A DNA stretch of 64,000 nt. Origin: a virus. A model generated the notes under the pieces. That model saw only the letters and a list, made by a program, of their open reading frames with translations. It was not told the DNA's origin and made no database searches. Where the stretch lies: positions 1-64,000 of IMG/VR virus record IMGVR_UViG_3300006923_000006; one strand, given 5' to 3'. Every line of letters starts with the position of its first letter. Within the stretch, counting starts at the first letter, position 1. The translations under genes were made by a program, and so were the position numbers. Shown here piece after piece: positions 1 to 64,000 of the stretch.

Positions 1-22
1 ATTATCGGAAAAATTATTTGCA

Positions 23-97
23 AATAATCTCAAGAAAACGCTTGCAATAGCCGATAAGTAGAGTAGAATAAGAGTATAGCCGTGGGGGAGGCTGCGC
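23..97 (+). repeat. Promoter-leader repeat, copy 1
   Basis: This segment is repeated at 213-286. Both copies begin with AATAATCTCAAG, continue with a TTGCAA box and GCCGATA, carry a -10 hexamer 16 bp after the TTGCAA box, and end in TGGGGGAGGCTGCGC. A shorter relative of the G-rich end follows the promoter at 1081-1108 (GTAGGGGAGGC). The arrangement looks like a promoter plus the first 25-30 transcribed bases copied as one unit. Confidence 0.7.
42..69 (+). promoter_or_regulatory. Sigma70-like promoter TTGCAA-16-TAGAAT
   Basis: TTGCAA at 42-47 and TAGAAT at 64-69 are separated by exactly 16 bp, the spacing seen throughout the left part of the window. It would drive the leader containing the G-rich block at 83-97. 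Confidence 0.55.
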
Positions 98-152
98 GGA
101 TTTATTTGGCTGTGACAGCCGCCGTACCACAGCGAATACTTGAAGGAAAAAT

Positions 153-314
153 ATGTATAATAACATGATTCTTCTAGGAAGTCAAGGTAATAATGCGCGG
201 AATTATTTAGGTAATAATCTCAAGATAATGCTTGCAATGGCCGATATGTATAGTATACTGAAAGTAGTCCTTGGGGGAGGCTGCGCTAATATATCTCGCT
301 GTGTACGTCCGTGA
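153..314 (+). CDS. Possible 53-residue protein, unknown
   Basis: An ATG follows a purine-rich ribosome-binding site (AAGGAAAAA) and opens 53 codons ending in TGA. I do not recognise the product. The reading frame runs through the second promoter-leader repeat, so it may be fortuitous. The good ribosome-binding site is the only positive evidence. Confidence 0.3.
   Translation: MYNNMILLGSQGNNARNYLGNNLKIMLAMADMYSILKVVLGGGCANISRCVRP
213..286 (+). repeat. Promoter-leader repeat, copy 2
   Basis: Second copy of the unit at 23-97, in the same orientation, about 190 bp downstream. It contains the promoter at 232-259 and the TGGGGGAGGCTGCGC block at 272-286. Confidence 0.7.
232..259 (+). promoter_or_regulatory. 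Sigma70-like promoter TTGCAA-16-TATACT
   Basis: TTGCAA (232-237) and a near-consensus TATACT (254-259) lie 16 bp apart. The spacer carries the GCCGATA motif that recurs in this family. Confidence 0.65.
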
Positions 315-403
315 ATTTGTCACAATGGCGGCAGCTACGGTCCTTTAGAATCGTCTGTAAGCTACGTTTAGCTAGTAGGGTATGATAATAGCCGAAATCT
401 AAT

Positions 404-424
404 AGCTCGCGTTACAAGCGAGCT
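404..424 (+). other. Perfect 7-bp hairpin, anticodon-arm-like
   Basis: AGCTCGC and GCGAGCT enclose the 7-base loop GTTACAA. Loop and stem resemble a tRNA-Val(UAC) anticodon arm, but I could not find a convincing T-arm or acceptor stem around it. The rest of 315-519 holds no gene that I can support. Confidence 0.35.
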
Positions 425-519
425 GAGACCCCTAGAATTGGATGATAGCCGAATTGTGGGGGTAGAATGTTTGGATGAAATCCGAAAACAAAGAATATAT
501 TTTTTCTTCAAGTTATTCC

Positions 520-547
520 TTGCAATGGTCGATACTTAGGGTAGACT
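520..547 (+). promoter_or_regulatory. Sigma70-like promoter TTGCAA-16-TAGACT
   Basis: TTGCAA at 520-525 and TAGACT at 542-547, 16 bp apart, with a CAAG-rich upstream element like the first two promoters. It precedes the small gene at 589. Confidence 0.6.
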
Positions 548-588
548 ACTAGCAATGAGAAAACGCCACAAAAACAAAGGAAGAAATT

Positions 589-765
589 ATGTCGAAGAAA
601 GATTTTGAAGCTATCGCTAGAACTATGTCGCAAGTTATGCCAGAAAACGAAGATTCTCTTGCATATGGACAATGGGCGCTAACGTGTGCTAGTTTGGCGT
701 TGCGGTTTTCGGCTCGATACCCACGATTTGACGAAGAAAAATTTCTAGCTGCATGCGAACAATAA
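589..765 (+). CDS. Conserved small phage protein (58 aa)
   Basis: A 58-residue protein with ATG preceded by AAAGGAAGAAA and a promoter 40 bp upstream. The N-terminus (KKDFEAIARTM) and the C-terminal RYPRFDEEKFLAACEQ match, from memory, a very common small protein of actinobacteriophages and other phages that ends in a pattern like NPRFDRxRFLAAC. The function of that family is not known to me. Confidence 0.75.
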   Translation: MSKKDFEAIARTMSQVMPENEDSLAYGQWALTCASLALRFSARYPRFDEEKFLAACEQ

Positions 766-811
766 GTCTATACACAGCAACGATTTGTGACGATTTGAGA
801 AAAAATGGAGT

Positions 812-1048
812 ATGGTTTTGGCACCGTCTGGATACAAAAACGCAAAAACGCAACACAAAAACTTCCAAAAATGGAAGAAAAATGACAAAAACGCAAAAAC
901 TTTTGCAAAAACTGTCAAAAATGTGTTGATTTTGGCAAAAAGTGTGATAGTTTTTGTGGTTTTGGCTGTTCATAACCTGATTTTGCCCAAAAACGCCGAA
1001 CAAAGGAGTATTTGGTATATTGGGTATGTTGGGTATTATAGGCAATAG
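812..1048 (+). CDS. Possible small basic membrane protein
   Basis: An ATG with a GGAG six bases upstream opens 78 codons. The N-terminal half is Lys/Asn-rich and reflects the repeated AAAAACGCAAAAAC sequence in the DNA. The middle (VLILAKSVIVFVVLAVHNL) could be one membrane helix. The low-complexity composition makes it doubtful. Confidence 0.25.
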   Translation: MVLAPSGYKNAKTQHKNFQKWKKNDKNAKTFAKTVKNVLILAKSVIVFVVLAVHNLILPKNAEQRSIWYIGYVGYYRQ

Positions 1049-1080
1049 GGACAAAACTATAAAAAACTCAAGGAATATGC

Positions 1081-1108
1081 TTGTAAATGACGAAAACTAG
1101 GGTAGGAT
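1081..1108 (+). promoter_or_regulatory. Sigma70-like promoter TTGTAA-16-TAGGAT
   Basis: TTGTAA (1081-1086) and TAGGAT (1103-1108) lie 16 bp apart, preceded by CTCAAGGAATATGC as in the repeats at the left end, and followed by a G-rich leader at 1123-1133. Confidence 0.5.
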
Positions 1109-1519
1109 ATAGGCAACTGACCGTAGGGGAGGCACGATAAATTTAATGTTAAAATAGGTAAGATAGGCAATTGGTAGTCTAGGTAACCTAGGAAAACAAC
1201 CTACCGACTGCGAGAATGTTAAAATGGGTAGTCTACGGGTTATGCATACTTCAAGGAAAATAGATAAACTTGCGGGATTTATCAGGAAAATTCCGCTTTT
1301 ATACTTGCTTTCTTCTTTATGTATGGTAGGTGGGGCTATTGGATAGAATAATGGGTTAGCGTATCGGATAGGGTTAGGATATCGCTAAGAACAGCCCTAG
1401 CATCGATTCTAAGGCGATTTGTAGCGTTTGGGCTGTAATCATAGGGTAACAGAAGAAAACGCGTCACAAGCGAAGCTAGGCAGTCAGAAAGAAAAATCGG
1501 GAAATTTCAAAATAGATTA
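1109..1519. other. Intergenic region without a supported gene
   Basis: I see no convincing reading frame here. The region holds the G-rich leader at 1123-1133 and a direct repeat of ATGTTAAAAT(A/G)GGTA at 1146-1160 and 1216-1230. An open frame runs from 1428 into the gene at 1587, but it has no ribosome-binding site at its start. Confidence 0.4.
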
Positions 1520-1547
1520 TTGCAATCGGGAAAATGTAGCCGATACT
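1520..1547 (+). promoter_or_regulatory. Promoter TTGCAA-16-GATACT
   Basis: TTGCAA 1520-1525 and GATACT 1542-1547 with the typical TAGCC just before the -10 box. It precedes the gene at 1587 by a 40-base leader. Confidence 0.65.
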
Positions 1548-1586
1548 CTTAGCAATGAAGGAAACAACAAACAAAGGAAAAACACA

Positions 1587-1709
1587 ATGCCCGATGGTAA
1601 CAAGCGAAAACGCCGACAATACAGCCTAGGCAAACTTGATAAGGCTAGGCAAACTTGGTATGCTTTGCATAGAAGCATTCGATTCAATCGAAGATTCGGA
1701 TTAAACTAA
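1587..1709 (+). CDS. Small basic protein (40 aa), unknown
   Basis: The chosen ATG lies 40 bases after the promoter and just after AAAGGAAAAA, which is why I prefer it to the longer open frame from 1428. The product is strongly basic (NKRKRRQYSLGKL...RFNRRFGLN), consistent with nucleic-acid binding, but I do not recognise it. Confidence 0.5.
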   Translation: MPDGNKRKRRQYSLGKLDKARQTWYALHRSIRFNRRFGLN

Positions 1710-1720
1710 AGGAAGCAAAA

Positions 1721-1948
1721 ATGTCACCTAAAAAACAATGGCGAGATAGTGTAAGAAGTTGGGCACATCTTATCGAGTTGTCACGGAACGATATGAAATT
1801 CTGGTTTGGTATGAGGCACGAAGATTCTCGTAGTTTTTCGTACTCAGAATGCCGACAGCGATTCTATCGTGCGAAAAAATCGCTCAAACTTAGCAAAAAA
1901 CGATTGGAAATTGCCACAACAAAATACTTGGCAAAATACAAAAGTTAG
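1721..1948 (+). CDS. Hypothetical basic protein (75 aa)
   Basis: The ATG has AAAGGAAGC seven bases upstream and follows the previous gene by 11 bases. The product is Lys/Arg/Trp-rich and probably helical throughout, with no cysteine motif or membrane segment. Function unknown. Confidence 0.65.
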   Translation: MSPKKQWRDSVRSWAHLIELSRNDMKFWFGMRHEDSRSFSYSECRQRFYRAKKSLKLSKKRLEIATTKYLAKYKS

Positions 1949-1951
1949 TTG

Positions 1952-1979
1952 TTGACATAGGCACAGACTAGGCTAGAAT
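1952..1979 (+). promoter_or_regulatory. Promoter TTGACA-16-TAGAAT
   Basis: Consensus TTGACA (1952-1957) and TAGAAT (1974-1979) 16 bp apart, starting 4 bp after the stop codon of the preceding gene. Confidence 0.7.
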
Positions 1980-2013
1980 TTAGGTAGTTACAAAACATTA
2001 ACAAGGCGAGAAA

Positions 2014-2187
2014 ATGAAAAACGCGACACCCTACACAATCACGCTATGTGGTATCAATTTTGACCCTACTGCCTTCACTAGTGCTGCTCAGTTTGGGCGG
2101 TTTGTTTGGGGAGTAATTTTTGCAGAAACTGAGAACGAAGAATGGGCAAACGATAGCGAATTTAAGGCTATGCGAGAATTTTCCTAA
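2014..2187 (+). CDS. Hypothetical protein (57 aa)
   Basis: ATG at 2014 follows AAGGCGAG and lies 35 bases after the promoter. The product has an uncharged middle (TLCGINFDPTAF, FGRFVWGVIF) and an acidic end. Its CGINFD motif also appears as CDGINFE in the 82-residue protein at 4701, so the two may be distant paralogues. Function unknown. Confidence 0.6.
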   Translation: MKNATPYTITLCGINFDPTAFTSAAQFGRFVWGVIFAETENEEWANDSEFKAMREFS

Positions 2188-2195
2188 AAAGGTTG

Positions 2196-2223
2196 TTGAC
2201 ATAGGCAAAAAGTAGCCGATACT
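2196..2223 (+). promoter_or_regulatory. Promoter TTGACA-16-GATACT
   Basis: TTGACA 2196-2201, GATACT 2218-2223, AAAAAGTAGCC in the spacer. It is nearly identical over 35 bp to the promoter at 4640-4667. Confidence 0.75.
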
Positions 2224-2247
2224 AGAAGCAAAACAAAGGAAGCAAAA

Positions 2248-2547
2248 ATGTTTTATCGACACCAATATTTGACTGGCGAAGCAAGCCATTTTCAATATTA
2301 CGCACAATTCGCTAGTGAATACGTGAAGCAAGTAGTGGAAATGGTGATTGGTCAAGACAGAATCAGCAAATCAAGAGACGAACATCTAAACGATATTCCG
2401 CTAGAAATATGGGATAGAATCGGCAGAATTATCTTGACATCTAAACTAGATGCGAAAATGCGAAGTCTAGGAGATTATCCTACGCTAGCCGGATTGGTTT
2501 GTATCGCAAAAAATGCAGCAAAACAACTTGACATAAGAAAAAACTAG
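2248..2547 (+). CDS. Hypothetical protein (99 aa)
   Basis: ATG at 2248 follows AAAGGAAGC and sits 25 bases after the -10 box of its own promoter. The product is predicted helical and mixed-charge (HFQYYAQFASEYVKQVVEMVIG, then LEIWDRIGRIILTSKL, each within the quoting limit when split). I recognise no family. The promoter of the next RNA element lies inside its last codons. Confidence 0.65.
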   Translation: MFYRHQYLTGEASHFQYYAQFASEYVKQVVEMVIGQDRISKSRDEHLNDIPLEIWDRIGRIILTSKLDAKMRSLGDYPTLAGLVCIAKNAAKQLDIRKN

Positions 2548-2555
2548 TATAAGAT
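2528..2555 (+). promoter_or_regulatory. Promoter TTGACA-16-TAAGAT, ahead of a tRNA-like RNA
   Basis: TTGACA 2528-2533 and TAAGAT 2550-2555 overlap the end of the preceding gene. The expected start point (about 2561) coincides with the first base of the closing stem of the RNA element at 2561-2671. Confidence 0.6.
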
Positions 2556-2560
2556 TATAA

Positions 2561-2671
2561 AATAGCTGGAGATTTCGGTTCAAATCCGATAGGTTTCTTC
2601 GGGAAATCACCTAGTAGCTAGGGTGTCGCGACATCACGCGATTTAGTTTAATCGGCAAAACACCAGCTATT
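2561..2671 (+). tRNA. tRNA-like element in permuted order (T-arm before D-arm)
   Basis: The ends form a perfect 9-bp helix: AATAGCTGG (2561-2569) with CCAGCTATT (2663-2671). Reading from the 5' end come GCTGG, a 4-5 base spacer, and TCGG-TTCAAAT-CCGA, which is a textbook T-arm. Near the 3' end comes TA-GTTT-AATCGGCA-AAAC-A-CCAGC, which is a textbook U8/A9, D-arm and 5' half of an anticodon stem. The order is therefore 3' half, linker, 5' half, as in circularly permuted tRNA genes, with GCTGG/CCAGC as the anticodon stem. The linker holds further hairpins (AGG-TTTC/GAAA-CCT and TCGCG/CGCGA), so the acceptor stem is uncertain. It could instead be a non-tRNA structured RNA. Confidence 0.45.
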
Positions 2672-2711
2672 CTATAATTTTATACTTGACAAACCCAAAA
2701 AGGAAGTTAAG

Positions 2712-2873
2712 ATGGACTATCGCAAATATCGTGCCAATCGGCCAAAAACGTCAACCAAACCGAAAATATCGCAAATATCGCATAAATCTCAATTTGAAAC
2801 GATTCGGATTGTACGCCAAACAATAGACGAAGAAGAAGAATCAATTGTGCGATATCAGGTTATCGGTAGATAA
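2712..2873 (+). CDS. Small basic protein (53 aa), unknown
   Basis: ATG at 2712 follows AAAAAGGAAG. The first half is Lys/Arg/Ser-rich with the repeated element KISQISHK, and the second half is acidic then beta-like (EEEESIVRYQVIGR). No family recognised. It may be co-transcribed with the RNA at 2561-2671. Confidence 0.5.
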   Translation: MDYRKYRANRPKTSTKPKISQISHKSQFETIRIVRQTIDEEEESIVRYQVIGR

Positions 2874-3000
2874 TAGCTCTAGAATCAACGCTAACGAACT
2901 AAAAGCAGACTAGGCTAGGATTATACCCAAACCAGCAAAAGGACGTTAGAAGCGAAGCTAGACAGCTAGAAACTAAACGATAAAATTCTCAAAAAGGTTG

Positions 3001-3028
3001 TTGCAATCATGAAAAATTAGCCGATAAT
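3001..3028 (+). promoter_or_regulatory. Promoter TTGCAA-16-GATAAT
   Basis: TTGCAA 3001-3006 and GATAAT 3023-3028, with TTAGCC before the -10 box. It is the first of two tandem promoters upstream of the ArdC-like gene. The rest of 2874-3159 shows no gene. Confidence 0.6.
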
Positions 3029-3086
3029 ACTTGTATTGAGAGAATGACAGCGACAAACGGAAAACAAAAACTTTCCAAAAAACTGT

Positions 3087-3114
3087 TTGACAATCAAAAC
3101 AAGTAGGCTAGAAT
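3087..3114 (+). promoter_or_regulatory. Promoter TTGACA-16-TAGAAT
   Basis: TTGACA 3087-3092 and TAGAAT 3109-3114. The second tandem promoter of the ArdC-like gene, 45 bases from its ATG. Confidence 0.65.
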
Positions 3115-3159
3115 GTAAGAGTAAAGCAAACGGAAACCACTACTAAAGGAAGCGAATCT

Positions 3160-4185
3160 ATGAACAAGAAGCAACGATTCTCAGTGTACAAAATGATTCA
3201 AGACGAATTAGTCGCGAAGCTAGAGGCTGGCGTGAATCCATGGAAGAAACCATGGAAAGGAGGAAGTGCTGGCTGGCCGAAAAACGTAATTAGCAATAAG
3301 CGATATCGTGGAATTAACGTTATGCTTTTAGCTATGCAAGGCCATGATTCGCCAAATTGGTTGACAGCAAACCAAGCGGCTAAGCTATGTGAGACATACG
3401 CAGCACAAGCAGAACGAAAACTAGACAAATCGTGCAAACTCTCTGAAATTTTTGTTCGGTCTGCCAAAAAAGGTAAGAAAGATTTCTATAAGGCCGTTGC
3501 CAAAGGCGAAAAATCAACGGTTGTTGTTTTCTACAATTTCAAGGACGTAGAACAAAAAGACGGTTCTACCAAATCTCAATATATGGGAATGCGATACTAC
3601 CGAGTCTTCAACGTTGCACAACTAGCCCCACAATTGCAGGACGAATTGAAAAAACGCGGCAAGTTTGGTGTTGACACTAGCAAAAACGATGATAAGCTAG
3701 ACTTTAGTCCTATCGAAGAATGCGAAGCAATCATCGACGGGTACGAAGACAAACCAGAAATCAAGCACGACAAACCACAAGCATACTATAGCCCCAGCAT
3801 AGACTATATCAACATGCCCAAAAAGGAGACGTTTGAATCCGAAGAAGGTTATTATGCTACCCTGTTTCATGAGGCTATCCATAGCACGGGACATACCAGC
3901 CGACTAGATAGGCTAGACCTAACGACATTTGGAAGCGAAAAATACAGCAAGGAGGAGCTAGTTGCCGAATTCGGTTCGGCTATGTTATGCGGAATTGCTG
4001 GAATTGAAAATGCTACGCTAGACAACTCTGCAAGCTACTTGTCAAGTTGGGCTAGTAAGCTAAAAGAAGAAGATTCGGAAAAATGGGTAATACAAGCTTG
4101 CCAAGCGGCGCAGAAAGCTTGTGACCACATCTTGCCGAAGGTAGAAGAGCCTAGCGAAGAAGTAGTAGCTACAGCAACAGCCTAG
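3160..4185 (+). CDS. ArdC-like anti-restriction protein (341 aa)
   Basis: The N-terminal ~130 residues (YKMIQDELVAKLEAGVNPWK, RYRGINVMLL) match the ssDNA-binding DUF1738 domain. The C-terminal part has the zincin motif FHEAIHSTGH, residues about 237-246, followed by SRLDR and KEELVAEFGSAMLC. This two-domain arrangement is that of ArdC/TraC-type proteins, known to bind single-stranded DNA and protect incoming DNA from restriction enzymes. It probably acts on injected DNA very early. It has two tandem promoters and AAAGGAAGC before its ATG, consistent with strong early expression. Full length, with all expected metal-binding residues visible. Confidence 0.9.
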   Translation: MNKKQRFSVYKMIQDELVAKLEAGVNPWKKPWKGGSAGWPKNVISNKRYRGINVMLLAMQGHDSPNWLTANQAAKLCETYAAQAERKLDKSCKLSEIFVRSAKKGKKDFYKAVAKGEKSTVVVFYNFKDVEQKDGSTKSQYMGMRYYRVFNVAQLAPQLQDELKKRGKFGVDTSKNDDKLDFSPIEECEAIIDGYEDKPEIKHDKPQAYYSPSIDYINMPKKETFESEEGYYATLFHEAIHSTGHTSRLDRLDLTTFGSEKYSKEELVAEFGSAMLCGIAGIENATLDNSASYLSSWASKLKEEDSEKWVIQACQAAQKACDHILPKVEEPSEEVVATATA

Positions 4186-4191
4186 CAGAAA

Positions 4192-4262
4192 TCGATTCTG
4201 ACGCACGCTTACCCAACTAGGGTAGGATTCTATCATAATCTCATATAGTGCGTCAGAATCGA
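4192..4262 (+). other. 15-bp perfect inverted repeat
   Basis: TCGATTCTGACGCAC (4192-4206) is exactly complementary to GTGCGTCAGAATCGA (4248-4262), with a 41-base centre. It lies directly after the ArdC-like gene and before the gene at 4299. No T-run follows, so it is not a simple terminator. It may be an operator, an RNA stem or a transcript-stabilising element. Confidence 0.7.
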
Positions 4263-4298
4263 CGCTAGAGGCTGAGAACAACAGCAAGGAAAAACAGA

Positions 4299-4643
4299 AT
4301 GCTCTACCACATCGAAGTAAAATGGCCGAAAAAAATCAAAAATAGCTTGCCATTTGGAAATAGGAAGCTAGAATATAGTCGTCACGCCAAGCAAGAAGCT
4401 AGGCAGGATAGATACGGCAACGTAATCTTGCCAGATTCGGTTGATATGGCAAACTGTAGCGTTTTTGAAGCAGAATGGAATGGTAAGCTAGTCAAGATAG
4501 CTATGCGAGTAAAGCTAGACGAGAAGCGAGATTTGGTGATTGTCGGCATTCCCCAAATGGGCGGGCTGTTTGTGAAAACGGTTTGGATTAACCTACGCAA
4601 CGACAGCCACAAAACATTAAACAAAAACAAATATTGTAGTTGA
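4299..4643 (+). CDS. Hypothetical protein, DUF4258-like (114 aa)
   Basis: The pattern YSRHAKQEARQDRYG, then an acidic middle and a hydrophobic strand pair (KLVKIAMRVKL, DLVIVGIP) ending in VKTVWINLRND, resembles small RelE/BrnT-fold proteins grouped as DUF4258. The assignment is by eye and weak. No antitoxin-like partner is adjacent. The ATG follows AAGGAAAAAC. Confidence 0.6.
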   Translation: MLYHIEVKWPKKIKNSLPFGNRKLEYSRHAKQEARQDRYGNVILPDSVDMANCSVFEAEWNGKLVKIAMRVKLDEKRDLVIVGIPQMGGLFVKTVWINLRNDSHKTLNKNKYCS

Positions 4644-4667
4644 CATAGGCAAAAAGTAGCCGATACT
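4640..4667 (+). promoter_or_regulatory. Promoter TTGACA-16-GATACT
   Basis: TTGACA 4640-4645 and GATACT 4662-4667, overlapping the stop codon of the preceding gene. The downstream AGAAGCATAAGA is shared with other family members. Confidence 0.75.
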
Positions 4668-4700
4668 AGAAGCATAAGAAACAACACAAAAGGAGAAACA

Positions 4701-4949
4701 ATGCGAACCAATCCTCAAGAAGGTTATTCGGCACAAGACAGACGAGATTACCTAGGACAATCAGAACAGAACGGATTCTCTAGTACGGTGCAAGCTACAA
4801 GCGCGGGTTTGGGCGGATTTCGGGCTACTGTGGTTTGTGATGGTATCAATTTTGAGTCTAAATTTTTTCCAGTTGAAAACAGGGGAGCGATTTGGATTGA
4901 TAAAGCATACGCAGAAATGAAGCAATGGTTAGGAGAATTTGGACTATGA
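4701..4949 (+). CDS. Hypothetical protein (82 aa)
   Basis: ATG at 4701 follows AAAAGGAGAAAC. The product begins polar and has a beta-rich second half (FRATVVCDGINFESKFF, RGAIWIDKAYAEMKQWL). Unknown family; see the shared GINF motif with the protein at 2014. Its stop codon overlaps the next start (ATGA). Confidence 0.65.
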   Translation: MRTNPQEGYSAQDRRDYLGQSEQNGFSSTVQATSAGLGGFRATVVCDGINFESKFFPVENRGAIWIDKAYAEMKQWLGEFGL

Positions 4950-5137
4950 ATAAATATCGATGGCCAGAATATAATTATGTTAGCCTACGAGAAGACGGGA
5001 AATATATGGCGGAAGTACAAAATAGGCTAGGCATAGGAGCTAGGTTGATTTTTAAGACTAGCGAAAAAGCTAGAAAATGGGCAGAAAAAACCGCGAAAAA
5101 GCTTGACATTACAATTAGTTGTAATATGTACATCTAG
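4946..5137 (+). CDS. Hypothetical protein (63 aa)
   Basis: I chose ATG 4946, which overlaps the upstream stop codon, over the longer frame. The product (YVSLREDGKYMAEVQNRL, FKTSEKARKWAEKTAKKL) resembles the small strand-strand-helix proteins often found in phages, such as AP2/Arm-like integrase domains, but this is only a shape similarity. Confidence 0.55.
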   Translation: MNKYRWPEYNYVSLREDGKYMAEVQNRLGIGARLIFKTSEKARKWAEKTAKKLDITISCNMYI

Positions 5138-5151
5138 GAAAGATAGGCAAA

Positions 5152-5451
5152 ATGAGCAAAACAACCACAAATGGCAAAGTAGGCAATTTGAGTATTCTGG
5201 CGATTAGTGGCAAACTAGACAATTTGGATAAAATCCTAGAATCCATCGCTAGAAATCTAATCACAATCGGCAACGGAAAACTAGGCAAAACGCAGAAGAT
5301 AGCCTTAGAACGTGCTATAGACAGCCTCAATGCTACAATATCGCCACTAAGCGAGCTAGAAGAGGCTGTAACGCTAGAAATCGATTCACACTTAGAAGGA
5401 ATGGCAAAACCAGAAAAAGACGTAGAGACGGCAGCTAGGGCGGTTTGTTGA
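5152..5451 (+). CDS. Hypothetical protein (99 aa)
   Basis: Begins MSKTTTNGKVGNLSI, preceded by AGGAAAGATAGGC. Mostly amphipathic helix with regularly spaced Leu/Ile, and the C-terminus is EKDVETAARAVC. No family recognised. Confidence 0.6.
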   Translation: MSKTTTNGKVGNLSILAISGKLDNLDKILESIARNLITIGNGKLGKTQKIALERAIDSLNATISPLSELEEAVTLEIDSHLEGMAKPEKDVETAARAVC

Positions 5452-5487
5452 GACATAAGAAAAACTCACAATCTCAAAAAATAACTG

Positions 5488-5515
5488 TTGCAATCGCTCA
5501 AAACTAGCCGATACT
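5488..5515 (+). promoter_or_regulatory. Promoter TTGCAA-16-GATACT
   Basis: TTGCAA 5488-5493, AAACTAGCC, then GATACT 5510-5515, followed by CATAAGAGAAAC. Confidence 0.7.
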
Positions 5516-5554
5516 TAAGACATAAGAGAAACGAAAAACAAACAGGAGCAAACA

Positions 5555-5839
5555 ATGGACTATCGCATAACATCGAAAGAATGTCGTGAAGCATGGTTTG
5601 AATATAAAAAAACCAATCCTAACGCAAAAGTAGTTTCGTTCGTTGCTGGTTGGAATGCTAAAGAAGGAGAACCGATGGAATTCAAAAACGCAAAAGAATC
5701 ATTTGAAAAAGCAATTAGGTCTGGCCGATTGTCAGAAAATGAGAATGCAACAAATTACGCGGGTTTGTATATGTATATGGGACATAGCAACAGCGTAGCA
5801 TTGTTCAAAAACATTGAAACGAGAAAATATCTAAAATAA
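5555..5839 (+). CDS. Hypothetical protein (94 aa)
   Basis: ATG at 5555 follows AGGAGCAAAC and its own promoter. The sequence has an EAWFEYKKTNP helix and WNAKEGEPMEF. No known domain recognised. Confidence 0.6.
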   Translation: MDYRITSKECREAWFEYKKTNPNAKVVSFVAGWNAKEGEPMEFKNAKESFEKAIRSGRLSENENATNYAGLYMYMGHSNSVALFKNIETRKYLK

Positions 5840-5842
5840 CTG

Positions 5843-5870
5843 TTGACAAACGCCAAAACTAGACGATACT
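5843..5870 (+). promoter_or_regulatory. Promoter TTGACA-16-GATACT
   Basis: TTGACA 5843-5848 and GATACT 5865-5870, starting 3 bp after a stop codon. It drives the structured leader at 5896-6011 and the genes at 6012 and 6167. Confidence 0.75.
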
Positions 5871-5895
5871 AGAAACATAAGACAGCGGATAACAA

Positions 5896-5981
5896 AAAGG
5901 AGAGAAAAACCGATGGGCTACTAAAGGGAAATTGAACCATACGGATAGGTGTATGGTGTATCCTAAAATCCTATCAGGATA
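5896..5981 (+). promoter_or_regulatory. Structured leader with mini-ORF and possible kissing loops
   Basis: A ribosome-binding site (AAAAAGGAGAG) precedes a 3-codon mini-ORF (ATG GGC TAC TAA). Two hairpins follow: CCATAC/GTATGG (5937-5956, loop GGATAGGT) and TATCCT/AGGATA (5959-5981, loop AAAATCCTATC). The loop segment GATAGG of the first is complementary to CCTATC in the second. It sits in the 5' leader of the gene at 6012. The function is unknown; a translational or ligand switch is possible. Confidence 0.5.
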
Positions 5982-6011
5982 GATAACGAAAACTCAATCA
6001 AGGAAAAAGTA

Positions 6012-6179
6012 ATGAACACTTTAGAAGATTTGCGAGAATGTTTGCAAGACGACATAATTTGCTGTATCGAATCTAACAATGAAATTGTACAAAGATATCC
6101 GCAATTGCTAGATTCGTTGTGCCAGATTGTAGTTGATAGAGTTAACGCATACCAAAAGGAAAATCAATGCCACAAGTAG
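6012..6179 (+). CDS. Small acidic protein (55 aa), unknown
   Basis: ATG at 6012 follows AAGGAAAAAGTA. The product is helical (LEDLRECLQDDIICCIES, QLLDSLCQIVVDRVNAY) with a Cys-Cys pair. Its 3' end overlaps the next gene by 13 bases. Confidence 0.55.
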   Translation: MNTLEDLRECLQDDIICCIESNNEIVQRYPQLLDSLCQIVVDRVNAYQKENQCHK

Positions 6180-6424
6180 AAGTAAAAATCGTGTTGTTTG
6201 ACGGTTGTGCAGAACGTGACACAACTGGCAAAAAAACTGGAAACTGGAGCCGAATTGCTGATGTATATGTAAAATCTGGCGACAAACCAGAAAAACGGGT
6301 TTACTGTGGAAATGGGCATTTTGGGTTTGATAGGGAATTTAAGGCGACAAACGAAGCTGTGGCTGCCATTATGGCACTCAATGTCAAAATGGCAGGCAGG
6401 GACGAATTTCTAGAAAACGTTTGA
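6167..6424 (+). CDS. Hypothetical protein (85 aa)
   Basis: ATG at 6167 has AAAAGGAAA upstream inside the preceding gene. The product is beta-rich (EVKIVLFDGC, SRIADVYVKSG, KRVYCGNGHFGF) and then helical. No family recognised. Confidence 0.6.
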   Translation: MPQVEVKIVLFDGCAERDTTGKKTGNWSRIADVYVKSGDKPEKRVYCGNGHFGFDREFKATNEAVAAIMALNVKMAGRDEFLENV

Positions 6425-6448
6425 CAAACGCCAAAAGTCTGTCATACT
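6421..6448 (+). promoter_or_regulatory. Promoter TTGACA-16-CATACT
   Basis: TTGACA 6421-6426 overlaps the stop codon of the preceding gene, and CATACT is at 6443-6448. The downstream leader (AGTGAAGCAAACGAAACCACTACTAA) resembles that of the ArdC-like gene. Confidence 0.65.
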
Positions 6449-6492
6449 ACTAGAGTGAAGCAAACGAAACCACTACTAAGGGAAGCGAAACA

Positions 6493-7035
6493 ATGGGACG
6501 CAAAGCAAAAATCGACAATCGCAAGCAACTAGACTTGGCTATCAGCGAAGAGCTAGGACCAGCTAAGAAGAGCGGAATTGGCAAAACCGAATTCTATGGA
6601 TTAGTCGCGAAAAATTACGGACAACGAGTTGACGGCAACGAAAACTATGTTAGCATTGGTTGGGTACAGCAAGCAATCAAACGGCACAAACTGACTATTG
6701 ATATTGAGTCTCAAAAAGGTATGCATACCCAAACTGGCGAACATGCCGAGAAAATGCGACAAGCTAGAGGCAAGCGAACTAGTCGCGCTGAAAAATTTGC
6801 AGCAAATCCCGCAATTGTAGAGGCTCACAAAAACTTGCGGCAAACCTTCCCTACCAAACAAAAAGTAGTTGACAAAATTGTAAACGATGGTAGCCTAAAG
6901 GCGGCAGTAGCCCTAAAATGTTGGGATTGTTCAGGTGGGCTATCGTCGGAAGTATCTAGCTGTGTACTGAACAACTGTCCACTATGGGCATTTCGACCAA
7001 ACGCAGAGAAATCCGAATTGGTAGAAATCAAGTAA
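6493..7035 (+). CDS. Phage protein with C-terminal Cys cluster (180 aa)
   Basis: The N-terminal two thirds is basic and helical. The C-terminus has CWDCSGG ... SCVLNNCPLWAFRP (residues ~142-167), a Cys4 pattern that I know from many phage proteins of unknown function ending in CPLxxFR. It is likely a zinc or iron-sulfur site. Promoter and AAGGGAAGC ribosome-binding site are both present. Confidence 0.75.
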   Translation: MGRKAKIDNRKQLDLAISEELGPAKKSGIGKTEFYGLVAKNYGQRVDGNENYVSIGWVQQAIKRHKLTIDIESQKGMHTQTGEHAEKMRQARGKRTSRAEKFAANPAIVEAHKNLRQTFPTKQKVVDKIVNDGSLKAAVALKCWDCSGGLSSEVSSCVLNNCPLWAFRPNAEKSELVEIK

Positions 7036-7079
7036 AATCGTGAGTATATTATTTTTCTTTAAGTATATGGAGTTAGAGT

Positions 7080-7370
7080 ATGTCAAGCACAATCTTTGAA
7101 AAATCTGTAGAATCTTTGCGGCGGTTTGTTTGGGCTAGGAAACTGGCAGGGAATCCAGTATCTAAAAGCGAGCTAGTAGAAATTCCTAGTTCAGTTGTCA
7201 ATGCGGCAGACATCGTGTCTACGACAACTGGAACCAGCGTATCGGGCTATCGGTCTAACAAACCCACTAACGAAATCCCTACTTGGACAATGGATAATAT
7301 GGATAGAGGAGGCAAGTTGGCAAGTCTAGCTAAAAACTATCAACTATGGCAAAGCGAACTAGCCGGATAG
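7080..7370 (+). CDS. Hypothetical protein (96 aa)
   Basis: ATG at 7080 follows GGAGTTAGAGT. No recognisable domain; an N-terminal helix (SVESLRRFVWARKLAG) is followed by a Ser/Thr-rich middle. Shares the string SELVEI with the end of the preceding protein. Confidence 0.55.
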   Translation: MSSTIFEKSVESLRRFVWARKLAGNPVSKSELVEIPSSVVNAADIVSTTTGTSVSGYRSNKPTNEIPTWTMDNMDRGGKLASLAKNYQLWQSELAG

Positions 7371-7446
7371 TCTATAAAGAGCACAGGTGAAGTACGGATT
7401 CCAGGTTTCGATTCTAACAAACGATTTCAGAAAAAGGTACAAAACT

Positions 7447-7689
7447 ATGGCAACGGCAACACAACGCGCTAAACGGCAAATCTCGCGGTCTCACGGGCAT
7501 CTAGTAGTAGTGGGCACAAGCAAAACCGGATTCCGACTAGCGGGAGCAACGTATGGGAAGACTGTTAGTTTTGGTAAGCTGCACAAACGACAAAAGGACG
7601 CTAAGCAAAGCGGTCTAGCTAAGTTTGGCAAGACAGCAAAGGCTAAAAAAATGGTTGAAAAAGATTTAGAATTGTTGTTGCAATCATGA
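7447..7689 (+). CDS. Hypothetical basic protein (80 aa)
   Basis: I chose ATG 7447, preceded by AAAAAGGTAC, over an open frame starting at 7387 without a ribosome-binding site. Lys/Gly-rich throughout (ATQRAKRQISRSHGHLVVVG), probably nucleic-acid binding. The following promoter begins in its last codons. Confidence 0.55.
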   Translation: MATATQRAKRQISRSHGHLVVVGTSKTGFRLAGATYGKTVSFGKLHKRQKDAKQSGLAKFGKTAKAKKMVEKDLELLLQS

Positions 7690-7705
7690 AAAACTAGCCG
7701 ATACT
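7678..7705 (+). promoter_or_regulatory. Promoter TTGCAA-16-GATACT
   Basis: TTGCAA 7678-7683, AAACTAGCC, GATACT 7700-7705. The predicted start lies at the beginning of the structured RNA at 7712-7792. Confidence 0.7.
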
Positions 7706-7711
7706 TACTTA

Positions 7712-7792
7712 CGTAAGAAAGACAGTAGGTGCTCAGGGGAGACGAGCATAAAAGCAATACCATAAGATACCCAACTTACCTACTATCTTTTT
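7712..7792 (+). ncRNA. Candidate small structured RNA with terminator-like end
   Basis: AAAGACAGTAGGT (7718-7730) pairs with ACCTACTATCTTT (7778-7790) with one mismatch. An inner hairpin TGCTC/GAGCA has the purine-rich loop AGGGGAGAC. Five T residues end the outer stem. A promoter lies just upstream, so an ~80-nt transcript ending in a Rho-independent terminator is plausible. The exposed AGGGGAG could pair with a ribosome-binding-site complement. It could equally be an attenuator of the gene at 7832. Confidence 0.5.
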
Positions 7793-7831
7793 AGAACTCA
7801 ACATCGTAACAATTTTTAAGAAAGTTGTAAA

Positions 7832-8074
7832 ATGAGATTGACAGAACAGGAAATCATTGATAAGATTAATGGAAAGAAAGAACTCTGTTTTCTAACGCCA
7901 TCGACGGCGGCAGAAGCGAGAACTAAAAACCGACTAAGAGACCATGGCCCAAAATTTGAGATTATCAAAAAGGGTACGCCGGTTTGTATGGATGGTAGTT
8001 GTGCGTTGTTAGTTCGTAGCGTGAAAACTGATTGGACGGGATGGTTAGAAAATATTCAAATTATCATTGACTAG
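7832..8074 (+). CDS. Hypothetical protein (80 aa)
   Basis: Starts MRLTEQEIIDKINGKKELCF with AAGAAAG upstream. The second half is beta-rich (KKGTPVCMDGSCALLVRSVK). No family recognised. Confidence 0.55.
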   Translation: MRLTEQEIIDKINGKKELCFLTPSTAAEARTKNRLRDHGPKFEIIKKGTPVCMDGSCALLVRSVKTDWTGWLENIQIIID

Positions 8075-8094
8075 CGACCAAAGTAGAGTAAACT
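8067..8094 (+). promoter_or_regulatory. Promoter TTGACT-16-TAAACT
   Basis: TTGACT 8067-8072 and TAAACT 8089-8094, followed by the family's AGAAGCATAAGACA. A ~110-base leader precedes the gene at 8209, with a small GCAAC-ATA-GTTGC hairpin near 8133-8146. Confidence 0.6.
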
Positions 8095-8208
8095 AGAAGC
8101 ATAAGACAAAAGGAGAACATTGATTCCTGTACTGCAAGCAACATAGTTGCAAACTAAAAATCTGTTGTTAAAAGAAAAAGTTGATAGATTCCTAGAAGAA
8201 AGCAACAA

Positions 8209-8664
8209 ATGAAAACCCTAATTATCCACCATTTAGAAACAATGTGGGAATCTGGTTACAAAAAATTCGGCACTACTTTCTCTGATATTGCTGAAAAAAT
8301 TGTTTGCTATCTAGAAGAATCGTGTTACGATAGAGTTATACTAACGCGGTTTGAGGATGATTCTTTTGAGGATGAACATTTTGATACGGGGCTAGTTCAC
8401 TATATTGGCGAAATATATGATTACGCCTATGGTTGGCACCGTGATAGTCTAGACCTAGAAGACGACAGCAAATTGCCAGACGATTTCACAGAAGGAGGAT
8501 ACCATAGCGATATCGTATACGTGCCAGATTGGGTAAAATCGCTCAAAACGCATCAGGTTAGCTTGTGCGGTGCGTTTGATGGAGAATGCATAGAGGATAT
8601 GGAAATTGCACTAACAGCGGCAGAAGTCAAATTTGAACGTCTCAACGCATTAATAGTAGGGTAA
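8209..8664 (+). CDS. Hypothetical acidic protein (151 aa)
   Basis: Acidic protein with many Asp/Glu runs (RFEDDSFEDEHFDTG, DLEDDSKLPDDF) and aromatic residues. No motif recognised. A DNA-mimic role is possible on charge alone, but nothing specific supports it. Confidence 0.6.
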   Translation: MKTLIIHHLETMWESGYKKFGTTFSDIAEKIVCYLEESCYDRVILTRFEDDSFEDEHFDTGLVHYIGEIYDYAYGWHRDSLDLEDDSKLPDDFTEGGYHSDIVYVPDWVKSLKTHQVSLCGAFDGECIEDMEIALTAAEVKFERLNALIVG

Positions 8665-8670
8665 CACAAA

Positions 8671-8853
8671 ATGAAATATTTAGATACTCATAGCCTAAAA
8701 GGTGAAACTATCAAAAAGGTAAACTTTGGTAATGACAACCTAAAAGAACGTAATAGTTATGGTGTAATAACAATCATTACAGAATCAGATAGAGAAATCA
8801 TTCTGTCTAGTAGTTACCTACATGGTGAAATCAGCATAAGAGAAAATCTTTAG
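8671..8853 (+). CDS. Hypothetical protein (60 aa)
   Basis: ATG at 8671 lies 7 bases after the previous stop. A short beta-rich protein (YGVITIITESDREIILSSS). Unknown function. Confidence 0.5.
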   Translation: MKYLDTHSLKGETIKKVNFGNDNLKERNSYGVITIITESDREIILSSSYLHGEISIRENL

Positions 8854-8861
8854 AATTCCAG

Positions 8862-8889
8862 TTGACAAACCCCAAAACTAGCCGATACT
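8862..8889 (+). promoter_or_regulatory. Promoter TTGACA-16-GATACT
   Basis: TTGACA 8862-8867, CAAAACTAGCC, GATACT 8884-8889 and the downstream AGTAGCATAAGACA. Confidence 0.75.
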
Positions 8890-8936
8890 AGTAGCATAAG
8901 ACAAAGCAACGACAACTAACACAAAAGGACGAAACA

Positions 8937-10229
8937 ATGTTACCAATTGAGTATCGCAACGCGACAGCGGACGAAAACGAAAAAGATTTTACAGTCTACG
9001 AAATCGAACTAGACGCGCTAGAATATCTAGCCGAGAAATTAACTAAGCTTGCCAAGCGAGCAAACAAGCTAGGAATGACGGCAAACCTAGATATTATCAG
9101 TTTTGGCGAGTTTTCCGTTGACTGTAAAACAAAGGACGGTATAAAATACCAGAGACATCTAATCAAACTAGCATTCGTAGGCACAACCGTCAAGTTTAAT
9201 GGTTGGGAATTTATCGCCACAATTAGCCCACTAGAGTCTGGTAACCTAGTGAATTGCGTACCAGGAAAAACTTATCCTGTAAGTCTACGTGATGTTACTA
9301 CAAATCGGTGTGACCATTGCAATGTCAACCGGCAACGCAACGAAGTATTTATTATTTTCAATGAAGAAGAAAATATCTATAAGGTAGTAGGCCGAACATG
9401 TATTCAAGATTTTCTAGGGCATTCTCCCGAAAAATTCCTTGCATTAGCTAGTTGGGTTGATTCTCTAGGCGAATTGTTCACAGAAGCAAGCGACAGCGAA
9501 AGTTTTGGGGGTGCAAACAGAGCGCCTATGTGGCCTATTGAAAGCTTTCTAAAGACGGCAAGCGTAATTATTAGGCGTCTAGGGTTTACTAGCAAAACAA
9601 AAGCATATGATGCGGGAACATGCTCTACGTATGATGAAATTATGTTTTTACTCAATCCTAGAAATCAAGCATACGCGGAAAAATTCGCTAGACTGCATAG
9701 TCTTTATCCTGAACAAATCGACAGCGACAAGACAGAGAAATCGCTAGAGTGGGTGCGCGGTCTGACAGACACAAGCAACGATTATATTTATAATCTTAAG
9801 ACAGCTAGTGAATTAGACTATGTTACCCATAAGACGGCGGGATTGTTGGCTAGTCTTATTCCTGCGTATGGTAGGGCAACAGAGAAAGAGAAAGAGAATA
9901 GCCTAGCTAAACAATCATCTAACCATATGGGCGAAGTAGGCAAGCGATACGGAATCTTGAATCTGAACGTACAATCCGTTAAATATTTTGACAACGAGTG
10001 GGGAACAAAAACTTTAGTTAATATGGTTGACAAAGCAGGAAACCGCTATACAATGTGGATTAGTGGGCAAGCGGTTGACGCACTAGAACAGGCTAACGAA
10101 AATTCCGCGATTGTTAATATTACAGCAACAGTCAAAGAGCATAAATCTTGGCAGGGTGTAAAGCAAACCCAACTAAGTAGGCCAGTTATGGGCGTTAAAG
10201 GGAAACACTTGAAAAATCTACTAACGTAA
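8937..10229 (+). CDS. Phage protein with zinc-knuckle-like CDHC motif (430 aa)
   Basis: A 430-residue protein with its own promoter and AAAAGGACG ribosome-binding site. At residues ~122-160 it has RCDHCNVNRQRNEVFII ... VVGRTCIQDFLG, which matches from memory a widespread phage/plasmid family in which a CxxC...C cluster precedes a DFLG motif. The C-terminal ~110 residues (NVQSVKYFDNEWGTKTLVN ... VNITATVKEHKSW) look like an OB-fold, suggesting nucleic-acid binding. No catalytic motif is visible. The function of the family is unknown to me. Confidence 0.8.
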   Translation: MLPIEYRNATADENEKDFTVYEIELDALEYLAEKLTKLAKRANKLGMTANLDIISFGEFSVDCKTKDGIKYQRHLIKLAFVGTTVKFNGWEFIATISPLESGNLVNCVPGKTYPVSLRDVTTNRCDHCNVNRQRNEVFIIFNEEENIYKVVGRTCIQDFLGHSPEKFLALASWVDSLGELFTEASDSESFGGANRAPMWPIESFLKTASVIIRRLGFTSKTKAYDAGTCSTYDEIMFLLNPRNQAYAEKFARLHSLYPEQIDSDKTEKSLEWVRGLTDTSNDYIYNLKTASELDYVTHKTAGLLASLIPAYGRATEKEKENSLAKQSSNHMGEVGKRYGILNLNVQSVKYFDNEWGTKTLVNMVDKAGNRYTMWISGQAVDALEQANENSAIVNITATVKEHKSWQGVKQTQLSRPVMGVKGKHLKNLLT

Positions 10230-10261
10230 ATTAAAAATTCCGTCAATAGGATTAGATAAAA

Positions 10262-10390
10262 ATGATTGAAGAAAATCAAAAGAAAGTAGTTGCAATCCTA
10301 GAACAGTCTGATATAGTATGGTCTAGATACGGAAGCGATACTATTGAAGAATTAGCAGACAAAATTGTAAAAAGGTTAAACAATGGATAA
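10262..10390 (+). CDS. Small protein (42 aa), unknown
   Basis: ATG at 10262, 42 codons, ending 8 bases inside the next gene. Predicted helical (IEENQKKVVAILEQSDIVWS). A TTGCAA-16-TATAGT promoter match (10290-10317) falls inside it and may serve the next gene. Confidence 0.45.
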   Translation: MIEENQKKVVAILEQSDIVWSRYGSDTIEELADKIVKRLNNG

Positions 10391-10751
10391 AACAAGCAAC
10401 GGTGGGCGACATGGTTTTTGGTATGAATACTGTAATAACTGCCAAATAGATACTGAACATATGTCGGTATTAGATGGTCAATGTTGTCTGTGTAAACAAC
10501 GCGAAGAATTAAGCTTTCCAGAACTACCTAGACCAATCTGCATAAAGTTTTGGGCAGAATGCTATGATGGCAAGCTATTAGCAAAAACGTTTGATAGTCC
10601 TAAAGAATCAGAAAATACAAAGCAATTCATAGCGAGAGTAAGGCGCACACTCGGATTAGATAAATACACTAGTCTAAAATTTCACTATTGGATTGACGAA
10701 GAATATGGAATTGCCACCAAGCAACTAGTATTTTCTTCTAAAAGTTTTTAG
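10383..10751 (+). CDS. Zinc-ribbon hypothetical protein (122 aa)
   Basis: CNNCQIDTEHM ... QCCLCKQ at residues ~18-39 forms a CxxC...CxxC zinc ribbon. The rest is alpha/beta with no known domain. The ATG overlaps the previous gene's end. Confidence 0.65.
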   Translation: MDKTSNGGRHGFWYEYCNNCQIDTEHMSVLDGQCCLCKQREELSFPELPRPICIKFWAECYDGKLLAKTFDSPKESENTKQFIARVRRTLGLDKYTSLKFHYWIDEEYGIATKQLVFSSKSF

Positions 10752-10760
10752 CTTTTAGTG

Positions 10761-10788
10761 TTGACATACGACAAAAGTAGCCGATACT
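10761..10788 (+). promoter_or_regulatory. Promoter TTGACA-16-GATACT
   Basis: TTGACA 10761-10766, AGTAGCC, GATACT 10783-10788. Its position rules out an ATG at 10789 as the start of the next gene. Confidence 0.75.
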
Positions 10789-10830
10789 ATGGGTAGTAAA
10801 GAACACAACACAACACCAAAGGAAAACACG

Positions 10831-11418
10831 ATGACAATTTCAATGAATCAAATTAAAACTTTCACGAGGGCTGCTTGTGAGGCTTGCGGTTGTCCAGAGT
10901 TGTTTGATAAGATTAACTATGAGTGTAGCAACAGACTAACTAACTCAATGGGTAGGGCACAAGTAAAGAACCGAATTGTACAACGATGGCATCCAGACAA
11001 AGGATTGCATCGTAAAAGAATCACAACGTATACAATGAAACTATCTACTAAGATTTGGGCAAGAGCAAATCAAGAAGAGCAAGAAGATACTATTATTCAT
11101 GAGGCTTGCCATCTAATTGACTACTATAAAAATGGTAGAATGAATGGCCATGGGCGAGTATGGAAACGATTAATGAGAGAATGTGGAATCAATACCCCTA
11201 AACGTTGTCATGATGTAGACCTAACAGGACTAACACAAACGCGGCGAAAACAGCCTAGACATACTGTCTATTGCAAATGTGAAAATGGCACAGAAATGGG
11301 CAATACACAATATAAACGAATGCTAAGCGGAACAAACTATACTTGTAATAAATGTAAAACAAGAGTAACAAAAGAACCGCAACTAACAACATGGGCGAAA
11401 ACAATGGGGATAAAATGA
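10831..11418 (+). CDS. SprT-like zinc metallopeptidase-fold protein (195 aa)
   Basis: IIHEACHLIDYY (HExxH) with a downstream HGRVWKRLMRECG is the SprT/Spartan signature. The C-terminus carries CKCENG ... CNKCKTR, a zinc ribbon typical of the family. SprT-like proteins in eukaryotes degrade DNA-protein crosslinks; the role in phages is not established. I chose ATG 10831 because it has AAAGGAAAA upstream and lies 43 bases past the -10 box, whereas the in-frame ATG 10789 abuts the -10 box. Confidence 0.85.
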   Translation: MTISMNQIKTFTRAACEACGCPELFDKINYECSNRLTNSMGRAQVKNRIVQRWHPDKGLHRKRITTYTMKLSTKIWARANQEEQEDTIIHEACHLIDYYKNGRMNGHGRVWKRLMRECGINTPKRCHDVDLTGLTQTRRKQPRHTVYCKCENGTEMGNTQYKRMLSGTNYTCNKCKTRVTKEPQLTTWAKTMGIK

Positions 11419-11507
11419 AAAATACAGTTTCAATGGTTGTAGTATTGACGGCATTTTTAGCCGGATATATATTGACTGAGTTTTTGTTTGGTGGATTCAC
11501 ATTCTAA
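11415..11507 (+). CDS. Single-pass membrane peptide (30 aa)
   Basis: Overlaps the SprT-like gene by 4 bases (ATGA). The 30 residues are almost entirely a membrane helix (VSMVVVLTAFLAGYILTEFL). Function unknown. Confidence 0.5.
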   Translation: MKNTVSMVVVLTAFLAGYILTEFLFGGFTF

Positions 11508-11525
11508 ATACTTGAAGGAAAAATT

Positions 11526-11714
11526 ATGTCTGACAAAGTAACGGTAACATTGACTAGAGGAGAAGCAGACCAATTGCGAATCATCGTAGATATGTATAAG
11601 TATAAATGGCTAACATATCTAGAAGAAAACAAACTGACCGCAAACGAAGCAAAGAGAACGATAATTAATCGACAGCTAGACATTTCAGAAAACCTTCTAG
11701 GAAAAATCTCATGA
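11526..11714 (+). CDS. Hypothetical protein (62 aa)
   Basis: ATG preceded by AAGGAAAAATT. TLTRGEADQLRIIVDMYKYK suggests a strand followed by helices. It overlaps the next gene by 4 bases. Confidence 0.6.
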   Translation: MSDKVTVTLTRGEADQLRIIVDMYKYKWLTYLEENKLTANEAKRTIINRQLDISENLLGKIS

Positions 11715-11965
11715 TAATGATTGAAAAATGTCCATATCGTTGTAGAATGTTTTGGTACGTAGCTTGTTGGGAAACCAAAATAGCTTATGTATATGACACT
11801 AAGAAAGAAGCGGAAATCAAGGCTAAGCAAATGAACACAGCTATGCCTCACAGAACATATAATGTAAGCTGGATTGAAGATAGTATGAAACGACACAACC
11901 GATGGAGTCTGCGTAAGGCTATCGGAGATTTTCATGTAAGCTATATGGGCAAAAAACTTCCCTAA
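11711..11965 (+). CDS. Hypothetical protein (84 aa)
   Basis: Start overlaps the previous stop (ATGA). FWYVACWETKIAYVYDTKKEA resembles the short strand-strand-helix domains common in phages. No function known. Confidence 0.55.
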   Translation: MIMIEKCPYRCRMFWYVACWETKIAYVYDTKKEAEIKAKQMNTAMPHRTYNVSWIEDSMKRHNRWSLRKAIGDFHVSYMGKKLP

Positions 11966-11973
11966 GTTTTTAG

Positions 11974-12001
11974 TTGACAAAACCCGATACTAGACTATAC
12001 T
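11974..12001 (+). promoter_or_regulatory. Promoter TTGACA-16-TATACT
   Basis: TTGACA 11974-11979 and consensus-like TATACT 11996-12001, 50 bases before the GP88-like gene. Confidence 0.75.
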
Positions 12002-12050
12002 ACACGAGTTAAGCAAACGACTACTATTTTTCCTTGAAGGATAGACTACA

Positions 12051-12887
12051 ATGGAAGCGACGACAGCGACAACTCTAGTATTTGGAATGAAAAATTCTAA
12101 ACTTATGCAACTGTCTAAAAAAACAAATCGTAAGGTAGCAGGTTTTGGTAAACTTGCTGGACATACTTGTTTGTTTGCAAAGGATTGTTTGTCTAAGGTT
12201 ATTAACGGCAAAGTTATTGACGGAAAACATACTAAATTTAGATGTTTTGCTGCTAGTAATGAGGCTCTATACACAAATGTTTATAAGTCTCATAAACTAA
12301 ACTCTAATCTAATAAAAAACGCGATAGCACTAGGTAAAAACGCGATAGTTGAATTGATTGTTAATAGTATTCCAAAGTCTGCGGAAACCGTAAGAATATT
12401 TACTAGTGGCGATTGGCAAACGCAAACAGAGTTTGATGCGTGGATGGAAGTAGCGGAACAACAGCCAGATATTTTGTTCTATGCTTATACTAAATCTTTA
12501 CCATTTTGGGTAAAAAGACTTGACAGCATTCCAAACAATGTTATACTTACAGCAAGTAAGGGCGGAAAACGAGACGATTTGATAGCTAAGCATAACTTGC
12601 GAGAAGCTATCGTAGTTTACTATGCAACTAACCTAGAAGCAAAGTCTGCTAAATATAATGGCCCAACGGCAGAATCACTAAATCTACCGATAGACAGCGA
12701 CGATAGTATAGCTGCTAACCCTACTAGAAAAAACGAAAACTTTTGTTTGATTATTCACAATGTCCAAAAATCTGGTTCAGAAGCTAGTGTAGCCTGGCAG
12801 AGACAAAAAACCAAAGTAGTTTCTTATCTAGATGCTGCCAAAGAACGAAAACGCATACTGTTAGAGAGGATTGCAAAAAATGGCTAA
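12051..12887 (+). CDS. GP88-family phage protein (278 aa)
   Basis: FGMKNSKLMQLSKKTNRKVA, then GHTCLFAKDCLSKV ... KHTKFRCFAASNEAL and a later SGDWQTQTEFDAWM match the actinobacteriophage gene product 88 family as I remember it: NSKL start, conserved cysteines around residues 40-70, RCYAA motif. The biochemical role of that family is unknown. Its conserved cysteines (TCLFAKDC, RCF) could bind metal. It has its own near-consensus promoter. Confidence 0.8.
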   Translation: MEATTATTLVFGMKNSKLMQLSKKTNRKVAGFGKLAGHTCLFAKDCLSKVINGKVIDGKHTKFRCFAASNEALYTNVYKSHKLNSNLIKNAIALGKNAIVELIVNSIPKSAETVRIFTSGDWQTQTEFDAWMEVAEQQPDILFYAYTKSLPFWVKRLDSIPNNVILTASKGGKRDDLIAKHNLREAIVVYYATNLEAKSAKYNGPTAESLNLPIDSDDSIAANPTRKNENFCLIIHNVQKSGSEASVAWQRQKTKVVSYLDAAKERKRILLERIAKNG

Positions 12888-13272
12888 ATTTCAAATTGGC
12901 GATACGGTTATAGTTCACGATACATTAGGCTATGATATAGGCGAAGCTGAGATTGTTGTGAATAGTAGAAATCACCTATATGGTGTACGTGGTTGGTCGC
13001 GAGATTTCAATGAAAAATTTAGAAAATGTTTTCATACTGATATAGTAGGGGAAATCGCTTATGTTAATATTGACGAAATACGGAAGGAAAATAAAATGAT
13101 TAAAACAATTGCTATCACATTCAAAGCTACACACAACCAAACAAGTTTTCCTTATACTCTAACCAAAGTAGTAGAACATTTGGGCGATTTGCGAGTAGGC
13201 GGGAAATATTCAAAAGAAAACGTACAGAAATTCGTTGACAATCCGAAATTCAAGGTTACAATTGTAGCATAA
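12880..13272 (+). CDS. Hypothetical protein, possibly with an internal start (130 aa)
   Basis: ATG 12880 overlaps the GP88 gene and follows AGAGAGGA. Residues 1-70 (FQIGDTVIVHDTLGYDIGEA) look like a small SH3/KOW-type barrel. An in-frame ATG at 13095 has its own strong ribosome-binding site (GGAAGGAAAATA), so a separate 59-residue product (MIKTIAITFKATH...) may also be made. Confidence 0.6.
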   Translation: MAKFQIGDTVIVHDTLGYDIGEAEIVVNSRNHLYGVRGWSRDFNEKFRKCFHTDIVGEIAYVNIDEIRKENKMIKTIAITFKATHNQTSFPYTLTKVVEHLGDLRVGGKYSKENVQKFVDNPKFKVTIVA

Positions 13273-13344
13273 CGGTTGATACAATATGACTAGCAAAATA
13301 AGTCCAGTACCATGGCATACTAGCGTGGACCCAGTATAACCGTT
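13271..13344 (+). ncRNA. Long bulged hairpin RNA element
   Basis: AACGGTT-(G)-ATAC (13271-13282) pairs with GTAT-AACCGTT (13334-13344) to give 11 bp with one bulged G. Inside, GTCCA/TGGAC closes a second stem around CCATGG. Weak T-rich sequence follows. It overlaps the stop codon of the preceding gene. It may be a 3' end structure or part of the leader of the gene at 13365. Confidence 0.5.
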
Positions 13345-13364
13345 TTATATAAAGGAATTAAGAA

Positions 13365-13901
13365 ATGAGAAAATTCTGTAAAAAATTCGGCAGCAATTGT
13401 TCGTTCTGGTGCGATAAACACCCTGGACATAGTGGTTTATGTGAAAACGGAATTAAATACTCTAAAATTCCATTTTTGGGCAATAAAGACCTTGCAAATG
13501 ACGATATAGTAGATTATAATCAAGCTATTACCAGGATGGCTAGTAAAAACCACGGAAGAGGCTATAAAGCTTGGCAATCGGCTATGTATCATATTGAGAC
13601 AATGGCACAAACTGTTGGAAAAATGATTGAATGGCGAAATAACTATGGTACAATCATGTTCTCTCAAAAACATTATGACGAGATTATAGCCAAACACAAT
13701 CACAAACAATCGTATATTAAAATGCCTGATGACGAAGAAGGTGGTGATTATCAATATTCTTATGGTTCTGGCCTTATGAGAGGACATAGTAACGTTCTTT
13801 TATATCAAGGCTTTTATCACGATGCTGTAATTGTTGGTCAAGGATTTTTGTATGAAATTCGTCCTATTCAAAAGTTTGTTAATCCGCCTATTATAACATA
13901 A
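13365..13901 (+). CDS. Hypothetical protein (178 aa)
   Basis: ATG after AAAGGAATTAAGAA. The N-terminus has CKKFGSNCSFWCDKHPGHSGLC, a Cys/His-rich segment (longer than one zinc knuckle when read in two parts). The rest is polar with no domain that I know. Confidence 0.6.
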   Translation: MRKFCKKFGSNCSFWCDKHPGHSGLCENGIKYSKIPFLGNKDLANDDIVDYNQAITRMASKNHGRGYKAWQSAMYHIETMAQTVGKMIEWRNNYGTIMFSQKHYDEIIAKHNHKQSYIKMPDDEEGGDYQYSYGSGLMRGHSNVLLYQGFYHDAVIVGQGFLYEIRPIQKFVNPPIIT

Positions 13902-13911
13902 GGGTAACTAC

Positions 13912-14331
13912 ATGCCAATTGGAACAACAGGGTTTGAAATTGAAGGTAACTTTAACGTTGATGTAATGCCATTCTATGGTAACAACAGAGACAAAAAAGT
14001 ATCTTATATGGCTCAAATAGAATATAAATTTGAGTATGACGATGAAGAAGTTACCGCTCTACCAGATACGGTAGTTATTAAGGAAATCAATTGCTGTTCA
14101 GAATCAGATGAAAGCCTGTATACTGTCTGGAATCCCGAACAAGTTACGCTAGGTAGAGAAAAAGACCAAATTAATCTAAAGAAACTGCTTGACGAATTCC
14201 GAAAACTATACTATGATATAAGAGATGAAGAGTTAAACGAATTCGCAACAGAAGAAGCGAACAAACTCTACGGCGAACAGCAAGCAATGCGAGACGATTA
14301 CGAAACTAAAATTCTTAGAGAAAACATTTGA
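13912..14331 (+). CDS. Hypothetical acidic protein (139 aa)
   Basis: N-terminal half beta-rich (GFEIEGNFNVDVMPFYG, MAQIEYKFEYDDEEV), C-terminal half a long acidic helix (LLDEFRKLYYDIRDEEL). No known family. Confidence 0.6.
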   Translation: MPIGTTGFEIEGNFNVDVMPFYGNNRDKKVSYMAQIEYKFEYDDEEVTALPDTVVIKEINCCSESDESLYTVWNPEQVTLGREKDQINLKKLLDEFRKLYYDIRDEELNEFATEEANKLYGEQQAMRDDYETKILRENI

Positions 14332-14355
14332 CACGGAAAGAAAGTAGAGTACACT
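14328..14355 (+). promoter_or_regulatory. Promoter TTGACA-16-TACACT
   Basis: TTGACA 14328-14333 spans the preceding stop codon, and TACACT is at 14350-14355. Confidence 0.65.
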
Positions 14356-14369
14356 TAAGGAAGTAAAGG

Positions 14370-14447
14370 TTGGCACTAAACGCCAAACACATTTTAACCC
14401 CTCAACATAAGTTGAGAATTTTGATTTGAGTTTATACTCAGGAAGGA
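14370..14447 (+). promoter_or_regulatory. 5' leader with three short hairpins
   Basis: TTGGC/GCCAA (14370-14386), CTCAAC-ATAA-GTTGAG (14401-14416, then AATTTT) and TGAGT-TTAT-ACTCA (14427-14440) follow the promoter. The last one ends at the ribosome-binding site GGAAGGA of the gene at 14455. The middle hairpin could be a weak terminator. The leader suggests post-transcriptional control or mRNA stabilisation. Confidence 0.45.
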
Positions 14448-14454
14448 CATTATT

Positions 14455-14913
14455 ATGTCAAACGAAACTACTGAAGCTGCTGTTGTTGTGCCGCGAAACA
14501 AAGCTGTTAACAAAGCTACTCTGTTGGCTGCTGTTTTTGCCGGTGCTGCTGCTGGTCAAACTCATGCCGAAGTGGCTACTGCGTTGTTCGGTGATGCGGA
14601 AAACTCGGCACAACATTTGTCTAGCCGGTTGACTGTATTGCGTACTGAAGATATGGTGCGACAATTGGCTGCTGAAAATCTTACCACTAAGCAAATCGCA
14701 AACGCGGAAGCTAAGGGTAAGAAAGAAGGCTTGCCAGGGTCTGTGGTAAATGCTCTTAAGGCTGCTCTTAAGGCTAAGAAAATCAGCACTAAGCCAAGCG
14801 AAGTTGACGCTAAGTTTAAGCGGATTCCTAAGCTTAAGAATCCCGGTCGGTCTGGTTCGTCTACGGTAGACGTTGTGTCGGATTTGATTAGCCAGTTGTC
14901 GGACAAAGGCTAG
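14455..14913 (+). CDS. Ala/Lys-rich, probably nucleic-acid-binding protein (152 aa)
   Basis: Alanine-rich, helical N-terminal half (ATLLAAVFAGAAAGQTHAEV) and a basic linker (KAALKAKKISTKPSEV, FKRIPKLKNPG). Codon use is richer in GCT/AAG than the neighbours, as in highly expressed phage genes. It has its own promoter, an elaborate leader and a following intrinsic terminator, so it is a stand-alone, probably abundant protein. I do not recognise a family. Confidence 0.65.
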   Translation: MSNETTEAAVVVPRNKAVNKATLLAAVFAGAAAGQTHAEVATALFGDAENSAQHLSSRLTVLRTEDMVRQLAAENLTTKQIANAEAKGKKEGLPGSVVNALKAALKAKKISTKPSEVDAKFKRIPKLKNPGRSGSSTVDVVSDLISQLSDKG

Positions 14914-14931
14914 AGTTTGTGAGCATAGGTT

Positions 14932-14957
14932 AACGGTTATCCTTTAAAACCGTTTTT
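14932..14957 (+). terminator. Intrinsic terminator
   Basis: AACGGTT (14932-14938) pairs with AACCGTT (14948-14954) and runs into five T residues, 19 bases after the stop codon of the 152-residue protein gene. Confidence 0.8.
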
Positions 14958-14958
14958 A

Positions 14959-15136
14959 AGCCTCTGTGGTGTAACAGGTTAGCACGCTGATTGTTAGTAT
15001 GTGTTGTGGACCAAACAGACTAAGCGAGTTGACTGTAATCAACTCTAACTTAGATTCTTAGTAGGAAAGCACTAATATTTACAGATATTAGTCAGAAACC
15101 ATCAGAAGAATTGTGTTCGAGTCCTTTTGGAGGCTC
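14959..15136 (+). tRNA. tRNA-Asn-like gene with ~104-nt insertion in the anticodon loop
   Basis: AGCCTCT (14959-14965) pairs with GGAGGCT (15129-15135) as a 7-bp acceptor stem. GTGTAACAGGTTAGCAC is a good D-arm. The sequence then reads CTGA-TTGTTA and, 104 bases later, A-TCAG; joining 14996 to 15101 gives the loop TTGTTAA with anticodon GUU. The T-arm side has TTCGAGTCC, but its stem is poor. The insertion itself is structured: GAGTTGA/TCAACTC and CTAATAT/ATATTAG hairpins, and CAGACTAA and TTAGTC segments reminiscent of a group I P7. An intron at position 37/38 is my reading; the junctions are not proven and a degenerate tRNA is possible. Confidence 0.55.
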
Positions 15137-15166
15137 TTATTTCTAAAGACAAATAAGGAGTTAAAA

Positions 15167-15304
15167 ATGCAAGTTGGTGATTCGGCAATTTTTCGTGGCC
15201 GTTGGGTCGAAATTGAAAGTGTTCATGAGGATGGCTATTGGGTTATTGACCAAGACGGAGAAGGTTATCATGCGAAGCCTGATGAATTTGACCATGTTTA
15301 TTGA
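15167..15304 (+). CDS. Small protein (45 aa), unknown
   Basis: ATG after AAGGAGTTAAAA. A compact beta-type sequence (VGDSAIFRGRWVEIESVHED) resembling a small SH3-like barrel. Function unknown. Confidence 0.5.
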   Translation: MQVGDSAIFRGRWVEIESVHEDGYWVIDQDGEGYHAKPDEFDHVY

Positions 15305-15321
15305 ATTGGTACAATCGTATA

Positions 15322-15489
15322 ATGAAAAAACATAAACTTTGGCCAGGACGAATCAAACACGACAGACACGGTTATTATTTTACTGTGTTCTGTCCAAAGA
15401 CTAAAAGATTCTATGCTGGCGAAAGAAGGGTTAGTGATGACCGAGAAGCTAGATTCCTAATGTATAAGTATATCAGAATGGTAGGATAA
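15322..15489 (+). CDS. Hypothetical basic protein (55 aa)
   Basis: The product (KKHKLWPGRIKHDRHGYYFT) is strongly basic. ATG 15322 is used, but a TTG at 15301 overlapping the previous stop is an alternative. Unknown function. Confidence 0.5.
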   Translation: MKKHKLWPGRIKHDRHGYYFTVFCPKTKRFYAGERRVSDDREARFLMYKYIRMVG

Positions 15490-15490
15490 A

Positions 15491-15694
15491 ATGATAGAAA
15501 AAAACCAAATAAGAGTTGACGGCGGGGGAAACTCGTATACAGTAATAGATATGAGATATCACAATCCAGCAACTAACAAATATGTTAAACAATGGTTACT
15601 ACTTAGGAATTCTAAAGACAAAGACGACTGGGCTCATAATAAAGACAGATGGTGTGACGAAGATTCAATCTTAAAACTGACGAAAGCAAAGTAA
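15491..15694 (+). CDS. Hypothetical protein (67 aa)
   Basis: Starts 1 base after the preceding stop. A small mixed-charge protein (RVDGGGNSYTVIDMRYHN), unknown family. Confidence 0.5.
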   Translation: MIEKNQIRVDGGGNSYTVIDMRYHNPATNKYVKQWLLLRNSKDKDDWAHNKDRWCDEDSILKLTKAK

Positions 15695-15979
15695 ATGAAT
15701 CCAAAACATGTTAAATCTGGTGTAAAAATTCGCGTTAAACGCACATCTATCAACCGTAAGTTTGGCGTATCCTGTTCTAATATATGGGAAGCTAACAACA
15801 GAAAACTTTGGCCCGGTGAAATTGGTACAATCGTAGAATACCAAGGAAATGGATGGCGGGGATTAAAAGCAGAGTTTGAGCAAGGTAGAACTATTCAAGT
15901 TGGTACGTTATACGAAGATTCAGAAAATTGGGAAATTGAAGTTGACAAACTAGAAGACTTTGCTATCATAAAAGCATAA
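15695..15979 (+). CDS. Hypothetical protein, SH3-like (94 aa)
   Basis: Starts directly after the previous stop. KSGVKIRVKRTSIN ... PGEIGTIVEYQGNGWRGL looks like a KOW/SH3-type barrel. No family named. Confidence 0.5.
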   Translation: MNPKHVKSGVKIRVKRTSINRKFGVSCSNIWEANNRKLWPGEIGTIVEYQGNGWRGLKAEFEQGRTIQVGTLYEDSENWEIEVDKLEDFAIIKA

Positions 15980-15990
15980 CAAAACAATAC

Positions 15991-16139
15991 GGAGAAGTGG
16001 CAACTATTGGTTAATGTTGCACCAGATTATATAAAACTGGTTTTGTACATTAGGACCGTTTACTAGTGATGACCCTATCTGACAGTATTCGCGATACTGT
16101 TAAGAGTGACAAATGATGGTTCAATTCCATCCTTCTCCA
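15991..16139 (+). tRNA. Class II tRNA-like (Leu-type) gene with insertion
   Basis: GGAGAAG (15991-15997) and CTTCTCC (16132-16138) form a perfect acceptor stem. GATGG-TTCAATT-CCATC (16115-16131) is a perfect T-arm. TGGCAAC...GTTGCA resembles the D-arm of leucine tRNAs. CAGTATTCGCGATACTG can be a long variable arm. The total length (149) is about 60 bases too long. CCAGA at the expected anticodon stem can pair with a nearby CTGG (11-base loop) or with ATCTG some 50 bases later, so part of 16025-16080 is probably inserted sequence. I cannot decide the anticodon. Confidence 0.6.
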
Positions 16140-16164
16140 GCCTATACTTTAAGGAAAAATAACA

Positions 16165-16416
16165 ATGGACACTAAACTAATCAAATCGGGATTGTCACTA
16201 GTCTGGGCAGGATTGTTTAATAGTTCGCGTTTTACCAAAGAAGAAAAAGTATGGTTGGTAAGTGGTCGTAAAATTGCGGCTATCAGGTCAATTAAAGACA
16301 GACTTGGTTATAATCTTGCCCATGCTATTGCACATATTAGAAAGTATGGTATAAAAGAAGGACTGGTTGACGCGAATTGGCAAAAGAGTATGCAAAAATA
16401 TGAGAAAGATGTCTAG
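16165..16416 (+). CDS. Hypothetical protein (83 aa)
   Basis: ATG after AAGGAAAAATAAC. Helical (RKIAAIRSIKDRLGYNLAHA). LGYNLAHAIAHIRKY resembles the pattern found in ribosomal L7/L12 C-terminal-like phage proteins, but this is only suggestive. Confidence 0.55.
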   Translation: MDTKLIKSGLSLVWAGLFNSSRFTKEEKVWLVSGRKIAAIRSIKDRLGYNLAHAIAHIRKYGIKEGLVDANWQKSMQKYEKDV

Positions 16417-16432
16417 AATTTTTCCTCAAAAT

Positions 16433-16507
16433 AACCGGACAGACTCGAAGCTGTCACACAGGTAGGTCGGGAAGGCCATAGCTAGAAAGCCCTGCCTGCG
16501 GTTTTTT
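16433..16507 (+). terminator. Three-way-junction RNA ending in a T-run
   Basis: AACCG (16433-16437) pairs with CGGTT (16499-16503). Inside are the hairpin GACAG/CTGTC and the stem CAGGTAG/CTGCCTG enclosing GGGAAGGCCATAGCTAGAAA. Six T residues follow. This is more elaborate than a normal intrinsic terminator and could be a ligand-responsive or processed RNA with terminator function. Confidence 0.6.
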
Positions 16508-16526
16508 CCTAAAGAAAGGGACTACC

Positions 16527-16952
16527 ATGACGAATTTTGGTTGGAGTTATCCTCCTGGTTGTAATAGTGTTCCTGGTGACGAACCAGACCCAAATGAAGA
16601 TTTGCCTACGGTTGACGAATTTTGTGAATATATGGGTATTGCCGATATCTGTTGTTGTCTGCGAGCCATAGACATACATAATATGGAAGCAGTTGACATT
16701 ATGATTGCCAATACTGACGAATGGTTAACGCCAGGCGACAGACGAAAACTAAAAACATGCCATAATGAAGACCCTATCGAAAAAATCAGGGTTCGCGGTA
16801 TTGCTTGGGACGGTAGTGATTGGGAATGGAGCGAAATAATTGACTTGACAAAACCCGAATCTACTCTAGAATGTGTAGACCAAGCGAGAGAAAACTTTAA
16901 CGAAGCACTAGCGGGACATCAAGCAGAGAGTGGAGAAGGAGAAATCAGTTGA
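16527..16952 (+). CDS. Hypothetical acidic protein (141 aa)
   Basis: ATG after AAGAAAGGGA. Acidic, with Cys run ADICCCLRAID and a Pro/Asp-rich N-terminus. No family recognised. It ends in TTGA, shared with the next start. Confidence 0.6.
   Translation: MTNFGWSYPPGCNSVPGDEPDPNEDLPTVDEFCEYMGIADICCCLRAIDIHNMEAVDIMIANTDEWLTPGDRRKLKTCHNEDPIEKIRVRGIAWDGSDWEWSEIIDLTKPESTLECVDQARENFNEALAGHQAESGEGEIS
16845..16872 (+). promoter_or_regulatory. Internal promoter TTGACA-16-TAGAAT
   Basis: TTGACA 16845-16850 and TAGAAT 16867-16872 lie inside the preceding gene and would serve the gene at 16949. Confidence 0.5.
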
Positions 16953-17320
16953 ATTTTCCAAAATATCGAGTACAAGTAGTACAGCGGGGACGAAATTTTG
17001 CCGAAACAGTAGTAGCGGCATATTATGGCAAACGCCAAGTTTTTCAAGGAAAGAGAAAAGATTACAGAAACTGGCTACAATTCCCAGAAAAAACATGCAC
17101 ATGCGATTGTGGTAATATAATCAACATTCCTAAACGTATTGACAAAGAAGAATGTTACTATGATGTTAGTAATGTTCGTTGTTTAAAATGCGGGCGGGAA
17201 TCAGGTGGAGGAAATTGCGAGACGGGCGAAATTGGAGGATGGATTCTAGAACCTTCTTTACGCGAACATGAAAACCCATTATTTAATGAAGACACAAACG
17301 AGTGGTTGGGTAGAGACTAA
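16949..17320 (+). CDS. Zinc-ribbon hypothetical protein (123 aa)
   Basis: The start is probably TTG 16949, overlapping the upstream TGA, with GAAGGAGAAA upstream; no ATG fits. CTCDCGN ... VRCLKCGRES forms a CxC...CxxC ribbon. It begins with a strand-strand-helix unit (YRVQVVQRGRNFAETVVAAY). Confidence 0.6.
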   Translation: MNFPKYRVQVVQRGRNFAETVVAAYYGKRQVFQGKRKDYRNWLQFPEKTCTCDCGNIINIPKRIDKEECYYDVSNVRCLKCGRESGGGNCETGEIGGWILEPSLREHENPLFNEDTNEWLGRD

Positions 17321-17346
17321 GCATATTTATTTAGAAAGGAATTAAA

Positions 17347-17889
17347 ATGACTAAAGGAACAACCTTCGCAACAATAGAGGCTTTCACAGTAGTTAGTCTT
17401 AAAAAGAATGAGGAATTTACCAATCCAGTCATCCATCACTGGAGACGTAATGTTATGCTAGGTGCGGATTATAAAAATGCAGTAGTAAAGCATGATAAAA
17501 ATCCGCTATTCAAACCACAACCTATGTGGAATGCTAAAGCTACCTACGAACATCCTTATATGGTAGTCCATCGCGACACAGGACAACGATATATTAGATA
17601 TTTTCTTCTTAAAGGTAAACCGTCGATTGATAGCTACTACGATTCTGAAACTGGCGAGTTTATTGATAAACAAAGACTAACACCATATTTTAGAAAAAAA
17701 CGACCGCAAAAACGCCAAAATCACCCATTTCAAACGAGCGGGGGAGTTAAGCCTAGTAATGTCTATCCGCGAACGCTAAAAATCTATGGCGAAAAAATTG
17801 GGATTTATTCAACTGGGCTGCTTGAAATTCAAGCAAACAAGCGTACAATCTATGCACAAGACTTGGTTGAGGAATTTAACAAACTCTAG
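17347..17889 (+). CDS. Hypothetical protein (180 aa)
   Basis: ATG after AAAGGAATTAAA. Basic, aromatic-rich, with a Lys/Arg-rich stretch (FRKKRPQKRQNHPFQ). No domain recognised. Confidence 0.6.
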   Translation: MTKGTTFATIEAFTVVSLKKNEEFTNPVIHHWRRNVMLGADYKNAVVKHDKNPLFKPQPMWNAKATYEHPYMVVHRDTGQRYIRYFLLKGKPSIDSYYDSETGEFIDKQRLTPYFRKKRPQKRQNHPFQTSGGVKPSNVYPRTLKIYGEKIGIYSTGLLEIQANKRTIYAQDLVEEFNKL

Positions 17890-17917
17890 TATTACAAAAC
17901 ATTCAAGGGAGAAAACA

Positions 17918-18112
17918 ATGCCTAGCAAATGGGAAGATAATAGTATCCAGTTTCCAAGATTGATTGCAGAAGCAGAAGCAGCGGGGCTGTGGGACAACAC
18001 ATCTGACGATTTCCGATTGATGTGTGACTCAATGGATTTGGATACAGAGGAAGTATTTGAAATAATCGAAAGAGCGCAAACAGTGTGGGATAAAATTAAA
18101 AAGGAAACGTAA
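17918..18112 (+). CDS. Hypothetical acidic protein (64 aa)
   Basis: ATG after AAGGGAGAAAAC. Helical and acidic (PRLIAEAEAAGLWDNTSDDF). Ends TAATG, sharing bases with the next start. Confidence 0.6.
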   Translation: MPSKWEDNSIQFPRLIAEAEAAGLWDNTSDDFRLMCDSMDLDTEEVFEIIERAQTVWDKIKKET

Positions 18113-18285
18113 TGTATGAAATCTCTATTCGGACTAAAAGCGGAAAATCATTTAAAAACTGTTGGTTAAGACATAAATACAAAATATTCCATACCGAGAA
18201 AGAAGCAATGCAATGGGCGGATTCTTTTGATGAACCAGTAATTATTAACTGGTGTAGATTTGTCAGAGGAGCATGGGGAGCATGA
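18112..18285 (+). CDS. Hypothetical protein (57 aa)
   Basis: Start overlaps the previous stop (TAATG) and AAAAAGGAAACG lies just upstream. MYEISIRTKSGKSFKNCWLR has the strand-strand-helix look of other small proteins in this window. Confidence 0.5.
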   Translation: MYEISIRTKSGKSFKNCWLRHKYKIFHTEKEAMQWADSFDEPVIINWCRFVRGAWGA

Positions 18286-18467
18286 TAGACGACCAGAATA
18301 ATGCTACAGCGATTCTAATAGGGATTGTATGTGTGTCAATTGCTACTGCATATCTATATGGCAGTCAACCAGTCGGATGGTTGGTTTTTGGTGGCTGTTT
18401 TATATTTTTTGGTACTTTTTTTAGCCTTTTTAATCTATGGTACAATACTAGAAAGAAAAAGAAATGA
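18273..18467 (+). CDS. Two-pass membrane protein (64 aa)
   Basis: Two hydrophobic segments (AILIGIVCVSIATAYLYG and GWLVFGGCFIFFGTFFSLF) and a basic C-terminus (RKKKK) define a small membrane protein, positive side inside. ATG 18273 has AGAGGA upstream; ATG 18282 is an alternative. Confidence 0.55.
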   Translation: MGSMIDDQNNATAILIGIVCVSIATAYLYGSQPVGWLVFGGCFIFFGTFFSLFNLWYNTRKKKK

Positions 18468-18880
18468 ACAAACATAAGTATATAGTATTCCCAGTATATG
18501 ACAGTCAAGGTTTACGTAGAGTAATAATAGACAGAGCGAAAGAACTCCGATATAGAGACATATATGATATTATTGGACAGACTAAACACAACAAAAAAGA
18601 CGCTATACTGCTTAATACAAAAGCTGGAACCATTATGCATTGTAATACTCCATATAATGATATGGACCATCAAATGGGAGACTTACAAACGTTTTTTGAA
18701 TCAGACCGCTATCAATATAGAAAACCTCTAAAAATAGATGAACCCCAGGGTTCAACTTTTTATTGTTTAAAAATAGATGAACATGTAGTACAGTTTCATG
18801 ATAATTGTATTTATGTTTGGGGTCAAAAAGTAGAAAAAGAAATGATTAGGAAAATCGCCAAAGAAATGGGGATTATTTAA
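18464..18880 (+). CDS. Hypothetical protein (138 aa)
   Basis: Overlaps the previous stop (ATGA). Mixed alpha/beta, with no recognised motif. Confidence 0.6.
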   Translation: MNKHKYIVFPVYDSQGLRRVIIDRAKELRYRDIYDIIGQTKHNKKDAILLNTKAGTIMHCNTPYNDMDHQMGDLQTFFESDRYQYRKPLKIDEPQGSTFYCLKIDEHVVQFHDNCIYVWGQKVEKEMIRKIAKEMGII

Positions 18881-19206
18881 TGGAAGCTTGTAGTATATGT
18901 GGCGAGCCTAATAAAAAACTAGACACAGTACATACCAAGTGTTTATCACAACTACAAACATTATGTCATAAGTTTAATGCTGTACTTGAAATTAATAACT
19001 TATACACTGTGCCCAATTTACGAAAATTCATAACAGACGCTAAAAAAGAATCCAACGATGTTAAGCGACTCAAGAGAATCCTAGCTACTTATAAATTTAC
19101 AAACATAGCCTCTTTGCAAAGATATATTCGCGAATCCAAAAAACGAGACCAACTAGAAAAATGGCGGAAAATGGAAAAAAGAGCTATAGGAGCAGACGAT
19201 GATTGA
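18880..19206 (+). CDS. Zinc-binding hypothetical protein (108 aa)
   Basis: CSICGEPNKKLDTVHTKC at the N-terminus suggests a treble-clef-type zinc site; the remainder is a basic helical rod. It overlaps the NMNAT-like gene by 8 bases, so it may belong to the same operon. Confidence 0.6.
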   Translation: MEACSICGEPNKKLDTVHTKCLSQLQTLCHKFNAVLEINNLYTVPNLRKFITDAKKESNDVKRLKRILATYKFTNIASLQRYIRESKKRDQLEKWRKMEKRAIGADDD

Positions 19207-19786
19207 ACAATTAACAAAGCAAGGAAACCGATGTTATTATGAAAATCATTATTATAGATACTACGAACCTAACAAACTCTGGATTTATAGCGGAACATTT
19301 AATCCCCTGCATTCAGCACATTTAGAAATTTTCTTTCACGCAAAACGCAAGATTGGAGAAAAAGACTATCTTTCTTTTGAGACTCCGCTAAAACCATTTG
19401 ACAAAGAAGAAAAAGAGCGTAAACTAGAAGCAGTAGTTCAGCAATTCAATAATCTCTGTCTTCCTTTAATAGTTAGTGATTTTTCTAGCTTTATTGAAAA
19501 AAGAAAAAGACTTGGTGGATTGAATGGTTGTAATTTTGTAGTTGGCGACGATACTTTTAAAAGAATTTTTGACATATCGTATTATCATAACAGCAAAGCA
19601 GCAATGGAGAATTGTCTGGAATCATTAATAGGGTCCAAATTTCTAGTTTATCCTAGACATATGGGACAAACCGAATACAATATAGTATTAGATGATTTTC
19701 CGTATTTACGCGACAATTTCACTTTTGTTAGTGATTTTGCACCGGAGAATATATCATCGACTCAATTGCGGGAACAATCTGTATAG
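19199..19786 (+). CDS. NMN/NaMN adenylyltransferase-like protein (195 aa)
   Basis: YSGTFNPLHSAHLEI (residues ~31-45) is the nucleotidyltransferase motif GxFNPxHxxH, and ENISSTQLREQ near the C-terminus matches the ISSTxxR motif. Together these define the NMNAT/NadD-type family, which joins ATP to (nicotinate or nicotinamide) mononucleotide to make NAD(+) or its acid form. The gene for nicotinamide phosphoribosyltransferase lies 340 bases downstream, so NMN is the likely substrate. Length is usual for a single-domain enzyme. The start overlaps the preceding gene. Confidence 0.85.
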   Translation: MIEQLTKQGNRCYYENHYYRYYEPNKLWIYSGTFNPLHSAHLEIFFHAKRKIGEKDYLSFETPLKPFDKEEKERKLEAVVQQFNNLCLPLIVSDFSSFIEKRKRLGGLNGCNFVVGDDTFKRIFDISYYHNSKAAMENCLESLIGSKFLVYPRHMGQTEYNIVLDDFPYLRDNFTFVSDFAPENISSTQLREQSV

Positions 19787-19877
19787 TTGGACTAGTTTTA
19801 ATATTGTTTTTAACAGGATTGTGGCCACTTCTTTTCATTATTGGCCTATTAAGTTGGTCACTACATTAAGGAAAAAT

Positions 19878-20063
19878 ATGTTTGTTAAATTCCTAGATGC
19901 TTTTTGTAATGCTGTTCTTACAATTATATTTTTGCTGGCGGCTGGCGGCTCAATCTGGGTATTACTAATGCTGGCAGCATTGGGATTCACAACCAACCCT
20001 TTCGCTACTGTTATGGGTATTATACTAATTCCATCTTTTATTTATGCTTTTTGTAAATTATAA
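19878..20063 (+). CDS. Small membrane protein (61 aa)
   Basis: ATG after AAGGAAAAAT. Two hydrophobic segments (AVLTIIFLLAAGGSIWVLL; VMGIILIPSFIYAFC). It lies between NMNAT- and NAMPT-like genes. Another hydrophobic open frame without a clear start covers 19757-19869. Confidence 0.5.
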   Translation: MFVKFLDAFCNAVLTIIFLLAAGGSIWVLLMLAALGFTTNPFATVMGIILIPSFIYAFCKL

Positions 20064-20123
20064 AAGAAAATCCAACATGGTGGTAAATTTGGATTTTTTA
20101 GAAAATGGTAACAGGAGTAAAAC

Positions 20124-21662
20124 ATGAACTTAACAGAATTCGCAAAAGGCAGAGTACAGATTCCATTCCCACTACAAGCAGACGCCTATACTATTGCTGG
20201 TGAGTGTTTGGCTAGTCCACAAGCTAAAAAGCAATCAACATACAATCTTACCAATCGGCGTAGTCCCGCAGAAGCTTGGCCAGACGTAGCCCAAGATTCT
20301 CGCATGGTGTTTTTTGGTTTGACACACTTTATCAGAAATCATTTAACCCAACATATTACCCACGAACAGATAGACCAAACCATTAAGTTTATGCAAACAG
20401 CACATTCGTTTGGTGGACAACTAAACTTTGACCCAAAACCGTGGCGAAGGGTAGTCAATGAATTTCAAGGTTATATGCCAATTCAAATCGTAGCATTGCC
20501 AGAAGGAAGTACATTCTTTCCTAATGAACCAGTAATACAAGTTTTTTCTCTTGATGAAGGTTTTGGAGAAATGGCGGCACATATCGAAGCTGTAATGCTA
20601 GGTATGGTATCTATTGCTACTGCTAGAGCTACGCTAGGTAGACATTGGTTAGAACAAATCCGAAACTATGTTAGACGAGACGTAGGGCACGATAAAGATA
20701 TTGTAGACCAAACTGCTAGATTTATGATTCATGATTTTGGTATGCGAGCTAGTAGTACGTCAGAGGAATCCGAATTACTAGGTTTGGCTCACCTATTAGT
20801 ATTTCATGGTACTGACACCTTTAACGCGGCGTATTTGGCTAGACAACTAGGAGCAGAACCACCAACGGGAACTAGTATTCTAGCATTAGCACACCGAATT
20901 GTGCAAGGATGGGATACAGAACACTGTGCCTTCTTTAACCAATATTGTGCTAGTCAAAAGTCTAACAAAGTTGCAAGTTATGTTGCAGATTGTTATAATT
21001 TTGACAAAGCTGTTAATCGTTTGGCTGAAATGGCCGACAAAGACAGAACAACAATTGTTGCCAGACCAGACAGTGGAGATTATGTCCAGAATGTTCTTGA
21101 CATCTTAAATAGTTCAGATAAAATTAGGTATATCCAAGGCGATAGTATGACGCCTACCAAAATTAACAACCTTATGAACCATCTATTAGACGAAGGTTTT
21201 CCAGCAACACAACGCGGAATTTTTGGCGTAGGAGGATATCTACGCAATACACCTAACAGAGATTCGCTAAGCAGTGCTTACAAACTATCTGCTGTTAGTG
21301 GATTAAATCCGAAAGTTAAACTTAGCGAGATTGAAGAAAAGGCTAGTATTCCTGGTCCTAATATTCTGACAAGAGAACATTGTAGTATTTACAGTCCAAC
21401 TACTTTTATGACTTATGAGGCAGACGCACAAGGTAAAGACGCACAGGTAGTATACTATGATGGTAACATGGTGAGTAAAGAATGTTTTGGTGATGTATGC
21501 TTGGAACCTTTTTCTGACATTCAATCGCGATGTATTAATGATTTTGATAAGTGGGAAAGCGTAGCAAAAAGACAACCAAATCTAGGACTAGGTAAGTTTA
21601 ATCTTTTTTCTACTGAAGTTAAACGTATTAGAAAAGAGACTTTTAACAAGTATAGGAATTAA
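20124..21662 (+). CDS. nampt: Nicotinamide phosphoribosyltransferase (512 aa)
   Basis: The motifs of NAMPT are in order: HDFGMRASSTSEES (cf. DFGYRGVSS), HGTDTFNAAYLA, ARPDSGD, YIQGDSM and GIFGVGGYL, all of which line the phosphoribosyl and nicotinamide sites in known enzymes. It converts nicotinamide plus PRPP to NMN. At 512 residues it is the usual full length. The neighbours, an NMNAT upstream and a Nudix hydrolase 3 bases downstream, complete a nicotinamide-to-NAD+ salvage route. In phages this gene pair is known to restore NAD+ depleted by NADase defence systems (NARP2-type), which is the likely role here. AACAGGAG ribosome-binding site. Confidence 0.95.
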   Translation: MNLTEFAKGRVQIPFPLQADAYTIAGECLASPQAKKQSTYNLTNRRSPAEAWPDVAQDSRMVFFGLTHFIRNHLTQHITHEQIDQTIKFMQTAHSFGGQLNFDPKPWRRVVNEFQGYMPIQIVALPEGSTFFPNEPVIQVFSLDEGFGEMAAHIEAVMLGMVSIATARATLGRHWLEQIRNYVRRDVGHDKDIVDQTARFMIHDFGMRASSTSEESELLGLAHLLVFHGTDTFNAAYLARQLGAEPPTGTSILALAHRIVQGWDTEHCAFFNQYCASQKSNKVASYVADCYNFDKAVNRLAEMADKDRTTIVARPDSGDYVQNVLDILNSSDKIRYIQGDSMTPTKINNLMNHLLDEGFPATQRGIFGVGGYLRNTPNRDSLSSAYKLSAVSGLNPKVKLSEIEEKASIPGPNILTREHCSIYSPTTFMTYEADAQGKDAQVVYYDGNMVSKECFGDVCLEPFSDIQSRCINDFDKWESVAKRQPNLGLGKFNLFSTEVKRIRKETFNKYRN

Positions 21663-21665
21663 GTA

Positions 21666-22160
21666 ATGCCACTACCTAAAATGGGTGTAACTGCCGACGT
21701 AGCATGGTTTCATATTAAACTAAACGAATATATGAATACTAGTGAAGTATACTTTCTGACAGTCAAACGTAAAAACGAACCGTATCGATACTGTCATGCT
21801 TTGCCGGGAGGTTTTGTTGAACTAAACGAGACTCTTAAACAAGGTGCTAGACGGGAATTGTTTGAAGAGACCCACGGCAATATTGATATGAAACGCCTAC
21901 ACTTTGTTATGATGCTAGACGGAGTTAAACGAGACCCAAGAGGCAGAACGATATCTGCTGTATTTACTACAATGACTTTTGGTGGTTGGAATGATACTTT
22001 TAGTTTTCCAGAACTAGAAGCTGGTGATGATGCAAGTGATTTAAAATGGATGAAACTAGATAATACTAATTTGTTGGCGTTTGACCACCATCTAGCTGTT
22101 GAACAAGCTTTTGCTAAGGCTAGTGAAATCTTTAAAATACCACAAGGAGCAATAGTATGA
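21666..22160 (+). CDS. Nudix hydrolase, ADP-ribose pyrophosphatase-like (164 aa)
   Basis: The Nudix box is complete: GGFVELNETLKQGARREL followed by FEETHG (GX5EX7REXXEEXG), residues ~43-66. The following RDPRGRTIS is typical of ADP-ribose pyrophosphatases, which split ADP-ribose into AMP and ribose-5-phosphate. Beside NAMPT this would remove ADP-ribose produced by NAD+ cleavage and feed PRPP precursors. A Nudix domain is part of the NARP2-type NMNAT in some phages; here it is a separate protein. Confidence 0.9.
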   Translation: MPLPKMGVTADVAWFHIKLNEYMNTSEVYFLTVKRKNEPYRYCHALPGGFVELNETLKQGARRELFEETHGNIDMKRLHFVMMLDGVKRDPRGRTISAVFTTMTFGGWNDTFSFPELEAGDDASDLKWMKLDNTNLLAFDHHLAVEQAFAKASEIFKIPQGAIV

Positions 22161-22366
22161 TAGAATTGGTAGTAGCTGTTTTTATATGGGTTATAATCAT
22201 AATTATTTCTGTATGTGCATTCTGGTCCACAACTTTGTTTAGCCTAATATGTTATAGTGAATACTTAGGCTTAAAAGCTAAAAAACGACTAAACCAGATA
22301 AGAGAAAAAGAACGCAAAGCCAATGCGGTATGGGAAAAAGGACTTAGAAGGAAAATAAATGAATAA
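22157..22366 (+). CDS. Membrane-anchored small protein (69 aa)
   Basis: Overlaps the Nudix stop (ATGA). One long hydrophobic segment (LVVAVFIWVIIIIISVCAFW) followed by a basic helix (LGLKAKKRLNQIREKERK). Function unknown. Confidence 0.55.
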   Translation: MIELVVAVFIWVIIIIISVCAFWSTTLFSLICYSEYLGLKAKKRLNQIREKERKANAVWEKGLRRKINE

Positions 22367-23150
22367 CTTTGGCGATAGAATGAAAAGTTATGAAAAAGCT
22401 TTTGATATCAGACTAAAACCACCATTTGTACTCCGTCTTGATGGCAGAAGTTTTTCTAAGTTTACTAAACAATTTAAAACTATAGACCATCATCCTTTCT
22501 CTGACGAGTTTAGTGATTGTATGGATTTAACATTGTCTCAACTTATGAGAGAAACCAATGCTAGATTCGGATACACACAAAGCGATGAAATTAGCCTATT
22601 GTTTACACAAGATAACCCAGAAAGTCAAACATTCTTTGATGGCAAACTACAAAAACTATGTAGTATAACCTCATGTATAGCCGCTAATACTTTTAATGAT
22701 AATCATGAGTATGGATTAGCTCAGTTTGATTGTCAGGGTTTTAATTTATCAGACGATGAAGTGTGGAATTACTTTTTTTGGCGAGAAAAAGACGCTGTCC
22801 GCAACAGTGTTAGTATGTTGGCCAGACATTATTTTTCACATAAAGAATGTCATAAAAAACCTACTGGTCAACTGATTGAAATGCTGCTAGATTTTGTTAA
22901 CGTAGATTGGTATAAAACGATAGATGACAGATTTAAATGGGGAAAACACGTAAAGTCTATACGAGTAGAACGCCGATACTCAACAATGGAAATCGCCAAA
23001 CTGCCAAGAAAACACGCCGCGAGAAAAAATCCAGAACTTTTAGTTGCAAGGAAAGAAATTCGTGATATGATACCATTGTTCAAAGCGAGAAACCACGGTT
23101 TTAGTCAACAAAAATTCCTCATGCAAGAAGACGCTTATGGTGTTAAATAG
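22359..23150 (+). CDS. Thg1-like 3'-5' RNA polymerase (263 aa)
   Basis: FVLRLDGRSFSKFTK (residues ~23-37) and YTQSDEISLLF (~72-82) are the two metal-binding motifs of the Thg1 superfamily, which adds nucleotides to RNA 5' ends in the reverse (3'-5') direction. Eukaryotic Thg1 adds G-1 to tRNA-His; bacterial and archaeal Thg1-like proteins repair 5'-truncated tRNAs, which is the likelier role here. The gene is full length and followed 13 bases later by an RNA ligase gene. The ATG overlaps the preceding gene after AGAAGGAAAA. Confidence 0.9.
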   Translation: MNNFGDRMKSYEKAFDIRLKPPFVLRLDGRSFSKFTKQFKTIDHHPFSDEFSDCMDLTLSQLMRETNARFGYTQSDEISLLFTQDNPESQTFFDGKLQKLCSITSCIAANTFNDNHEYGLAQFDCQGFNLSDDEVWNYFFWREKDAVRNSVSMLARHYFSHKECHKKPTGQLIEMLLDFVNVDWYKTIDDRFKWGKHVKSIRVERRYSTMEIAKLPRKHAARKNPELLVARKEIRDMIPLFKARNHGFSQQKFLMQEDAYGVK

Positions 23151-23163
23151 GTAACAATATACA

Positions 23164-24153
23164 ATGAATAAAAGCACACATAAATGTCCTGTTGTAACAA
23201 TCAAGATGGAACCACACCCAAACGCAGACCGTTTAGCAGTTGTACGAGTAGATGATTATACTGTTTGCGTAGCTAAAGATATGTGGGAAGATGGTCAAAA
23301 GGCTGCTTATATTCCTATTGAAAGTATTGTTGATACTGATATGCCAATGTTTAGCTTCCTTAAAAAGAACAAGAGATTCCAAAAGATTAAAACATGTAAA
23401 CTTCGTGGTGTTTACTCACAAGGTGTTCTTATTCCTGTAGACAATAGTTACGAATTAGGAACAGACTTAGCCGAACATTTTAATGTTCGTCATGACGACC
23501 CAGAAGCTAAGTTTGAGGCTAATTGTAAAAGTAGCGAAATCGCTGGTCCTAGTAGTTGGGCTGAAATCCCTAAATATGACGTTGACGCTTTGTTAAAGTA
23601 TGGTAGTGATTGGTTTAATGAAGATGAAGATGTTATGGTAACGGAAAAGGTTCATGGTACTAACTTCCGTTGTCTTTACTGTGCTGACACTGGAAAGTTT
23701 TATGTTGGTAGCCGTAAACAATGGCTTGCAGAACAAGATGGTTGTTTGTATTGGAAAATATTTCGGAATTGTCCAGAACTAGCTACTTTCTGTAAAGAAA
23801 ATCCTCAATACATGTTTAGAGGAGAAGGTTATGGTATGCAAAAACACTATACTTATGGTATTACTGATGGTAAGTATGGAGTAGTAGGTTTTGACCTTAT
23901 GTATAAGAATAGAACATATGTTAGTTCTCGACTTCTTAGGAACATGCTAAAAACATATGATATCCCGCAAGTGCCATTAGTTGGTGTGTATGGTTACAAT
24001 CTTGAACTAATGCAAGAACTAGCAGAAGGTCCAAGTCTACTCGGTGGTAGTTCTCCAAGAGAAGGCATTGTTGTCAAACCTCTTAAAGAATGTCAAAGCG
24101 ATACGTTTGATAGGGTTATTCTTAAACTTATTGGTAGTGGATATAAAGGATAA
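23164..24153 (+). CDS. Rnl5-type ATP-dependent RNA ligase (329 aa)
   Basis: An N-terminal OB-fold module (residues ~1-110: HPNADRLAVVRVDDYTVC) precedes a nucleotidyltransferase domain with motif I VTEKVHGTNFR (Lys the adenylylated residue), FRGEGYG, EGIVVKP (motif IV) and ILKLIGSGY (motif V). This order, OB-fold first, is that of the Deinococcus DraRnl (Rnl5) family, known to seal 3'-OH/5'-phosphate nicks in RNA. Directly downstream of the Thg1-like gene, it suggests an RNA end-repair pair. Confidence 0.9.
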   Translation: MNKSTHKCPVVTIKMEPHPNADRLAVVRVDDYTVCVAKDMWEDGQKAAYIPIESIVDTDMPMFSFLKKNKRFQKIKTCKLRGVYSQGVLIPVDNSYELGTDLAEHFNVRHDDPEAKFEANCKSSEIAGPSSWAEIPKYDVDALLKYGSDWFNEDEDVMVTEKVHGTNFRCLYCADTGKFYVGSRKQWLAEQDGCLYWKIFRNCPELATFCKENPQYMFRGEGYGMQKHYTYGITDGKYGVVGFDLMYKNRTYVSSRLLRNMLKTYDIPQVPLVGVYGYNLELMQELAEGPSLLGGSSPREGIVVKPLKECQSDTFDRVILKLIGSGYKG

Positions 24154-24156
24154 TTA

Positions 24157-24777
24157 ATGCTGTGTACAACCTGTAATAAAGACAAAAAAGAACTTCAAGG
24201 AAAAAATCAGGTATGTTATCGATGTAGAAACTCTAAAAATGCGGGATTTATCAAGAAAATGCCCAAAACACCTAAACAGCCGAAACCAGACAATGTAGTA
24301 TACGGCAAGTGTTCTGAGTTGGTTGATAGGATTACCATACATACGGGGCCAGAGCCAACTAAGCTTAGGGCAGGAATTGCTGATTCTCTATTTGTAATCG
24401 GTACTACAAAAATCGCGGAACTTAACCACATACCGATAGATGTTGTGCTGGCTAGTTCTGATTTTGAGTGGAATATTCAAAATATAGAAAACGTGGATTA
24501 CGTGGCGATTGTCCTAAACAAAGCTTGCGAAAAACCCGAAACTATGTTACAGTTGGGTTTGTTGTTGGGTTCTGGTGCGGGCAACTTTTCACCAGAAGTA
24601 GGTATAGTTTTGGGAAATAAAAAGCTTGACAATCCCGTGAGGTCGCTTATAACTAGATACAAGACACATAAGATTTTTCCTTCAAGGAATTTGCTTATGC
24701 GAGATATTCGAGAACGATTCTCTTACGTGTGGTTACAAGATACCTCTTTAACAAGACCAGATTATCTAAATTTATGA
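24157..24777 (+). CDS. Zinc-ribbon protein of unknown function (206 aa)
   Basis: CTTCNKDKKEL ... QVCYRCRNSK forms an N-terminal CxxC...CxxC ribbon. The C-terminal 150 residues look like a Rossmann-type alpha/beta domain (DSLFVIGTTKI, DVVLASSDFEW, DYVAIVLNKAC). I do not recognise the family. It lies between the RNA ligase and a DNA methyltransferase. Confidence 0.6.
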   Translation: MLCTTCNKDKKELQGKNQVCYRCRNSKNAGFIKKMPKTPKQPKPDNVVYGKCSELVDRITIHTGPEPTKLRAGIADSLFVIGTTKIAELNHIPIDVVLASSDFEWNIQNIENVDYVAIVLNKACEKPETMLQLGLLLGSGAGNFSPEVGIVLGNKKLDNPVRSLITRYKTHKIFPSRNLLMRDIRERFSYVWLQDTSLTRPDYLNL

Positions 24778-24823
24778 ATCATTCTGTTAGAGGATACAAT
24801 ATGAAAATCATAGGTGAAGCTAT

Positions 24824-25537
24824 ATGAAATACATGGGTAGCAAAAATCGTCATGCTAAACATATCTTACCTATTGTCTTAAAAGACCGAACAGAAGACCA
24901 ATGGTATGTTGAACCTTTTGTTGGTGGTTTTAATGTGATTGATAAAGTAGACGGCAAAAGAATAGGTAACGATATTCACTTTTATTTAACAGAGTTATTT
25001 AAGGCTGTTCGTGACGGATGGGAACCTCCTTCTGTAGTACCAGAAGACCTATATAAACACATTAGGCTAGATAAAAAGAATTACAGTCCAGAATTGGTTG
25101 GTTTTGTAGGTTTTGGCTGTTCGTATTCTGGTAAGTGGTTTGGTGGTTACGCAAGAGGAAACGACAGTAAGGGCAATCCGCGAAATTACGCCAACGAGAG
25201 TCGGAAAAATATTCTTAAACAAGCTGACAAGATTAAAAATGTAATAATTGAGAATGCGTACTACTGGAATTTACACATACCACCCAAAAGCATTATCTAC
25301 TGTGACCCTCCATACGCCAATACTACCAAATATGCTGAAGATTTTAATCATGAAAAATTTTGGGAGTGGACTAGACAACGAGTAAAAGAAGGGCATAATG
25401 TCTTTATAAGTGAGTACACGGCACCAAGCGATTTTGTTTCTGTGTGGGAAAAATCGGTTAATAACACTTTAGTTAAAAATACTGGTTCAAAACGTGGTAT
25501 TGAAAAGCTTTTTGTATGGAGAAATAATGAACGATAA
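24824..25537 (+). CDS. Dam-type (D12 class) adenine DNA methyltransferase (237 aa)
   Basis: KYMGSKNRHAKHILP (cf. the KWAGGK motif), VEPFVGGFNV (FxGxG-like SAM site) and IIYCDPPYANT (DPPY catalytic motif) identify a D12-class N6-adenine methyltransferase. Dam enzymes usually methylate GATC, but this window appears to contain no GATC (see findings), so the target may differ. An 8-codon mini-ORF (24801-24827) with AGAGGA overlaps its start, suggesting translational coupling. Confidence 0.88.
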   Translation: MKYMGSKNRHAKHILPIVLKDRTEDQWYVEPFVGGFNVIDKVDGKRIGNDIHFYLTELFKAVRDGWEPPSVVPEDLYKHIRLDKKNYSPELVGFVGFGCSYSGKWFGGYARGNDSKGNPRNYANESRKNILKQADKIKNVIIENAYYWNLHIPPKSIIYCDPPYANTTKYAEDFNHEKFWEWTRQRVKEGHNVFISEYTAPSDFVSVWEKSVNNTLVKNTGSKRGIEKLFVWRNNER

Positions 25538-25718
25538 AGAAAAAGTAAACGGCTTTATTAAACAACGTAGTGTCTTAGTAAGCTTCTGTAAGGCTTGCGA
25601 AATATATACGGTTCATTGTCCAGAATGTCAGGCTAACTATTGTGGTGTTGGATGCTCGTGTAATAAGACGTTTCTTAAACTTCAACAACATGCATTAGAT
25701 GTACTATTTGACCAATAG
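25527..25718 (+). CDS. Cys-rich small protein (63 aa)
   Basis: Overlaps the methyltransferase end. CKACEIYTVHCPECQANYC and CSCN make at least one zinc site. Unknown role. Confidence 0.55.
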   Translation: MNDKEKVNGFIKQRSVLVSFCKACEIYTVHCPECQANYCGVGCSCNKTFLKLQQHALDVLFDQ

Positions 25719-25739
25719 ATAGACTTAAGGACAAACAAG

Positions 25740-26504
25740 ATGAACCAGATAATAAATAAAATCTATAACGAAAATTGTCTTGCAACTACAAAAAGAATGC
25801 CAGATGATTTTGTAGACTTGACGGTAACTTCTCCACCATATGACGACCTAAGAAAATACAACGAATATTCGTTTGATTTTGAAAGTGTTGCTAAAGAACT
25901 GTTAAGAATAACTAAACCAAATGGCGTTATTACATGGGTGGTTTCTGACAGTAGTATCGGTGGTGGAGAAACACTAACGTCTTTTAAACAGGCTTTGTTT
26001 TTCAGAGATATTGGTTTTACAATTAATGATACTATGATTTATACAAAACCAAACAGAAGACCTAGACAATATAGCGCACATAGATATGAACAAATTTTTG
26101 AGTATATTTTTGTATTAGTCAAAGGAACGAAAAGTAAAACATTTAATCCCATAGAAGAAAAGTGTTTAAACGCTGGCAAAACGATTAACTTTTCGTCTAG
26201 GGACCACGACGGCGATAAAATAAATACTAAAAAAACAGTGAAAGTAAAAAAGACAAAAAGAAAAGGTAATATATGGCACTACACTAACAATAGTACTGGA
26301 ATAAATCATCCAGCTATATTTCCTGAACAATTAGCAAAAGATATGATTATAAGCTGGAGTAATGAAAACGATATAGTGTATGACCCCTTTATGGGCAGTG
26401 GAACCACTGCTAAAGTATGTATTCTAAATAACAGAAATTATATTGGTTCTGAAATATCAGCAGAATACTGTAAAATAGCTAAACAAAGGATACTAAATGG
26501 CTAA
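25740..26504 (+). CDS. DNA methyltransferase, TSPPY type (254 aa)
   Basis: VTSPPYDDLRKY (motif IV, residues ~30-41) comes before DPFMGSGTTAKV (motif I, ~217), the beta-class order of N4-cytosine or N6-adenine methyltransferases. It is full length for a stand-alone enzyme without a cognate endonuclease nearby. It overlaps the PARP gene by 8 bases. Likely protects phage DNA from host restriction. Confidence 0.9.
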   Translation: MNQIINKIYNENCLATTKRMPDDFVDLTVTSPPYDDLRKYNEYSFDFESVAKELLRITKPNGVITWVVSDSSIGGGETLTSFKQALFFRDIGFTINDTMIYTKPNRRPRQYSAHRYEQIFEYIFVLVKGTKSKTFNPIEEKCLNAGKTINFSSRDHDGDKINTKKTVKVKKTKRKGNIWHYTNNSTGINHPAIFPEQLAKDMIISWSNENDIVYDPFMGSGTTAKVCILNNRNYIGSEISAEYCKIAKQRILNG

Positions 26505-28059
26505 TAAACTCAAGCGTAGCACAATCCCAACAGGACATACCAAAAACGATTTTCAATGTTATGGTCCTCCTGCTCTTAAAGATGGTCAATTTGACGGTAC
26601 TATGATTTGTGATATGGGTTGTTTTAAACAAGGAGAATGTGATTCAAATAAATACTATAATGCCGCAGTAGTTCAATCTAATGTTAACAAAGGGTGGTAC
26701 ACGTATTTTGAATATGGTCGTACAGGACAATCTTCTAAGCCACAATTTCAATTTATCGAATGTAGTTCAAAAGAAGAAGCACAAAGAGAGTATTGTAAGC
26801 AACTACATTCAAAAAATGATAAACGCGGTATGTGGGTTAATCATCCCATTCTTGGTCGTCAGTTACAACCTAAACCAAACAAGGATTGCTATCTAGTAAG
26901 ACCACAAGCAACTAGAAGTACTGGTTTACCTAGTGCTAAGACTATTGTTGCAGAGTCAGAGGTAAAGGTTAAGACAACTTCAAGGAAAAATACTATTAAA
27001 TCCGCGATTGATACCCAAACAGCTAGTCTTTTGCGAGATTTGAATGTGGGAACGGTTAATTACACTCGTAGTAGTATGGCCGATAGTGCTTTACCTACTA
27101 TATCTGCTATTGCGGAAGCTAGGATGATTTGCGATGAAGCTACGAAGGTGGCTAACACCTTAACCGACGATTTTGAACACAACAAAGAACTTGTAAATCT
27201 AACTAATATGTTGTATGGTCGTATTCCCAAAAAGAAAGACCGCAAAGATACTAATTGGGTATTGACACCGCAAAATATTGCTATGTGGCGACAAGACCTA
27301 GACGCTTTCGAGTCTGCTAGTGGTGCCGCAATTGACATTGAAGAAATTACGGAATGTCCACTGTCTGCTATGAATTTACGCAAACTTAAGTACGTGCCTA
27401 AAAACTCAGAAAAAGGCGGGTTTATCTATGACTGGATGAAATCCGCAAGTAAAAATGTACACCGGCAATACGGTAGTCTTAAGATTAAAAATCTGTGGTA
27501 TGTTGAGAGAGTTGGCGATATTGATAAGTTGGCTACGGCACAAAAAAGAATTGCTAACAATCCCGTACCTAAAAATGCAGAAAAACCACTGTTTCAACCA
27601 CGGAAAAGACTTGACACAATTGACAAAGAACTGTATACTAATAGTGGTACACATATGATGTTTCATGGTACTCGTTCTGTTAACGTGACGGGAATTCTAA
27701 GAGAAAGCCTACGAATGCCAAAAACTCTTTCTAATGTAGTTATTACAGGCAGTATGTTTGGTGACGGGCTATATTGGGCTGATGACTGGCGAAAATCCGC
27801 AGGTTATACATCTTTGCGTAATAGTTATTGGTCAGGTGGTGATGGTCGTGTTAAAAACCGAAATGCTTTTATGTTTGTGTGTGATGTTGCGTTAGGTAGA
27901 CCATGGATTGCTCCTAGTAGCGGTGCTTATAACGGACCACCAAAAGGTTATCATTCTATCTTTGGTAAATCAGGTCGCTCTGGTGTACAAAACAATGAAT
28001 TTATTACTTTTAATCTAGATACTCATAGACTTAGGTATCTTGTGGAGTTTGACGCATGA
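26497..28059 (+). CDS. Poly/mono(ADP-ribose) polymerase with WGR domain (520 aa)
   Basis: Residues ~55-130 contain the WGR-type segment GWYTYFEYGRTGQ. The C-terminal ~200 residues have the PARP catalytic triad motifs: MMFHGT (His), GDGLYWADD (Tyr) and NNEFITFN (Glu), i.e. the H-Y-E set of chain-forming PARPs. A helical regulatory-like domain (ISAIAEARMICDEATKVA) precedes the catalytic domain, as in eukaryotic PARP1/2. It transfers ADP-ribose from NAD+ to protein or DNA. The N-terminus (CYGPPALKDGQFDG) is unfamiliar. PARPs are rare in phages. A WGR-ligase and a macro domain follow in the same operon. Confidence 0.92.
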   Translation: MANKLKRSTIPTGHTKNDFQCYGPPALKDGQFDGTMICDMGCFKQGECDSNKYYNAAVVQSNVNKGWYTYFEYGRTGQSSKPQFQFIECSSKEEAQREYCKQLHSKNDKRGMWVNHPILGRQLQPKPNKDCYLVRPQATRSTGLPSAKTIVAESEVKVKTTSRKNTIKSAIDTQTASLLRDLNVGTVNYTRSSMADSALPTISAIAEARMICDEATKVANTLTDDFEHNKELVNLTNMLYGRIPKKKDRKDTNWVLTPQNIAMWRQDLDAFESASGAAIDIEEITECPLSAMNLRKLKYVPKNSEKGGFIYDWMKSASKNVHRQYGSLKIKNLWYVERVGDIDKLATAQKRIANNPVPKNAEKPLFQPRKRLDTIDKELYTNSGTHMMFHGTRSVNVTGILRESLRMPKTLSNVVITGSMFGDGLYWADDWRKSAGYTSLRNSYWSGGDGRVKNRNAFMFVCDVALGRPWIAPSSGAYNGPPKGYHSIFGKSGRSGVQNNEFITFNLDTHRLRYLVEFDA

Positions 28060-28331
28060 TAAATAAAAGACCAGACGAATTTAAATCCCTAGCGGGTAAA
28101 GTAGACCACTTAGAATATTGTGCTAAATATGAAAACACAGAAGTAGGCGAACATTGGTCTGCTTTATCTCGTTTGTGCGGATATACTTATTGTATGGATG
28201 ATGATTTTGTTAAAGCTTTAGAAGCAGAAGTTGATAGTCAAATCATGTTTTTACATTCAGACTGGGAATGGGTAGAAGAAGAAGAAACATATACTCGTAA
28301 AACCAAACGACTTAAACACTACGGAGAATAA
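28056..28331 (+). CDS. Hypothetical acidic protein (91 aa)
   Basis: Overlaps the PARP stop (ATGA) and lies in the PARP-ligase operon. Acidic and Trp-rich (FLHSDWEWVEEEETY). Function unknown. Confidence 0.55.
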   Translation: MINKRPDEFKSLAGKVDHLEYCAKYENTEVGEHWSALSRLCGYTYCMDDDFVKALEAEVDSQIMFLHSDWEWVEEEETYTRKTKRLKHYGE

Positions 28332-28332
28332 T

Positions 28333-28548
28333 ATGAGTTTTTTCAAACCAAAAGGTATTCTGTTTGCTGTTTATATGAAAAGCGGTAACGTAATTAGATT
28401 TCGGGCTAATGATTTGGAATATATAAACGGTAAACAAACCGGCGGTAATCTAATCAAAGAAATGTCTTGGGCACATGTTTCAAACAAACTTAAATTATCT
28501 ACCATTGACGTAGACCAAATTGAAGCTATTGTAAGGGAATCAGAATGA
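28333..28548 (+). CDS. Hypothetical protein (71 aa)
   Basis: Beta-type sequence (GILFAVYMKSGNVIRFRAND). Starts 1 base after the previous stop and overlaps the ligase start (ATGA). Unknown. Confidence 0.55.
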   Translation: MSFFKPKGILFAVYMKSGNVIRFRANDLEYINGKQTGGNLIKEMSWAHVSNKLKLSTIDVDQIEAIVRESE

Positions 28549-29660
28549 AACTACCAACACTCTACAAACGCTCAAGCGTAGGTAAGTTACAGTCGTGGAA
28601 TATATGGTGTGGTGATGGCTTTTTTGAAATAGATTGGGGACAAGTTGACGGTGCAAGACAACTTAAACTCAAAAATAACATCAAGGGAAAAAATATTGGT
28701 AAAGCCAATGAGACCGATAGTCTAGAGCAAGCTGCATTTGAGGCAAGAAGCAAATGGAAAAAGCAAATTGATAAGGGGTATTCGGAAACTATCCCGGCAG
28801 AAGACGAGAAAAAGTTTTTGCCTATGCTTGCACAAAGATATGATAAACACGCAAAGAAAATTACTTTTCCTGCATACTGGCAACCCAAACTAGATGGTCT
28901 AAGGTGTACTGCTCATTTTGAGAACAATAAGGTTGTGCTTAAATCTAGACGTAATAAGGTGTTTTCTGTTTTACAACATATTGAAGAACATCTTTGGCCT
29001 CGTATGGATGAAAATATTGTTTTTGATGGAGAATTATATACTCATGGCGAAGATTTTCAAAAACTGGTATCTGCTATTAAACGTGATGAAAAATCGGATT
29101 TTAGTAACAAAATTCAATTACATGTTTATGACATTTACTTTAAAGACGAACCTGATATGAGTTTTGAACGAAGATGGCAAGAATTGTCATTGTTTTTCCC
29201 TGTTTTTGAATATAAAAATCCCACCAAACATAAAGTATGTCTAGTCCGTACCAAACCTGTAAATAATGTTCAACACGTTCTTAATGCTCAAGAACTCGCG
29301 TTAGCGTGGGGTTATGAGGGAATCATGCTTCGCAACTCTCACGGGACTTATGAAGTTGACCGTCGCTCATATAATTTGCAAAAAGTCAAAAAATTCCTTG
29401 ACAAAGAGTACAAAATAGTCGATACTAAAGAAAACGAAAACATGAAAGGAACTTGTGTCTTTGTTTGTGTGACCGAAACCGGCACGCGATTTAAGGTTAT
29501 GCCAGAAGGAAACCAACAACAACGCCAAGAATACTGGAAAAATTCCGATAAATACATTGGAAAACTCTTGACAGTTAAGTTTTTTGAGTATACAACTAGT
29601 GAAAACCCCGTACCAAGATTTCCGATTGGAACCGGAATTAGAAATTCTTGGGATATGTAA
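28545..29660 (+). CDS. WGR-fused ATP-dependent polynucleotide ligase (371 aa)
   Basis: Residues ~10-80 form a WGR-like domain (LQSWNIWCGDGFFEIDWGQV). The rest is an ATP-dependent ligase: motif I YWQPKLDGLRC (adenylylated Lys), ENIVFDGELYTHG (motif III), LHVYDIYF, GYEGIMLRN (motif IV), LQKVKKF (motif V), and a C-terminal OB domain (GTRFKVMPEGNQQQR). WGR domains in PARPs read DNA breaks, so this is plausibly a break-directed DNA ligase working with the phage PARP two genes upstream. RNA as substrate cannot be excluded. Confidence 0.9.
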   Translation: MKLPTLYKRSSVGKLQSWNIWCGDGFFEIDWGQVDGARQLKLKNNIKGKNIGKANETDSLEQAAFEARSKWKKQIDKGYSETIPAEDEKKFLPMLAQRYDKHAKKITFPAYWQPKLDGLRCTAHFENNKVVLKSRRNKVFSVLQHIEEHLWPRMDENIVFDGELYTHGEDFQKLVSAIKRDEKSDFSNKIQLHVYDIYFKDEPDMSFERRWQELSLFFPVFEYKNPTKHKVCLVRTKPVNNVQHVLNAQELALAWGYEGIMLRNSHGTYEVDRRSYNLQKVKKFLDKEYKIVDTKENENMKGTCVFVCVTETGTRFKVMPEGNQQQRQEYWKNSDKYIGKLLTVKFFEYTTSENPVPRFPIGTGIRNSWDM

Positions 29661-29671
29661 GGAGAATCATA

Positions 29672-29845
29672 ATGCCCTGCCGTGAACCCTGTTTCTATTG
29701 TGATGATTTACAAGTTGTTGATGAACCAGTATGCCATTTGTGTGAATGTAACGAACCTCACAGCAGTTGTGATGATAGTTACTATATTGTCATAGAATGT
29801 CCAGTATGCCAAGAGGAGGATGAAAGGATAGATAATGCAAACTAA
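29672..29845 (+). CDS. Cys-rich zinc-binding protein (57 aa)
   Basis: ATG after AAGGAGAATC. Twelve cysteines within 57 residues (CREPCFYCDD, CHLCEC, CPVCQ), i.e. at least two zinc sites. It overlaps the macro-domain gene. Unknown partner. Confidence 0.6.
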   Translation: MPCREPCFYCDDLQVVDEPVCHLCECNEPHSSCDDSYYIVIECPVCQEEDERIDNAN

Positions 29846-30371
29846 ATACCATATTGGAGATGCAACACGACCAATCATGGACAATGGGGGTAATCACCTT
29901 ATATTGCACGTTTGTAATGATTCGGGAGGATGGTCAAGTGGTTTCGTTATGGCTCTTAGTAAAAGATGGAAAGAGCCAGAATCAAGATATAAAACTTGGC
30001 ATCTTAATAATGAAGAATTGTTTGGAGTGCAAAATAATCCATTTAAACTTGGTCGTGTTCAATACTTTAAAGTAGACCACCGTTTATGGGTAGGCAACAT
30101 GATTGCTCAATCAGACCCTGGTGGATTTGAAGATTTCCCGCCAATTCGGTATCAGTCTCTCGAAGAGTGTTTTATGCGAATTCGAGCGAATGCGGTGGAA
30201 GGTCTAGCAAACGATGCTATAATTACTTTTCATGGACCCCGATTTGGTTCGGCTTTAGCTGGAGGAAAATGGTCAAAAGTTATAGGGATTATGGAACGAG
30301 TTTTTGAACACGTTGATATTGAATTCCATGTGTATGACCTAGAAGAAATAGAAGGAACAATCTATGAGTAA
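29835..30371 (+). CDS. Macro-domain protein, ADP-ribose binding/processing (178 aa)
   Basis: LILHVCNDSGGWSSGFVMAL (residues ~22-41) is the macro-domain nucleotide-binding loop with the NDxGxxxxGF pattern, and AIITFHGPRFGSALAGG (~130) is the second glycine-rich loop. Such domains bind ADP-ribose and remove it from proteins, RNA 2'/5' ends or O-acetyl-ADP-ribose, or dephosphorylate ADP-ribose-1''-phosphate. In an operon with a PARP it is likely the eraser. The link to RNA ligases in this window also fits processing of ADP-ribosyl products of RNA repair. Confidence 0.88.
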   Translation: MQTKYHIGDATRPIMDNGGNHLILHVCNDSGGWSSGFVMALSKRWKEPESRYKTWHLNNEELFGVQNNPFKLGRVQYFKVDHRLWVGNMIAQSDPGGFEDFPPIRYQSLEECFMRIRANAVEGLANDAIITFHGPRFGSALAGGKWSKVIGIMERVFEHVDIEFHVYDLEEIEGTIYE

Positions 30372-30389
30372 ATTACAGGAAATATTAAA

Positions 30390-31439
30390 ATGAACAAAAT
30401 AAAAATTACTTACAGTAAAAACGTAAACAAATACTATATTAGTAACGACAAGGGAAGTTTATCACAATATCTTAGTAGAGATTTACAATGGAATCTTTCG
30501 TGTATCACCTGTTGGTATAAAACAAAAGGAGAAGCACAAAAGACCGTTGATAGATACTTGGAAAAATGGAAAAGTATTCAACACAATCGTCACGGTTATT
30601 ACATAGTGATTGGTCGTCGTCAATGGGTGTCTAAAAACCTAAAAATAATTGATGACACCAATGGTAGTTCGCCAAAATGGTCAGGATATCATACCACATA
30701 TCAAGACGCTGTTGACACATATAACAAATACCTATTAAACACAAAGGAGAAAGAAATGCAAGACAACACAAATTCAGAATGGGAAGATGACGTTGATGAA
30801 ATCCTAGACACTTTTTGTGCTTTGGACCAGGTATTTACTGCTTATGACGTAAGTAAAGAGGTTCAGCGTGTAAGGAAAGATAATGATTTGTCTTTTGTTC
30901 GTCATGACACTATGAAAAACTATATTCATGCTCAAATGCTTGCTGAAAAAATGAGTGTACGTCAAGACGGTTTGTATGCTAGAGAACTACGCGATAGCGT
31001 CAATAGTATGCGACTACCTAGTAGAGCATGGGTGTACTCACCCGTTACGAATGATGCAGACGACACAGACGATACGAACGACAACACATGTGACAACAAC
31101 AACAGTAGTGGTTGTGCTACTGGTTGTGGTAATGTATGTAGGAAGCCTTCTACGGGAGTTAATTTCGACAAACGTGGTGGTGTATGTATCTCTAATAAGC
31201 TACTATCACAAATTGGCGTACATGCTGGAGATATGGTGCGGATTTACGAAAATGGCGTTAATAGCTTTTTGGTAAGCAAAGACCCAATTACTGGAACTCA
31301 ACCACTTGCTACATACACAGCTACACATAGCGGTAATGTTCGTCCTCGCAAAAAGGTGATTGAACAATGTGGATTGTGTGGACAAAACCTAGTTGGTCAG
31401 ATTAATGGTGGCAAACTTATTGTCGCTACAAAAGGATGA
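30390..31439 (+). CDS. Hypothetical protein with AbrB-like C-terminal domain (349 aa)
   Basis: The N-terminal ~110 residues hold two strand-strand-helix repeats (YSKNVNKYYISNDKG; HNRHGYYIVIGRRQWVS). After an Asp/Asn/Cys-rich linker (DDTDDTNDNTCDNNNSSG, CATGCGNVC), residues ~250-300 (NFDKRGGVCISNKLLSQIGV) resemble an AbrB-type swapped-hairpin DNA-binding domain. An in-frame ATG at 30756 with AAAGGAGAAAG could start a separate 227-residue form. A 9-codon ORF couples it to the macro-domain gene. Confidence 0.6.
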   Translation: MNKIKITYSKNVNKYYISNDKGSLSQYLSRDLQWNLSCITCWYKTKGEAQKTVDRYLEKWKSIQHNRHGYYIVIGRRQWVSKNLKIIDDTNGSSPKWSGYHTTYQDAVDTYNKYLLNTKEKEMQDNTNSEWEDDVDEILDTFCALDQVFTAYDVSKEVQRVRKDNDLSFVRHDTMKNYIHAQMLAEKMSVRQDGLYARELRDSVNSMRLPSRAWVYSPVTNDADDTDDTNDNTCDNNNSSGCATGCGNVCRKPSTGVNFDKRGGVCISNKLLSQIGVHAGDMVRIYENGVNSFLVSKDPITGTQPLATYTATHSGNVRPRKKVIEQCGLCGQNLVGQINGGKLIVATKG

Positions 31440-31921
31440 ATAATATGCTAATAATTATGAGGTCAATTCCCGGCGCGGGAAAATCAACTCTTGCCCAAAA
31501 AATAAAAGACAAACTAGAAAGTCCTCTGTGTTATATTTGCAGTACAGACGACTACTGGAAACGACCAGACGGTTTATACGACTTTAACTTCAAGCTATTG
31601 GACACTGCTCACACATGGAATTTTATTCGTGTGTGCTACGAACTAAGATTAAATCACGATGTAATCGTCGATAATACTAACACGACTTGGAAAGAATTTT
31701 CTAAGTATGTGATGTTTGCTAAAGAACACGGACACGAAGTCTTTCTAGCCGAACCCGAAACCGACTGGAAATTTGATGCTCAAAAATGTTTCGAGAAAAA
31801 TACACACGGTGTTCCACTAGAATCAATTCAGAAAATGCTTGACAGGTGGGAAAATTCTGCTACAATTTGTAAAACTCATGATTTGCGGTATTTTGATGTA
31901 AACTATAATTACAATTTTTAG
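31436..31921 (+). CDS. Polynucleotide kinase-like P-loop protein (161 aa)
   Basis: SIPGAGKSTLAQKI is the Walker A loop, STDDYW the substrate-side Asp motif, and VDNTNTTWKEF the typical N4BP2/PNK family motif. Similar to the kinase domain of T4 Pnk without the phosphatase domain; it would phosphorylate RNA or DNA 5'-OH ends. Its overlap with the upstream gene and position 9 bases before a T4 Rnl1-type ligase strongly suggests a kinase-ligase pair for tRNA repair. Confidence 0.85.
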   Translation: MNNMLIIMRSIPGAGKSTLAQKIKDKLESPLCYICSTDDYWKRPDGLYDFNFKLLDTAHTWNFIRVCYELRLNHDVIVDNTNTTWKEFSKYVMFAKEHGHEVFLAEPETDWKFDAQKCFEKNTHGVPLESIQKMLDRWENSATICKTHDLRYFDVNYNYNF

Positions 31922-31930
31922 GAAAACAAG

Positions 31931-33031
31931 ATGCTAGAAGTACAAAAATGGTTGCGAGAATTCAACTGTCTTGACAGACTAAAAGACCAACTTGGTATCA
32001 AGTCTACCGTACACGAAGACGGGCGGGTTATCTTGAACTACGGAATGATTGATAGTCCCAAGCGGCATAAAATTGTACGAGAATGCAGAGGCTTAGTTCT
32101 TGACAGTAAAGATGATTGGAACTTAGTAGCTCGGTCGTTTTTTCGGTTTTTTAATTTGAATGAAATACCGGAAGAAACTGACGAATTCGTATGGGAAAAT
32201 TGTAATATCCAACATAAAGAAGATGGTTCTTTGTTGGTAGTCTATTACTATAAAGGCCAATGGCATGTTAACACTAGAGCAAGTTTTTCAACTGGTCAAG
32301 TCGGAGACAATCCGATTACATTCCGCGAACTTGCCTTAAAAGCTATTCCAGAAAGCTTTTGGAACAACGCCAATAAATCTAGCACTTACGTATTTGAATT
32401 GTGTTCATTGTATAACAAGATTGTACGTACATATCAAACACCTACTGTATTTCTTCTTACAGTATTTGATGGACTACATGAAATTGCTCCTAATTTTGTA
32501 GATAGTGAAGCTAGAATTACGGGTGTACAAAGACCACAAAGTCTACGTTTTGAAAATATCGAACAGGTTCAAGAATATCTCAACATAGAATCTAATAAAG
32601 ACAAAACATTTGAGGGAGTGGTATTAAGAGATATTAATAATCTGCGTATTAAATGTAAAAACCAAAATTATCTTTGTTTACACAGAATGAGTAATAATGG
32701 GTCTCCGTGTAGTCCTAAAAATGTATTACCCTTTGTGCTTGCTGGCGAATTAGATGAATTGTTTTTGTTTTTCCCCGAAGTTAAAGAATACGCATTACAA
32801 ATTAAAGCCAAAGTTGATAAATGGCAACAAGAGATAGACGACTTATGGTATGTGTGGGGCGATATTGAAAATCAAAAAAAGTTTGCCCTTCGCGTTAAAG
32901 ACCATCCGTTTTCTGGCTGTTTGTTTAAGGCTAGAAAAATGAGTACCAATCCTGTTGACGAATTTAAAAACAATCCTAACGCTATTTTAAAGAGATTACT
33001 TAAAAGATATGAAAACAAATTATTTATATAA
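31931..33031 (+). CDS. T4 Rnl1-type RNA ligase (366 aa)
   Basis: HKEDGSLLVVYYY contains motif I (KEDGS, Lys adenylylated), RECRGLVLD upstream is typical of the family, FEGVVLRD is motif IV and RIKCKNQNYL motif V. The C-terminal domain is helical, as in T4 Rnl1. T4 Rnl1 with Pnk reseals tRNA cut in the anticodon loop by host anticodon nucleases; the same two activities are adjacent here. It is the second RNA ligase in the window, besides the Rnl5 type at 23164. Confidence 0.92.
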   Translation: MLEVQKWLREFNCLDRLKDQLGIKSTVHEDGRVILNYGMIDSPKRHKIVRECRGLVLDSKDDWNLVARSFFRFFNLNEIPEETDEFVWENCNIQHKEDGSLLVVYYYKGQWHVNTRASFSTGQVGDNPITFRELALKAIPESFWNNANKSSTYVFELCSLYNKIVRTYQTPTVFLLTVFDGLHEIAPNFVDSEARITGVQRPQSLRFENIEQVQEYLNIESNKDKTFEGVVLRDINNLRIKCKNQNYLCLHRMSNNGSPCSPKNVLPFVLAGELDELFLFFPEVKEYALQIKAKVDKWQQEIDDLWYVWGDIENQKKFALRVKDHPFSGCLFKARKMSTNPVDEFKNNPNAILKRLLKRYENKLFI

Positions 33032-33067
33032 TGAGAATTGCCTTGATACAATGGCAAGAGTGGAAAC

Positions 33068-33808
33068 ATGACAATTAAACAACACTTCTTTTCTATATAT
33101 TTATTCATAATGTTAATTCAGCCGTGTTTTGGTAAGATTCCTCACAATTTGGTTACAGAAGACCACTTTTCATATGTAGAAATTAATCACCTATACGACG
33201 CTAACACGGGAAGGTTTTTGCTTGACCAAATTATTTTTTACGACTGGGTAATTGACGGTTATACACTAAATAAAACAACAGAAAAACAGGTAGTTCAAGC
33301 ATGGATACTAATCAAAAACGCTAGATTCTTAAGTGTTAAAAAAGATGACGGTGTTATGGAAATTGTATTTCATCCACAAAACAGCCAATACTCTGACGAA
33401 TATAAAAAGCTAAACAAAGAATTTAAAGATAAACAAGAAAAGAAACACTTGACTAAAGTCAAGAAAGAATTGATTGAAAGATATGGTAAAATATTAGCAG
33501 AAGTAAAGTTTAAACGTATTAAAGACAAAAAACTATATTCTATTAAAATAGTTGATTATGTACCACCTTTTATTGGTAGTTCAATGGTTCCTACTAAAAT
33601 AGGTAATAAATATATGTGTGTATTTCATCATGGTAAAGTTCTTAGACGTATTACATGTGACTCTTTCGTAGAAACATGGACAACAATTGACCCAGAAACG
33701 TTGAATAGAGACTTTTGGGGAAAAGACAACAGAAAAGGCTTAACTAAACCAGACAGAGGACTTATGTGGCTTCTAGAAGAACAAAAGAAAGCACAAAAAC
33801 CTAATTAG
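33068..33808 (+). CDS. Secreted protein of unknown function (246 aa)
   Basis: A signal peptide (FFSIYLFIMLIQPCFG) precedes a beta-rich domain (FSYVEINHLYDANTGRF, LDQIIFYDWV). I have an impression of this VEINHxYD...DQIIFYDW pattern from phage and planctomycete genomes but cannot name the family. The mature protein is Lys-rich. A 15-codon mini-ORF (33031-33078) overlaps its start. Confidence 0.65.
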   Translation: MTIKQHFFSIYLFIMLIQPCFGKIPHNLVTEDHFSYVEINHLYDANTGRFLLDQIIFYDWVIDGYTLNKTTEKQVVQAWILIKNARFLSVKKDDGVMEIVFHPQNSQYSDEYKKLNKEFKDKQEKKHLTKVKKELIERYGKILAEVKFKRIKDKKLYSIKIVDYVPPFIGSSMVPTKIGNKYMCVFHHGKVLRRITCDSFVETWTTIDPETLNRDFWGKDNRKGLTKPDRGLMWLLEEQKKAQKPN

Positions 33809-33844
33809 AAAAGGAGATTAGCTAGTGTATAGCGTCCCATAAAA

Positions 33845-33877
33845 GTTTGACAAAACTTAAACGACATATTGTCAAAC
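33845..33877 (+). other. 9-bp perfect inverted repeat
   Basis: GTTTGACAA (33845-33853) and TTGTCAAAC (33869-33877) flank 15 bases. The first arm contains a TTGACA box but no -10 hexamer stands at 16 bp. It lies in the gap between the secreted protein and the metallophosphoesterase and may be an operator. Confidence 0.55.
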
Positions 33878-33938
33878 ATAACCTACCAGCAATGGAAAGA
33901 AAATGGGATAGAATTGTTGTTTGATAAAGGAGGGTCTG

Positions 33939-34521
33939 ATGAATCAATGGATTACTTCAGACAGTCACTTTCGGTCATCGTAATATATGCGGGCCAGAAG
34001 TTTCAGATTGGGATAGAGGATATAGAAACTTTGACAATATTGAAGAGATGAACAATACTCTTGTTAATAACATTAACAGTGTAGTTAAGAATAAAGATGT
34101 TCTATGGCATCTTGGAGATTGGGCATTTGGTCCAAAATCTTTATTTCATACCTACAGAGAACGTATTAATTGTGAAGACATTCGTCTAATTTACGGAAAT
34201 CATGACAAATATATTCGTAAAACACCAGAATTACGAGATATGTTTACCGCTTGTTATGATTATAAAGAAATTAGAATGGGTAAAACTCTAGTATGTATGA
34301 TGCATTACCCTTTGGGTAGTTGGAACGAAATTGGCCGTGGTAGTATTAACCTTTTCGGACATACCCATAATAGTTATTCTAGAACGATTGGTCGCCAAAT
34401 GGACGTTGGTGTTGACCGTCACAACTTTTTTCCTCTAAATTTGGAAGATTTGGTTGACAAAATGAAAAAACAGGATATTGTCACAGTGGACCATCACGAT
34501 GACGAAACTTCTTATCACTAA
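33939..34521 (+). CDS. Metallophosphoesterase, needs a +1 frameshift (about 193 aa)
   Basis: ATG 33939 follows AAAGGAGGG and encodes MNQWITSDSHF, after which an extra base shifts the frame; skipping C 33972 continues as GHRNICGPEVSDWD. Joined, SDSHFGHRN is the first metal motif of calcineurin-type phosphoesterases, and the rest follows in order: WHLGDWAFG, IYGNHDKY, MMHYPLGSW and LFGHTHNS. The break is at TTT-CGG, where a slip of the Phe tRNA from TTT to TTC would give the right frame and CGG is a rare-looking codon here. It may be programmed frameshifting, a real mutation or a sequencing error. The downstream ORF alone would start at 34048 without the first motif. Confidence 0.75.
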
Positions 34522-34532
34522 ACAGGAGAAAA

Positions 34533-34853
34533 ATGTATCCAAAATTTAACATTGCTTTGTTTCTAGGTAGTTTTGTACTAATTCTAGTTGGAATCTGTAT
34601 GATTAACCTAAGTTCTGCACAAAGCGACGATTGTCCACCTAAAATCAGTGTTAAAGAGATTGACAAAATTGATTTTTGGGTTCCTCACGAATACGGCACT
34701 ATTCACGTTGGACGACAAACAATTGGTAAACAGAATTACTTGATTTTCAGCTATAGATGCATTTGGAAAAAAGAAGATTCACAAAAAATTATTAAAACAA
34801 TGAAGGATATTGATATACCATGTCTAAAAAGAAAAATACATTACACAGATTAA
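34533..34853 (+). CDS. Exported or membrane-anchored protein (106 aa)
   Basis: ATG after ACAGGAGAAAA. N-terminal hydrophobic segment (IALFLGSFVLILVGICMINL) followed by SSAQS, either a signal peptide or anchor. The rest is beta-type. Overlaps the next gene. Confidence 0.6.
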   Translation: MYPKFNIALFLGSFVLILVGICMINLSSAQSDDCPPKISVKEIDKIDFWVPHEYGTIHVGRQTIGKQNYLIFSYRCIWKKEDSQKIIKTMKDIDIPCLKRKIHYTD

Positions 34854-35449
34854 AAGGCACTAAAATTTACCAAATAGGACCAATTGATAATGTAAAAGAC
34901 GGAGGAGTAGAATGGCGAGAATATATGTCTGGTTTTTTGTGGTCTTTAGGTTGTGGTGTATTAAACCCATGTGATAAACCAACCACATACGCTGATGAAT
35001 CAGAAGAGACTCGCAAAACAATTCAACAACTAAAACAAGATGGAATTAATTATCAATCTTGGGAAGAAAACGAACACTACCCGTCTACAATAAAAGCTAT
35101 AGACCAAAAAATAGTAGATATCATGAAGCCAATCGTAAACATCGATTTACGCATGGTAGATTCCGCAGACTTTATGGTTATGTACATCGATACCGACACA
35201 CATATGTGTGGCTCATATGGTGAACAAGCTATGGCGTGTCTACAACGCAAACCTGTTATCATCTATTGTAAACAAGGTAAGTATAGCGTACCTAATTGGC
35301 TGTGGGGAATTTGCAAACCAGAAATGTTTTTCTCTTCGTGGGAAGAAGTAAAAGAATATCTAATACACATCAACCAAGATAACAATATTGACAGATTAGG
35401 ACGATGGCATTTCTTTGACCAGGAGAAAATATATGGCAACGCCAACTAA
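34820..35449 (+). CDS. Nucleoside 2-deoxyribosyltransferase-like protein (209 aa)
   Basis: IYQIGPIDNVKDGGVEWREY and LNPCDKPTT match the N-terminal motifs of the NDT-like superfamily, and VDSADFMVMYIDTD ... GSYGEQAMACLQRKPVI contains the acidic substrate and E-containing helix. These proteins exchange or hydrolyse bases on (deoxy)nucleosides or nucleotides. It may serve nucleotide recycling; relatives also act in NAD-related signalling, so the substrate is open. Confidence 0.7.
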   Translation: MSKKKNTLHRLKGTKIYQIGPIDNVKDGGVEWREYMSGFLWSLGCGVLNPCDKPTTYADESEETRKTIQQLKQDGINYQSWEENEHYPSTIKAIDQKIVDIMKPIVNIDLRMVDSADFMVMYIDTDTHMCGSYGEQAMACLQRKPVIIYCKQGKYSVPNWLWGICKPEMFFSSWEEVKEYLIHINQDNNIDRLGRWHFFDQEKIYGNAN

Positions 35450-36323
35450 TTGGTATATTAGTAAATTTCCAGAATCTCTATATCAAATTAGTCCATCAAA
35501 TAAAGAATCTTACGTAAATCGAGTACTCAAAGGCAAAAAGATAATGTCTGAGAGTACTTGTTGTATTTGTGGACTAGCTAGAGATATTCAAAAGACTTTA
35601 CCTTTTACTATCGCTAGAATAGAACGTCTTGGTCAAATGTTTAAAGACTATGCTGTTATAGTATATGAAAATGATTCGGAAGACGGTACTGTTTTTTATC
35701 TCAACAGGTGGGCTAGTGAAAATCCGCGAGTATTTATTGAGTCAGAAGTCTTAAACAAACCAAAACACGGCAGTGTAGATACTCACGAACGCACTGTTGA
35801 TATGGCCGAATGTAGAAACAAACTATTAAATATCGCATTAAAAACGGATTCTTTTATACAAAACAACGACCATAAATTTGACTACGTGTTTATGCTGGAT
35901 ATGGATTTAGAGGGTGGATATAGTTATGAGGGTATTTGTAATAGTATTGGCTGGAATGATTTTGATGGTATTGGCTCTAATGGCATTTTTTATAGAATAG
36001 TAGAACACGAAGGCAAAGAAGTCAATCAAAGACTGTTTTATGATGCGTGGGCATTTAGGCGACTAGGACATGATAAACCACACGCACACGAAGAAATTAA
36101 CATACTCAGATACGAAAGAGGAGAAGAACCTTTTGAGGTTATATCTAATCATAACGGTATGACTATTTATAAGGCAGATTGTCTACGTATTCCTGGTCTT
36201 AAATACAAAGCTGGCGATTGTGACCACGTTACGCTTAATAAACAACTTAGAGAACACGGTAAGAAAATCTGTCTTAACCCATCACAAATAACTCTTTATA
36301 ACAAACATGGATACGTAATATGA
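35433..36323 (+). CDS. GT-A-fold glycosyltransferase (296 aa)
   Basis: ATG 35433 follows AGGAGAAAAT. YAVIVYENDSEDGT, ECRNKLLNIAL and YVFMLDMDLEGGYS give a GT-A nucleotide-sugar fold with a DxD motif. It is the first of a block of glycosyltransferase, sulfotransferase and methyltransferase genes, probably modifying a glycan on phage particles or the host surface. Confidence 0.75.
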   Translation: MATPTNWYISKFPESLYQISPSNKESYVNRVLKGKKIMSESTCCICGLARDIQKTLPFTIARIERLGQMFKDYAVIVYENDSEDGTVFYLNRWASENPRVFIESEVLNKPKHGSVDTHERTVDMAECRNKLLNIALKTDSFIQNNDHKFDYVFMLDMDLEGGYSYEGICNSIGWNDFDGIGSNGIFYRIVEHEGKEVNQRLFYDAWAFRRLGHDKPHAHEEINILRYERGEEPFEVISNHNGMTIYKADCLRIPGLKYKAGDCDHVTLNKQLREHGKKICLNPSQITLYNKHGYVI

Positions 36324-37312
36324 TATCAGTAGTAATACCAACACATAAACCAAACATAAAACTATTACGTATGGCTCTACAAGCTTTAGCTACTCAATCT
36401 TTAGATAAAGATAAATACGAAGTAATATTGGTAGAGAATCCCGATTTTACTGAAGAAGTTCAAGATATTGTATATGATTTTACAAACAAAATGAGAATAA
36501 GTCGTATTAGTTCTAGTCTTGGTTCTAACAACGCCAGAAACGAAGGCATCGAACATTCTCAATATGATTTAATCGCCCTAATGGATGACGATTGTGCTCC
36601 AAACGTATCTTGGTTGGCTAGACTTGTTTCTCTTAGGGGTGTGTATCCAGAAGCAGGCGTTATTGCAGGTCCACTACTTCTAGACTATGTTGATATTCCT
36701 AGACCGTTTTGGCTGACTGGTGATTTAGAGTATTTGCTAAGCCGTGTCTACTGGGATAATCCACCTACCGTACCATACGGACCATTTGACTTAAAAGGAC
36801 ATTTAGACAACACATGGATAGTATCAGCTAATTTATGTTTTACTAAAGAAAGATGGAAAGCTGTTGGTGGATTTAACGGAGATATTGGCTACCATGGGCT
36901 AAGTCACAGAATTGGCAACGACGAACTAGAGTTTGTTATTAACTGTTCTAAACTGGGGAAAATAGAAATACTCTACGACAACGCTCTTATGGTACAACAC
37001 CTAATTCCAAAAGATAGATGTAATATAGACTACTTAATAAAAAGAGCATACGGACAAGGTTTTGCCGATGCTGTAATGTGGCAACAAAACAACCCCACAA
37101 AATTAGTGGGAGATTTTTACCACGATTATCTACAAAACAAATTGTTTGAAGTCTCACGATTATCAGTACAAGAGGTTAGAGAAGACCTTAAACAAGAAGA
37201 TAACACTAGGTTATACTTGACTAATGTTATTAAATGCAAAACATCATATCTTGTTGGAGCACAACATAGTATTTTAGGAGAAGACCCTTGGCAAAAACTA
37301 AATCAATTATAG
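36320..37312 (+). CDS. Family 2 glycosyltransferase (330 aa)
   Basis: SVVIPTHKPNIKLLRMAL, NARNEGIEHSQYDLIALMDD and DDDC are the typical GT2 start, donor-binding and DxD motifs; ANLCFTKERWKAVGGFN is the acceptor-side motif. Overlaps both neighbours (ATGA upstream; the next TTG lies inside its end). Confidence 0.9.
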   Translation: MISVVIPTHKPNIKLLRMALQALATQSLDKDKYEVILVENPDFTEEVQDIVYDFTNKMRISRISSSLGSNNARNEGIEHSQYDLIALMDDDCAPNVSWLARLVSLRGVYPEAGVIAGPLLLDYVDIPRPFWLTGDLEYLLSRVYWDNPPTVPYGPFDLKGHLDNTWIVSANLCFTKERWKAVGGFNGDIGYHGLSHRIGNDELEFVINCSKLGKIEILYDNALMVQHLIPKDRCNIDYLIKRAYGQGFADAVMWQQNNPTKLVGDFYHDYLQNKLFEVSRLSVQEVREDLKQEDNTRLYLTNVIKCKTSYLVGAQHSILGEDPWQKLNQL

Positions 37313-37971
37313 TCTGCCCTGGTAGGTGTGGAAGCACACTCTTAATTAGGAGTCTAAAAAAATACTATCCAATAACAGAAGAAGTATGTTCTGATGTTAA
37401 AAGAGGAAATCCAGAAGACGACTTTATAATGGATAGCGAATGGGCTAAATATTTCAATAACGATGCATCAAAACTAGAATGTCCAGAATTCTTAGACTTT
37501 ACGTTTGAACACGTAGACGTTGTCAAATTACAATACTTTCAATTTATAAATAACCCCGTATTAATAGAATACATGAAGAAGAAAAATATTATACATCTAT
37601 ACCGGAAAAATCGCTTAAATCGCTTGGTCTCTGAGAGGACTGCTAGAAGAAATAAACGATGGCATGACCATTCGGATTTAAAGCCTGTTATAATTTCCGC
37701 ATTTGATATCAAAAACATTATTAGAGGAGACATTAGACTATGGGAGCAGGTTCAAGAGACGTTTGATATAACTACTACTATTACATATGAGGGACTGATT
37801 TCAGATTGGGAAAGAGTTATTGAGATTTTCCAGAAACAACACCAGTGGAAGAAACACGCGGTTGAAAAAGCGGTTTCACAATCTATAACCAAACCTATTA
37901 ACGAAATGATACTAAATTATGATTTATTACAAGGAAACTTAGATGAATGCGAACACTACCTACCAGTTTGA
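37288..37971 (+). CDS. Sulfotransferase (227 aa)
   Basis: IIVCPGRCGSTLL is the 5'-phosphosulfate-binding loop of PAPS-dependent sulfotransferases, and IHLYRKNRLNRLVSE the 3'-phosphate motif. The start is TTG 37288, inside the preceding gene, with AGGAGAAG upstream. It probably sulfates the glycan built by the neighbouring enzymes. A second, unrelated-looking sulfotransferase lies at 63032. Confidence 0.8.
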   Translation: MAKTKSIIVCPGRCGSTLLIRSLKKYYPITEEVCSDVKRGNPEDDFIMDSEWAKYFNNDASKLECPEFLDFTFEHVDVVKLQYFQFINNPVLIEYMKKKNIIHLYRKNRLNRLVSERTARRNKRWHDHSDLKPVIISAFDIKNIIRGDIRLWEQVQETFDITTTITYEGLISDWERVIEIFQKQHQWKKHAVEKAVSQSITKPINEMILNYDLLQGNLDECEHYLPV

Positions 37972-38509
37972 TAACGACTGGTTTTCTAGCAGGATACCCA
38001 ATTTTGAAAGCATTTTAGTAAGCAAATTTAACTTTTGCGAATTTCATGGTTTAGAAATCGGCGTTAATGAAGGTCGATGCTCATTTTGGTTTGCAGAAAA
38101 CCTACTTAAATATCACCCAAAGTCTACACTTGACGTAGTAGATGTAGAATTTAGACCAAACTTCTGGAAAAATCACGAAATTTGTCCACATAGAGAGCAA
38201 ATTATACCTCACGAAACCTATTCATATATTTTCCTTAAAGAATGTCGTAAGTTGTTTGATTTCATATACTTAGACGGTAATCATTGTTCTAGCAACACAG
38301 TTGAAGATGCCGTCATGGCATGGAGATTGCTAAAAAAAGGAGGAATCTTAGCATTTGACGATTATACTTGGGAAGTAGAAATGTGGGATGGGACTCGCCC
38401 AAAAGAAGGAATTGACGCTTTTTTACAAGCTTATGAGGGAAAATACGAGATTTTGATTAAAAAACACCAAGTTTGGATACAAAAAACGACTGAAGAAAAA
38501 ATGATTTAG
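37943..38509 (+). CDS. SAM-dependent methyltransferase, class I (188 aa)
   Basis: FHGLEIGVNEGRCSFWFAEN is motif I (GxxxG) and FDFIYLDGNHCSSNTVEDA the LDGxH motif of the Methyltransf_24/CmcI-type family that often acts on sugars. LLKKGGILAFDDY completes the fold. Last gene of the glycan-modification block. Confidence 0.8.
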   Translation: MNANTTYQFDNDWFSSRIPNFESILVSKFNFCEFHGLEIGVNEGRCSFWFAENLLKYHPKSTLDVVDVEFRPNFWKNHEICPHREQIIPHETYSYIFLKECRKLFDFIYLDGNHCSSNTVEDAVMAWRLLKKGGILAFDDYTWEVEMWDGTRPKEGIDAFLQAYEGKYEILIKKHQVWIQKTTEEKMI

Positions 38510-38512
38510 TTG

Positions 38513-38540
38513 TTGCAAATCCACGCAACTGGTGTATACT
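38513..38540 (+). promoter_or_regulatory. tmRNA promoter TTGCAA-16-TATACT
   Basis: TTGCAA 38513-38518 and TATACT 38535-38540. The -10 box ends 12 bases before the mature 5' end of the tmRNA. Confidence 0.75.
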
Positions 38541-38552
38541 TTATTAGAGTTT

Positions 38553-38846
38553 GGGCCAGAATTAGAATCGATTCGGCAAAAGACGACAGAACTGCATGTG
38601 GTAGTTGGACGAATGGCTACTTTAAAAATCGTCTAAAATGTTAATTGGCAACAATTTGCAATTGGCTGCGTAAGCAGGTGAGGTTGTTTAGTACCTTATA
38701 ACCCAAACTAAACTGGAGACCCCGATGGTTTATGGAAACCGTTCATAAACGGAACCAAACGCTGATTCTCGCCATGGCGGGTAAACATGTAGACGTTTTG
38801 TTTGATGTTGTTAGAAGACGCGAAGTGCAACTCTTCGCCTGGTCCA
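38553..38846 (+). ncRNA. ssrA: tmRNA (transfer-messenger RNA)
   Basis: GGGCCAG (38553-38559) pairs with CTGGTCC (38839-38845), followed by A. The T-arm is CGAAG-TGCAACT-CTTCG. After the 5' acceptor strand come GAATCGATTCGGC and ACTGCATGTGG, equivalents of conserved tmRNA elements. A pseudoknot (GTAG/CTAC with GACGA/TCGTC) follows, then the tag frame GGC AAC AAT TTG CAA TTG GCT GCG TAA (GNNLQLAA), with the stop in the loop of CTGC-GTAA-GCAG as in known tmRNAs. Further paired regions (GTTTAG/CTAAAC, CCGTTCATAAACGG) fit PK2-PK3. The LAA end marks tagged proteins for ClpXP-type proteases. The exact resume codon is inferred. 294 nt, slightly shorter than bacterial ones (about 350). Confidence 0.93.
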
Positions 38847-39004
38847 TTTATATTTTCCCCCCAGAATTGATTGATTTTTGTAAAAACGTAGTAAAACACA
38901 ATAATCATTAATCTAGTTACACACGATTGGGAAGGTTGGAATGGAAAAATCGATTTAAACGAAGTAGAATGGGTAATTGACATTACCAGAAAGAAAACAA
39001 AATA
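38847..39004 (+). other. Short spacer with a possible gene remnant
   Basis: From about 38893 to 39004 an open frame without a start codon reads NLVTHDWEGWNGKIDLNEVE and ends ITRKKTK-stop just before the next gene. It may be the tail of a gene broken by tmRNA insertion, or chance. Confidence 0.3.
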
Positions 39005-39907
39005 ATGCACATAATTGAAAGACTAACTAAAAACAAAGTAATACAACCTCCGCAGTGGTTACCCACTAATGTACACTATCTCGTAATTACTGGTAGTGAG
39101 AGTTATGGTGTATCTTCTGGTAATTCAGACATTGATGTTAAAGGTATATCCATTCCTCCTAAAAACATGTTATTCCCACATTTAGATGGTAAAATTCCAG
39201 GTTTTAATTGGCCAAGCGAAAAAGAATACAACAAAAAAACCAATTGGCAATCACACCACAATCATGATGTAAGCACAGGTAAAGAATACGACCTTGATAT
39301 TAAGTCTATTACTAGGTTTTTCTTTTTAGCATACGGTTGTAATCCTGATATTATTGACAGTCTATTTGTTCCTCCAAGGTGTATATTGTTTGAATCTAAA
39401 GCAGGACAACTAATGAGAGACGAGAGACATTTGTTTCTGTCTAAACTAGGTTGGAATAAGTATAAAGGATACGCTTATGGACAAGTCCGTAGATATCTTT
39501 ATGGTGATGATTACAAACCAGAAGGTAAAAGAATAAAAATCGTAGAACAATATGGCTATGATACCAAAGGTGCTTATCACGTAGTTCGTCTTCTTAACGA
39601 GATTGAGCAAATTCTAACCACTGGCGATTTAAATTTAGAAATCAACAGAGAACAACTCAAAAGTATTCGTAACGGCGAATGGACCAAAGAACAGATTCTG
39701 GAATATTTTCACAATAAAGAAAAACAACTTGAGAAAATTTACTTAGAATCAGACCTACAAGCAAAACCAGACAAAGAAAAAATCGAAGAATTGCTTCGCG
39801 AATGTCTGAAAATACAGTATAATGAACTTGAAATCGTGATTGACAAAAACAAAGACCGCAAGACATTAGAAATGGTCTATAGTCTACTACAGGAAAGGAT
39901 GTATTAG
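39005..39907 (+). CDS. RlaP-like nucleotidyltransferase (300 aa)
   Basis: YLVITGSESYGVSSGNSDID (residues ~25-44) is the pol-beta GS...DxD active-site motif of the PF10127/RlaP group. A helical C-terminal domain follows. RlaP-type proteins were named for their association with RNA ligases in RNA repair operons (Burroughs and Aravind). Coming right after a tmRNA gene and in a genome segment with two RNA ligases and a Thg1-like polymerase, a role in RNA end repair is a reasonable inference; its substrate is not known. Confidence 0.78.
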   Translation: MHIIERLTKNKVIQPPQWLPTNVHYLVITGSESYGVSSGNSDIDVKGISIPPKNMLFPHLDGKIPGFNWPSEKEYNKKTNWQSHHNHDVSTGKEYDLDIKSITRFFFLAYGCNPDIIDSLFVPPRCILFESKAGQLMRDERHLFLSKLGWNKYKGYAYGQVRRYLYGDDYKPEGKRIKIVEQYGYDTKGAYHVVRLLNEIEQILTTGDLNLEINREQLKSIRNGEWTKEQILEYFHNKEKQLEKIYLESDLQAKPDKEKIEELLRECLKIQYNELEIVIDKNKDRKTLEMVYSLLQERMY

Positions 39908-40467
39908 TGTTTGATGCAATAACAGAGACTAACTATCGTTTTGTTTTTACTATGACTGGTGGTGGAACAGAATTTATTGGAAACCTACTTTCTGGTGGTG
40001 GTTTGTCAAAACATGTACTATCATGTAATGTCCCTTATTCACAAAGAGCATTAAGAAATTACATTGCTAGATGGCACCCTACCCCAAGTCATGTACATTC
40101 TCATAAAATTGACAAATACGTTTCTGAAGAAACAGCAATCACTATGGCAACATCGTCTTTTTATGAAGGCCATACTTTAACAGACGATACTGAAGTAGTA
40201 GGACTAGGTTGTACTTCTGCTTTACAACGTAGAGGAGACGACAGAGAAGGCAGAGAGTATAAAGCGTTTTGTGCTTTGTGTTCAGATGAATTAGGATTAA
40301 AAACATTCAAACTTGAACTTAATAAATCTAATAGAAAAGAACACGAAGAAATGAATGCTTGTTTTATTCAAGAGTGTTTGTTGAGATTTTTAATCAATGA
40401 TACAGAAAGAACATTACACACACCACAAAAATGGGAAGGATTTAAGGATTTTACAGAATGCGTCTAA
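39907..40467 (+). CDS. CinA/PncC-like protein (NMN amidohydrolase family) (186 aa)
   Basis: TMTGGGTEFIGNLLSGGGLS, VPYSQRALRNYI and ATSSFYEGHTLTDD...VGLGCTSAL match the CinA C-terminal (PncC) family variant beginning TGGGS. PncC enzymes deamidate NMN to nicotinate mononucleotide, another entry to NAD. Key residues of this variant are not certain to me, so activity is unproven. Start GTG 39907 overlaps the previous TAG, with AGGAAAGGA upstream. Confidence 0.7.
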   Translation: MFDAITETNYRFVFTMTGGGTEFIGNLLSGGGLSKHVLSCNVPYSQRALRNYIARWHPTPSHVHSHKIDKYVSEETAITMATSSFYEGHTLTDDTEVVGLGCTSALQRRGDDREGREYKAFCALCSDELGLKTFKLELNKSNRKEHEEMNACFIQECLLRFLINDTERTLHTPQKWEGFKDFTECV

Positions 40468-41522
40468 ATTTGTATGCACCTACTAACAAACTAAGCTACG
40501 GAATTTGCGGAACAAACATCTTAAAATGCCTATGTCAAGAAGGAGTTGAGGTAAGCTATTTTCCTATTGGCCCATCATTACCAGACAAAGAGATTAAAAA
40601 ATGTCATGAAAGAGCTATGGTCGGTTATGATAGAAATGCTCCTTGTGTTAAGATATGGCATCAACATGGACTACAAGAAATGGTTGGAAGCGGGTTGCAT
40701 GTCGGCTATCCTATTTTTGAGTTGGATACTTTTACTCCCGTGGAACTCCATAGTCTTAGTAATTGTGATGCTCTCTTTGTTTGTTCACATTGGGCCAAAA
40801 AAATTATAGAAAAATACATAGACGTGCCTACTCGTGTTGTTCCTTTAGGTGTTGACAGAAGTATTTTTAATCCTACGACCAGCTACAGAACACCAAGAGA
40901 TACAGTGTTTTTAGCGTCTGGAAAGTGGGAAATACGAAAAGGTCACGATTTTTTAGCAGAAGCGTTCAACAAAGCGTTCAATAGTGACGATAATGTACAA
41001 CTGTGGATGGCGTGTAGTAACCCTTTCCTCACGGAGGAACAAACCAATAAATGGCATACTTACTATAAACAACAATGTGGTGACAAAGTTAGATTTATTC
41101 CATATGTTGATACTCAATCTCAACTTGCAGATTTAATGAGTAAAGTAGACTGTGGCGTATTCTTATCAAGAGCAGAAGGATGGAATCTTGGTCTTTTAGA
41201 AATGATGGCTATGGGAAAACAAGTAATAACAACAGATTATTCTGGACATACAGAATTTTGTCATGGTAAAAATTCATTATTAATCGATACAGAACAGGTT
41301 GAACCAGCAAACGACGGTATTTGGTTTCATGGACAAGGCAATTGGGCGAAACTTGGTGATAAACAATTAGAACAAACTATACATACGCTTAGATTAATAC
41401 ATCAAGAAAAAAATAAGAAAGGGTCTCTTGACGTAAACACATGCGGAATTGATACAGCAAAAAAATACACTTGGACTAACAGTGCTAAAACCATAATTAA
41501 GCACCTAGGAGAATTGAATTGA
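40458..41522 (+). CDS. GT4-type glycosyltransferase (354 aa)
   Basis: FLASGKWEIRKGHDFLAEAF and LSRAEGWNLGLLEMMAMGKQ followed by VITTDYSGHTEFC are the nucleotide-sugar binding motifs of GT-B glycosyltransferases (EGWxxxxLEAMA-like). The C-terminal region is intact. The ATG overlaps the preceding gene. Confidence 0.88.
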   Translation: MRLNLYAPTNKLSYGICGTNILKCLCQEGVEVSYFPIGPSLPDKEIKKCHERAMVGYDRNAPCVKIWHQHGLQEMVGSGLHVGYPIFELDTFTPVELHSLSNCDALFVCSHWAKKIIEKYIDVPTRVVPLGVDRSIFNPTTSYRTPRDTVFLASGKWEIRKGHDFLAEAFNKAFNSDDNVQLWMACSNPFLTEEQTNKWHTYYKQQCGDKVRFIPYVDTQSQLADLMSKVDCGVFLSRAEGWNLGLLEMMAMGKQVITTDYSGHTEFCHGKNSLLIDTEQVEPANDGIWFHGQGNWAKLGDKQLEQTIHTLRLIHQEKNKKGSLDVNTCGIDTAKKYTWTNSAKTIIKHLGELN

Positions 41523-42040
41523 GAACTTTAATTGAATGCGAAACATTGGCCGAAAAAATTCTTTGTAAACACTTTCCTATTATGTCAAAAGACCACGAAG
41601 CAATTGGAAAAGTAGTTGAATACATCCTTAAAGCAGAACAAAAATATGACCCCACTCTGTCAAAACGTATGACAGAAAACACTTGGGTGGTTTACTATGG
41701 TAAACTTGGTGCTAGAAAATATTACAACGATACTTTCTTAAAAAGACAAAAAGAACAGAAAAAAGTCCTTTCATTAGACTATGTTTACGATGATGGCATT
41801 AACCTTGAAAAAATGATTGGCAAGAATTCTCCGCCCGAACAATCTTTGATGTGCGAAGAAATCATGACTTTCATTAAAAACAACACAGATTTAACAACAA
41901 CGCAAAAACAATGTTTCATGCTTAAAAACACCGAATACAAAACCTATAGGGACATTGGGAAAAAGTTAGGAATTAGTTACGAAATGGCAAGATTAAACAA
42001 CAATAAAGTAATTAAAAAGGTCAGGGAGGCTTTCGAGTGA
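41519..42040 (+). CDS. Sigma70-family-like factor (173 aa)
   Basis: The C-terminal region (LTTTQKQCFMLKNTEYKTYR, DIGKKLGISYEMARLNNNKV) is a sigma region 4 helix-turn-helix, and the N-terminal half (MTENTWVVYYGKLGARKYY) may be a reduced region 2. The start is TTG overlapping the upstream TGA, with AGGAGAAT. It could direct host RNA polymerase to middle/late phage promoters that differ from the TTGACA-16 family. Confidence 0.72.
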   Translation: MRTLIECETLAEKILCKHFPIMSKDHEAIGKVVEYILKAEQKYDPTLSKRMTENTWVVYYGKLGARKYYNDTFLKRQKEQKKVLSLDYVYDDGINLEKMIGKNSPPEQSLMCEEIMTFIKNNTDLTTTQKQCFMLKNTEYKTYRDIGKKLGISYEMARLNNNKVIKKVREAFE

Positions 42041-42387
42041 AGATTTTTGTAGACTTAATAATTGCCGCGATTGACTTGACAAAAAACGAAAAAAAGGTTA
42101 TTATACTTGAGGACGGGCTACCTTGTCGAGAAGTAAACGATGATTTGGATTGTGTTTACAAAAAATTATTCAGCGAATTAGCAAACGTGTCTCCAGACTA
42201 TCCTGATTACGTTTTAGTTTCGGCATACAAACAATCGGATGAAGTTCATATAGTTTATGCCTGTATGATTCCCGAAACTATTAAAATTAAAAAAGCAGAG
42301 TGGAGAAATATTTCTAATGTTCAAAACGATTCGGAATTTAGTTTGGATGGCAAAAAGGCCATTTATGAAGCCGCATATAGAATCTAA
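42037..42387 (+). CDS. Hypothetical protein (116 aa)
   Basis: GTG start inside the end of the sigma-like gene. Alpha/beta sequence (VSAYKQSDEVHIVYACMIPE) with no known family; the acidic and aromatic pattern is faintly like a degenerate Nudix fold. Confidence 0.5.
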   Translation: MKIFVDLIIAAIDLTKNEKKVIILEDGLPCREVNDDLDCVYKKLFSELANVSPDYPDYVLVSAYKQSDEVHIVYACMIPETIKIKKAEWRNISNVQNDSEFSLDGKKAIYEAAYRI

Positions 42388-42400
42388 AGCTATTATCGTC

Positions 42401-42697
42401 ATGTCTTATAACCCAGAAGCAAAAGGAGCACAATTTAATATTAGTTTTGATGGTGATGATGCTAAAACTATAGCTAAACTAGCATTCGTAGGTTTTAACG
42501 GCGGTTTTCCTAGCCAACTTGAACAATGGTTATTAAACAACAAAGACAATGCAGAACAAGCAATAGAACTATACCACGCTATGGTAGACGAACAACATAA
42601 TCAAGAACAAACAATCCGCAATATGTTAACTCCTCCTAAAACTACTGACGAACCTATTATTTGTCCAACACAAATGTTTATTACAGAAAAAAGCTAA
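42401..42697 (+). CDS. Hypothetical protein (98 aa)
   Basis: ATG 42401 is chosen; earlier in-frame ATGs at 42347 and 42317 overlap the previous gene. Helical, acidic, Gln-rich C-terminus. No family. Confidence 0.5.
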   Translation: MSYNPEAKGAQFNISFDGDDAKTIAKLAFVGFNGGFPSQLEQWLLNNKDNAEQAIELYHAMVDEQHNQEQTIRNMLTPPKTTDEPIICPTQMFITEKS

Positions 42698-42699
42698 TT

Positions 42700-43194
42700 A
42701 TGGATACACATAACCCAATCTTTCTAACAGTTGACGACATATTGGTTACACAATCGGGTTTACGAAATCCAAAAAATCTAGCCAGTATGTATAAGTATTT
42801 AACATCTGGAAAGCAGTTTCACAGACCTGTGATATATCATATGGATGATGGCAAATATTATATTCATAATGGACACCATAGATTAACAGCAATGTATTTT
42901 GCTGGCTTTTTTCAGGTCGATAACACAATGGTTAATATTATCGATTTTCAAGTAAGTAAATTTCAGGAAATCAACCACGACGTTGGGTGGGTTACACCAT
43001 ATAATATTCAAACTCATGTACGACTGCCAAACTTAAGTTCGTGGAAAAAAACAGTCGAATACATGAAAAAAGTATATACTCTTAAAGAAGTTAATCGTAT
43101 TATTGAAGTTTCTGGTCATTTTTACAGTATTCCGCGAAAAATACATTCTATTGTAGATTTCGCAAGAAACTATAGAGGATTTATTGATGATTAG
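42700..43194 (+). CDS. ParB/Sulfiredoxin-fold protein (164 aa)
   Basis: RPVIYHMDDGKYYIHNGHHR followed by LTAMYFAG is the ParB-like nuclease/CTPase motif (xxxxGNHRxxA). N-terminal VDDILVTQSGLRNP fits the family start. Stand-alone ParB-like domains are common in phages, with unclear roles. Confidence 0.78.
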   Translation: MDTHNPIFLTVDDILVTQSGLRNPKNLASMYKYLTSGKQFHRPVIYHMDDGKYYIHNGHHRLTAMYFAGFFQVDNTMVNIIDFQVSKFQEINHDVGWVTPYNIQTHVRLPNLSSWKKTVEYMKKVYTLKEVNRIIEVSGHFYSIPRKIHSIVDFARNYRGFIDD

Positions 43195-43456
43195 TAGTAT
43201 GTTGTTTTTGTTGGGTATAATGAGTTTTAGTTACTTACTTGGTAGTTCTGTTGGTAAGTATTGGGTAAGTAATTACACAAGCGGAGAAAGTTTTGTATTT
43301 ATCTGTTTAACTTTTTGGTCTCTTTTTTCTACCTTGCTAATTGGACCAGTAATGTTAACTTATATGGTGATGTGGATGTTAACTCTAGGAATGGTTTATG
43401 TACTTGGCGAATTAATTTATCCTTTATGGATTATGATTCCAAGTAACAAACTGTAA
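43187..43456 (+). CDS. Membrane protein, 2-3 helices (89 aa)
   Basis: Nearly all hydrophobic (MLFLLGIMSFSYLLGSSVG; FICLTFWSLFSTLLIGPVML; WMLTLGMVYVLGELIYPLWI). Size and topology would suit a holin, but nothing else supports that. Confidence 0.55.
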   Translation: MISSMLFLLGIMSFSYLLGSSVGKYWVSNYTSGESFVFICLTFWSLFSTLLIGPVMLTYMVMWMLTLGMVYVLGELIYPLWIMIPSNKL

Positions 43457-43467
43457 AAGGACAAGTA

Positions 43468-44502
43468 ATGAAACAATATTTGGATATAGTTAGGAATATT
43501 TTACAAACAGGAACTCCAAAAAACCCAGTTAGAGTAGGTTCTGATGGTAAAGTAGAAAAGGTTGAAAACGAAACGATAGGATTGCCTAACATATTTTTTA
43601 GTCATGATATGGCTGATGGTTTTCCTTTGTTAACTACTAAAAAAGTACACTTTCATAGTGTTGCTGTTGAATTAGAAGGTTTTCTAAAAGGTATTACCGA
43701 TAAGTCTTGGTATCAAGAACGCAAATGTAGTATATGGAACGAATGGGCTAATGACGATGCATGTCGAGACTTTTACGAAAAAAATTACAGACAACCATAT
43801 TTAAGAGATAAAGCAGCAGGTTTAGGTGACCATATTGATGATTTTGGCTTAGTTCCTTATCCAGAAGTTAAAACAATGATTGCAAAATCAGTCTCAGACC
43901 TTGGACCTGTCTATGGTTATCAATGGCGTAATTTTGGTCAACAATACGGTTCAAAAGAATTAGTAGCGGACGACCACGACTGGACATTCCAAAGTAACGG
44001 ATTAAAACATGGACACGACCAGCTTAAAGATGTATTAAACACACTTAGAGATAATCCAACAGATAGGCGTATGGTAATATCTGCTTGGAATCCAAATCAA
44101 AAACATATCATGGCATTACCTCCTTGTCATTTAATGTGGATTGTGACGGTTTATAATGGTAAAGTCAATCTACATTGGACGCAACGTTCGGTATGTACGG
44201 GATTAGGGTTATGCTTTAACATAGCAAGCTATGGTTTATTACTAACAATGTTGGCTAAACACGCAAACTTAGAAATTGGAAACCTGTCTGGCTCATTAAT
44301 TGACTGTCATATTTACGAAGACCACATAGCTCCATTGTCAGAACAAATTAAAAGACAACCAAAACAATTGCCGCAAATCCAAATAGACAACAATAATGAT
44401 GATGACAAATATCCTTTTGATTTACTAAGATGGACACATAAGAACTATAAATTAATAGACTATGATTATCATCCACGTATTAAAATGAATGTTACCGTTT
44501 AA
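43468..44502 (+). CDS. thyA: Thymidylate synthase (344 aa)
   Basis: FPLLTTKKVHFHSVAVELEG, GPVYGYQWRNFG, LPPCHLMWIVTV (catalytic Cys) and a C-terminal KMNVTV tail identify a ThyA-type enzyme making dTMP from dUMP. The substrate motif usually written QRSxDxxLGLPFN reads QRSVCTGLGLCFN here: the conserved Asp is Cys and the Pro is Cys, while the Asn is kept. That may mean altered substrate handling (for example a modified pyrimidine), or just divergence. AAAGGACAAG ribosome-binding site. Confidence 0.92.
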   Translation: MKQYLDIVRNILQTGTPKNPVRVGSDGKVEKVENETIGLPNIFFSHDMADGFPLLTTKKVHFHSVAVELEGFLKGITDKSWYQERKCSIWNEWANDDACRDFYEKNYRQPYLRDKAAGLGDHIDDFGLVPYPEVKTMIAKSVSDLGPVYGYQWRNFGQQYGSKELVADDHDWTFQSNGLKHGHDQLKDVLNTLRDNPTDRRMVISAWNPNQKHIMALPPCHLMWIVTVYNGKVNLHWTQRSVCTGLGLCFNIASYGLLLTMLAKHANLEIGNLSGSLIDCHIYEDHIAPLSEQIKRQPKQLPQIQIDNNNDDDKYPFDLLRWTHKNYKLIDYDYHPRIKMNVTV

Positions 44503-44503
44503 A

Positions 44504-44617
44504 ATGTTTTATACATACCTTTTTTTAATTCTGTATGTAATCAATCCTCCTGATACACCAATTGCCTACGGAAAATTAAAAGGAAGTCCCAAAATAAAGT
44601 CTACAAAAGGAAAATAA
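44504..44617 (+). CDS. Small exported or membrane peptide (37 aa)
   Basis: ATG 44504, two bases after the ThyA stop. A short hydrophobic start (FYTYLFLILYVINP) and a basic tail. It overlaps the next start (TAATG) and supplies that gene's ribosome-binding site. Confidence 0.4.
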   Translation: MFYTYLFLILYVINPPDTPIAYGKLKGSPKIKSTKGK

Positions 44618-45303
44618 TGATAAAAACAATTGAATGGGAAAGTTATGAATACAAGTACGACACTCTACAAAACCGTATTCATGCAGACACAGACACAGAA
44701 GAAGATACTTCTTACGAAGACGCTCCAGACGATATGGATATGGATATGGATACGTTACTAACAAACGAAGCTAATTCAACGTTGGTACAAACACCAATTG
44801 GTGTATTTAACGTCTCTGATAGTATGAATCCGTTCAAACACTACAAATTTTGGCTAGGACACACAAATTTTAATATCTCACCAGAAGTCATCAGGATAAT
44901 CAAAAACATTCCTGGTGTAGAAGTATTGCGACCTATTAGTAGATATAGGTTTTTTATTGGTATTGGTAAACTTTTTAACTTATCTGATATACAAGGAATT
45001 ATAACAAAAGAATTAATAGAAAATCCTATTGAAAGTAAAATAGATTTAATTAATAACTCAGAAATAGAAGATAGAGTCATTTCATTGATTAATAATTGTA
45101 GTCAAAGTTATGCCGAGTGGATGATTTATATTTTTCCAAACGGCGAAATTGATTATATCTATAAAGGACAAGAAGACTATCAAGCTTGGGTTGAAGCATA
45201 CAAACAGTCTTTTAACATATCGGGTGGTATTCTTATAGGGTCAGATGATGTCAACAAAAATCAAAAGAAGAAACCTATCACAAACAAGCGAACTAATATA
45301 TGA
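44617..45303 (+). CDS. Hypothetical protein (228 aa)
   Basis: Acidic N-terminal region with an Asp-Met tandem repeat (DDMDMDMDT, from repeated GATATG), then an alpha/beta part (FNISPEVIRIIKNIPGVEVL; YRFFIGIGKLFNLSDI). Not recognised. Overlaps the ClpP-like gene by 59 bases. Confidence 0.6.
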   Translation: MIKTIEWESYEYKYDTLQNRIHADTDTEEDTSYEDAPDDMDMDMDTLLTNEANSTLVQTPIGVFNVSDSMNPFKHYKFWLGHTNFNISPEVIRIIKNIPGVEVLRPISRYRFFIGIGKLFNLSDIQGIITKELIENPIESKIDLINNSEIEDRVISLINNCSQSYAEWMIYIFPNGEIDYIYKGQEDYQAWVEAYKQSFNISGGILIGSDDVNKNQKKKPITNKRTNI

Positions 45304-45955
45304 TATACACGAGCATTGTATAAATACCGACAGTAGAGAAATATTCTTACATTCCAATCTATACCTTGAAGAAGAAAAAGGTGTAGATTTTGCTATGGCT
45401 GTACAGTTTGAAAAGAATATGCGATTGCTAAACAAGTTAGGTGACTTGCCTATTTTAGTACATATGCATACGATTGGTGGTGAGTGGGAGGCTGGAATGG
45501 CAATCTATGATACCATAAAATATAGCAAATCTCCTGTGGTTATAGTAGCATACGCCAATGCTCGTTCTATGAGTAGTATTATTTTACAAGCAGCAACAGA
45601 ACACGGCAGAATAATGATGCCGAGTTCTGTTTTTATGTACCACCACGGAACTATGGGTCATGAGGGTCATACTATTGAGTATTTGACAGTTGCTAAAGAA
45701 CTAGAGAAAAGTATGGATACAATGTTAGATATTTACGTTAATAAGTGTCAATACGGTGAAATATTTACGGGATGGACAGATAAAAGAATCCGCAACCAAC
45801 TCAAAAAAGAGATGGAGCAAAAGATGGATGTTTATCTAAATGCTGACGAAACAGTAGAACACGGATTTGCTGATGCAGTCATAGGAACAGAAGGATATGA
45901 GACTATAGAAGACGCACTAACTACTGTTAAACACCTAATGGATGACGAATGTTAA
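45245..45955 (+). CDS. ClpP-like serine protease (236 aa)
   Basis: HTIGGEWEAGMAIYDTI, NARSMSSIILQAATE (Ser), SSVFMYHHGTMG (His) and NADETVEHGFAD (Asp) reproduce the ClpP fold and triad. ClpP-like proteins in phages often mature the head, or may work with ClpX on tmRNA-tagged proteins, which would be interesting given the phage tmRNA; the family is closer to stand-alone forms. ATG 45245 or 45248. Confidence 0.88.
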   Translation: MMSTKIKRRNLSQTSELIYDIHEHCINTDSREIFLHSNLYLEEEKGVDFAMAVQFEKNMRLLNKLGDLPILVHMHTIGGEWEAGMAIYDTIKYSKSPVVIVAYANARSMSSIILQAATEHGRIMMPSSVFMYHHGTMGHEGHTIEYLTVAKELEKSMDTMLDIYVNKCQYGEIFTGWTDKRIRNQLKKEMEQKMDVYLNADETVEHGFADAVIGTEGYETIEDALTTVKHLMDDEC

Positions 45956-46599
45956 GAGAACTAATAATATCCGATAAAAATACATCACAAGAAGATTTAC
46001 TTAAATATTTCGGAGCATCATCAAATTATCTGGTTGATAGGCTGTGTATGCCAGCGGGATTAATTCCGCAATTACACCCATATGTCGATGATTTTTCATA
46101 TATTTCTTCCTTAATTGACTTTCCATATGGTTGGTCAAGTTCTAAAAATAGAGTTTCCGAAATCATATCGGCTTACCACATGGGTATTAAAACGATGGAT
46201 TTTGTACTAAGTCCTTACCACATAACGAACTTCAACGTATTAAAAATACAAAAAGAACTCGAAACTCTATCTAATCTCAAAAAAGAATATTCCATAGAAT
46301 TACGGCCAATTCTTGAATATCGTCTATTCGATGTTGTAAACTGTATATCTGTTGGTGAAATACTGATGAATTTTGGTTTCAAAACCATCGTAGTATCTAC
46401 GGGAACTATGGTTGATGACAAAAACGATAACATGTTGGTATCATTAGAGTTATCTGACATTGGACTAGACGTTATAACATGTAGTCGTCTAATGTCAAAG
46501 ACATTCATGTCAGATTTAGACTCTATTGAGGTTTACGGAGTACGTTTTTGCTCTATTTTCGCCGCAGAAACTGCTTTAGGTCAATTAACTACTCAATAA
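45949..46599 (+). CDS. DeoC-like TIM-barrel protein, catalytic Lys replaced (216 aa)
   Basis: LCMPAGLIPQLHPYVDD, ISSLIDFPYGWSS, GIKTMDFVLSPYH, LRPILEYRLFD and TIVVSTGTM follow the order of deoxyribose-phosphate aldolase motifs. The Schiff-base Lys that normally precedes TSTG is Val (IVVSTG), and no second Lys motif is visible, so ordinary aldolase activity is unlikely. It may be a non-enzymatic or re-purposed barrel. Confidence 0.7.
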   Translation: MLRELIISDKNTSQEDLLKYFGASSNYLVDRLCMPAGLIPQLHPYVDDFSYISSLIDFPYGWSSSKNRVSEIISAYHMGIKTMDFVLSPYHITNFNVLKIQKELETLSNLKKEYSIELRPILEYRLFDVVNCISVGEILMNFGFKTIVVSTGTMVDDKNDNMLVSLELSDIGLDVITCSRLMSKTFMSDLDSIEVYGVRFCSIFAAETALGQLTTQ

Positions 46600-46684
46600 T
46601 ACGTAATGGTGTATAATATATTAGGACTAGGATTATATGTGGAATTAAAGGAACACATAGTAAATTTAATTTGGAGTTTTAAAT
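46600..46684 (+). promoter_or_regulatory. Upstream region of a probable virion gene, AT-rich -10
   Basis: GTGTATAATATATTAGGA contains a strong TATAAT without a TTGACA box at 16 bp; the same GTGTATAATA occurs at 58915-58924 before another gene. It may be a late-type promoter recognised with a phage factor. AATTTGGAGTTTTAAAT supplies the ribosome-binding site. Confidence 0.4.
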
Positions 46685-47245
46685 ATGTCAACTACAAAAG
46701 CAATTTCCGGCAACACTCAAAAAAATGATGGCGGAACAATTCTTAAAGCCGGTAATATTACACGTACCGACTTCAACGCTATCTCAGTACAAAACGTTTC
46801 TGAGCAGACTACAGAATACGGTTCTAAAGTATTTATTCCTACGGGTGTAGATTCTTCTGGTAATCTTGGTGTTCGTGCTGCAAACGGAACCAAGCAGGTT
46901 GGAAAACAAGATTCTGACAACTGGCTAATGATGTACGGTGTGGCTCACAACATCGCGGGTGTTAGTAGCAACATTTTGCGTTCTGCTTCTAGCCAATATC
47001 CTGGTATCCAACAACGTCCAGTACCACGTACTCACCACATTCGTTTAGACGAATCTTCTTGGGATTATGTGACTGGTGCTGTTACTAAAGGTGGTAGCGA
47101 AGGTACTTCGGTCAATTTCCACAAACCAGAAGGTTCTGGTGTTCTCGATAAAGGCGCTTTCCCAACCAATGCTATTCCTGGCCAATTAGTGTATATGGTT
47201 AAAGGTATCATCCCAACACAAGACCAATATAAGGCGATAACATAA
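46685..47245 (+). CDS. Probable virion protein (186 aa)
   Basis: Gly/Ser/Thr/Asn-rich, beta-type sequence without Cys, with well-used codons, its own AT-rich promoter region and a strong terminator. This is the usual profile of an abundant particle protein such as a decoration protein. No family recognised. Confidence 0.55.
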   Translation: MSTTKAISGNTQKNDGGTILKAGNITRTDFNAISVQNVSEQTTEYGSKVFIPTGVDSSGNLGVRAANGTKQVGKQDSDNWLMMYGVAHNIAGVSSNILRSASSQYPGIQQRPVPRTHHIRLDESSWDYVTGAVTKGGSEGTSVNFHKPEGSGVLDKGAFPTNAIPGQLVYMVKGIIPTQDQYKAIT

Positions 47246-47270
47246 TATAATCCTGTTATATAATTAAATT

Positions 47271-47309
47271 AAAGCCCACCTATAGTCTTTAAGCTTGGGT
47301 GGGCTTTTT
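47271..47309 (+). terminator. Strong intrinsic terminator
   Basis: AAAGCCCACC (47271-47280) pairs with GGTGGGCTTT (47298-47307) and runs into a five-T tract. It isolates the probable virion protein gene. Confidence 0.92.
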
Positions 47310-47323
47310 ATTGGAGAATCATA

Positions 47324-47746
47324 ATGGCAGAATATGGTATTATAGCAGGTATAGTTGTTATAACAATGGCTCTGGTCAAAATTATTGAAAGTTTTGTTTC
47401 TAAGACATTTGACGATGCTAAAGATAAAAGAATGATAGACTGTATTAACGCAATCAACAAAAACGTCAATATGTCAGAACAAAGACTAGACAATAAAATA
47501 TCAACAATACAAACAGAAATACAACACGTTGCCAGTGTTTCCAAGGAGTTGTTTGATATGCACAACAGATATGACACTGACGGAACACCAATTTGGTATG
47601 TTCCTCGCTCGTGGGCGGAAAACCAAAAAGAGATATTAGAGTGTTTGAACGAAGTCTCTCATTGTATTGACCAAGTGTCTAGAACACAAGAACGTATGAT
47701 AGTTGTATTAGATAAGTTATTTAACAATCTTCAAAATACACGATAA
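47324..47746 (+). CDS. Membrane-anchored coiled-coil protein (140 aa)
   Basis: One N-terminal helix (IIAGIVVITMALVKIIESFV), then a long heptad-rich rod (INKNVNMSEQRLDNKISTIQ). The layout is like small phage membrane proteins near lysis genes (holin- or spanin-like), but this is only topology. TTGGAGAATC ribosome-binding site. Confidence 0.55.
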   Translation: MAEYGIIAGIVVITMALVKIIESFVSKTFDDAKDKRMIDCINAINKNVNMSEQRLDNKISTIQTEIQHVASVSKELFDMHNRYDTDGTPIWYVPRSWAENQKEILECLNEVSHCIDQVSRTQERMIVVLDKLFNNLQNTR

Positions 47747-47757
47747 AGGCAAACAAG

Positions 47758-48384
47758 ATGATAATTAAATATCAAGATTGCAAAGATTTAATAGAAGAAG
47801 CAGATGTCTTATTGTTTAGACATGGTAATTTTCCTTCTATTGGATGGTGGATTGGTAAGTATAGTCAAAGTCCATATTCTCATGTTGGATTAGCTCATTG
47901 GGAGAATGGAGTATTAAATTGTGTAGAATTTAGAGAATTTATTGGCAGTAGAAACAAAAGCTTACTTAAACAAGTAGCTATAAACCCTGATAGAATTGAC
48001 GTATATAAGCCATCTAGACTGTTTTCAGAACCAATTATTGAAAAAGAAAACGACAAATTCGGAATTGTTTGGAAAGACAAAGTTTTGACAAAGGAAATTC
48101 GGAATAACATTACACAAGAAGCCATTGGACTTGTTGGTAAGCCATATGGTTGGAGTGTAATTTGGCGTAACATTAAAAGCTTTATACCGTTTTTACGTTT
48201 GTCTCAAGACCAAACCAAGGGTAATGATATAGTTAATAATTTTGTATGTTCTACCTTAATTACATATGCTTATAGACTACATTATGTAGACCCAATTCCT
48301 TTTTTAGCTGACACTTATACGCAACCAGGAGATTTACCCAGGTCTAATTTGTTTCATTATGCCTTTACAATAGGCGGATTTTAA
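47758..48384 (+). CDS. Permuted papain-fold (YiiX/C92-like) hydrolase (208 aa)
   Basis: EADVLLFRHGNF, WIGKYSQSPYSHVGLAHWEN (catalytic His) and NFVCSTLITYAYR (catalytic Cys) are the His-first, Cys-later motifs of the YiiX/YebB-type permuted NlpC/P60 superfamily, which cleaves amide or peptide bonds in peptidoglycan or lipids. Probably an envelope-active enzyme. Another member is at 60300. Confidence 0.82.
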   Translation: MIIKYQDCKDLIEEADVLLFRHGNFPSIGWWIGKYSQSPYSHVGLAHWENGVLNCVEFREFIGSRNKSLLKQVAINPDRIDVYKPSRLFSEPIIEKENDKFGIVWKDKVLTKEIRNNITQEAIGLVGKPYGWSVIWRNIKSFIPFLRLSQDQTKGNDIVNNFVCSTLITYAYRLHYVDPIPFLADTYTQPGDLPRSNLFHYAFTIGGF

Positions 48385-49094
48385 TGATAAAAGAACAAAC
48401 TATGTTTGGCGCAGCTGTGTTGATGTTGGGGATTTCTAATTTGTTTACGGGGTTTTTGACAGCCGAACAAATTTTAAAATCTTCGTGTAGAATTCAAGTA
48501 GACAACAGTTCTTTTGGTTCTGGTACAGTTTTTAAAGAAACAACAGATAAATACTACATCATTACAGCGGGACATGTGGTTACTAATATAATCCCAATAT
48601 TACATCAAACAATATTACAAGAGGGAAAAGACATAGAAGTTGTGTTTTTTGACGGAGTAGGTAAATCTACTACGGTCAAAGCAAAAATTGTTTCTAATTT
48701 TTTTCTATCTGAGACCAATTTTATGGTTCCCTCTGCCAAAGATTTGTGTATAATCTCGATAGAAAAGAAAAATTTAAGACATTTTACACCAACGGTTATT
48801 CCTCTGGCTAATGAAATGTTAATATTTGAAGGAAAAAATATAAAAGGTGTTGGTTGGGCACACGGAGCTTGGCCTACATACTGGCAAGGAAGGATTATAA
48901 AGCATAATAGGCATGTAACCTATATTAATATGAAAACACTTGGTGGTCAATCAGGCAGTGCGATATTAATGGATACGCCAAACGGAACCAGAATAGTAAG
49001 TATTATCAACTGGTCTTTTGGGCGTTTCGATGGGTATGGTGGCGGGATTTCATTAAAGACAATAAAATCGCTAATTAGGAATGAAATAACATGA
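48384..49094 (+). CDS. Secreted trypsin-like serine protease (236 aa)
   Basis: The N-terminus is hydrophobic (FGAAVLMLGISNLFTGFLTA), a signal peptide or anchor. YIITAGHVVTN (His), SAKDLCIISIE (Asp) and TLGGQSGSAILMD (Ser) give the trypsin/DegS triad. An exported phage protease is unusual. It may process secreted neighbours or host envelope proteins. Confidence 0.85.
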   Translation: MIKEQTMFGAAVLMLGISNLFTGFLTAEQILKSSCRIQVDNSSFGSGTVFKETTDKYYIITAGHVVTNIIPILHQTILQEGKDIEVVFFDGVGKSTTVKAKIVSNFFLSETNFMVPSAKDLCIISIEKKNLRHFTPTVIPLANEMLIFEGKNIKGVGWAHGAWPTYWQGRIIKHNRHVTYINMKTLGGQSGSAILMDTPNGTRIVSIINWSFGRFDGYGGGISLKTIKSLIRNEIT

Positions 49095-49801
49095 AAAGAA
49101 TTGTATTAGCCCTATTGATATGTTTGTGTACATCTATTACACAAGCTCAAATCAAGGGGCCAGACAAAGTAGACGCTCACACGCCTATAGTTCTGGAGGC
49201 TGGAAGGAAAGCAGAACACAAAGATGAACAAATAACATATATTTGGAAAATCTTTAACAAGAGCAGAGATGGAGCTACGGCCAAAAAAATCACACTACAA
49301 GACGGTCAAGTAGTGCATGTTTGGGCTGAACCTGGAAAATATGATATTAATCTAATAATGATTATTGTTGATTTTGAAAACCGTAAAATGAATTACGAAG
49401 AACATTATCAAGGGTTAGAGATAATTGGAGTATTACCAGTTCCAGTACCTACGCCGACACCAACTCCTACACCAACACCGACACCACAACCTACAGCATT
49501 CAAAGAATTGGTAAGTCAAGCATTGAGTAAAGTAAATCCAGATAGTACAAGTTACGCCAAGCAAATTGGTCAAAACTATCTTGTAACAGCAGAAGACGCA
49601 GAACCAGATTGGTTACCGCGAGATTTACTAGGCTCAGTTAACACATTACATAGCTCAAGTCTTCCTACTAGTGCAATAGTTGGGTGGACGGATTTTTTCA
49701 AAGAGCTAAACAAAGCATTTGCAACTCTTAAATTAGAATCTGACGACCTAGAAGGACATATTAAGGCTTTCAAAGATGTTAGTGAGGTTCTTAAAAATTA
49801 G
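49091..49801 (+). CDS. Secreted PKD-like protein with Pro-Thr linker (236 aa)
   Basis: Signal peptide (RIVLALLICLCTSITQAQ), a PKD/Ig-type domain (KVDAHTPIVLEAG ... YIWKIFNKS ... HVWAEPGKYDINLIMI), a linker of Pro-Thr repeats (VPVPTPTPTPTPTPTPQP) and a helical C-terminal domain. The linker arises from tandem CCGACACCAACTCCTACA-like DNA repeats. Probably a surface-binding or periplasmic protein. Overlaps the protease stop. Confidence 0.7.
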   Translation: MKRIVLALLICLCTSITQAQIKGPDKVDAHTPIVLEAGRKAEHKDEQITYIWKIFNKSRDGATAKKITLQDGQVVHVWAEPGKYDINLIMIIVDFENRKMNYEEHYQGLEIIGVLPVPVPTPTPTPTPTPTPQPTAFKELVSQALSKVNPDSTSYAKQIGQNYLVTAEDAEPDWLPRDLLGSVNTLHSSSLPTSAIVGWTDFFKELNKAFATLKLESDDLEGHIKAFKDVSEVLKN

Positions 49802-49810
49802 GAAAATATT

Positions 49811-50143
49811 ATGAGTATGTTAGAAAAAGTAGCTGGTGAACTTAGTGATGAACTTGCTGAAGATGGTATGTATGGTTTTGATTGGGAACTTATTCTTGAA
49901 TTTGTTATGGAAATTTTGGTTGATTGCTTTAATAATGAAGACGAACTTATGGAATCTGCCAGAAATCCAACAAGACTACAAAAGGCTGCTCTGTCGCTTA
50001 AAATTCGCAGAGAAGGATTGGCAAGAGGCTGGAAAGCTTCCAGAAAATTCCGTAATAAAATGTTAGCAAAATCAGCAGAAATGAGTGAAGAACAATTGTG
50101 TGGATGTTATCAAGAAGCTTATCACACTATGTACGGAGATTAA
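49811..50143 (+). CDS. Hypothetical helical protein (110 aa)
   Basis: Acidic first half (LSDELAEDGMYGFDWELILE), basic second half (SLKIRREGLARGWKASRKFR). No family. Lies between exported hydrolases. Confidence 0.55.
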   Translation: MSMLEKVAGELSDELAEDGMYGFDWELILEFVMEILVDCFNNEDELMESARNPTRLQKAALSLKIRREGLARGWKASRKFRNKMLAKSAEMSEEQLCGCYQEAYHTMYGD

Positions 50144-50144
50144 T

Positions 50145-51146
50145 ATGCCTAGCGTAAACTCAAGTATAATGAGAGTGGAAGATTATGATTCTATTCCCTC
50201 TCCACAAGATTTGGTCAACGCATATTCCAACGGTTTTAAAGGCGTTAGAATAGACAGAGCATCTTACTACTCTATGGACAGGGTCATTAATCGCGTTGTT
50301 CATGATTTTAAAGACGTTTACAAAGACGCCAGAGGTAAAGCACATCTTCCATATAAAGTGGTGACAATAAAAGAACCACAATTCGGAAGATATGAAAGCC
50401 AAACCACTGGCGACTGTGTTAGTCATGCTACCAGAAACAGCGGTATGCTTGACTATTGTATAGATACCGTATTCGGACTAACTGAATACAGCGGTAGATT
50501 TGCTACAGAGAACATCTATGGTCATCGTGGTCATGGAGGCCAAGGAGCAAACTGCTCAAGACTAGCATCATATGTGGGTCCAAATGGTCCCGGTGGTTTT
50601 CTAGTAAGGAAAAAATATGGTAGTGGTAGAAATTCTGTAGACCTTAGCGTATACAACAGTCGCACAGGGCATAATTGGGGAAGAAGCGGAACTCCTAAGT
50701 GGCTGAGTGAAATAGCAGATGATAACAAAGCCTTGAAAGTCTATTCTATCAAAAGTATGGACGATGTTATTACATCTTTATCTTTAGGTTACGGAATTTC
50801 TTTCTGTTCAAGTTACGGATTTTCATCTAAACGTAATGAAGATGGCGTATCAGAACAAAGAGGTTCATGGGCTCACGCGATGGCGTGGATTGGCGTAGAC
50901 GATACAGATTGGGCACACCAAAATTATGGTGGGCCATTAGTTTTAATACAAAATTCGTGGGGTCCGAATTGGAATGGTGGTCCCAAGCGGCACGAACAAC
51001 CTGACGGTAGTTTTTGGATTCGTGCTAGTGTTGCTAATAAAATGATTCGCAACGGTGCCGGATACGCTATAGCGTCCGTCCGTGGTTTTAATCCCGTACT
51101 TGTCCTAGATACAATGGGGCGTTTACAACAAGAGAGTAAATCGTAA
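50145..51146 (+). CDS. Papain-like (C1A) cysteine peptidase (333 aa)
   Basis: QTTGDCVSHATRNSGMLDYC (catalytic Cys, residues ~84-103), GSWAHAMAWIGVDDTD (His) and VLIQNSWGPNWNGGP (Asn) are the C1A triad motifs in order. ATG 50145 shares the TAATATG junction with the preceding gene. No signal peptide, so it may be in the particle or act in the cytoplasm; the neighbours are exported. Confidence 0.85.
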   Translation: MPSVNSSIMRVEDYDSIPSPQDLVNAYSNGFKGVRIDRASYYSMDRVINRVVHDFKDVYKDARGKAHLPYKVVTIKEPQFGRYESQTTGDCVSHATRNSGMLDYCIDTVFGLTEYSGRFATENIYGHRGHGGQGANCSRLASYVGPNGPGGFLVRKKYGSGRNSVDLSVYNSRTGHNWGRSGTPKWLSEIADDNKALKVYSIKSMDDVITSLSLGYGISFCSSYGFSSKRNEDGVSEQRGSWAHAMAWIGVDDTDWAHQNYGGPLVLIQNSWGPNWNGGPKRHEQPDGSFWIRASVANKMIRNGAGYAIASVRGFNPVLVLDTMGRLQQESKS

Positions 51147-51385
51147 TGTTAAATAATTTTTTCCTTCAAGTATTTTTATATACACTGTTGCTCAGCACAA
51201 CAGCTATGGCTGCGCCTATGGACTATAACCAAATTCCACAGACTGAGGCTATTTATAGCTGGTTGCCTAGTAAATATATGAGTTATGATAATGTACCTCA
51301 ACTTAATGAAGAAAAATTTAACTTTAACACCGTAAGAAATAGAACTGCCCGTAGATTTCGGTTATTTCGGCTTTTTAGACGATAA
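51146..51385 (+). CDS. Small secreted protein (79 aa)
   Basis: Signal peptide (FFLQVFLYTLLLSTTAMAAP), a Tyr/Pro/Asn-rich body and an Arg/Phe-rich tail (NRTARRFRLFRLFRR) that could be membrane-active or antimicrobial-like. Last gene of the exported block. Confidence 0.6.
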   Translation: MLNNFFLQVFLYTLLLSTTAMAAPMDYNQIPQTEAIYSWLPSKYMSYDNVPQLNEEKFNFNTVRNRTARRFRLFRLFRR

Positions 51386-51398
51386 CCTCCTTGCAAAT

Positions 51399-51429
51399 GG
51401 GCAGTCTTAATCGGCTGCCTATTTTTTTT
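51399..51429 (+). terminator. Intrinsic terminator
   Basis: GGCAG (51400-51404) pairs with CTGCC (51415-51419), followed closely by eight T residues. Ends the transcript of the exported-protein block. Confidence 0.8.
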
Positions 51430-51439
51430 GATTTTTTGC

Positions 51440-51467
51440 TTGACAGCGGTGAAAAATTCCGTATTAT
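51440..51467 (+). promoter_or_regulatory. Promoter TTGACA-16-TATTAT
   Basis: TTGACA 51440-51445 and TATTAT 51462-51467, again 16 bp apart, directly after a terminator. Confidence 0.75.
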
Positions 51468-51498
51468 CTAGATAAAGAGTTTAGAGATTGACAAGAAC

Positions 51499-51525
51499 AA
51501 AGCCGTAAGGCTTTCATTAAGCCTT
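51499..51525 (+). promoter_or_regulatory. Mutually exclusive hairpins in a leader
   Basis: AAAGCC-GTAA-GGCTTT (51499-51514) competes with AAGGCTT-TCATT-AAGCCTT (51507-51525), since both use GGCTT. The leader runs from the promoter at 51440 to the radical SAM gene at 51584, so an RNA switch is possible. Confidence 0.5.
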
Positions 51526-51583
51526 GAGACTGGAATAAAGACAGAAAGACCCCGACTAGACGACTGGAATAGAGGAAAAATTA

Positions 51584-52399
51584 ATGCCAACAATGGAAAT
51601 CACGACAGTGAGCAGTTGTAAAAACGCATGTGCTTACTGTCCGCAGGCTTTGCTGAAGAAGTCGTACAACGCAGATAAATATATGAGTTTGGAAACTTTT
51701 CAAAAATGTGTTGACAAAATTCCAAAAGACGTTACGATTGATTTTGCTGGATACGTTGAACCGTTTTTGAATCCGCAATGTATGAACATGATTGAATATG
51801 CTGTTGAGGCTGGATACGAAGTAAGAATTTTTACAACTTTGGTCGGAATAACCTTGACAGACGTAGAAAGGTTGAGTAAACTAAAAATAGCTGAAATCGT
51901 CTTACATTTACCTGACAACGATAACGTGATGAAAGCTGGTATTGATGATAAATATGTTAAAGTTGCTAAAGAATTTGACCGAACAGTAAAGTATAAGAGT
52001 GCTCACGTATTTGGAACTTTACATCATAAATTAAGACCGATATTTCCGTTTTGTATAGACAAACCCAGTACCCACCTACATAGTAGGGCAAATAACTTAT
52101 CAGAGAAAGTAGAGTGTAAACGACATGATTACGTTCGCGGTATTATTATGTGTGGCGTTATTCAGAGGCATTCTGTTACGAAGTATGGAATTAGGTTTAA
52201 TCATAATGTCTTACTACCCGATGGAAGTGTTGGTCTATGTTGCATGGATTACGGTCAACAACACCAGATTGGGAATCTGGTTTTAGAGGATTACGAAGAC
52301 TTATTTAAAAGCAAAGCATACGAAAGAGTTATGCGTGGTCTCCATGACGAACAGGAAAGTATTCTTTGTAGAACATGTAAGGAAACGGTGAAAGTGTAA
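51584..52399 (+). CDS. Radical SAM protein with SPASM-like C-terminus (271 aa)
   Basis: CKNACAYCP (residues ~12-20) supplies the CxxxCxxC iron-sulfur motif. The barrel follows (TIDFAGYVEPFLNPQCMNMI). C-terminal cysteines in PDGSVGLCCMDYG ... ILCRTCKET resemble a SPASM/twitch auxiliary cluster. Substrates of such enzymes are peptides, proteins or sugars; none can be named here. GAGGAAAAATT ribosome-binding site. The frame stays open for 24 codons after the stop codon. Confidence 0.85.
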   Translation: MPTMEITTVSSCKNACAYCPQALLKKSYNADKYMSLETFQKCVDKIPKDVTIDFAGYVEPFLNPQCMNMIEYAVEAGYEVRIFTTLVGITLTDVERLSKLKIAEIVLHLPDNDNVMKAGIDDKYVKVAKEFDRTVKYKSAHVFGTLHHKLRPIFPFCIDKPSTHLHSRANNLSEKVECKRHDYVRGIIMCGVIQRHSVTKYGIRFNHNVLLPDGSVGLCCMDYGQQHQIGNLVLEDYEDLFKSKAYERVMRGLHDEQESILCRTCKETVKV

Positions 52400-52446
52400 T
52401 GCAGATTAAGACAATTAACAGTTGGTGAATGTATAACTAAAATGGC

Positions 52447-52471
52447 TAAACACTTAAAAGAACGTAATCTT
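52447..52471 (+). other. Hairpin next to a ribosome-binding site
   Basis: CGTAATC-TTT-GATTACG within 52462-52480 stands just before GGAAAGGAAAAAGA of the gene at 52493. It lies in the short region that continues the radical SAM frame. Boundaries are approximate. Confidence 0.35.
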
Positions 52472-52492
52472 TGATTACGGAAAGGAAAAAGA

Positions 52493-52816
52493 ATGAGTAT
52501 TGCAAAATCGTTTGTTCTAAAAAGAAGCATGGGTTCTTTTGTCTCTAAAAGCGGATTAGAAATTTGTTCAGGTGGATTGAATGCCGTATTTACTATTCCA
52601 GAAGAAGTAGAAGAGATTAGTTTTGAATTCTTTGAAAGAAATGGTAAGTATCGTGTCCCTGTGTCTATAAAATACGACTATGGAGATTTAGAAATTCAAA
52701 ACGAAAACACTGGACAACTTACAAATTTGTTTGATTGTAAAGCCGAAAAGCCTCTTTTGAGAATCTTAAAACAATATGTTGGAAAAGAAATCTTTGTTGA
52801 ATGTTTGTATGATTAA
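52493..52816 (+). CDS. Hypothetical protein (107 aa)
   Basis: ATG after GGAAAGGAAAAAG. Beta-rich sequence (GGLNAVFTIPEEVEEISFEF; NGKYRVPVSIKYDYGD). No family recognised. Confidence 0.6.
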   Translation: MSIAKSFVLKRSMGSFVSKSGLEICSGGLNAVFTIPEEVEEISFEFFERNGKYRVPVSIKYDYGDLEIQNENTGQLTNLFDCKAEKPLLRILKQYVGKEIFVECLYD

Positions 52817-52823
52817 TCAAAAA

Positions 52824-52856
52824 TCCTATGACTTGATTTGACATAGGAAAATCAAG
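52824..52856 (+). other. Two overlapping stem possibilities
   Basis: TCCTATG/CATAGGA (52824-52848) has in its loop CTTGATTT, which is complementary to AAATCAAG (52849-52856). The connecting loops look too short for a stable pseudoknot, so the two stems are probably alternatives. It lies between the gene at 52493 and the GC-rich gene at 52898. Confidence 0.45.
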
Positions 52857-52897
52857 GACCGGCTAATTATGACATACGACACACAACATGGAGTAAA

Positions 52898-53278
52898 ATG
52901 ATGACAACCCTCAGATGTACAGTCGAAGAATTAACCGCGTTTGATAGCATCGACTGCGATTGTGAAATTGCAGTCACATACAGCGTGGAAGCTGGCGACG
53001 ACGGCGACTATTGGACTCCACCAACGGGTCCAACCATCGACCTGGAAGATTGGAAATTCACGGCGGTGATGACATACAACGCCGCTGGCGAACGTGTGAC
53101 GCCTGAGTCGTTCGGTTTCACGGTCGAAGAAATTAAGGAAAATCTGACCGAGCAAGTCGAAGCGTATATCGACGCTATCGACGACGAGGACGTGTTTGAG
53201 CAAGCTGGGCAAGATGAGGAAGGTGCGCGAGAGGCGTACTATGAGGATAAGCTTGAGCGACAACGCTTAGGCGAATAA
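52898..53278 (+). CDS. GC-rich acidic protein, probably acquired (126 aa)
   Basis: The DNA is visibly GC-rich (GACGACGGCGAC, AACGCCGCTGGCGAA) compared with the AT-rich surroundings, and codons such as CTG, GCC and GTG are used that are rare nearby. The protein is strongly acidic (FDSIDCDCEIAVTYSVEAGD; YIDAIDDEDVFEQAGQDEE). I cannot name a family. Next to tRNA-Leu and an HNH remnant, it looks like a recent insertion. Confidence 0.7.
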   Translation: MMTTLRCTVEELTAFDSIDCDCEIAVTYSVEAGDDGDYWTPPTGPTIDLEDWKFTAVMTYNAAGERVTPESFGFTVEEIKENLTEQVEAYIDAIDDEDVFEQAGQDEEGAREAYYEDKLERQRLGE

Positions 53279-53297
53279 TAATCGACGTAACCCCATA

Positions 53298-53317
53298 CGC
53301 CGTAAGGAGTTACGGCG
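53298..53317 (+). terminator. 8-bp perfect hairpin before tRNA-Leu
   Basis: CGCCGTAA-GGAG-TTACGGCG lies 20 bases after the GC-rich gene and 7 bases before the tRNA. No T-run follows, so it may be a processing or 3'-end stabilising stem rather than a terminator. Confidence 0.5.
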
Positions 53318-53324
53318 AAATGGA

Positions 53325-53397
53325 GGGCGCATAATCCAACAGTAGAGATAACACTCTTAAACAGTGTCCAGTCTCGGTGCAAATCCGAGTGCGCCTA
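53325..53397 (+). tRNA. tRNA-Leu(UAA)-like with short variable loop
   Basis: GGGCGCA/TGCGCCT acceptor, ACACT-CTTAAAC-AGTGT anticodon arm (anticodon UAA) and CTCGG-TGCAAAT-CCGAG T-arm, 73 nt. The D-region is weak (ATCC...GAGAT). Leucine tRNAs normally have a long variable arm; this one has only CCAG, and the T-loop begins TG instead of TT. Charging with leucine is therefore not certain. Confidence 0.8.
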
Positions 53398-53460
53398 CTT
53401 GTATAATACAATGTTCTGTCCGAGGCACGAACGAATAACAAAAACAGCGGTTCAACTTCG

Positions 53461-53637
53461 TTATCTATTTTTATTATCAATTACCATTTGACATAATTCA
53501 ATAAATTTATCAACAGTTAAACTGTTTTTTGCTATATTAGCCTCTTTAATACAAATACCTAAATTATCAAGAGTGTTTTTACCTCCTTTTGATACTGGAA
53601 TTATATGGTCAAAGTTGATGTTATAGGTTATGACGAA
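53461..53637 (-). pseudogene. HNH endonuclease remnant (C-terminal piece)
   Basis: On the minus strand, 58 codons read ITYNINFDHIIPVSKGGKN, TLDNLGICIKEANIAKNSLT, then VDKFIELCQ and stop at 53461. This is the second half of an HNH homing-endonuclease domain (DHIxPxSxGG, N...N..K). The upstream half with its start is missing; an in-frame TAA lies at 53638-53640. The only minus-strand coding sequence I can support in the window. Confidence 0.75.
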
Positions 53638-53694
53638 TTAACCCTTGAACAAAAGGCTAGTATTCCACTGAGATACCGAAAGAAAGATTGGTAG
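53605..53694 (+). CDS. Possible small protein or gene tail (29 aa)
   Basis: ATG 53605 opens VKVDVIGYDELTLEQKASIP-LRYRKKDW and stops 2 bases before the next ATG. It lies opposite the HNH remnant and has no clear ribosome-binding site, so it may be the tail of a gene cut by the insertion. Confidence 0.4.
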   Translation: MVKVDVIGYDELTLEQKASIPLRYRKKDW

Positions 53695-53696
53695 TG

Positions 53697-54011
53697 ATGA
53701 AAATAGAAAACGTATCAATTATCCCAGATTTAGGAATACAGGTAGTAATTTCTTTGCGTGTTTACATGGGTGCTCAGAATTATAAAAAAGAACAGCCAGA
53801 CGTTGACTCACCAAGATGGCGAAATATGGCTAAACGTATTTTAAGCGAAGTATGCGAAAACACAGAGTTGGATACAAAAGATTTTACATTCTCTGAAATA
53901 AATGTTGGTATGGAAGATGTACGTTTTTACGAAACACGGCAAGAATTTCAATTCTCATTTAAAAAGCAGTCTGCGGCACGCAGTGGGGAAAACAAATGTC
54001 AGGAAAAATAG
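53697..54011 (+). CDS. Hypothetical protein (104 aa)
   Basis: ATG 53697 chosen over TTG 53688. The product is alpha/beta (NVSIIPDLGIQVVISLRVYM) with a basic tail. Unknown. Overlaps the next gene by 16 bases. Confidence 0.55.
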   Translation: MKIENVSIIPDLGIQVVISLRVYMGAQNYKKEQPDVDSPRWRNMAKRILSEVCENTELDTKDFTFSEINVGMEDVRFYETRQEFQFSFKKQSAARSGENKCQEK

Positions 54012-54292
54012 TAACGGTAAAACTAACTAGTGGTGAAGAATTTTTTGGTAAATTACTTAATAGCGATGACGAAGGACTATTGATTGAAAAACCAGTTACA
54101 ATGACACCTACTCAACAGGGTATGTCGTTGGTTCCTCCTGCTTTAACAGCAGAACACGCCGACGTGTTGTTTAAACATGTTCATATTTTGCTTTCTGGTG
54201 ATACCAGAGAAGAATTGGCTGGTGCTTGGGAAGAAAACTTTGGTAATGGATTAACTGTTGCTAAGAAGCCTGGACTGATTGTGCCAGGGTAA
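53996..54292 (+). CDS. Sm-like-fold protein (98 aa)
   Basis: KIVTVKLTSGEEFFGKLLN followed by DDEGLLIEKPVTM reads like the two Sm motifs (VxLxxGxxxxGxL...). A stand-alone Sm-like protein might bind RNA; similar small proteins occur in marine T4-like phages. By-eye assignment. Confidence 0.6.
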   Translation: MSGKIVTVKLTSGEEFFGKLLNSDDEGLLIEKPVTMTPTQQGMSLVPPALTAEHADVLFKHVHILLSGDTREELAGAWEENFGNGLTVAKKPGLIVPG

Positions 54293-54303
54293 CAGAATTA
54301 TAA

Positions 54304-54411
54304 TGTCGAGGGTGGGAGGTCAGTTGGACTGTGCATAATGTTCAGTCCTTAATCTCGACAAGGTTTATATCCTTGTAGAAGTCGGAGCATCCCCGGCACT
54401 CCTCTACTTTT
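54304..54411 (+). ncRNA. Structured, possibly tRNA-derived RNA
   Basis: GTCGAG (54304-54309) pairs with CTCGAC (54354-54359) around a perfect GGACTG/CAGTCC hairpin with an 11-base loop. Then come AAGG/CCTT and GTAGA...TCTAC enclosing GTCGG-AGCATCC-CCGGC, which looks like a T-arm. The arms recall a tRNA, but no acceptor stem fits. It sits just before tRNA-Lys. Confidence 0.45.
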
Positions 54412-54413
54412 AT

Positions 54414-54485
54414 GGACTTATGGTGTAACCAGAAGCACAAAATCCTTTTAAGATTTGAGTCACGGGGCGGTTCCGTGTGGGTCCA
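54414..54485 (+). tRNA. tRNA-Lys(UUU)
   Basis: GGACTTA/TGGGTCC acceptor, GTG...CAC D-stem, AAATC-CTTTTAA-GATTT anticodon arm and CACGG-GGCGGTT-CCGTG T-arm, 72 nt including the discriminator. The T-loop GGCGGTT departs strongly from the usual TTCRANT. Confidence 0.82.
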
Positions 54486-54606
54486 CTTTAACTTAGTTGT
54501 AAAAATCCATTGTCAAATTCTCAATGGTGATTTCGACATAAAGCAACGTTAAAAACCTTATCAAAGAAACCATAGTTGAATTTAATGTGTTAGGAAAAAA
54601 ATTATA
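54486..54606 (+). other. Leader of the GMP reductase gene
   Basis: Contains the hairpin CCATTG-TCAAATTCT-CAATGG (about 54508-54528) and a weak ribosome-binding site (TTAGGAAAAAA). No other gene seen. Confidence 0.35.
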
Positions 54607-55821
54607 ATGAAAGTTGAAGATGGGCTTAAACTAGATTTTTCCGATGTTCTAATCAAACCCCGTAGAACATTGGCATATAGTAGAAATTCAGTCAATCTTA
54701 ACAGAGATTTTTCCTTCATGTATTCACCTAAAAAATGGGAAGGTATCCCAATTTTTGCAGCAAACATGGATACAACTGGCACCTTTGCTATGGCTAAAGC
54801 GTTACAACAATATAAACTTGTAACATGTCTACATAAACAATATAGCTATGAACTAGTTTGTGAGTTTTTTCTAAATAATCAGCTAGATTATGACTATACT
54901 TGGGTAAGCACAGGAATTACCGACAAAGACCTAGAAAGACTAAAAAAAATACTACAACATTGTCCAAATGTTAATATTTGTGTTGATGTTGCTAATGGTT
55001 ACAATCAAGACTTTGTAGAAAAAATAGCTTATATTCGTTCGCTTTCTCCAGAAAGCATTATTATGGCAGGGAATGTTTGTACTGCTGAAATGGCACAAGA
55101 ATTAGTTATTGGTGGTAAAGCAGATATTGTTAAAGTTGGTATTGGTCCTGGTTCTGTATGTACCACCAGACTCGTTTCTGGTATTGGATATCCACAGTTG
55201 TCAGCAATTATGAATTGTGCAAACACCGTTCATGGTTTAAACAGTGGGCCTAAACGTATGGCTCTTATTTGTGCTGATGGAGGATGCGTTTATTCAGGCG
55301 ATATAGCGAAGGCTTTTGGAGGAGATGCTGATTTTTGTATGTTGGGTGGGATGTTTTCTGGTTGCGAAGAAAACGAAGGAGAATGGGAATATCATATTGA
55401 TAGAGAAGACAAATATGAGCGGTATAATCTATATGAGCATTCTGATAATTTTATAACAGCATTAGTAAAAAGTGGAGGTATAGTAAAATTTCCAAATAAA
55501 CAACATATGGATAGCCCGCATGTTTTGGTTCCAAAATATTCTAAACAAAAGAAAAGCTTAAAATTCCATGGTATGTCATCTTCTAAAGCACAAGGTGCTA
55601 ATTTAGCTAAACATCGTTCGTCGGAAGGAAAAGAGGTACATATTCCTTACAAGGGTATGGTTAGCGAAGTGTTAGATGGAGACAATGGTATTCTTGGCGG
55701 TTTACGTTCTGCTTGTAGTTATGTTGGCGTCAAAGAACTTAAAAACTTTGCAGATGCTGTTACATTTATTAGAGTAAATAATCAACATAATACGGTGTAT
55801 GGAACAGGATTGGAAAAATAA
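54607..55821 (+). CDS. guaC: GMP reductase (404 aa)
   Basis: LKLDFSDVLIKPRRT, GIPIFAANMDTTGTFAMA, VKVGIGPGSVCTTR (catalytic Cys loop) and DGGCVYSGDIAKAFGGDAD followed by FCMLGGMFSG are the motifs of GMP reductase, which returns GMP to IMP. No CBS domain, so GuaC rather than IMP dehydrogenase. At 404 residues it exceeds the usual ~347 by a ~50-residue insertion (about residues 275-325, before KKSLKFHGMSS). Serves purine supply. Confidence 0.92.
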   Translation: MKVEDGLKLDFSDVLIKPRRTLAYSRNSVNLNRDFSFMYSPKKWEGIPIFAANMDTTGTFAMAKALQQYKLVTCLHKQYSYELVCEFFLNNQLDYDYTWVSTGITDKDLERLKKILQHCPNVNICVDVANGYNQDFVEKIAYIRSLSPESIIMAGNVCTAEMAQELVIGGKADIVKVGIGPGSVCTTRLVSGIGYPQLSAIMNCANTVHGLNSGPKRMALICADGGCVYSGDIAKAFGGDADFCMLGGMFSGCEENEGEWEYHIDREDKYERYNLYEHSDNFITALVKSGGIVKFPNKQHMDSPHVLVPKYSKQKKSLKFHGMSSSKAQGANLAKHRSSEGKEVHIPYKGMVSEVLDGDNGILGGLRSACSYVGVKELKNFADAVTFIRVNNQHNTVYGTGLEK

Positions 55822-55847
55822 CACTACGTGATTATAAGGAAAAAATA

Positions 55848-56153
55848 ATGAAAATAAAAAACTGGCAACTACTAAACAGCCTTAGAAGTAAAGAATGTTT
55901 TCCTCAATGTAACGAATGGTCTTTGGCAGATTGGGGAAATGCTATGGCGGTCGAAACGGGCGAAGCCTGTAATATTATCAAAAAGATGTCGCGAGACAGT
56001 GTTGATTTAAAAGAAGAACTAGGAAAAGAACTTGCTGATATTGTTGCTTACGTTGCTTTACTGGCTAATGCTGCCAACATAGATTTAGAGAAAGCTATGA
56101 TTGATAAGTTTGACGAAGTGTCTATTAAGTTAGGCTCAAATTATAGAGCATAA
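55848..56153 (+). CDS. MazG-like nucleotide pyrophosphohydrolase (101 aa)
   Basis: MAVETGEACNIIKKMSRD and KEELGKELADIVAYVALLAN give the ExxE...ExxD helices of the all-alpha NTP pyrophosphatase family. Such phage enzymes clear (d)NTPs or lower (p)ppGpp. Next to guaC it fits purine handling. Confidence 0.82.
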   Translation: MKIKNWQLLNSLRSKECFPQCNEWSLADWGNAMAVETGEACNIIKKMSRDSVDLKEELGKELADIVAYVALLANAANIDLEKAMIDKFDEVSIKLGSNYRA

Positions 56154-56164
56154 AGGGCGGAAAA

Positions 56165-56458
56165 ATGAAAAAAGTATCTTTTCTAAAAACCCCTCACAAA
56201 AATTGGATTACTTCAACAAAAATTCCGCTATCTTGTTATTGGGTTGTAATTCCTCACGATGGAGACCAATTAGATGGTACTCCATACGAAATAGCTTATG
56301 TGTATTTTGATGGAAAATGGTCTGTAAGAAGAATTGGAATGTCTCAATATTTTTCAATTTATGATTTTACATTTGTCAAACCAATAGAAATATCAGAAAA
56401 CGAATACAATATTATAATTAAAGATTGTCAAGAAAAATTTGGGAACGAATCATGGTAG
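56165..56458 (+). CDS. Hypothetical protein (97 aa)
   Basis: ATG after AAGGGCGGAAAA. Beta-type (SCYWVVIPHDGDQLDGTP; EIAYVYFDGKWSVRRIG). No family. Confidence 0.55.
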   Translation: MKKVSFLKTPHKNWITSTKIPLSCYWVVIPHDGDQLDGTPYEIAYVYFDGKWSVRRIGMSQYFSIYDFTFVKPIEISENEYNIIIKDCQEKFGNESW

Positions 56459-56532
56459 AAGAAACATTACTAGAACTAACTAAGATAGAATTTGTAAATA
56501 GGTGTTGGAAAATTATAAAAGGAGAATATTAA
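56452..56532 (+). CDS. Small peptide (26 aa), possible coupling ORF
   Basis: ATG 56452 overlaps the previous gene's end, and TAATG shares bases with the next start. VEETLLELTKIEFVNRCWKI is a single amphipathic helix. The end of this ORF carries the AAAAGGAGAA ribosome-binding site of the next gene. Confidence 0.4.
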   Translation: MVEETLLELTKIEFVNRCWKIIKGEY

Positions 56533-57593
56533 TGAACAATCCCGTTAGGGTATTTGGACTTGGGAAAATGGGTATAGCTGTAGTCCATGCTTTGAAAAAA
56601 CTTGGCTATACCAATATCCATACATACGATATAACCACACTGATTGATAAAGAAACAGACGATATAACACAACACACCTGTGATGGCGGATTTAATTACT
56701 CAGAAGCTGTATCGAAAGACACCATAGGTGTTCTTTCGTGTATGCCTTACCATCAGAATTTACCTTTAGCTAAAGCGTGTATTGATAAAGGTGTACCATA
56801 CACTGATTTAGGCGGGCGAGTTGACGTATCTCAAGCTATTAATGATTATGCTAAAGAAAAAAATGCCACGGCAGTAACAGACCTTGGATTAGCACCAGGA
56901 TTGGTCAATCTGGAAGTTATGCACGAAGTACTTCAGGCAAAAACATTTGGAATGACTCCTACAGTTGCCAACATGTCGTGTGGCGGAATACCAGACACTA
57001 ATGTAGACAATATTCTAAATTATCAATGTACATGGTCTATGGACGGTTTAGTAAACGAATACGTAGATAACTGTCAAGCATTGATTGATGGGAACATTCA
57101 AGAAGTTATGAGTTTAACCAATGACTTTAGATTAGATTTTGATAAAATTCATTTTGAATCTTCTAGAACAAGTGGTGGAGCAGCACATACTCTTGAATGG
57201 ATGCAAAAACAAGGTGTGTTAAACAGCGAGTATCAAACAATTAGAAACCCAGGTCATTTTAATGTTGTTAGAACTATTTTGGGTGACAATAAAGATGCAG
57301 ACCTTTTGGAATCTATATTTCAGAAATGTGGTTACACAAGTAAAGACATGGTGGTTTGGTCATCAAACGTCTTCACTAAAGAAGGGTATAAAAAACTAAC
57401 ACTAAGTGGTATTCGTCATAACAGCGTTTTTACCGCTATGCAACAATGTACTGCTTTTCCTTTTGTTGCTGCTGCTGATGTCGTATTTAAATCTGGTAAT
57501 AATAGTCGTGGATATGATGTTATTCTTGATAATTATGATAAATTTCAATCCAATCTTAATGATATTGGTTTTAAACCACAGGCAGTCAAATGA
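56532..57593 (+). CDS. Saccharopine-dehydrogenase-family oxidoreductase (353 aa)
   Basis: VRVFGLGKMGIAVVHALKKL is the Rossmann GxGxxG loop, and MPYHQNLPLAKACIDKGVPY, TDLGG and VTDLGLAPGLVNLEV are motifs of the saccharopine dehydrogenase/carboxynorspermidine group, acting on amino acids or polyamine precursors. Start ATG 56532 chosen (AAAAGGAG upstream). Very unusual in a phage; the substrate is unknown. It overlaps the fructose-bisphosphatase gene by 4 bases. Confidence 0.85.
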   Translation: MNNPVRVFGLGKMGIAVVHALKKLGYTNIHTYDITTLIDKETDDITQHTCDGGFNYSEAVSKDTIGVLSCMPYHQNLPLAKACIDKGVPYTDLGGRVDVSQAINDYAKEKNATAVTDLGLAPGLVNLEVMHEVLQAKTFGMTPTVANMSCGGIPDTNVDNILNYQCTWSMDGLVNEYVDNCQALIDGNIQEVMSLTNDFRLDFDKIHFESSRTSGGAAHTLEWMQKQGVLNSEYQTIRNPGHFNVVRTILGDNKDADLLESIFQKCGYTSKDMVVWSSNVFTKEGYKKLTLSGIRHNSVFTAMQQCTAFPFVAAADVVFKSGNNSRGYDVILDNYDKFQSNLNDIGFKPQAVK

Positions 57594-58567
57594 AAAACAT
57601 ATCTTTAGATTTAGTCAGAGTTACGGAAGCTGGGGCAATTCACGCATCAAAATGGGTTGGTTCTGGAAATAAAGAACTAGCAGATAAAGATGCCTCACAA
57701 GCTATGCGTGATAGATTTAATCAAATGGATTTTTGTGGTTTAATTAAAATTGGCGAAGGTAAGAAAGATAAGTCGTTTGGTCTCTATGAAGGAGAAATAG
57801 TAGGGAAAGCAAGTTATACTGCGGATTTTATGACAGAAGCAACAAGAAAGCTTTACCGCCACTTACAAGGACATACGGTGTGTGATATTGCTATTGACCC
57901 TATTGAGGGGACTACTCCTACTGTGTACGGTGGACCAGAAGCTATGTCTGTGGTTGCAATAGCTAATAAAGACTCTATGTATACTACGGAAAACTATTAT
58001 ATGGACAAACTAGTTTGGGGTCCAACAACAAACAAGTTTAAAATTAAGCCATCTTTGCGGTATTCTATTAAGAAAAATATACAAATTCTCTCGGAAGCAC
58101 TTGACAAGCCTTACGATAGGGTTATTATATGTGTGCTAGACCGTGTGCGTAACTTAGACAGGATTGAAAAACTGCGGAAATTAGGCGTTAGACTCAAGCT
58201 TATTAAAGACTGTGATGTTTCTGGTGGTATTGCTGCGTGTTTGAATAGGTCTGGTGTAGATTGTTATATGGGTATTGGTGGTTCTCCAGAGGGTGTAATT
58301 ACGGCTGCTGCTGTTAAGGGTCTTGGTGGAGGCATGGAAATCCGCGACGTAACCAAAGATGGCGAACGTTGGTTTACAAAGACTGGTAGTATCGTAGCAT
58401 TAAACAAGCTGATTGATGGAGGATGTGCTTTTTCTGCAACTGGAATTACTACAGGTAGTATTTTGGATGGAGTGAAGATTATTAACGGCAAATATGTTAC
58501 CCATAGTATGTTTATGAGAAGTGAAAGTAAAACTGTACGTTGGTTAAGGACTGAACATGGAAACTAA
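57590..58567 (+). CDS. glpX: Class II fructose-1,6-bisphosphatase (325 aa)
   Basis: IGEGKKDKSFGLYEGE, CDIAIDPIEGTTPTVYGGPE, CVLDRVRNLDRIEKLRKLG, LIKDCDVSGGIAA, GIGGSPEGVITAAAVKGLGG and ATGITTGSILDGV match the GlpX motifs in order. The metal and phosphate ligands look intact. Length is near the bacterial 336. It makes fructose-6-phosphate, which could feed the pentose phosphate path and nucleotide synthesis, as carbon-redirecting genes do in cyanophages; inference. Confidence 0.93.
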   Translation: MKNISLDLVRVTEAGAIHASKWVGSGNKELADKDASQAMRDRFNQMDFCGLIKIGEGKKDKSFGLYEGEIVGKASYTADFMTEATRKLYRHLQGHTVCDIAIDPIEGTTPTVYGGPEAMSVVAIANKDSMYTTENYYMDKLVWGPTTNKFKIKPSLRYSIKKNIQILSEALDKPYDRVIICVLDRVRNLDRIEKLRKLGVRLKLIKDCDVSGGIAACLNRSGVDCYMGIGGSPEGVITAAAVKGLGGGMEIRDVTKDGERWFTKTGSIVALNKLIDGGCAFSATGITTGSILDGVKIINGKYVTHSMFMRSESKTVRWLRTEHGN

Positions 58568-58910
58568 AGATGAATTTATTATGCCTAAAAGGCAGGAAGT
58601 ACAAATAACAGAAGATAACACGCACAAAAAAGGTACTCGTTCTAATATAAGAGTTTGGACAGAAGATGGTGGTGATGTTTATGAATTAGATGGTTCTTTG
58701 TGTACGGAATTACATGAAGACAAACAGATAATGATTTATGGTTTGTTGGGTGAAAAACGAATTATGACAGTCACACCAGAACATGACGCGGAAGATAGTG
58801 GGATGTATGCGGTAATTCAACACTGGGAAAATTTGAATACTACAAGGAAAAATTACATTTGTACATATTTTATTGACAAAAGTATTTCTTTGAGGGCTGA
58901 TTTTTCATAA
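58557..58910 (+). CDS. Hypothetical protein (117 aa)
   Basis: ATG inside the end of glpX. Beta-rich acidic protein (TRSNIRVWTEDGGDVYELDG; IMIYGLLGEKRIMTVTPEHD). No family known. Confidence 0.55.
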   Translation: METKDEFIMPKRQEVQITEDNTHKKGTRSNIRVWTEDGGDVYELDGSLCTELHEDKQIMIYGLLGEKRIMTVTPEHDAEDSGMYAVIQHWENLNTTRKNYICTYFIDKSISLRADFS

Positions 58911-58988
58911 TTTTGTGTATAATAAAGAGGAACTATGAATACAAACAATAAATAATCAGCAGGGTATACCCCTGCTAGGGGGTGTGTC
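58911..58988 (+). promoter_or_regulatory. AT-rich promoter-like box and leader hairpin
   Basis: GTGTATAATAAAGAGG repeats the GTGTATAATA seen at 46614. A 6-codon mini-ORF (ATG AAT ACA AAC AAT AAA TAA) and the hairpin AGCAGGG-TATAC-CCCTGCT (58958-58976) follow, ending just before GGGGGTG, the ribosome-binding site of the gene at 58989. Confidence 0.5.
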
Positions 58989-59321
58989 ATGAGTGAATAT
59001 TTAGGTGATGTAACTGCAAAAATAGTTGTTCAAGCAGAAGGCAAAAACTACAAAATAGACCCAGTGACGGTATTATTGGTCGCCAGAGTAGTAGTTAACT
59101 TAGTAAAAGCTTTAAAAGCTTGCAATAAACACACAGGCTCAGCGGTCAAAACGACCAAAAATATAACTCGCAGAGAACGTAACATTATAAAACGCGAGTT
59201 AAAAAAAGAGTTTGGTTTTTGGGGTTATTGGAAAAACGGCAGAAAATACGTAGATTCCATCGTAAAAACCTCTTCAGAATGTAATGAAGAAGACATTGTA
59301 AAACTATATTCAGAGATTTAA
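58989..59321 (+). CDS. Hypothetical protein with membrane-like helix (110 aa)
   Basis: A hydrophobic stretch (PVTVLLVARVVVNLVKAL) and a basic rest (RRERNIIKRELKKEFGFWGY). Unknown; it precedes the secreted protease. Confidence 0.6.
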   Translation: MSEYLGDVTAKIVVQAEGKNYKIDPVTVLLVARVVVNLVKALKACNKHTGSAVKTTKNITRRERNIIKRELKKEFGFWGYWKNGRKYVDSIVKTSSECNEEDIVKLYSEI

Positions 59322-59333
59322 AAGGAGAATTGT

Positions 59334-60287
59334 ATGAGATTCAGGGTGGGATTTGTAGCAGTATTAGCACTAATGTTGACGACTTCTGTAGGTTTTGGTA
59401 ATGATGTTATTAAACACTTACAAGATGTTAGCGTTACAATCAAGTCAGAAGGAGCGTTTGGTGGCGGGCAAGGGTCTGGAGTTATTGTAACTCGCGATGT
59501 TGAAGTGAGCAAAGGAAAGACAGTAAAAGTCAACTTTGTGTGGACAGCAGCCCATGTTATTGATAATCTACGCACTGTTCGCAAAGTAGTAGACCCACAA
59601 ACCGGAGTAACAAAAAGCGTTATTGATTTCAAACCCGCACATATTGTCAAAGAATTAGTAGAAAATGGCAGACGAGTCGGTGAAGTCAAAATGGAAGCAG
59701 TTGTTATCAAGTATTCCCATTCGGAAGAAGGCGAAGACTTGGCTTTGCTTATGGTGAGAAAACGAGATTTTGTACAAGCAAATTCCAATTTTTTCCTTGA
59801 TACAGAAGAAGACTCTGAAAATCTACAAGCTATTGATTTGGGTACGGAATTGTATCATGTTGGTTCGCTATTAGGGCAGTTTGGTAGTAATTCATTGACT
59901 ACTGGTGTTATTTCACAGGTTGGACGAGTACTTGACCTATCGAGTGGTGAAGGTACTGTATTTGACCAAACAACGGTAACAGCTTTTCCTGGTAGTTCTG
60001 GTGGTGGTGTTTTCTTGAAAGACGGACGATATATTGGTATGTTGGTTCGTGGTGCTGGCGAGACGTTCAATCTTATTGTTCCAGTACGTAGAATGCATAC
60101 GTGGGCAAAAGAAAATAAAGTAGAATGGGCTATGAACAAATCAGTAAAAATACCTACGCTAAAAGAGTTGCGTAAAATTACTGTTGATGACAGTGTGTCT
60201 CAAGACACAGACAAAACAGAACGTTCAGAAGACTCAAAACAATATGACTTCTTGTTTAAATACACTCCGGTAGAAACGAAAGAATAG
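59334..60287 (+). CDS. Secreted trypsin-like serine protease (317 aa)
   Basis: Signal peptide (VGFVAVLALMLTTSVGFG) followed by a DegP-type protease domain: FVWTAAHVIDN (His), EGEDLALLMV (Asp), TVTAFPGSSGGGVFLKDG (Ser). A ~50-residue charged tail without PDZ domain. Second exported trypsin-like protease in the window, not closely similar to the one at 48384. Confidence 0.9.
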   Translation: MRFRVGFVAVLALMLTTSVGFGNDVIKHLQDVSVTIKSEGAFGGGQGSGVIVTRDVEVSKGKTVKVNFVWTAAHVIDNLRTVRKVVDPQTGVTKSVIDFKPAHIVKELVENGRRVGEVKMEAVVIKYSHSEEGEDLALLMVRKRDFVQANSNFFLDTEEDSENLQAIDLGTELYHVGSLLGQFGSNSLTTGVISQVGRVLDLSSGEGTVFDQTTVTAFPGSSGGGVFLKDGRYIGMLVRGAGETFNLIVPVRRMHTWAKENKVEWAMNKSVKIPTLKELRKITVDDSVSQDTDKTERSEDSKQYDFLFKYTPVETKE

Positions 60288-60299
60288 GAGGTACTAACA

Positions 60300-60737
60300 A
60301 TGGAGTCTGGCGACATCTTACTTAGTAGATGGATTGATGACTCTAATAATAGTACTCCTGGCTATTGGAATCATACGGCTCTATATGTTGGTAACGGCCA
60401 ACTTATAGAGTCCGTTTTTGGTAAAGGAGTAATTATTAGCGAGTTTGAGGAATGGAAACACAACGTTGGTAGATATTGTGTACTTCGACCAGAAAACTCA
60501 CACAAAATCAACAAAAATAAAACAATTTCCTTTGCAAAATCAAAAATAGGAGTAAAATATAGTATGTTTTCTTCTATCAGTCGTATTTGGAGAATGTTTG
60601 GGGTTAATTGCGTAAGTCTAGTCAGACAATCATACAACAGAGGAGGCTTAAAAGTTAAGTGGAAATATCCTGATTGTATACATGATGATACTAGACTTAA
60701 AATTGTAGAAATAACAACACTATCATTGGAAGAATAA
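60300..60737 (+). CDS. Permuted papain-fold (YiiX/NlpC-like) hydrolase (145 aa)
   Basis: ESGDILLSRWIDD, YWNHTALYVGNGQLIESVFG (His) and GVNCVSLVRQSYNRGG (Cys) are the permuted NlpC/P60 motifs. Smaller relative of the protein at 47758. ATG after AGGAGGTACTAAC. Confidence 0.8.
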   Translation: MESGDILLSRWIDDSNNSTPGYWNHTALYVGNGQLIESVFGKGVIISEFEEWKHNVGRYCVLRPENSHKINKNKTISFAKSKIGVKYSMFSSISRIWRMFGVNCVSLVRQSYNRGGLKVKWKYPDCIHDDTRLKIVEITTLSLEE

Positions 60738-60800
60738 GCCGAAAGACCCAGTGTAACGGCACCTGTCTTGAAAACAGACTTAGCTCTTAAAAGACTAGAA
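60738..60800 (+). tRNA. Partial tRNA-Ser(UGA)-like sequence
   Basis: GACCCAGTGTAACGGCACC resembles a D-arm and CTGT-CTTGAAA-ACAG an anticodon arm with UGA. A T-arm candidate (GGTTCGTATCC, about 60830) has a poor stem, and no acceptor partner for GCCGAAA is found. It may be a decayed or interrupted tRNA; the downstream gene starts inside the region where its 3' half should be. Confidence 0.35.
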
Positions 60801-60823
60801 ATAGAAGTAGAAAGACTACAAAA

Positions 60824-61168
60824 ATGGGACGGTTCGTATCCAACGACATTGTTTGGTGGCGACAATCTCATGGGTCAAAATCTACTGTTGAATGTTCCAG
60901 TGGAAAAAGGAAACGACAAACGAATTGGTTAAACTCTATTTTACAAGCGTTTAGACTTGAAAATAAAATACGTTCTGTTGAAAGAGACCGAAAAGCAGCA
61001 GAAAAGAAAGCAAAAAGAGACGATGCTATTCACAATACTCCTGTTATTAGAACGTATGACTATAAAAAAGGAACAGTAAAAGACCACCGTACAGGAAAAA
61101 TAGCAAGTTTAAAACAAGTTGTGCAAAAAGGTAGAATAGACCTTTTAAAAGACAAGGAAATCAAATGA
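60824..61168 (+). CDS. Hypothetical basic protein (114 aa)
   Basis: Strongly basic, Lys/Arg helix (KIRSVERDRKAAEKKAKRDD). ATG 60824 lacks a good ribosome-binding site and lies within the tRNA-like region, so the true start may be later. Unknown role. Confidence 0.5.
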   Translation: MGRFVSNDIVWWRQSHGSKSTVECSSGKRKRQTNWLNSILQAFRLENKIRSVERDRKAAEKKAKRDDAIHNTPVIRTYDYKKGTVKDHRTGKIASLKQVVQKGRIDLLKDKEIK

Positions 61169-62247
61169 GAGTTTTAATAGTTGGTGATTCCGTATTTGAA
61201 GGTAAAAAAGAACCTAATGTTGGTTTTTATCTTGAAAAAATTATGTTTAATGACCATATCTTAAATAGAGCGGTTGCAGGTAGTGACTTAGTTGAAATTA
61301 AAGAAAGACTAGTACAAGACATTACTGACCATAACCCAGACTATGTTGTTTTGCAGGGTGGTGTTAATGATATTGCTGAAAACGTTAATACACAAGACAT
61401 TACTCAAAGGTATCAAGATTTAATTAACGAAACACTTAATGCAGGAATACCAGCAAGTAAGATTATTGTTACCACTATTTCTCCTTGGTTAAGTCAAGAC
61501 GGAGAAGTTGATTACCTAACTACCGCTTCTGTTAATGATTGGATTAGACAACAATCTAGTCACCTACAATTAGAAACATATATGTTGTTGGAAGATGGAA
61601 ATGGTCAGTTACTTCCAGAATATTCTGTAGATGGCACACATATTAACGGAAATGGTGCTAAAGAGGTTGCTATAGAGATTCAAGATGTAATCAATTTTGA
61701 CAACGGAGATACTAATCATTATAAAAGATATGACCCTACAACTATAGTAACAGACGACTTTAACAGACAAGACGATTGGTTGGGTGATAAATGGTCAGAT
61801 ATTAGACATAATATTAAGCCAGTAAACGGAGTTGCTAAAAGTAGGTATGGTTCTGATATAAGTACCTCTATTTTGAATCAGCAGTTTTACGGCAACGTGT
61901 TTGTTTCGTGTTTGATTAAACCAAATGCTATAAGTAGTTTTGGTGCTATAGTTTTTACCGATGGTAATTGGCGTAATATTAACCAATTTTCATATTCAGG
62001 AAACGGCAACAAATTTGAAGTTGTAGAAATAAAAAACAATCGTGTTCGTAGACAAATAGAAAAAATTTACGATATGCAAGAAGACGAATACTTAATGTCT
62101 GTTAGGCTAGATGGTCATAATTATACATACTATATTAACGGACAGCAAATTGGTTCTTGTTTTATTACTACTCAGTTACCTTTTAAAATTGGAATAATGG
62201 CTGCAAGACTCTGTGAAATCAGAAATTTTGTAGCTGTTCAGGATTAA
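61165..62247 (+). CDS. SGNH/GDSL hydrolase with C-terminal LamG-like domain (360 aa)
   Basis: LIVGDSVFEG (block I Ser), VVLQGGVNDIAE (GxND) and SVDGTHINGNGAKEVA (DxxH) mark an SGNH esterase/deacetylase (residues 1-175). Residues ~190-360 are a beta-sandwich (VTDDFNRQDDWLGDKW ... YTYYINGQQIG) typical of concanavalin-like domains. Probably removes acyl groups from a host polysaccharide, perhaps as a particle protein. Overlaps the previous stop. Confidence 0.82.
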   Translation: MRVLIVGDSVFEGKKEPNVGFYLEKIMFNDHILNRAVAGSDLVEIKERLVQDITDHNPDYVVLQGGVNDIAENVNTQDITQRYQDLINETLNAGIPASKIIVTTISPWLSQDGEVDYLTTASVNDWIRQQSSHLQLETYMLLEDGNGQLLPEYSVDGTHINGNGAKEVAIEIQDVINFDNGDTNHYKRYDPTTIVTDDFNRQDDWLGDKWSDIRHNIKPVNGVAKSRYGSDISTSILNQQFYGNVFVSCLIKPNAISSFGAIVFTDGNWRNINQFSYSGNGNKFEVVEIKNNRVRRQIEKIYDMQEDEYLMSVRLDGHNYTYYINGQQIGSCFITTQLPFKIGIMAARLCEIRNFVAVQD

Positions 62248-62265
62248 ACAGGATAAATATCAAAC

Positions 62266-62667
62266 ATGGGTAAACACAACAAAACAATAGCTTTAGATTT
62301 AGATGCAACCATTGCTCAATATAATGGATTTAAGATTAACGGAAGATTTAATATTGGAGACCCAATTCCTGGTGCAAGAGAATTTGTAAAAACATTAAGG
62401 AAAAAATATAGTATTTTGATTTACACATGTCGTTGTAATGTGTCTAGCAGCCGGGATTCGCAACAACATTCAGACCCTGCTAAGTTTCTTCAGGAAATTG
62501 TTCAGGAATGGCTTGACAAACACGGAATTCCATACGATAATGTATACGTAGGACAAGGGAAACCACACGCGAATTATTTTATTGACGACCGTGGGGTGCG
62601 GTGTAATCACAAGGAAGACCCCAATGCCTACGAGAATATTTTGAACTTTATTTTAGGAGATAAGTAA
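62266..62667 (+). CDS. HAD-superfamily phosphatase (133 aa)
   Basis: TIALDLDATIAQY (motif I DxD), ILIYTCRCNVSS (motif II) and ANYFIDDRGVRCN (motif III DD) give a short HAD phosphatase of the BT4181 type with no cap. Second Asp of motif I is kept; the usual Gly after it is Ala. Substrate unknown. Confidence 0.8.
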   Translation: MGKHNKTIALDLDATIAQYNGFKINGRFNIGDPIPGAREFVKTLRKKYSILIYTCRCNVSSSRDSQQHSDPAKFLQEIVQEWLDKHGIPYDNVYVGQGKPHANYFIDDRGVRCNHKEDPNAYENILNFILGDK

Positions 62668-62771
62668 TGTGCTGTGGTCCTAAAATTCCGCAATTAATTG
62701 ACGTTGTTTTAATTCCATATTTCTTCTTGAAGTTCTGTTGTAAAGAATATTGGAATAAGGAAAGATACTGA
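62667..62771 (+). CDS. Small Cys-rich peptide (34 aa)
   Basis: ATG 62667 overlaps the preceding stop. CCGPKIPQLIDVVLIPYFFL and FCCKEYW combine a hydrophobic helix with two Cys pairs. Unknown. Confidence 0.4.
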   Translation: MCCGPKIPQLIDVVLIPYFFLKFCCKEYWNKERY

Positions 62772-62781
62772 TTAAAAATCA

Positions 62782-62852
62782 GGACCATGAGTGTGATAGA
62801 AGCACAATTCTCTTCTAAAGAATTAGAACTGGAGCGTAACCAGTATGGTCTA
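62782..62852 (+). tRNA. tRNA-Arg(UCU)
   Basis: GGACCAT/ATGGTCT acceptor (one G-U), GTG...CAC D-stem, ATTCT-CTTCTAA-AGAAT anticodon arm (anticodon UCU) and ACTGG-AGCGTAA-CCAGT T-arm, then discriminator A: 71 nt. The T-loop AGCGTAA is non-canonical. UCU reads AGA, a codon used heavily in this AT-rich genome. Confidence 0.85.
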
Positions 62853-62959
62853 CTAGAGAAGTTAGAGTCCTCGCCATAAAACGGTATATTGACTAAGTAC
62901 ACGTTAATATATTATTGTCACTAACAGTTATACTATCATCTTGTGATAAGGCGAGATAA
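62853..62959. other. Spacer between tRNA genes
   Basis: No gene seen. Contains CTCGCC...GGCGAG (about 62872-62877 and 62950-62955), a possible long-range stem flanking AT-rich sequence. Confidence 0.3.
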
Positions 62960-63028
62960 GCCAAGATATGCTGGTGCAAAAGCTGCTTTCATAAGGCAGT
63001 ACTGAGGGTTCGTTTCCCTCTCTTGGCT
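62960..63028 (+). tRNA. tRNA with CAU anticodon (Met/Ile type)
   Basis: GCCAAGA/TCTTGGC acceptor, CTGCT-TTCATAA-GGCAG anticodon arm (anticodon CAU), GAGGG-TTCGTTT-CCCTC T-arm, discriminator T: 69 nt. The D-arm is short (GCT...AGC). It could be elongator Met or a lysidine-modified Ile tRNA. The next gene starts 4 bases after its end. Confidence 0.75.
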
Positions 63029-63031
63029 CTT

Positions 63032-63967
63032 ATGAGACATTTATTTTTACTATCGCCCATGAAAACGGGTTCTACTATTATGTGGAAAATGCTACGCGAC
63101 TGTAGTAATGTTGCTGCAATGGAGTTAGACGAAGGTGAAAAATACTGGTGTCAATACCCACACTATCTACATCCTTGGGCACCCGTCACAGGTTGTCACG
63201 GCTTACCTACTAGGAATGTCGGTTTATACGAATCCGAATCAAGATACCCGTGGGACAGAATTAAAGAAGTATGGAACACAGCGTGGGATAAGAAAAACGA
63301 CGACAGACTTTATGTTGAAAAATCTCCACCAAATGTTTTCCGATGGGAAATGCTAGACAGAGAATTTGAAAACTGTTTCTTTATTGCGATATTAAGAAAT
63401 CCTTACTCTTGGATTGAGTCTATGATAGACCACTTTGGTAGTAAAGATAAAATAATGGCTGCTGAACATTTTGTAACAGACTGGGTAACATACACCTTGC
63501 GAGTTAAACAAGCAAAAGAAGCGTTGGGCGACCGAATGTTGATTACTCAATACGAAAATTTAGATGGTTTGCTGGATTTTGCAGAGATTGTGCCGGAAAT
63601 TTCCGAGATAAAACTTGACACCCTGGTGAACAACACGTATACTCGTATTGAACATATGACGTTGGCGAGATTGAAAATTATTTCTAAAACCTTTTTAGGT
63701 GATTGCAAGTCTTACAGACATGTCGCGTCATTACAGCAAATGCAAGAAGCGTTGTTATTTTCTAAGTACGGATTGTTGAATACAGAATACGGAACAGATA
63801 AGAGAGTTTTGCCTGTATCTCAAAAGTGGACTGGTGATTACTTGTTAAAGTATGAAAAGTTTAGAAACGACAGATTTACAGATTGGACAAACAATGGTAT
63901 GCCTGAATGGATGTTAAATTTAGGTATTTATGACAAAGTACTAGTTGATATTGTAGAAAGTTGTTAA
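63032..63967 (+). CDS. Sulfotransferase-like protein (311 aa)
   Basis: LLSPMKTGSTIMWKML is the PAPS 5'-phosphosulfate loop, VEKSPPNVFRWEML the second substrate motif and AILRNPYSWIESMI the 3'-phosphate motif. ATG 63032 is chosen, since the upstream TTG lies within the tRNA. Translation from an mRNA whose 5' end is made by tRNA processing would leave almost no leader. Confidence 0.85.
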   Translation: MRHLFLLSPMKTGSTIMWKMLRDCSNVAAMELDEGEKYWCQYPHYLHPWAPVTGCHGLPTRNVGLYESESRYPWDRIKEVWNTAWDKKNDDRLYVEKSPPNVFRWEMLDREFENCFFIAILRNPYSWIESMIDHFGSKDKIMAAEHFVTDWVTYTLRVKQAKEALGDRMLITQYENLDGLLDFAEIVPEISEIKLDTLVNNTYTRIEHMTLARLKIISKTFLGDCKSYRHVASLQQMQEALLFSKYGLLNTEYGTDKRVLPVSQKWTGDYLLKYEKFRNDRFTDWTNNGMPEWMLNLGIYDKVLVDIVESC

Positions 63968-63968
63968 T

Positions 63969-64000
63969 ATGAAAGCTAAATTTTACCAAGTTGGTGGTTG
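63969..64000 (+). CDS. Start of a probable tRNA/poly(A) nucleotidyltransferase (partial)
   Basis: The window ends after MKAKFYQVGG. FYQVGG is the usual opening of the head domain of CCA-adding and poly(A) polymerase-like enzymes (LVGGxVRD) seen in phages. With only 10 residues this is tentative, but it fits the tRNA-rich surroundings. Confidence 0.45.
   Translation, partial: MKAKFYQVGG

Follow-up and report, generated by a model that had tools for sequence, protein, structure and literature searches.

A full-length, one-piece, divergent tmRNA gene (ssrA; the mature RNA has no encoded CCA) lies on the plus strand at positions 38553-38846 of a viral contig. In bacteria, tmRNA releases stalled ribosomes and marks their half-made proteins for destruction. 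The virus record is 163,651 bases long, and the window analysed here is its first 64,000 bases. We establish the structure of this tmRNA, its tag frame and its conservation within a viral lineage; its function during infection is considered further below. Phage tmRNAs as such are already known: ten were listed in 2014 (PMC4131195), and by 2021 tmRNA had been found in 402 of 18,146 phage genomes, or 2.3% (PMC9004378), which makes the first-pass annotation's view that few phages carry ssrA out of date.

Detection and extent of the tmRNA gene

The Rfam tmRNA model RF00023 matches positions 38553-38849 end to end (model positions 1-374) with 52.5 bits and an E-value of 7.9e-20 in a 601-nt search, above the gathering cut-off of 47 bits; rescaled to the whole window, the E-value is still about 1e-17. 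The Infernal covariance-model check proposed in the first-pass annotation thus gave a match above cut-off, and the coordinates it had assigned to a complete tmRNA are right to the base, with 38553 as G1 and 38846 as the discriminator A73. The gene occupies most of a 495-nt gap between open reading frames. Neither ARAGORN nor cmscan with its default fast filters, run over the whole window, reported a tmRNA at this position, presumably as a consequence of its divergence. Minimum-free-energy folding of the tmRNA alone was modestly better than that of shuffled sequences (z -2.4), so the case is carried by the covariance model and by comparison with relatives. Upstream, a promoter had been noted at the right distance, and a sigma-70-like candidate (TTGCAA-16-TATACT, plus strand, 38513-38540) with 9 of 12 consensus matches does lie there, but it is weak by itself, as four such matches were found against 1.6 expected and chance matches are common.

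The exact tmRNA gene was seen in one contig only. Near-identical contigs from two other metagenomes (L003, 99.98% over 6.8 kb; L010, 100% over 7.1 kb) indicate that the virus is no assembly accident; both stop short of the tmRNA.

Helices, tag frame and tRNA-like domain

We picked the tmRNA helices by eye before comparing them with homologues, so that the count of compensatory changes is informative and the fraction paired is no independent test. The acceptor stem, T-stem, P2, both stems of pseudoknot PK1, the stop hairpin and stem 2 of pseudoknot PK2 are fully paired in the window as well as in each of three distinct homologues; none of 46 compared pairs is broken, and compensatory changes number 11 against L015, 12 against L039 and 16 against L036. 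All elements lie on the plus strand. In the acceptor stem, GGGCCAG (38553-38559) pairs at 7 of 7 positions, including G3:U70, with CTGGTCC (38839-38845), which is followed by the discriminator A at 38846. The 5' strand of P2, ACAGAAC with the GCATG segment (38586-38598), pairs with CATGTAGACGTTTTGT (38786-38801), as indicated by the RF00023 match and the helix comparison, with compensatory changes in L036 and L039. Comparison with homologues likewise supports PK1 (38600-38636), in which stem 1 is GGTAG/CTACT and stem 2 is TTGGACGA/TCGTCTAA. The stop-codon hairpin H5, CTGC-GTAA-GCAG (38666-38677), is identical in L015 and L039-L041, and stem 2 of PK2 (38686-38713) joins GTTTAGT (38686-38692) to ACTAAAC (38707-38713) in 7 of 7 pairs, with compensatory changes in relatives. 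Every element named in the first-pass annotation (acceptor stem, T-arm, GCATG segment, PK1, LAA-stop frame and stop hairpin) is present, with PK2 clear in addition. A scripted search of the tmRNA for PK3 and PK4 gave nothing above shuffled sequence.

The tag frame (plus strand, 38647-38673) reads GGC AAC AAT TTG CAA TTG GCT GCG TAA, or GNNLQLAA-stop, and its first codon aligns with GCA or GCC in the relatives. The window has TTAATT directly before GGC, and the relatives have TTAATT or TTACTT ahead of the aligned codon, so that PK1, a frame-setting UA and a resume codon are all present in order. In E. coli tmRNA the five bases 5' of the resume codon determine the frame, and A86 (position -4) is critical among them (PMC2481249). 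Homology and this upstream UA rule point to GGC at 38647 as the very probable resume codon, and the tag that follows the tRNA-borne alanine would read (A)GNNLQLAA; the earlier assignment of NNLQLAA therefore stands at its LAA-stop end and is extended by one codon at its start. Resume codons in tmRNAs mostly encode alanine and sometimes glycine (PMC3968760). The tag end is hydrophobic, and the UAA stop sits in the GTAA loop of the CTGC/GCAG hairpin.

G3:U70 and A73, the identity elements for alanine, are both present in the tRNA-like domain. The remainder of this domain is unusual. In a hand alignment of the D-loop equivalent, AATTAGAATCGAT (38560-38572), with L015, L036 and L039, the D-region reads AG where the relatives have GG, and the equivalent of G18 appears to be A. 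The T-arm (38820-38838) has the stem GCGAAG/CTTCGC and the loop TGCAACT, in which the equivalent of U55 is G; by this alignment the 18-55 elbow pair thus appears to be A-G in place of G-U. There are six base pairs in the T-stem rather than five, apparently as in L039. Known tmRNAs bind SmpB only if the D-loop and T-loop interact (PMC3968760). Eukaryotic tRNA-Ala was dropped as a parallel for the elbow change, the paper in question concerning different positions. At the 3' end TCC is followed by ATTT, so that CCA is absent from the gene. A gene for a CCA-adding/poly(A)-polymerase-type protein (PF01743, E 3.6e-22) starts on the plus strand at the end of the window (63969-64000) and continues to genome position 64652; this PolyA_pol-head protein could supply the CCA, although its 227 residues are short for that.

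Just beyond the window, a short RF00023 match at genome positions 65294-65359 (L001:1501-1566) is below the cut-off and tRNA-like, and hence is no second tmRNA. It has an acceptor stem, a T-arm and a reduced D-arm, and by eye its anticodon could be GCC (Gly), reading the tmRNA resume codon GGC.

Relatives of the tmRNA and the surrounding viral genes

Relative to one-piece bacterial ssrA as modelled in RF00023, the viral gene shares the end-to-end match, G3:U70, PK1, P2, the tag frame and the stop hairpin, and differs in its glycine resume codon, its short tag of eight codons, the altered T-loop and D-loop, the 6-bp T-stem and the lack of a recognisable match to PK3 and PK4. Pattern searches identified one-piece homologues scoring 83-117 bits with Rfam in the viral contigs L015, L036 and L039-L041; the pattern TGCATG...TAAACATGTAGA hit 26 loci, three of which are genuine tmRNAs (L015, L033 and L036). 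The IMG/VR tmRNAs of L015 and L039-L041 resemble that of the window in architecture, upstream TTAATT, stop hairpin and neighbouring genes, whereas they have an alanine resume codon, the tags AESQFAMAA or ANENFALAA and the canonical T-loop TTCGA, and are detectable with ARAGORN. Further viral tmRNAs with Rfam support are permuted and two-piece in L044 and L046 and long and one-piece in L048, and L047 and L049-L055 contain sequences similar to viral tmRNAs, some of them below the Rfam cut-off. Mycobacteriophages Bxz1, Catera and Wildcat and Bacillus phage G, from other phage groups, also carry ssrA (PMC4131195). The methylophage Melnitz, which has no integrase according to its authors, has a complete ssrA as well, but there it is a permuted, two-piece gene controlled by a glutamine riboswitch (PMC9004378); a fast scan of the whole window found no match to an Rfam riboswitch.

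Five viral contigs contained the combination of motifs that characterises this type of tmRNA, and a search of 84,980 species genomes of bacteria and archaea gave no hit; because the pattern was exact, bacterial relatives with one base changed would be missed, and viral exclusivity does not follow. One of the five contigs, L057, did not pass the Rfam tmRNA cut-off and was left out of the confirmed one-piece tmRNAs. Scans of bacterial genomes for the tmRNA type gave no match and hence point to no host. Nothing useful came from DNA searches with the neighbourhood, or with the gene in annotated phages, a search for related loci by the flanking methyltransferase found no relative, and the TerL relatives L010-L012 are short contigs ending before the tmRNA region.

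Gene order around the tmRNA is preserved in the contigs of L015 and L041, which share the order tmRNA, glycosyltransferase, IMPDH, ThyA, homologue of the gene at 44617, ClpP and homologue of the gene at 45949. In the window the tmRNA at 38553 is followed by a family 4 glycosyltransferase (plus strand, 40458-41522), adjacent to the tmRNA in the relatives too, thymidylate synthase ThyA (plus strand, 43468-44502; PF00303, E 2.3e-78, and synteny), the gene at 44617, ClpP at 45245 and the gene at 45949, with IMPDH (54607-55821) displaced. Protein identities to the two contigs are 21-47% overall (glycosyltransferase 38-41%, IMPDH 45-46%, ThyA 45-47%, 44617 homologue 34-37%, ClpP 37-38% and 45949 homologue 21-25%). 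As this order is kept in two distant relatives, the tmRNA is a maintained part of the viral lineage. The simplest reading is that a tmRNA stood at the same place in the relatives' common ancestor, and the finding that tmRNA recurs close to ThyA and ClpP in distant viruses suggests that the gene has been retained by selection in the viral lineage.

Other genes of the record were also noted. Directly downstream of the tmRNA is an RlaP-type nucleotidyltransferase (39005-39907), and other RNA-repair genes encode a Thg1-like protein (22359-23150), an AAA_33 kinase-like protein (31436-31921) and a T4-type RNA ligase (31931-33031), a set that would fit a phage facing RNA-cleaving defences. The window also has a NAMPT-like gene (20124-21662), a GlpX-type fructose-1,6-bisphosphatase (57590-58567) and an ArdC-like antirestriction gene (3160-4185). 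Genes resembling those for TerL, portal and major head proteins lie on the minus strand at 143-152 kb of the record. A ribonucleotide reductase with an intein and a LAGLIDADG domain is encoded at genome positions 71410-75006 (L005:7410-11006), and TerL (genome 148974-152237) is split in its relatives' alignments at about residues 354-759, which suggests an intein there also.

Possible roles of the tmRNA during infection

The full-length RF00023 match, the 46 of 46 intact pairs with their compensatory changes, the GGC frame, G3:U70 with A73, the synteny and the fit to the 495-nt gap together make it highly probable that this is a functional phage tmRNA that rescues ribosomes during infection, with expression, charging, tagging, proteolysis and benefit predicted from sequence. 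The RNA would be transcribed in infection, host RNase P would process its 5' end, a CCA-adding enzyme (from the host, or the candidate encoded by the phage) would complete its 3' end with CCA, and host alanyl-tRNA synthetase would attach alanine by way of G3:U70. The charged RNA, together with host SmpB and EF-Tu, would enter ribosomes halted on mRNAs that are broken or lack a stop codon, translation would move to GGC and append (A)GNNLQLAA, and the ribosome would be freed at UAA. A search for SmpB was negative for the phage and for a further 15 viral records that carry tmRNA or a tmRNA-like sequence, and we therefore assume that host SmpB is used; some huge phages do encode SmpB (PMC7162821). 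The tagged product would pass to a protease recognising LAA, most likely host ClpXP and possibly with involvement of the phage ClpP, and the likely benefit is that ribosomes stay free while host and phage transcripts are degraded. The odd tRNA-like domain (G18 to A, U55 to G and the 6-bp T-stem), the failure to find PK3, PK4 or a phage SmpB, and the occurrence of the exact gene in a single contig count against such a functional tmRNA.

A ClpP-like protease had been pointed out in the window, and the gene at 45245-45955 (plus strand) indeed belongs to the ClpP family of serine proteases (PF00574, E 4.7e-25, and synteny), retaining Ser-His-Asp in an alignment with solved ClpPs. A specific functional tie between this enzyme and the tmRNA is no more than plausible. 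Phage tmRNA has been proposed to maintain the translation machinery and to recycle host proteins (PMC9004378), and a dedicated phage module, in which tmRNA tagging would direct products chiefly to the phage ClpP, for example to recycle amino acids from host proteins, would accord with the intact catalytic triad and with the location of both genes, which this phage and two relatives keep within a single conserved block. We regard such a module as unlikely, however: no Clp-type AAA+ (AAA_2) ATPase was found in the 163.6-kb record, the top-ranking PHROGs for the phage ClpP are head maturation proteases, and of the 15 viral records mentioned above, with tmRNA or a tmRNA-like sequence, 7 have a ClpP, compared with 3 among 15 other viral records, an enrichment that is not clear, with near-duplicates in both sets, so that no general tmRNA-ClpP association is claimed. 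A role as a head protease would nevertheless sit oddly with the distance of about 97 kb that separates the clpP-family gene from the candidate for the major head protein. Equally doubtful is the broader proposal of a lineage-specific tmRNA subtype that would have been inherited together with ClpP as a joint virus-controlled module for ribosome rescue and protein recycling, its elbow (18/55) adapted to host SmpB.

The altered elbow positions and the lengthened T-stem could also be read as marks of a decoy that competes for SmpB and so blocks host trans-translation rather than performing it, as has been reported for a tmRNA of mycobacteriophage DS6A that consists of the tRNA-like domain only (PMC4131195). 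A decoy would have no use for the messenger part, all of which is retained here (PK1, the UA that sets the frame, the tag frame, PK2 and the stop hairpin), with compensatory changes, and we consider this role very improbable. Integrative elements often use ssrA, and the divergence that makes the gene invisible to ARAGORN might suggest a decaying copy or integration-site remnant of a captured host ssrA; such remnants are usually 3' fragments, whereas this gene is full length, has no broken pair among those compared and shares its position with distant relatives, so that decay is disfavoured and, in our judgement, slightly less probable still than a decoy. A chance look-alike, for which the negative ARAGORN and fast Rfam scans and the modest folding z-score might speak, is effectively refuted by the E-value of 7.9e-20 across the whole model, the covariation and the synteny. 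The functional phage tmRNA thus remains our preferred reading.

Most interesting about this gene are its altered elbow, its invisibility to standard tools and its place in a conserved viral gene block. That a divergent viral tmRNA is missed by ARAGORN and a default Rfam scan means that counts of phage tmRNAs are probably too low, and the conserved block provides a defined setting in which to study why phages carry a ribosome-rescue RNA of their own.
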